Assembly: GCF_946885885.1 (NCBI RefSeq)
Contig: NZ_CAMPHN010000182.1
Span: forward strand, 1 to 8,391
Reading direction: 5' to 3'
From: an uncultured Pseudomonas sp.
GTDB lineage: Bacteria; Pseudomonadota; Gammaproteobacteria; Pseudomonadales; Pseudomonadaceae
Length of the DNA stretch: 8,391 nucleotides
Shown: piece by piece, positions 1 to 8,391 of the stretch
Layout: each line of letters begins with the position of its first letter
How positions within the stretch are numbered: position 1 is the stretch's first letter
Translations under genes and position numbers: made by a program
Notes under the pieces: model-generated
Told to the model about the DNA's origin: nothing
The model's database searches: none
The model's input: the letters and a program-made list of their open reading frames with translations, nothing else

Positions 1-1217
1 GTAAGAACTACTTCTACCCGGACCTGCCCAAGGGCTACCAAACCAGCCAGATGGATCACCCCATCGTCGGTAAAGGCCACTTGGACATCACCCTGGAAGA
101 CGGCACCAGCAAGCGCATCGGCATCACCCGCGCGCACCTGGAAGAAGATGCCGGCAAGAGCCTGCACGAAGACTTCCATGGCATGAGCGGGATCGACCTG
201 AACCGCGCCGGCACGCCGCTGCTGGAGATCGTTTCCGAGCCGGATATCCGTTCGGCCAAAGAAGCGGTCGCCTATGTCAAAGCCATCCACGCCCTGGTCC
301 GCTACCTCGGCATCTGCGACGGCAATATGGCCGAAGGCTCGCTGCGCTGCGACTGCAACGTCTCGGTACGGCCGAAGGGCCAGGCCGAGTTCGGCACCCG
401 CGCCGAGATCAAGAACGTCAACTCCTTCCGCTTTATCGAGAAGGCGATCAACCATGAAGTGCAACGGCAGATCGAACTGATCGAGGACGGCGGCAAGGTG
501 GTGCAGGAAACCCGCCTGTACGACCCGAACAAGGACCAGACCCGCTCCATGCGTAGCAAGGAAGAAGCCAACGACTATCGCTACTTCCCCTGCCCGGATC
601 TGCTGCCAGTGGTGATCGAGCAGAGCTTCCTCGACGACATCCGCGGCAGCCTGCCGGAATTGCCGGTACAGAAGCGCGAACGTTTCGAAAGCCAGTTCGG
701 CCTGTCCGCCTACGACGCCAGCGTACTGGCCGCCAGCCGCGAACTGGCCGACTACTTCGAGGCGGTCAACAGCGTGTGCGGCGACGCCAAGCTGGCAGCC
801 AACTGGGTGATGGGCGAACTGTCCAGCCTGCTCAATAAGGACAACCTGGAAATCGAGCAGTCGCCGGTCTCCGCCGAGCAGCTGGGCGGGATGATCCTGC
901 GCATCAAGGACAACACCATCAGCGGCAAGATCGCCAAGATGGTCTTCGAGGCTCTGGCAGCTGGTGAAGGTGAATCCGCTGACGCCATCATCGAAGCAAA
1001 AGGCCTTAAGCAGGTCACCGACTCCGGCGCCATCGAGGCCATGCTCGACGAGGTGCTCGCGGCCAACGCCGAGCAGGTCGAACAGTACCGCGCCAGCGAC
1101 GAAGCCAAGCGCGGCAAGATGTTCGGCTTCTTCGTCGGTCAGGCGATGAAAGCCTCGAAAGGCAAGGCCAACCCCGGCCAGGTGAACGAACTGCTGAAGA
1201 AAAAACTCGAAGGCTGA
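1..1217 (+). CDS. gatB: Aspartyl/glutamyl-tRNA(Asn/Gln) amidotransferase subunit B, 3' part (5' end outside window)
   Basis: GatB is the tRNA-binding and kinase subunit of the cytoplasmic GatCAB complex. The complex converts misacylated Asp-tRNA(Asn) or Glu-tRNA(Gln) to the amide form, using ammonia from GatA. The frame is open from the first base: 404 complete codons are visible from position 3, starting [13 protein letters not shown], and the split codon ending in GT fits Arg. The family signature [17 protein letters not shown] lies at about 190-243. It is followed by [10 protein letters not shown] and [12 protein letters not shown], then the helical domain and the YqeY-like tail ending KKKLEG. 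Family members are about 480 residues, so roughly 75 N-terminal residues are missing to the left. The visible part is intact. gatC and gatA usually lie upstream, outside this window. A stem-loop follows the TGA stop at 1215-1217. Confidence 0.97.
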
Positions 1218-1238
1218 GCCTTCGAATGGCACCAATCG

Positions 1239-1263
1239 ACGCCGGGCTTGCCCGGCGTTCGTC
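1239..1263 (+). terminator. Terminator-like hairpin after gatB
   Basis: ACGCCGGGC (1239-1247) and GCCCGGCGT (1250-1258) are exact inverted repeats. They fold as an 8-bp G/C stem closed by a CTTG tetraloop. Only a short, weak T-rich run (TTCGTCT) follows, so termination may be partial. It lies 21 bp after the gatB stop and just before the ribosome-binding site of the next gene, so it could also affect that gene's leader. Confidence 0.55.
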
Positions 1264-1267
1264 TATC

Positions 1268-1274
1268 AGGAGGA
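1268..1274 (+). promoter_or_regulatory. Strong Shine-Dalgarno site that fixes the lipoprotein gene start
   Basis: AGGAGGA lies 6 nt before the ATG at 1281. It is the best ribosome-binding site in the window. It selects this ATG over the upstream in-frame ATG at 1248, which lies inside the hairpin and lacks a site. No in-frame ATG, GTG or TTG with a ribosome-binding site follows before the signal-peptide core, so the REP doublet at 1291-1344 must be translated. Confidence 0.8.
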
Positions 1275-1280
1275 TCGGCG

Positions 1281-1733
1281 ATGCTTACTCGTAGCCCGGA
1301 TGCAATCCGGGAACAAGCGAACCCCCGGATTGCATCCGGGCTACGGACATTCACGTCACTCCGCCATCGCCTGATCCTGGCTGCCCTATCAACCCTGCTC
1401 GCCGGCTGCGCCAGCCAGGGCCGGGTCGACCCGCAGGGTTACAGTGTCGAGGGCCAGGCGTCCTACTATGGCGCCCGCCATCACGGCAGAAAGACCGCCA
1501 GCGGCGAGCGCTTCGACCAGCACGCGCTGACCGCTGCCCACCGCAGCCTTCCGTTCGGTAGCCGGGTACAGGTGACCAACCTGCGTAACGACAAGAGCGT
1601 GGTGGTGCGCATCAACGACCGCGGCCCTTACGCCAAAGGCCGGATCATCGACCTGTCGCACCAGGCCGCCAAGCAACTGGACATGCTGCGCGATGGCGTG
1701 GCGCCGGTGCGCGTGCTGCAACTGGCCGAGTGA
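1281..1733 (+). CDS. RlpA-like double-psi beta-barrel lipoprotein (150 aa), no SPOR domain
   Basis: Predicted outer-membrane or periplasmic lipoprotein of the RlpA family, whose characterised members are lytic transglycosylases acting on peptidoglycan lacking stem peptides. The hydrophobic stretch [14 protein letters not shown] (residues 30-43) ends in a lipobox with Cys43. The double-psi beta-barrel domain covers about residues 54-150. It contains [56 protein letters not shown] and QAAKQL. The Glu76, Asp79 and His87 pattern of RlpA enzymes is present, so catalysis is plausible. Unlike true RlpA it has no C-terminal SPOR domain, so septal targeting through denuded glycan is not expected and no symbol is given. 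The signal n-region is unusually long (about 29 residues) because a 54-bp REP doublet is translated as residues 4-22. Without it the signal peptide would be a normal 24 residues plus Cys. The start is set by the AGGAGGA site. Confidence 0.9.
1291..1344. repeat. REP doublet (REPIN/BIME-like) inside a coding sequence
   Basis: Two identical 21-nt GTAG-type REP units face each other, at 1291-1311 and, inverted, at 1324-1344, with a 12-nt spacer. Each unit is GTAG followed by CCCGGATGCAATCCGGG, a perfect 7-bp stem with a GCA loop. The doublet is exactly 54 bp (18 codons) and lies in frame between the start codon and the hydrophobic core of the lipoprotein signal. Such units are known to be mobilised by RAYT transposases (REP-associated tyrosine transposases); none is encoded here. 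Confidence 0.93.
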
Positions 1734-1833
1734 ACACAGTCGCTTACAAAGAACCCGCCAACCGAGCGGTTCGCCATCTGGCGTAGCGCACGCCGACGAT
1801 TAAACTAGCCGCATTTTTTGGGAGCCTTTCGCA

Positions 1834-2925
1834 ATGACCCTGATGACCCTCGTCTATCTGATCGCCGGCCTGGTGCTACTGGTGGCCGGCGCCGAAGTTC
1901 TGGTGCGCGGCGCCGCAAAATTGGCCGCGCAATTCGGTATCCCACCGCTGATCATCGGCCTGACCGTGGTGGCTTTCGGCACCAGCGCGCCGGAAACCGC
2001 GGTCAGTGTGCAGGCCGCCTATAACAACAGCGGCGACCTGGCGATCGGCAACGTGATCGGCAGCAATATCGCCAACGTGCTGCTGATTCTCGGCATGACC
2101 GCGCTGGTCGCGCCGCTGATCGTCTCGCGCCAACTGATCCGCCTGGACGTGCCGATCATGATCGGCGCCAGCCTGGTGGTTTACGCCCTTGCCTGGGATG
2201 GCAGCCTCAGCCGGCTCGACGGCGCCCTGCTGTTCGCCGGCGTCCTCGGCTACACCGCATTTCTGATCGTCAGTAGCCGCAAGGACAAAACCGCCGCCGC
2301 GGACGACGAGTTCGCCAAGGAATTCGGCCTCGACGAGGCGCCGAAGCCTCATGCCACGGCGATCAACTTTGGCTTGCTGGTCGCCGGTCTGGTGTTGCTG
2401 GTGGCCGGCTCCAACTTTCTCGTCGAAGGCGCGGTCGGCCTGGCGCGCGCTCTCGGCCTGTCGGAGTTGGTGATCGGCCTGACGGTCGTCGCCATCGGCA
2501 CCTCGCTGCCGGAACTGGCCACCTCGATCATGGCGGCCATCAAGGGCGAGCGCGACATCGCCGTGGGCAATATCGTCGGCAGCAACATCTTCAACCTGCT
2601 GTGCGTACTGGGCCTGGCCTCGCTGGTATCGCCGAGCGCCATCCCGGTAGCGGCCAACGCCCTGGCCTTCGACTTTCCGGTGATGATCGCGGTCGCCCTG
2701 GCCTGCCTGCCGATCTTCTTCGCCGGCTACCGGATCAACCGCTGGGAAGGCCTGCTGTTTCTCGCCTACTACGTGGCCTATACGGTTTACCTGGTGCTCT
2801 CCTCGACCGGCCGGCCGTTCGCCGAGGTATTCGGCGATGCCATGCTCGGTTATGCGCTGCCGCTGACCGCGGTGACCCTGGTGATCATCGCCGGCCGCTC
2901 CTGGCACCGAGACCGCACCAGCTAG
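1834..2925 (+). CDS. Calcium/sodium antiporter, YrbG-like K+-dependent Na+/Ca2+ exchanger family (363 aa)
   Basis: Inner-membrane cation exchanger of the CaCA superfamily, probably exporting Ca2+ in exchange for Na+ or H+. It has the family's inverted internal duplication. The first alpha repeat, GLTVVAFGTSAPETAVS (residues 42-58), is followed by GNVIGSNIANVLLILG (72-87). The second, GLTVVAIGTSLPELATSI (215-232), is followed by GNIVGSNIFNLLCVLG (245-260). The ion-coordinating acidic residues Glu54 and Glu227 and both GSN motifs are intact. A hydrophilic loop rich in Asp, Lys and Glu (about 148-176) separates the halves, and about ten membrane segments are apparent. Length is normal for a prokaryotic member. 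GGGAG at 1820-1824, 9 nt upstream, supports the ATG at 1834 over the one at 1843. The gene is 100 bp after the lipoprotein gene and probably separately expressed. Transport specificity cannot be read from the sequence. Confidence 0.93.
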   Translation: MTLMTLVYLIAGLVLLVAGAEVLVRGAAKLAAQFGIPPLIIGLTVVAFGTSAPETAVSVQAAYNNSGDLAIGNVIGSNIANVLLILGMTALVAPLIVSRQLIRLDVPIMIGASLVVYALAWDGSLSRLDGALLFAGVLGYTAFLIVSSRKDKTAAADDEFAKEFGLDEAPKPHATAINFGLLVAGLVLLVAGSNFLVEGAVGLARALGLSELVIGLTVVAIGTSLPELATSIMAAIKGERDIAVGNIVGSNIFNLLCVLGLASLVSPSAIPVAANALAFDFPVMIAVALACLPIFFAGYRINRWEGLLFLAYYVAYTVYLVLSSTGRPFAEVFGDAMLGYALPLTAVTLVIIAGRSWHRDRTS

Positions 2926-2932
2926 CCGGCTA
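2923..2932. other. Convergent stop codons forming a 10-bp palindrome
   Basis: The TAG stop of the antiporter gene (+) and the TAG stop of the AEC permease gene (-) are separated by CCGG, giving the perfect palindrome TAGCCGGCTA. There is no room for a conventional terminator between these genes, so their transcripts probably overlap at the 3' ends. Confidence 0.9.
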
Positions 2933-3871
2933 TATCCACCCCGCCCACTGCAACAGCAGCAAACCGAGATTAGTGGTGAGCACCGAGGCCAGGGTGGTGA
3001 TGACGATGATCGCCGCGGCCAGTTGATGGTTGCCCCCCACCGCTTTGGCCATAACGAAGCTGGCCGCGGCGGTGGGGCTGACGAAGTAGAGAAAGAGGAT
3101 CGCCAGATCGGCGTCGCGAAAGCCCCAGAGCCAGGCGCCTATGGTCGCCACCAGCGGTAGCCAGAGGACTTTCATCAGGCTCGAACTTATCGCCACCCCG
3201 CTGCCCTGGCGCAGCGATGCCAGGGTCAGGGTGCCGCCAATGCAGATCAGCGCCAGCGGCAGGCTCATCTTGGCGAAGTACTCGGCGGAAACCATCAGCC
3301 AGCCCGGTAACTGGATCTGCCACCAGGCGAAGGGAATCGCCGCCAACACGCCGAGGATCAAGGGGTTGCGCAGAACGCTCTTGGTCAGGCTCCAAATATC
3401 GGTTTTGGCCTCGGGGCTGTAGATCGCCAGGACGATGGCCGAGAGCGTGTTGTAGCTGAGGATCACCACGCCGCCCAGTACCGCGCCGAGCGACAGGCCG
3501 TAATCGCCATACATGGCGGTGGCCAACGCCAGGCCGACGATGCCGTTGTTACCGCGAAACGCGCCCTGGGTGTAAATCCCGCGGTCCGCCTGCGGGCAGC
3601 GCCAGATCGCCCAACCCCAGGCGAGCAGAAAACAGCCCAGGGTCGCCAACACGAAGTACAGCAGCAACGCCGGCTGCAGCGCAGTGTCCAGATCGGCCTT
3701 GACGATACCGAGGAACAGCAGGGTCGGCAGGGTGCCGCGAAATACCAGGGTCGAGGCGGTATTGATAAAAGCCGCATCGATCAGCCGCAAGCGCTTGAGC
3801 GCAACCCCGAGAAACAGCATGGCGAATACCGGCGCGGTGACGCTGAGGGTTTGCTGGACGATAGCAAGCAT
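2930..3871 (-). CDS. AEC (auxin efflux carrier) family permease (313 aa)
   Basis: Inner-membrane transporter of the AEC family. Bacterial members carry small organic acids such as malate or malonate, but the substrate here is unknown. About ten hydrophobic segments span the protein: an N-terminal block (residues 11-29, 42-56, 67-90), the conserved FRGNNGIVG in the middle segment (105-113), LRNPLILG opening the second half (167-174), and SPTAAASFVMAKAVGG (265-280), which corresponds to the family's conserved helix-breaking region. Length is typical. The start at 3871 has AGGGG (3877-3881 on the complementary strand) 5 nt upstream. It is the last of three co-oriented genes after roxS and roxR, but 214 bp with a REP doublet and possible operator sites separate it from roxR, so it is probably a separate unit. 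It converges on the antiporter gene with a 4-bp gap. Confidence 0.92.
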   Translation of the reverse strand: MLAIVQQTLSVTAPVFAMLFLGVALKRLRLIDAAFINTASTLVFRGTLPTLLFLGIVKADLDTALQPALLLYFVLATLGCFLLAWGWAIWRCPQADRGIYTQGAFRGNNGIVGLALATAMYGDYGLSLGAVLGGVVILSYNTLSAIVLAIYSPEAKTDIWSLTKSVLRNPLILGVLAAIPFAWWQIQLPGWLMVSAEYFAKMSLPLALICIGGTLTLASLRQGSGVAISSSLMKVLWLPLVATIGAWLWGFRDADLAILFLYFVSPTAAASFVMAKAVGGNHQLAAAIIVITTLASVLTTNLGLLLLQWAGWI

Positions 3872-3906
3872 GACGGCCCCTGGAAGAGTATTTGCTTAGG
3901 GGGCTA

Positions 3907-3912
3907 ATGATA
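3907..3912 (-). promoter_or_regulatory. Candidate -10 element for the AEC permease gene
   Basis: On the reverse strand this reads TATCAT, a 5/6 match to the sigma-70 -10 element. It would give a leader of about 30 nt. No convincing -35 hexamer lies at the right distance, so this is tentative. Confidence 0.3.
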
Positions 3913-3923
3913 ACGCCATCAAT

Positions 3924-3945
3924 GGAAAAGGCTTCGCGGTTTTCC
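3924..3945. promoter_or_regulatory. Spaced dyad GGAAAA-N10-TTTTCC upstream of AEC gene
   Basis: Exact 6-bp half-sites at 3924-3929 and 3940-3945, separated by 10 bp, just upstream of the possible AEC promoter. The spacing of about one and a half helical turns would suit a dimeric regulator. No regulator is encoded next to it, and the assignment is inference from symmetry only. Confidence 0.3.
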
Positions 3946-3962
3946 GTTCTACGCAAGCAATA

Positions 3963-3974
3963 GCGATATATCGC
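3963..3974. promoter_or_regulatory. Perfect 12-bp palindrome GCGATATATCGC
   Basis: A fully self-complementary 12-mer lies about 92 bp upstream of the AEC start codon, in an A/T-enriched part of the gap. It could be a protein-binding site. The sequence does not show which protein would bind it. Confidence 0.3.
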
Positions 3975-3999
3975 GATGGCGGATAAGAAAAGCGCCTTG

Positions 4000-4066
4000 G
4001 TAGCCCGGATGCAATCCGGGGAGCGATGTCCGGCGCAAAAACGCTCCCGGATTGCATCCGGGCTAC
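4000..4066. repeat. REP doublet (REPIN/BIME-like) between roxR and AEC gene
   Basis: The same 21-nt REP unit as at 1291-1311 occurs at 4000-4020 and inverted at 4046-4066, identical at every base. The 25-nt spacer begins GAGCG and ends CGCTC-compatible, so inner pairing (GGGAGCG with CGCTCCC) extends the large hairpin inward. It lies 19 bp past the roxR stop, where it may terminate or stabilise the roxSR transcript. Confidence 0.92.
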
Positions 4067-4085
4067 AACGGCATTGGTATGCGCT

Positions 4086-4652
4086 TTAGCGCCGTACCGG
4101 GCGTTTCTGCAATTTGCGCTGCAGGGTGCGGCGGTGCATACCCAGGGCACGGGCGGTGGCGGAGATGTTGCCTTCGTGTTCGGCCAACACGCGCTGGATA
4201 TGCTCCCATTGCAAGCGGTCCACCGACATCGGGTTTTCCGGCACCAGGGTGCCCAGGTCGGCATGCTGGGTCAGCAGCGCGGCGAGCACGTCGTCGGCGT
4301 CGGCCGGCTTGCACAGGTAATTGCAGGCGCCGCGTTTGATCGCCTCGACGGCGGTGGCGATGCTCGAATAGCCGGTGAGGATCACCACACGCATTTCGGC
4401 GTCCAGCGCCAATAACTTCGGCAGCAGCACCAGCCCCGAGTCGCCTTCCATTTTCAGGTCCAGCACGGCGTAATCCGGCAGATCCTGCTCGGCCAGCGCC
4501 AAGCCCTCCTCGGCGGAGCCGGCGGTGGACACGCGCAAACCGCGACGGCTCATGGCCCGCGCCATGACCCGGGTGAAGGTCGGGTCGTCGTCGACCAACA
4601 ACAGGTGGGGCTGTTCTTCGCCTTCGAACAAGGATTCCGTTTCGTCAGTCAT
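4086..4652 (-). CDS. roxR: RoxR response regulator, RegA/PrrA/ActR family (188 aa)
   Basis: Cytoplasmic DNA-binding response regulator that receives phosphate from RoxS. In P. aeruginosa and P. putida RoxSR controls respiratory genes, including the cyanide-insensitive oxidase. The receiver domain (about 16-130) has the acidic pair Asp22/Asp23 in LLLVDDDP, the phospho-acceptor Asp65 in YAVLDLKM, Thr93 in ILTGYSS and Lys115 in CKPAD. A short linker leads to a Fis-type helix-turn-helix (about 145-183, NISATARALGMHRRTLQRKL), characteristic of the RegA group rather than OmpR or NarL regulators. Length fits the family. Translation starts at 4652, with AGGAG (4662-4666, reverse strand) 9 nt upstream. 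It is 64 bp after roxS in the same orientation, consistent with one operon. A REP doublet follows the stop. Confidence 0.93.
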   Translation of the reverse strand: MTDETESLFEGEEQPHLLLVDDDPTFTRVMARAMSRRGLRVSTAGSAEEGLALAEQDLPDYAVLDLKMEGDSGLVLLPKLLALDAEMRVVILTGYSSIATAVEAIKRGACNYLCKPADADDVLAALLTQHADLGTLVPENPMSVDRLQWEHIQRVLAEHEGNISATARALGMHRRTLQRKLQKRPVRR

Positions 4653-4716
4653 CGTCGATTTCTCCTAGCGGGCATGCCGCCCTTCTCCATTGCCGCGTCA
4701 CCGTGCGACTGGTCGA

Positions 4717-5970
4717 TCACGCCCGCCCATAGGCACGTGGCAGCTTCAGCTCGGTGAGCGTACCGCCGTCTTCGTGGTTATACAGCTTTACCGAGCCACC
4801 GGCACGGGTGACGCTGGCCTGGCTGAGAAACAATCCCAGGCCGAAGCCCTTGCCCTTGGTGGTGAAAAACGGCCGGCCCAACTGTTCGGCAATCGCCAGG
4901 GGCACGCCGGCACCGAAGTCGCGAATGCTCAGGCGCAACCACTGGTGATCCCAATCGAGACGGATATCCAGATTTTCCGCACAGGCATCGGCGGCGTTGT
5001 TCAGCAGGTTGAGCAGCGCCTGGGTCAGATCGGTCGGCGGCATCATCCGCGGCGCCGCCCCCAGCCCCAGGCATTGATAGCGATAACTGGCCTCGGGGCG
5101 CATCAAATGCCAGCGGTTGAGGGTGGCTTCCAGCCACTCGACGCAGGACTGCTCGACCACCGCCTGACGGCGCTCCGCCTCGGCGGCGCGTACCAGTTGC
5201 TGGAGGGTTTCCTTGCACAGTTTGACCTGCTCCTGCAGCACCGCCAGGTCTTCCTGCAGGGTCGGGTCCCGGTGCTCGCGGCGCAGCTCCTTGATCAGCA
5301 CGCTCATGGTCGCCAAGGGCGTACCCAGCTCGTGGGCGGCGCCGGCGGCCTGGGTGGCGACGGCCAGCAACTGCTGGTCGCGCAAATTTTCCTCGCGGCG
5401 CTCGGCGCGCAGCTCCTCCTGATGGCGCAGCTCCTCGGCCATCTTGGCGACGAAAAAAGTGATCAAGCCCGCCGCCAACGCGAAGCTCAGCCACATACCG
5501 TAAATCAGTAGACTTTCCCGCGAGCCGGGCGGCAATTGCAGCGGGTGCGACCACACCAGCAGCACGGTGTAGCCGGTCAGGGCCAAGCCGGAGAGGATGA
5601 TGGTGTAGAACCAGGGCAAGGTCGCCGCGGCGATGGTCAGCGGCACCAGGTAATAGGACACGAAAGGGTTGGTCGAACCGCCGGAAAAATACAACAGCAG
5701 GCTGTGGATGATCAGGTCGCAACCCAACTGCGCCGCGTACTCCTGCTCGGTGACCGGCCAGGGGCCGCGCAAGCGCAGCGCCGTGACCAGGCACAGCACC
5801 AGCGACACCGCCAGGGTGAGACTCAACTCCATCCAGGGCAGCGGCAACGCGCCCGACTTGTAAGCCAAGCCGACCGAGCCGGCCTGGGCGGCCAGCACCA
5901 CGATGCGGATCAGGGTGAGGCGCCAGAGATTTTGTCGGCTGGCCGATAACAGCTGCACGGGTGCGAGCAT
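4717..5970 (-). CDS. roxS: RoxS redox-responsive sensor histidine kinase, RegB/PrrB family (417 aa)
   Basis: Inner-membrane sensor kinase of the RegB class, which senses quinone-pool redox state and phosphorylates its RegA-type partner. The N-terminal half has about six hydrophobic segments (roughly residues 19-38, 46-65, 84-96, 105-124, 126-142, 156-175). It carries the RegB quinone-contact motif GGSTNPF (97-103). The phosphorylation motif is AHELGTPLATMSVL with His213. Cys252 in EQVKLCKETL matches the redox-active cysteine of RegB. ATPase motifs follow: LLNLLNNAADAC (about 319-330), DFGAG (351-355) and FFTTKGKGFGLGLFL (368-382). The frame is open upstream to 6186, but the start at 5970 is preferred because GGAG lies 5 nt upstream and the protein then begins MLAPVQLL with normal family length. 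The upstream residues look noncoding. roxR follows after 64 bp. Confidence 0.92.
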   Translation of the reverse strand: MLAPVQLLSASRQNLWRLTLIRIVVLAAQAGSVGLAYKSGALPLPWMELSLTLAVSLVLCLVTALRLRGPWPVTEQEYAAQLGCDLIIHSLLLYFSGGSTNPFVSYYLVPLTIAAATLPWFYTIILSGLALTGYTVLLVWSHPLQLPPGSRESLLIYGMWLSFALAAGLITFFVAKMAEELRHQEELRAERREENLRDQQLLAVATQAAGAAHELGTPLATMSVLIKELRREHRDPTLQEDLAVLQEQVKLCKETLQQLVRAAEAERRQAVVEQSCVEWLEATLNRWHLMRPEASYRYQCLGLGAAPRMMPPTDLTQALLNLLNNAADACAENLDIRLDWDHQWLRLSIRDFGAGVPLAIAEQLGRPFFTTKGKGFGLGLFLSQASVTRAGGSVKLYNHEDGGTLTELKLPRAYGRA

Positions 5971-6005
5971 GGGCTCTCCAAAAAGCGCGTTTGCCGAGCA
6001 CCGCG

Positions 6006-6011
6006 AGTATA
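6006..6011 (-). promoter_or_regulatory. Candidate -10 element for the roxSR operon
   Basis: On the reverse strand this reads TATACT, a 5/6 match to the sigma-70 -10 consensus. It lies about 36 bp upstream of the roxS start and would give a leader of roughly 30 nt. The -35 region is poor, which would fit an activated promoter. No RoxR site is assigned. Confidence 0.4.
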
Positions 6012-6196
6012 ACCAACGCACGGCAGCGACCGACTGCGGCAACTGGCCGCAGGGCGCTGTATCAACCACGAGCGTCCGGTATTTTTTAAGGTTCATCGCA
6101 TTTTTGTGGGGAAGGTGGGCTTGACACCGGACTGGCAAGTTTGTGTTTTTTGATCGCGGTGCTCCCTGCTTCTGGAACAGGTTCATTAACGTGTCG

Positions 6197-6616
6197 AACC
6201 AGCGTCCTGGTTTCGCCCCTCACGGGCGAGTCACTTGATTCGCTGCGCTCACCCTTCGGGCCAGCCTGCGGCTGTTACTCCGCTGCGCTCCGTACCTCTT
6301 GCTTGCCCAAGAGAAAGTAACCAAAGAGAAGGGCACCCCGACATCCGGCCCCGGCTGCGCCGGGGTTCCCTCCTTCCATCACCGCTCCAGGGGCACGCCC
6401 CGAAGGGCCATCCCTGGCCCATCGGGGCTCTCGCGACATCCATGTCGCTCAAGACTGCCCGTCCGGCCCCTTACGCAGCGATTCCACTCGGCCTCCTGAA
6501 GGGGATTTTAGCGTCGTCTGTGCGACCGCAGCCTAAGAGCACAAGCAAAAACAGACGCCATCAAACTCGATCCTGCGGAAATCGAGCAAGCTCGCGACCC
6601 GATCCCGTCAGGAGGC
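6197..6616. repeat. Dispersed-repeat-like element made of serial short hairpins
   Basis: This stretch between roxS and the SIMPL gene has no convincing gene and holds a chain of perfect stem-loops. Stems are AACCAG/CTGGTT (6197-6212), TCGCCC/GGGCGA (6213-6229), CAGCC/GGCTG (6262-6274), CTCTTG/CAAGAG (6296-6313), CCCCGG/CCGGGG (6349-6365), GGGGC/GCCCC (6390-6401), GGGCCA/TGGCCC (6405-6420) and GCGACAT/ATGTCGC (6433-6448). An outer imperfect 16-bp inverted repeat (6491-6506 with 6601-6616) encloses CTCGAT/ATCGAG (6566-6586). CGCTGCGCTC occurs twice, at 6241 and 6281. From memory, similar intergenic sequences recur in Pseudomonas and Xanthomonas genomes, and their translations (with ESNQREGHPDI) are often annotated as spurious hypothetical proteins. 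Boundaries and copy number cannot be fixed from one copy. Confidence 0.6.
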
Positions 6617-6659
6617 TGAGCGCACTAGCCCATCACGCCAGCGCTGGTTGCGGACGCCT

Positions 6660-6680
6660 GGTGCGCACGGCGCACCCTAC
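6660..6680 (-). repeat. Solo REP unit of a second GTAG family
   Basis: On the reverse strand this reads GTAG followed by GGTGCGCCGTGCGCACC, a perfect 7-bp stem with a 3-nt CGT loop. The design (GTAG, 7-3-7) is the same as that of the REP units at 1291 and 4000, but the stem sequence is unrelated. No partner unit is visible nearby, so it is a singlet at the edge of the hairpin-rich element. Confidence 0.8.
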
Positions 6681-6714
6681 GGCCCTTGCAAGCACGGCCA
6701 CTCTTCCCCGAACG

Positions 6715-6746
6715 CCCCATGCAACACCTACCCCATGCAACACCTA
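6715..6746. repeat. Perfect tandem duplication of a 16-bp unit
   Basis: CCCCATGCAACACCTA occurs twice with no gap and no mismatch, at 6715-6730 and 6731-6746. It lies about 110 bp upstream of the SIMPL-gene start, between the repeat block and the promoter-proximal region. Replication slippage could explain it. Confidence 0.9.
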
Positions 6747-6764
6747 ATTGATACATAGCCATTT

Positions 6765-6779
6765 TTAACGAGCCGTTAA
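6765..6779. promoter_or_regulatory. TTAACG/CGTTAA dyad upstream of SIMPL gene
   Basis: Perfect 6-bp arms around AGC, in the A/T-rich stretch 80-95 bp before the SIMPL-gene start. TTGATA at 6748-6753 is a possible -35 element, but no good -10 follows at normal spacing. The dyad is a candidate operator by symmetry only. Confidence 0.3.
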
Positions 6780-6858
6780 CCCCAATGGTCCAATGGCTTC
6801 GTCTACCCTCAGCAACACACCGCATAAATCATCCCCAGCTCGCATACAAGGAACCGCC

Positions 6859-7566
6859 ATGCAGCCTTTATCCCGTCTCGCCAGTGCCCTCCTCATCAGC
6901 GTCGCCGGCCTGCTCAGCCTCAGCGCCCAGGCCGACGAGGCGCGCTACAACCAAGTTTCCCTGCGCGCCGAGGTCAGCCAGGAGATCAACCACGACCTGA
7001 TGCACGTGACCCTCTACAGCGAAGCGCAGAACAGCGACCCTGCAGCACTCGCCGCCGATATCACCCGTACCCTCAACCAGGCGCTGGGCCAGGCCCGCGC
7101 GGTCAAAGGCGTGTCGGTGGCGCTCGGCAGCCGCCACAGCTACCCGGTGTACGACGACAAGCGCGAAGGGATCAATGCTTGGCGCGAGCGTGCCGAGATC
7201 CGCTTGGAAAGCGCCGACTTCGCCGCGCTGTCGAAGCTGACCGGCGAGCTACTCCGCGAAATGAAAATGGCCGGCATGGAATTCAGCCTCGCCGCGAATA
7301 CCCGCAAGACCCAGGAAGACGCCCTGATCAAGGAAGCGGTGAACGCCTTCAAGGCGCGCGCGCAATTGACCACTGAAGCCCTCGGCGGCAGCGGCTACAA
7401 GCTGGTCAGCCTGAACTTGAACAGCGGCGGCTTCCAACCGCCGATGCCGATGCGCATGGCCAAAGGCATGGCGCTGATGGAGTCGGCGCCGACGCCGGAG
7501 ATAGAGGCCGGCAGCAGCCATGTCACGGTCAATGCCGATGGCGTGATCGAAGTGCAAATGCCCTGA
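6859..7566 (+). CDS. Secreted SIMPL-domain (DUF541, YggE/BP26-like) protein (235 aa)
   Basis: Predicted periplasmic protein of the SIMPL family. Members such as E. coli YggE and Brucella BP26 are secreted, and some form channel-like oligomers or affect oxidative stress, but no general biochemical role is settled. The signal peptide MQPLSRLASALLISVAGLLS... has a likely cleavage after AQA (residue 25). The mature part has the family layout: an N-terminal beta-rich segment (YNQVSLRAEVSQEI), a helical segment (AADITRTLNQALGQA), SRHSYPVYDDK, a middle helix (LSKLTGELLREMKMAG), the helix KEAVNAFKARAQLTTEALG (about 162-182) and a C-terminal strand, HVTVNADGVIEVQMP. The ATG at 6859 is chosen because AAGGAA lies 5 nt upstream and it begins a proper signal peptide; the in-frame ATG at 6793 does neither. 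It stands alone between the repeat-rich gap and the dppA-like gene. The position matches, from memory, PA4495 of P. aeruginosa. Confidence 0.87.
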   Translation: MQPLSRLASALLISVAGLLSLSAQADEARYNQVSLRAEVSQEINHDLMHVTLYSEAQNSDPAALAADITRTLNQALGQARAVKGVSVALGSRHSYPVYDDKREGINAWRERAEIRLESADFAALSKLTGELLREMKMAGMEFSLAANTRKTQEDALIKEAVNAFKARAQLTTEALGGSGYKLVSLNLNSGGFQPPMPMRMAKGMALMESAPTPEIEAGSSHVTVNADGVIEVQMP

Positions 7567-7608
7567 TTCGCGCCAGGTACGCACCATAAGGTCGCCCGAA
7601 CGTCACGG

Positions 7609-7630
7609 CCCGGCGCCACCCAGCGCCGGG
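7609..7630. terminator. G/C-rich hairpin after SIMPL gene, no T-tract
   Basis: CCCGGCGC (7609-7616) and GCGCCGGG (7623-7630) form a perfect 8-bp stem with a CACCCA loop, 42 bp after the SIMPL stop. On the forward strand it is followed by an A-rich run rather than T's, so it is not a canonical intrinsic terminator. It may protect the 3' end or pause transcription. Confidence 0.4.
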
Positions 7631-7641
7631 AGCCGATAAAA

Positions 7642-7708
7642 AATATCAATAAAAACAATAAGATATGAAATGGTCAGGCATCCGGATCGAGGTTCCGAGC
7701 CAGACCAT
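7642..7708 (-). terminator. Reverse-strand intrinsic-terminator-like hairpin plus U-rich tail
   Basis: On the reverse strand ATGGTCTGGC (7708-7699) pairs with GCCTGACCAT (7679-7670) apart from one central mismatch, and inner CGGA/TCCG pairing extends the stem. The strand then runs into a T-rich tract (7669-7642, including TTGTTTTTATTG). In this direction it resembles a Rho-independent terminator, although no established gene feeds it. On the forward strand it could only act as a plain hairpin after the SIMPL gene. Confidence 0.45.
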
Positions 7709-7880
7709 CAGCAAAACTCATAGAGAGGTATAAAACCTGTTGATTCGGACAGGAAAACAGCGTCTTTGTGTCGAATATGCGACATCCACGGACAAACTCG
7801 TCACAGCTTCTACACTGATCGCCAGCAGACGACTTGCGCTCGGCACAGGCCCTGCATAGTTTGTTTCGGGTTCGGCCCAT
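7674..7880 (-). CDS. Possible small Cys-rich ORF (68 aa), unproven
   Basis: I do not recognise this ORF. It begins MGRTRNKLCRACAERKS and has Cys9-x2-Cys12-x10-Cys23-x2-Cys26, resembling a zinc-ribbon knuckle pair, plus Cys33 and Cys44. It ends ARNLDPDA. GAGGG lies 9 nt before the start on the reverse strand. TGT-CATTAT (7896-7904) could be an extended -10, and the stop codon falls inside the terminator-like hairpin. Against it, rare codons (CTA, AGA, ATA, TTA) are present and third-position GC is about half, far below the neighbours. It also overlaps the candidate dppA promoter and leader. The longer open frame upstream is only the antisense of dppA. Confidence 0.22.
   Translation of the reverse strand: MGRTRNKLCRACAERKSSAGDQCRSCDEFVRGCRIFDTKTLFSCPNQQVLYLSMSFADGLARNLDPDA
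7841..7856 (+). promoter_or_regulatory. Candidate sigma-54 (-24/-12) promoter for dppA-like gene
   Basis: CGGCACAGGCCCTGCA aligns with the sigma-54 consensus TGGCACGNNNNTTGCA at correct spacing. GG is at 7842-7843 and GC at 7854-7855, and GGCAC and TGCA are exact. The predicted start near 7867 would leave a leader of about 56 nt before the ATG at 7923. RpoN control is common for amino-acid and peptide uptake genes in pseudomonads, but no activator site was identified. Confidence 0.45.
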
Positions 7881-7922
7881 AAGGCCGGCCCTCGACGATA
7901 ATGACAACAACCTGAGGCCATC

Positions 7923-8391
7923 ATGCGCAAACACGCCGTCATTCCGTTCATGCTCGCTGCTGGGCTGATCGCCAGCACACCGTTCGCCCACGCCGCCAGC
8001 AACCTGGTGTTCTGCTCCGAAGGCAGCCCGGCCGGGTTCGATCCGGGCCTGTATACCACGGGCACCGACTTCGATGCCGCCGCGGAAACCGTCTTCAACC
8101 GCCTGAGCCAGTTCGAGCGCGGCGGTACCGCGGTCGTTCCGGGTTTGGCAGAGAAATGGGACATCGCCGAGGATGGCCTGAGCTACACCTTCCACCTGCG
8201 TCCCGGGGTCAAGTTCCACAGCACCGATTACTTCAAGCCGAGTCGCACCTTCAATGCCGACGATGTGCTGTTCACCTTCCAGCGCATGCTCGACAAGGAC
8301 CACCCGTTCCGCAAAGCCTACCCGACCGAATTCCCCTATTTCACCGACATGGGGATGGACGCCAATATCGCCAAGATCGAAAAGCTCGACG
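7923..8391 (+). CDS. dppA: Dipeptide ABC transporter periplasmic binding protein, DppA-like, 5' part (runs off window)
   Basis: Solute-binding protein of the SBP_bac_5 (DppA/OppA) family, which delivers di- or oligopeptides to an inner-membrane ABC importer. 156 complete codons are visible of an expected 530 or so. The signal peptide MRKHAVIPFMLAAGLIAS... has likely cleavage after AHA (residue 24). The mature N-terminus SNLVFCSEGSPAGFDPGL, then VFNRLSQFERGGTAVVPGLA, EKWDIAEDGLSYTFHLRPGV, KFHS and FNADDVLFTFQRM closely follow DppA order. Start at 7923 is supported by TGAGG (7913-7917) 5 nt upstream. In P. aeruginosa several dppA paralogues and dppBCDF lie in this region, so the rest of a transporter operon is expected to the right, outside the window. 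Exact substrate range is inferred from family only. Confidence 0.92.
   Translation, partial: MRKHAVIPFMLAAGLIASTPFAHAASNLVFCSEGSPAGFDPGLYTTGTDFDAAAETVFNRLSQFERGGTAVVPGLAEKWDIAEDGLSYTFHLRPGVKFHSTDYFKPSRTFNADDVLFTFQRMLDKDHPFRKAYPTEFPYFTDMGMDANIAKIEKLD

Follow-up and report, generated by a model that had tools for sequence, protein, structure and literature searches.

An inverted pair of REP sequences lies in frame within the signal sequence of an RlpA-family lipoprotein gene beside gatB, between the start codon and the hydrophobic stretch. We regard it as likely that this repeat stems from an old insertion, most likely a single one, that it is read as part of the n-region of a lipoprotein signal which is later cleaved off, and that it has been kept in frame since and lost in some lineages. 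A common position, a fixed 54-nt length, an open frame and a footprint of loss are all apparent in the aligned sequences; we infer a single origin, translation of the repeat, processing of the product, neutrality for the mature protein and RAYT-type mobilisation. In the course of events that we propose, an ancestor belonging to this part of Pseudomonas would have received a REPIN-like doublet 10 nt past the start codon, and the stop-free insert would have been read as about 18 residues enlarging the signal n-region. Lipoprotein signals can accommodate additional residues in the n-region, which signal peptidase II removes together with the rest of the signal. The insert would thus be tolerated, since the permissive n-region would be removed when the peptidase cuts before the Cys, leaving the mature protein unchanged. 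The reading frame would then hold the length and position of the insert as the spacer drifts and decay of the right arm undoes the hairpin in many lineages; some lineages would lose the insert altogether.

The features of the window, by which we mean the whole 8,391-nt stretch of DNA analysed, are collected in Table 1. A sequence-only reading had described an inverted REP pair of 54 bp, or 18 codons, located after the ribosome binding site and ATG and before the hydrophobic core; its coordinates and arithmetic hold, and the order of the elements was confirmed.

Table 1. Features of the lipoprotein gene, its REP doublet and the second doublet of the window.
Feature	Position	Strand	Details
Ribosome binding site AGGAGGA	1268..1274	+	6 nt before ATG; from sequence
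RlpA-family lipoprotein gene	1281..1733	+	150 aa; Pfam PF03330 E 1.6e-27; TIGR00413 above cut-off; PDB 4avr E 8.9e-37
Start codon and 10 nt before repeat	1281..1290	+	ATG at 1281; start codon at same distance in 28/28 REP-bearing rows
REP doublet (GTAG to CTAC)	1291-1344	+	54 bp = 18 stop-free codons
Left REP arm GTAGCCCGGATGCAATCCGGG	1291..1311	+	encodes (R)SPDAIR(E)
Spacer between arms	1312..1323	+	12 nt; sequence changes freely, length fixed
Right REP arm	1324..1344	+	encodes (P)RIASGL(R); intact in window, mutated in many orthologues
Remaining signal sequence	1345..1409	+	hydrophobic stretch and lipobox LLAGC; from sequence, by eye
Second REP doublet	4000..4066	+	25-nt spacer; intergenic, 3' of response-regulator gene

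The in-gene doublet consists of two inverted copies of GTAGCCCGGATGCAATCCGGG, and the tag GTAG stands at the 5' end of the short palindromic unit, as is typical of GTAG-type REPs. The complementary arms extend over 1290-1311 and 1324-1345, are 22 nt long each, pair at 22 of 22 positions and are 12 nt apart. It therefore has the tag and the inverted arrangement of a GTAG-type REP/REPIN without the extragenic placement, as 1291-1344 lies inside a coding frame. The frame of the lipoprotein gene avoids the TAG within GTAG by reading CGT AGC and stays open to the stop codon at 1731-1733. Folding of 1261-1380 gave a z-score of -10.2, with none of 200 shuffles as stable, and the 21-mer pattern, with one base left free, recurred in all 15 related genomes (4 to 117 copies per genome); on both counts the doublet is not a product of chance. 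The 8.4-kb window contains two such doublets, at 1291-1344 and 4000-4066. No Rfam family matched the window at gathering thresholds, and the repeat start region (1281-1345) gave no match in a plasmid collection.

The host gene carries the DPBB domain expected of the RlpA family (PF03330, TIGR00413 and 4avr) and, after a hydrophobic stretch, the lipobox Cys of a lipoprotein, assigned by motif and by eye. Its codon, TGC at 1407-1409, specifies residue 43, or residue 25 when the 18 repeat codons are taken out, in agreement with the Cys25 given earlier for the gene with the repeat deleted. Full-length RlpA has a SPOR domain, which is absent from the window protein, where DPBB_1 was the only domain at E 0.001 or better. 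In the window, which derives from Pseudomonas or a near relative, gatB ends at 1217 and is followed by a terminator-like hairpin (by eye) and then by the lipoprotein gene. The closest public protein cluster is 95% identical to the window lipoprotein and is named from uncultured Pseudomonas. The solved chain of PA4485 of P. aeruginosa (PDB 4avr) is matched by residues 58-147 of the window protein; the REP-derived n-region belongs to the window protein, in a comparison that covers residues 58-147 only. The further proposal, that the doublet had entered a functional gene which stayed functional, stands as far as the DNA speaks to it, with the doublet lying in frame within the signal sequence and no stop interrupting the gene; the part that concerns translation of the repeat is presumed.

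Orthologues were drawn from a genome scan (best 80 of 335 loci) and from searches of genus-wide samples of 398 genomes. The position count was made on 88 distinct loci in which gatB lies upstream in the same orientation, REP-bearing rows being recognised by eye; 38 loci lacking a same-strand gatB upstream, including the Pseudomonas loci L033, L054, L058, L146 and L147, were left out. REP-derived codons were present at the same place in 28 of the 88 loci, the window included, and at least 23 genomes in the sample of 398 carry the repeat. Alleles with and without the 54 bp, which the sequence-only reading had suggested looking for beside gatB, thus both exist. An insertion private to the window strain was also considered and is ruled out by REP-derived codons at the same place in many species.

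Counted from the first base of the start codon (27 ATG, 1 TTG), the left arm begins at a distance of exactly 10 nt in each of the 28 REP-bearing rows. All 28 have an insert that is a multiple of three in length, stop-free and in frame, as an intragenic in-frame REP should be, with the frame open into the RlpA core, and in all 28 the spacer is 12 nt; together they make up 25 distinct segments. GTAG is intact in 23 of the 28, and 27 have GGAG or AGGA in the 20 nt that precede the start. Several rows have a second ATG between the start and the repeat, so the exact start codon is ambiguous there. Two protein searches, both with REP-bearing queries, gave at least 214 clusters among the matches listed (best 120 rows of each), and 93 of these 214 had at least 8 of the 15 REP-encoded residues in register. 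The same N-terminal distance, with R three residues after the first residue, was seen in 89 of the 93. Cluster P0185 has a spacer one residue shorter, and P0026 and P0177 retain only part of the repeat. Locus L009 (P. benzenivorans) reads MPTSSPLIRNG with a leftover GTAGCCCG, a footprint of loss, and clusters P0072 and P0073 read the same. L103, with an MPTR start and no repeat, could be either a loss or an allele that never received the insertion.

The intergenic doublet of the window served as a comparator. The orthologous place of 4000-4066 was found in 29 of 34 other loci examined, and a strict search, allowing at most 3 substitutions per arm, detected doublets in two of the 29, with spacers of 24 and 27 nt, and single REPs nearby in four. 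For the in-gene doublet, 5 of 32 orthologous places scored in this strict search, and each of the five has a 12-nt spacer. In this small comparison spacer length and place differ between loci at the intergenic site but not at the in-gene site. A wider background came from two of these genomes, which have 127 doublets between them; 75 were listed, and two entries in that list are the gene in question. The spacers of the other 73 range from 7 to 24 nt, with 49 of 73 at 17 to 19 nt and none at 12 nt. Against random genomic spacers, those of different clades are closer to one another than expected, 93 of 20000 random sets being as similar, the background being roughly approximated by the six bases at either end of 41 longer spacers.

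The rarity of a 12-nt spacer and the likeness of spacers between clades favour a single origin. The alternative is that the gene start is a hot spot at which REP doublets were inserted independently, at the same site, in different lineages, which we think unlikely. It would account for the intact arms and for the patchy distribution of the repeat on the gatB DNA tree, where 28 of 73 rows are positive and 12 changes are needed, at least 8 of them forced by well supported branches. That tree holds 73 of the 88 rows, with 15 distant or long rows left out, and gatB itself may have recombined; in a protein tree of gatB with the RlpA core, 35 of 85 inner branches were unresolved. Patchiness calls for losses, recombination, separate insertions or a mix of these, a single origin requiring many losses or recombination, and the insertions may number one or several. 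Repeated insertion would also suit the other REP-like repeat (GTAGGATGGG...) between gatB and the gene in the REP-free loci L018 and L022, and the spacers of some clades that differ widely, as between L087 and L010. However, independent events would have had to hit the same offset in 28 of 28 rows with a spacer length seen in none of the 73 listed genomic doublets, when most listed doublets whose length is a multiple of three measure 60 nt (24 of 35). The window and L002 share 10 of 12 spacer bases. If the insertion is old, the five rows in which both arms are perfect call for constraint, gene conversion, recency or luck.

Two further readings concern what the repeat does at the start of the gene. 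The doublet may have been kept because an RNA hairpin from +11 controls translation or mRNA stability, which we consider improbable. The hairpin is very stable in the window, as its z-score attests; the left arm over 7 codons has a pS of 0.11, where the control windows have a median of 0.36 but 11 of 153 reach a value as low; and the treatment of intragenic REPs in PMC3733652 suggests REPs as post-transcriptional elements. However, 23 of 28 rows show changes from the REP arm on one side or both, both arms being perfect only in the window, L032, L116, L119 and L123, and in L001-L003 the left arm is kept (with one change in L003) and the right arm largely lost. Over the 25 distinct rows 88.8% of cells pair, the single two-sided change equals the shuffle mean of 1.0, and the covariation score was not above shuffles. 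Among orthologues, the start region has predicted folding energies between -29.2 and -61.5 kcal/mol. With no covariation signal, few perfect rows and so wide an energy range, long-term conservation of the hairpin for regulation is unsupported, and the earlier suggestion of a regulatory hairpin did not hold up as a conserved role. A perfect stem near the ATG plausibly lowers initiation, and in the window strain it is plausible that it does so.

Least probable of the readings, in our judgement, is that the repeat is an untranslated leader, with true initiation downstream and the upstream start codon unused. In its discussion of P. putida, C. koseri and S. maltophilia, PMC3733652 deems most REPs at the 5' end of ORFs possibly non-coding, and L087 has a second ribosome site and an ATG after the repeat, so that the repeat of L087 may be untranslated. 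Yet 18 of the 28 REP-bearing rows have no ATG, GTG or TTG between the repeat and the lipobox, so the orthologues do not uniformly start 3' of the repeat, the outcome that had been named earlier as refuting an in-gene insertion. Eight further rows have GTG or TTG only, for which a start after the repeat is formally possible, and the other two have ATG, namely L024, five codons before the lipobox Cys, and L087, in a usable position; 26 of 28 thus have no ATG there. In the P. mendocina and P. khazarica types nothing separates the repeat from the hydrophobic core, so that the n-region can be charged only if translation starts before the repeat. The 54-nt length and open frame of all 28 rows also speak against a leader, given that the three doublets at the intergenic site of the same loci have spacers of 24, 25 and 27 nt. 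By eye, L087 upstream resembles L124 and L144 and downstream, with its own ribosome site and ATG, resembles L026; it looks like a recombinant with a junction just after the REP.

The codon models for selection on the encoded peptide, like the pair count for the hairpin, used 25 of the 28 rows, leaving out L112, L119 and L128, which are identical to others over the 57-nt segment. Pairwise values over 28 rows were pS 0.13 and pN 0.07 for the left arm (8 codons), pS 0.64 and pN 0.61 for the spacer (three codons) and pS 0.22 and pN 0.17 for the right arm, next to pairwise values of pS 0.29 and pN 0.06 for gatB and pS 0.44 and pN 0.11 for the mature domain. The pN of the left arm is ordinary, 77 of 153 control windows of 7 codons being at least as high. 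In codon models (MG, F1X4, 25 rows, 2ΔlnL measured against omega 1) the two arms together, 15 codons, gave omega 0.54 with 2ΔlnL 5.93, the sole arm test past the conventional threshold. The left arm gave omega 0.48 (2ΔlnL 2.76), its core 0.34 (3.78), the right arm alone 0.63 (2.03) and the spacer 0.50 (1.71, with a saturated tree length), against omega 0.10 (2ΔlnL 624.8) for the mature domain. By these values any constraint on the encoded peptide is weak to moderate at most. At the left-arm Ala codon GCA, GCC, GCT and GCG all occur, and GAA, which is frequent there in genomic REPs, is absent (by eye). In L124 the hairpin is broken by several synonymous changes, one of them a serine switch from TCC to AGC, and PRIASGL is preserved. 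It is possible, if doubtful, that the RSPDAIRE peptide of the left arm, or its start-proximal codons, has been taken over as a selected part of the signal or of initiation; a mobile repeat would then supply a working n-region of a conserved envelope protein.

REPs are named for their extragenic position, and N-terminal cases within ORFs have been regarded as possible start-codon errors. In-frame intragenic REPs have already been described; what is new here is a large allele series with an N-terminal doublet kept in frame. The account of intragenic GTAG and CGTC REPs in PMC3733652 has over half of them as dimers or groups encoding 20 to 30 residues, and takes the view that many of those at the N-terminus may lie outside genes, as translation could begin 3' of them. 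The present repeat resembles these as a GTAG REP dimer in frame in the ORF of a known protein and adding about 20 residues; it differs from what is set out there in being an N-terminal case common to 28 rows, of fixed length and frame, in a lipoprotein n-region. For the REPINs of Pseudomonas fluorescens, the relevant part of PMC3116915 reports that only 14 over-represented 16-mers overlap genes, and gives three single reads consistent with REPIN excision. Those REPINs share with our doublet the inverted REP pair as a unit, occur in many copies per genome, as the present REP family is likewise repeated in related genomes, and are described as primarily extragenic, whereas the present doublet lies inside a coding sequence, its spacer length is frozen and its arms decay uncompensated. 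Among the titles and opening abstract lines listed in our search of the open-licence literature on REPs and REPINs in coding sequence, signal sequences, lipoproteins and exaptation, none reported a REP in this gene.

In Rickettsia, too, palindromic elements occur in frame in genes. As summarised in a passage of PMC3733652, they sit in genes of apparently working proteins, as does the present repeat; by that description they belong to another sequence family and host, and the residues encoded here lie in a segment expected to be cleaved off. The alleles at this gene form a natural series of perfect doublet, decayed doublet, footprint, absence and one that was apparently hit by an IS110-family element. 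With its fixed 54-nt frame, this series makes it directly testable whether bacterial palindromic repeats can turn coding and what a strong hairpin after the ATG does.

A cognate RAYT was sought: a Y1 transposase (Y1_Tnp) was present in 11 of 12 relatives, and in a scan of six of these Y1-type loci this REP was near none. In L054 (P. indoloxydans) and L146, which has the same sequence, the contig end abuts a remaining right-arm tail, GGGCTAC, and matches an IS110-family element. Over L146:1-200, 185 of 200 nt match, at 99.5% identity, regions annotated as IS110 transposase in two Pseudomonas plasmids; a 31-residue peptide from this contig end had no Pfam match. It appears from these contig ends that an IS110-family element inserted into the in-gene REP, leaving only the tail of the right arm, and such an insertion would be a visible cost of the repeat. 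The case is in line with the insertion of some IS elements into REPs, as noted in PMC1525189 for the elements treated there. In the REP-free loci L018 and L022 a different REP-like repeat (GTAGGATGGGT...ACCCATC) was seen by eye between gatB and the lipoprotein gene, so that this gap gathers repeats of more than one kind.
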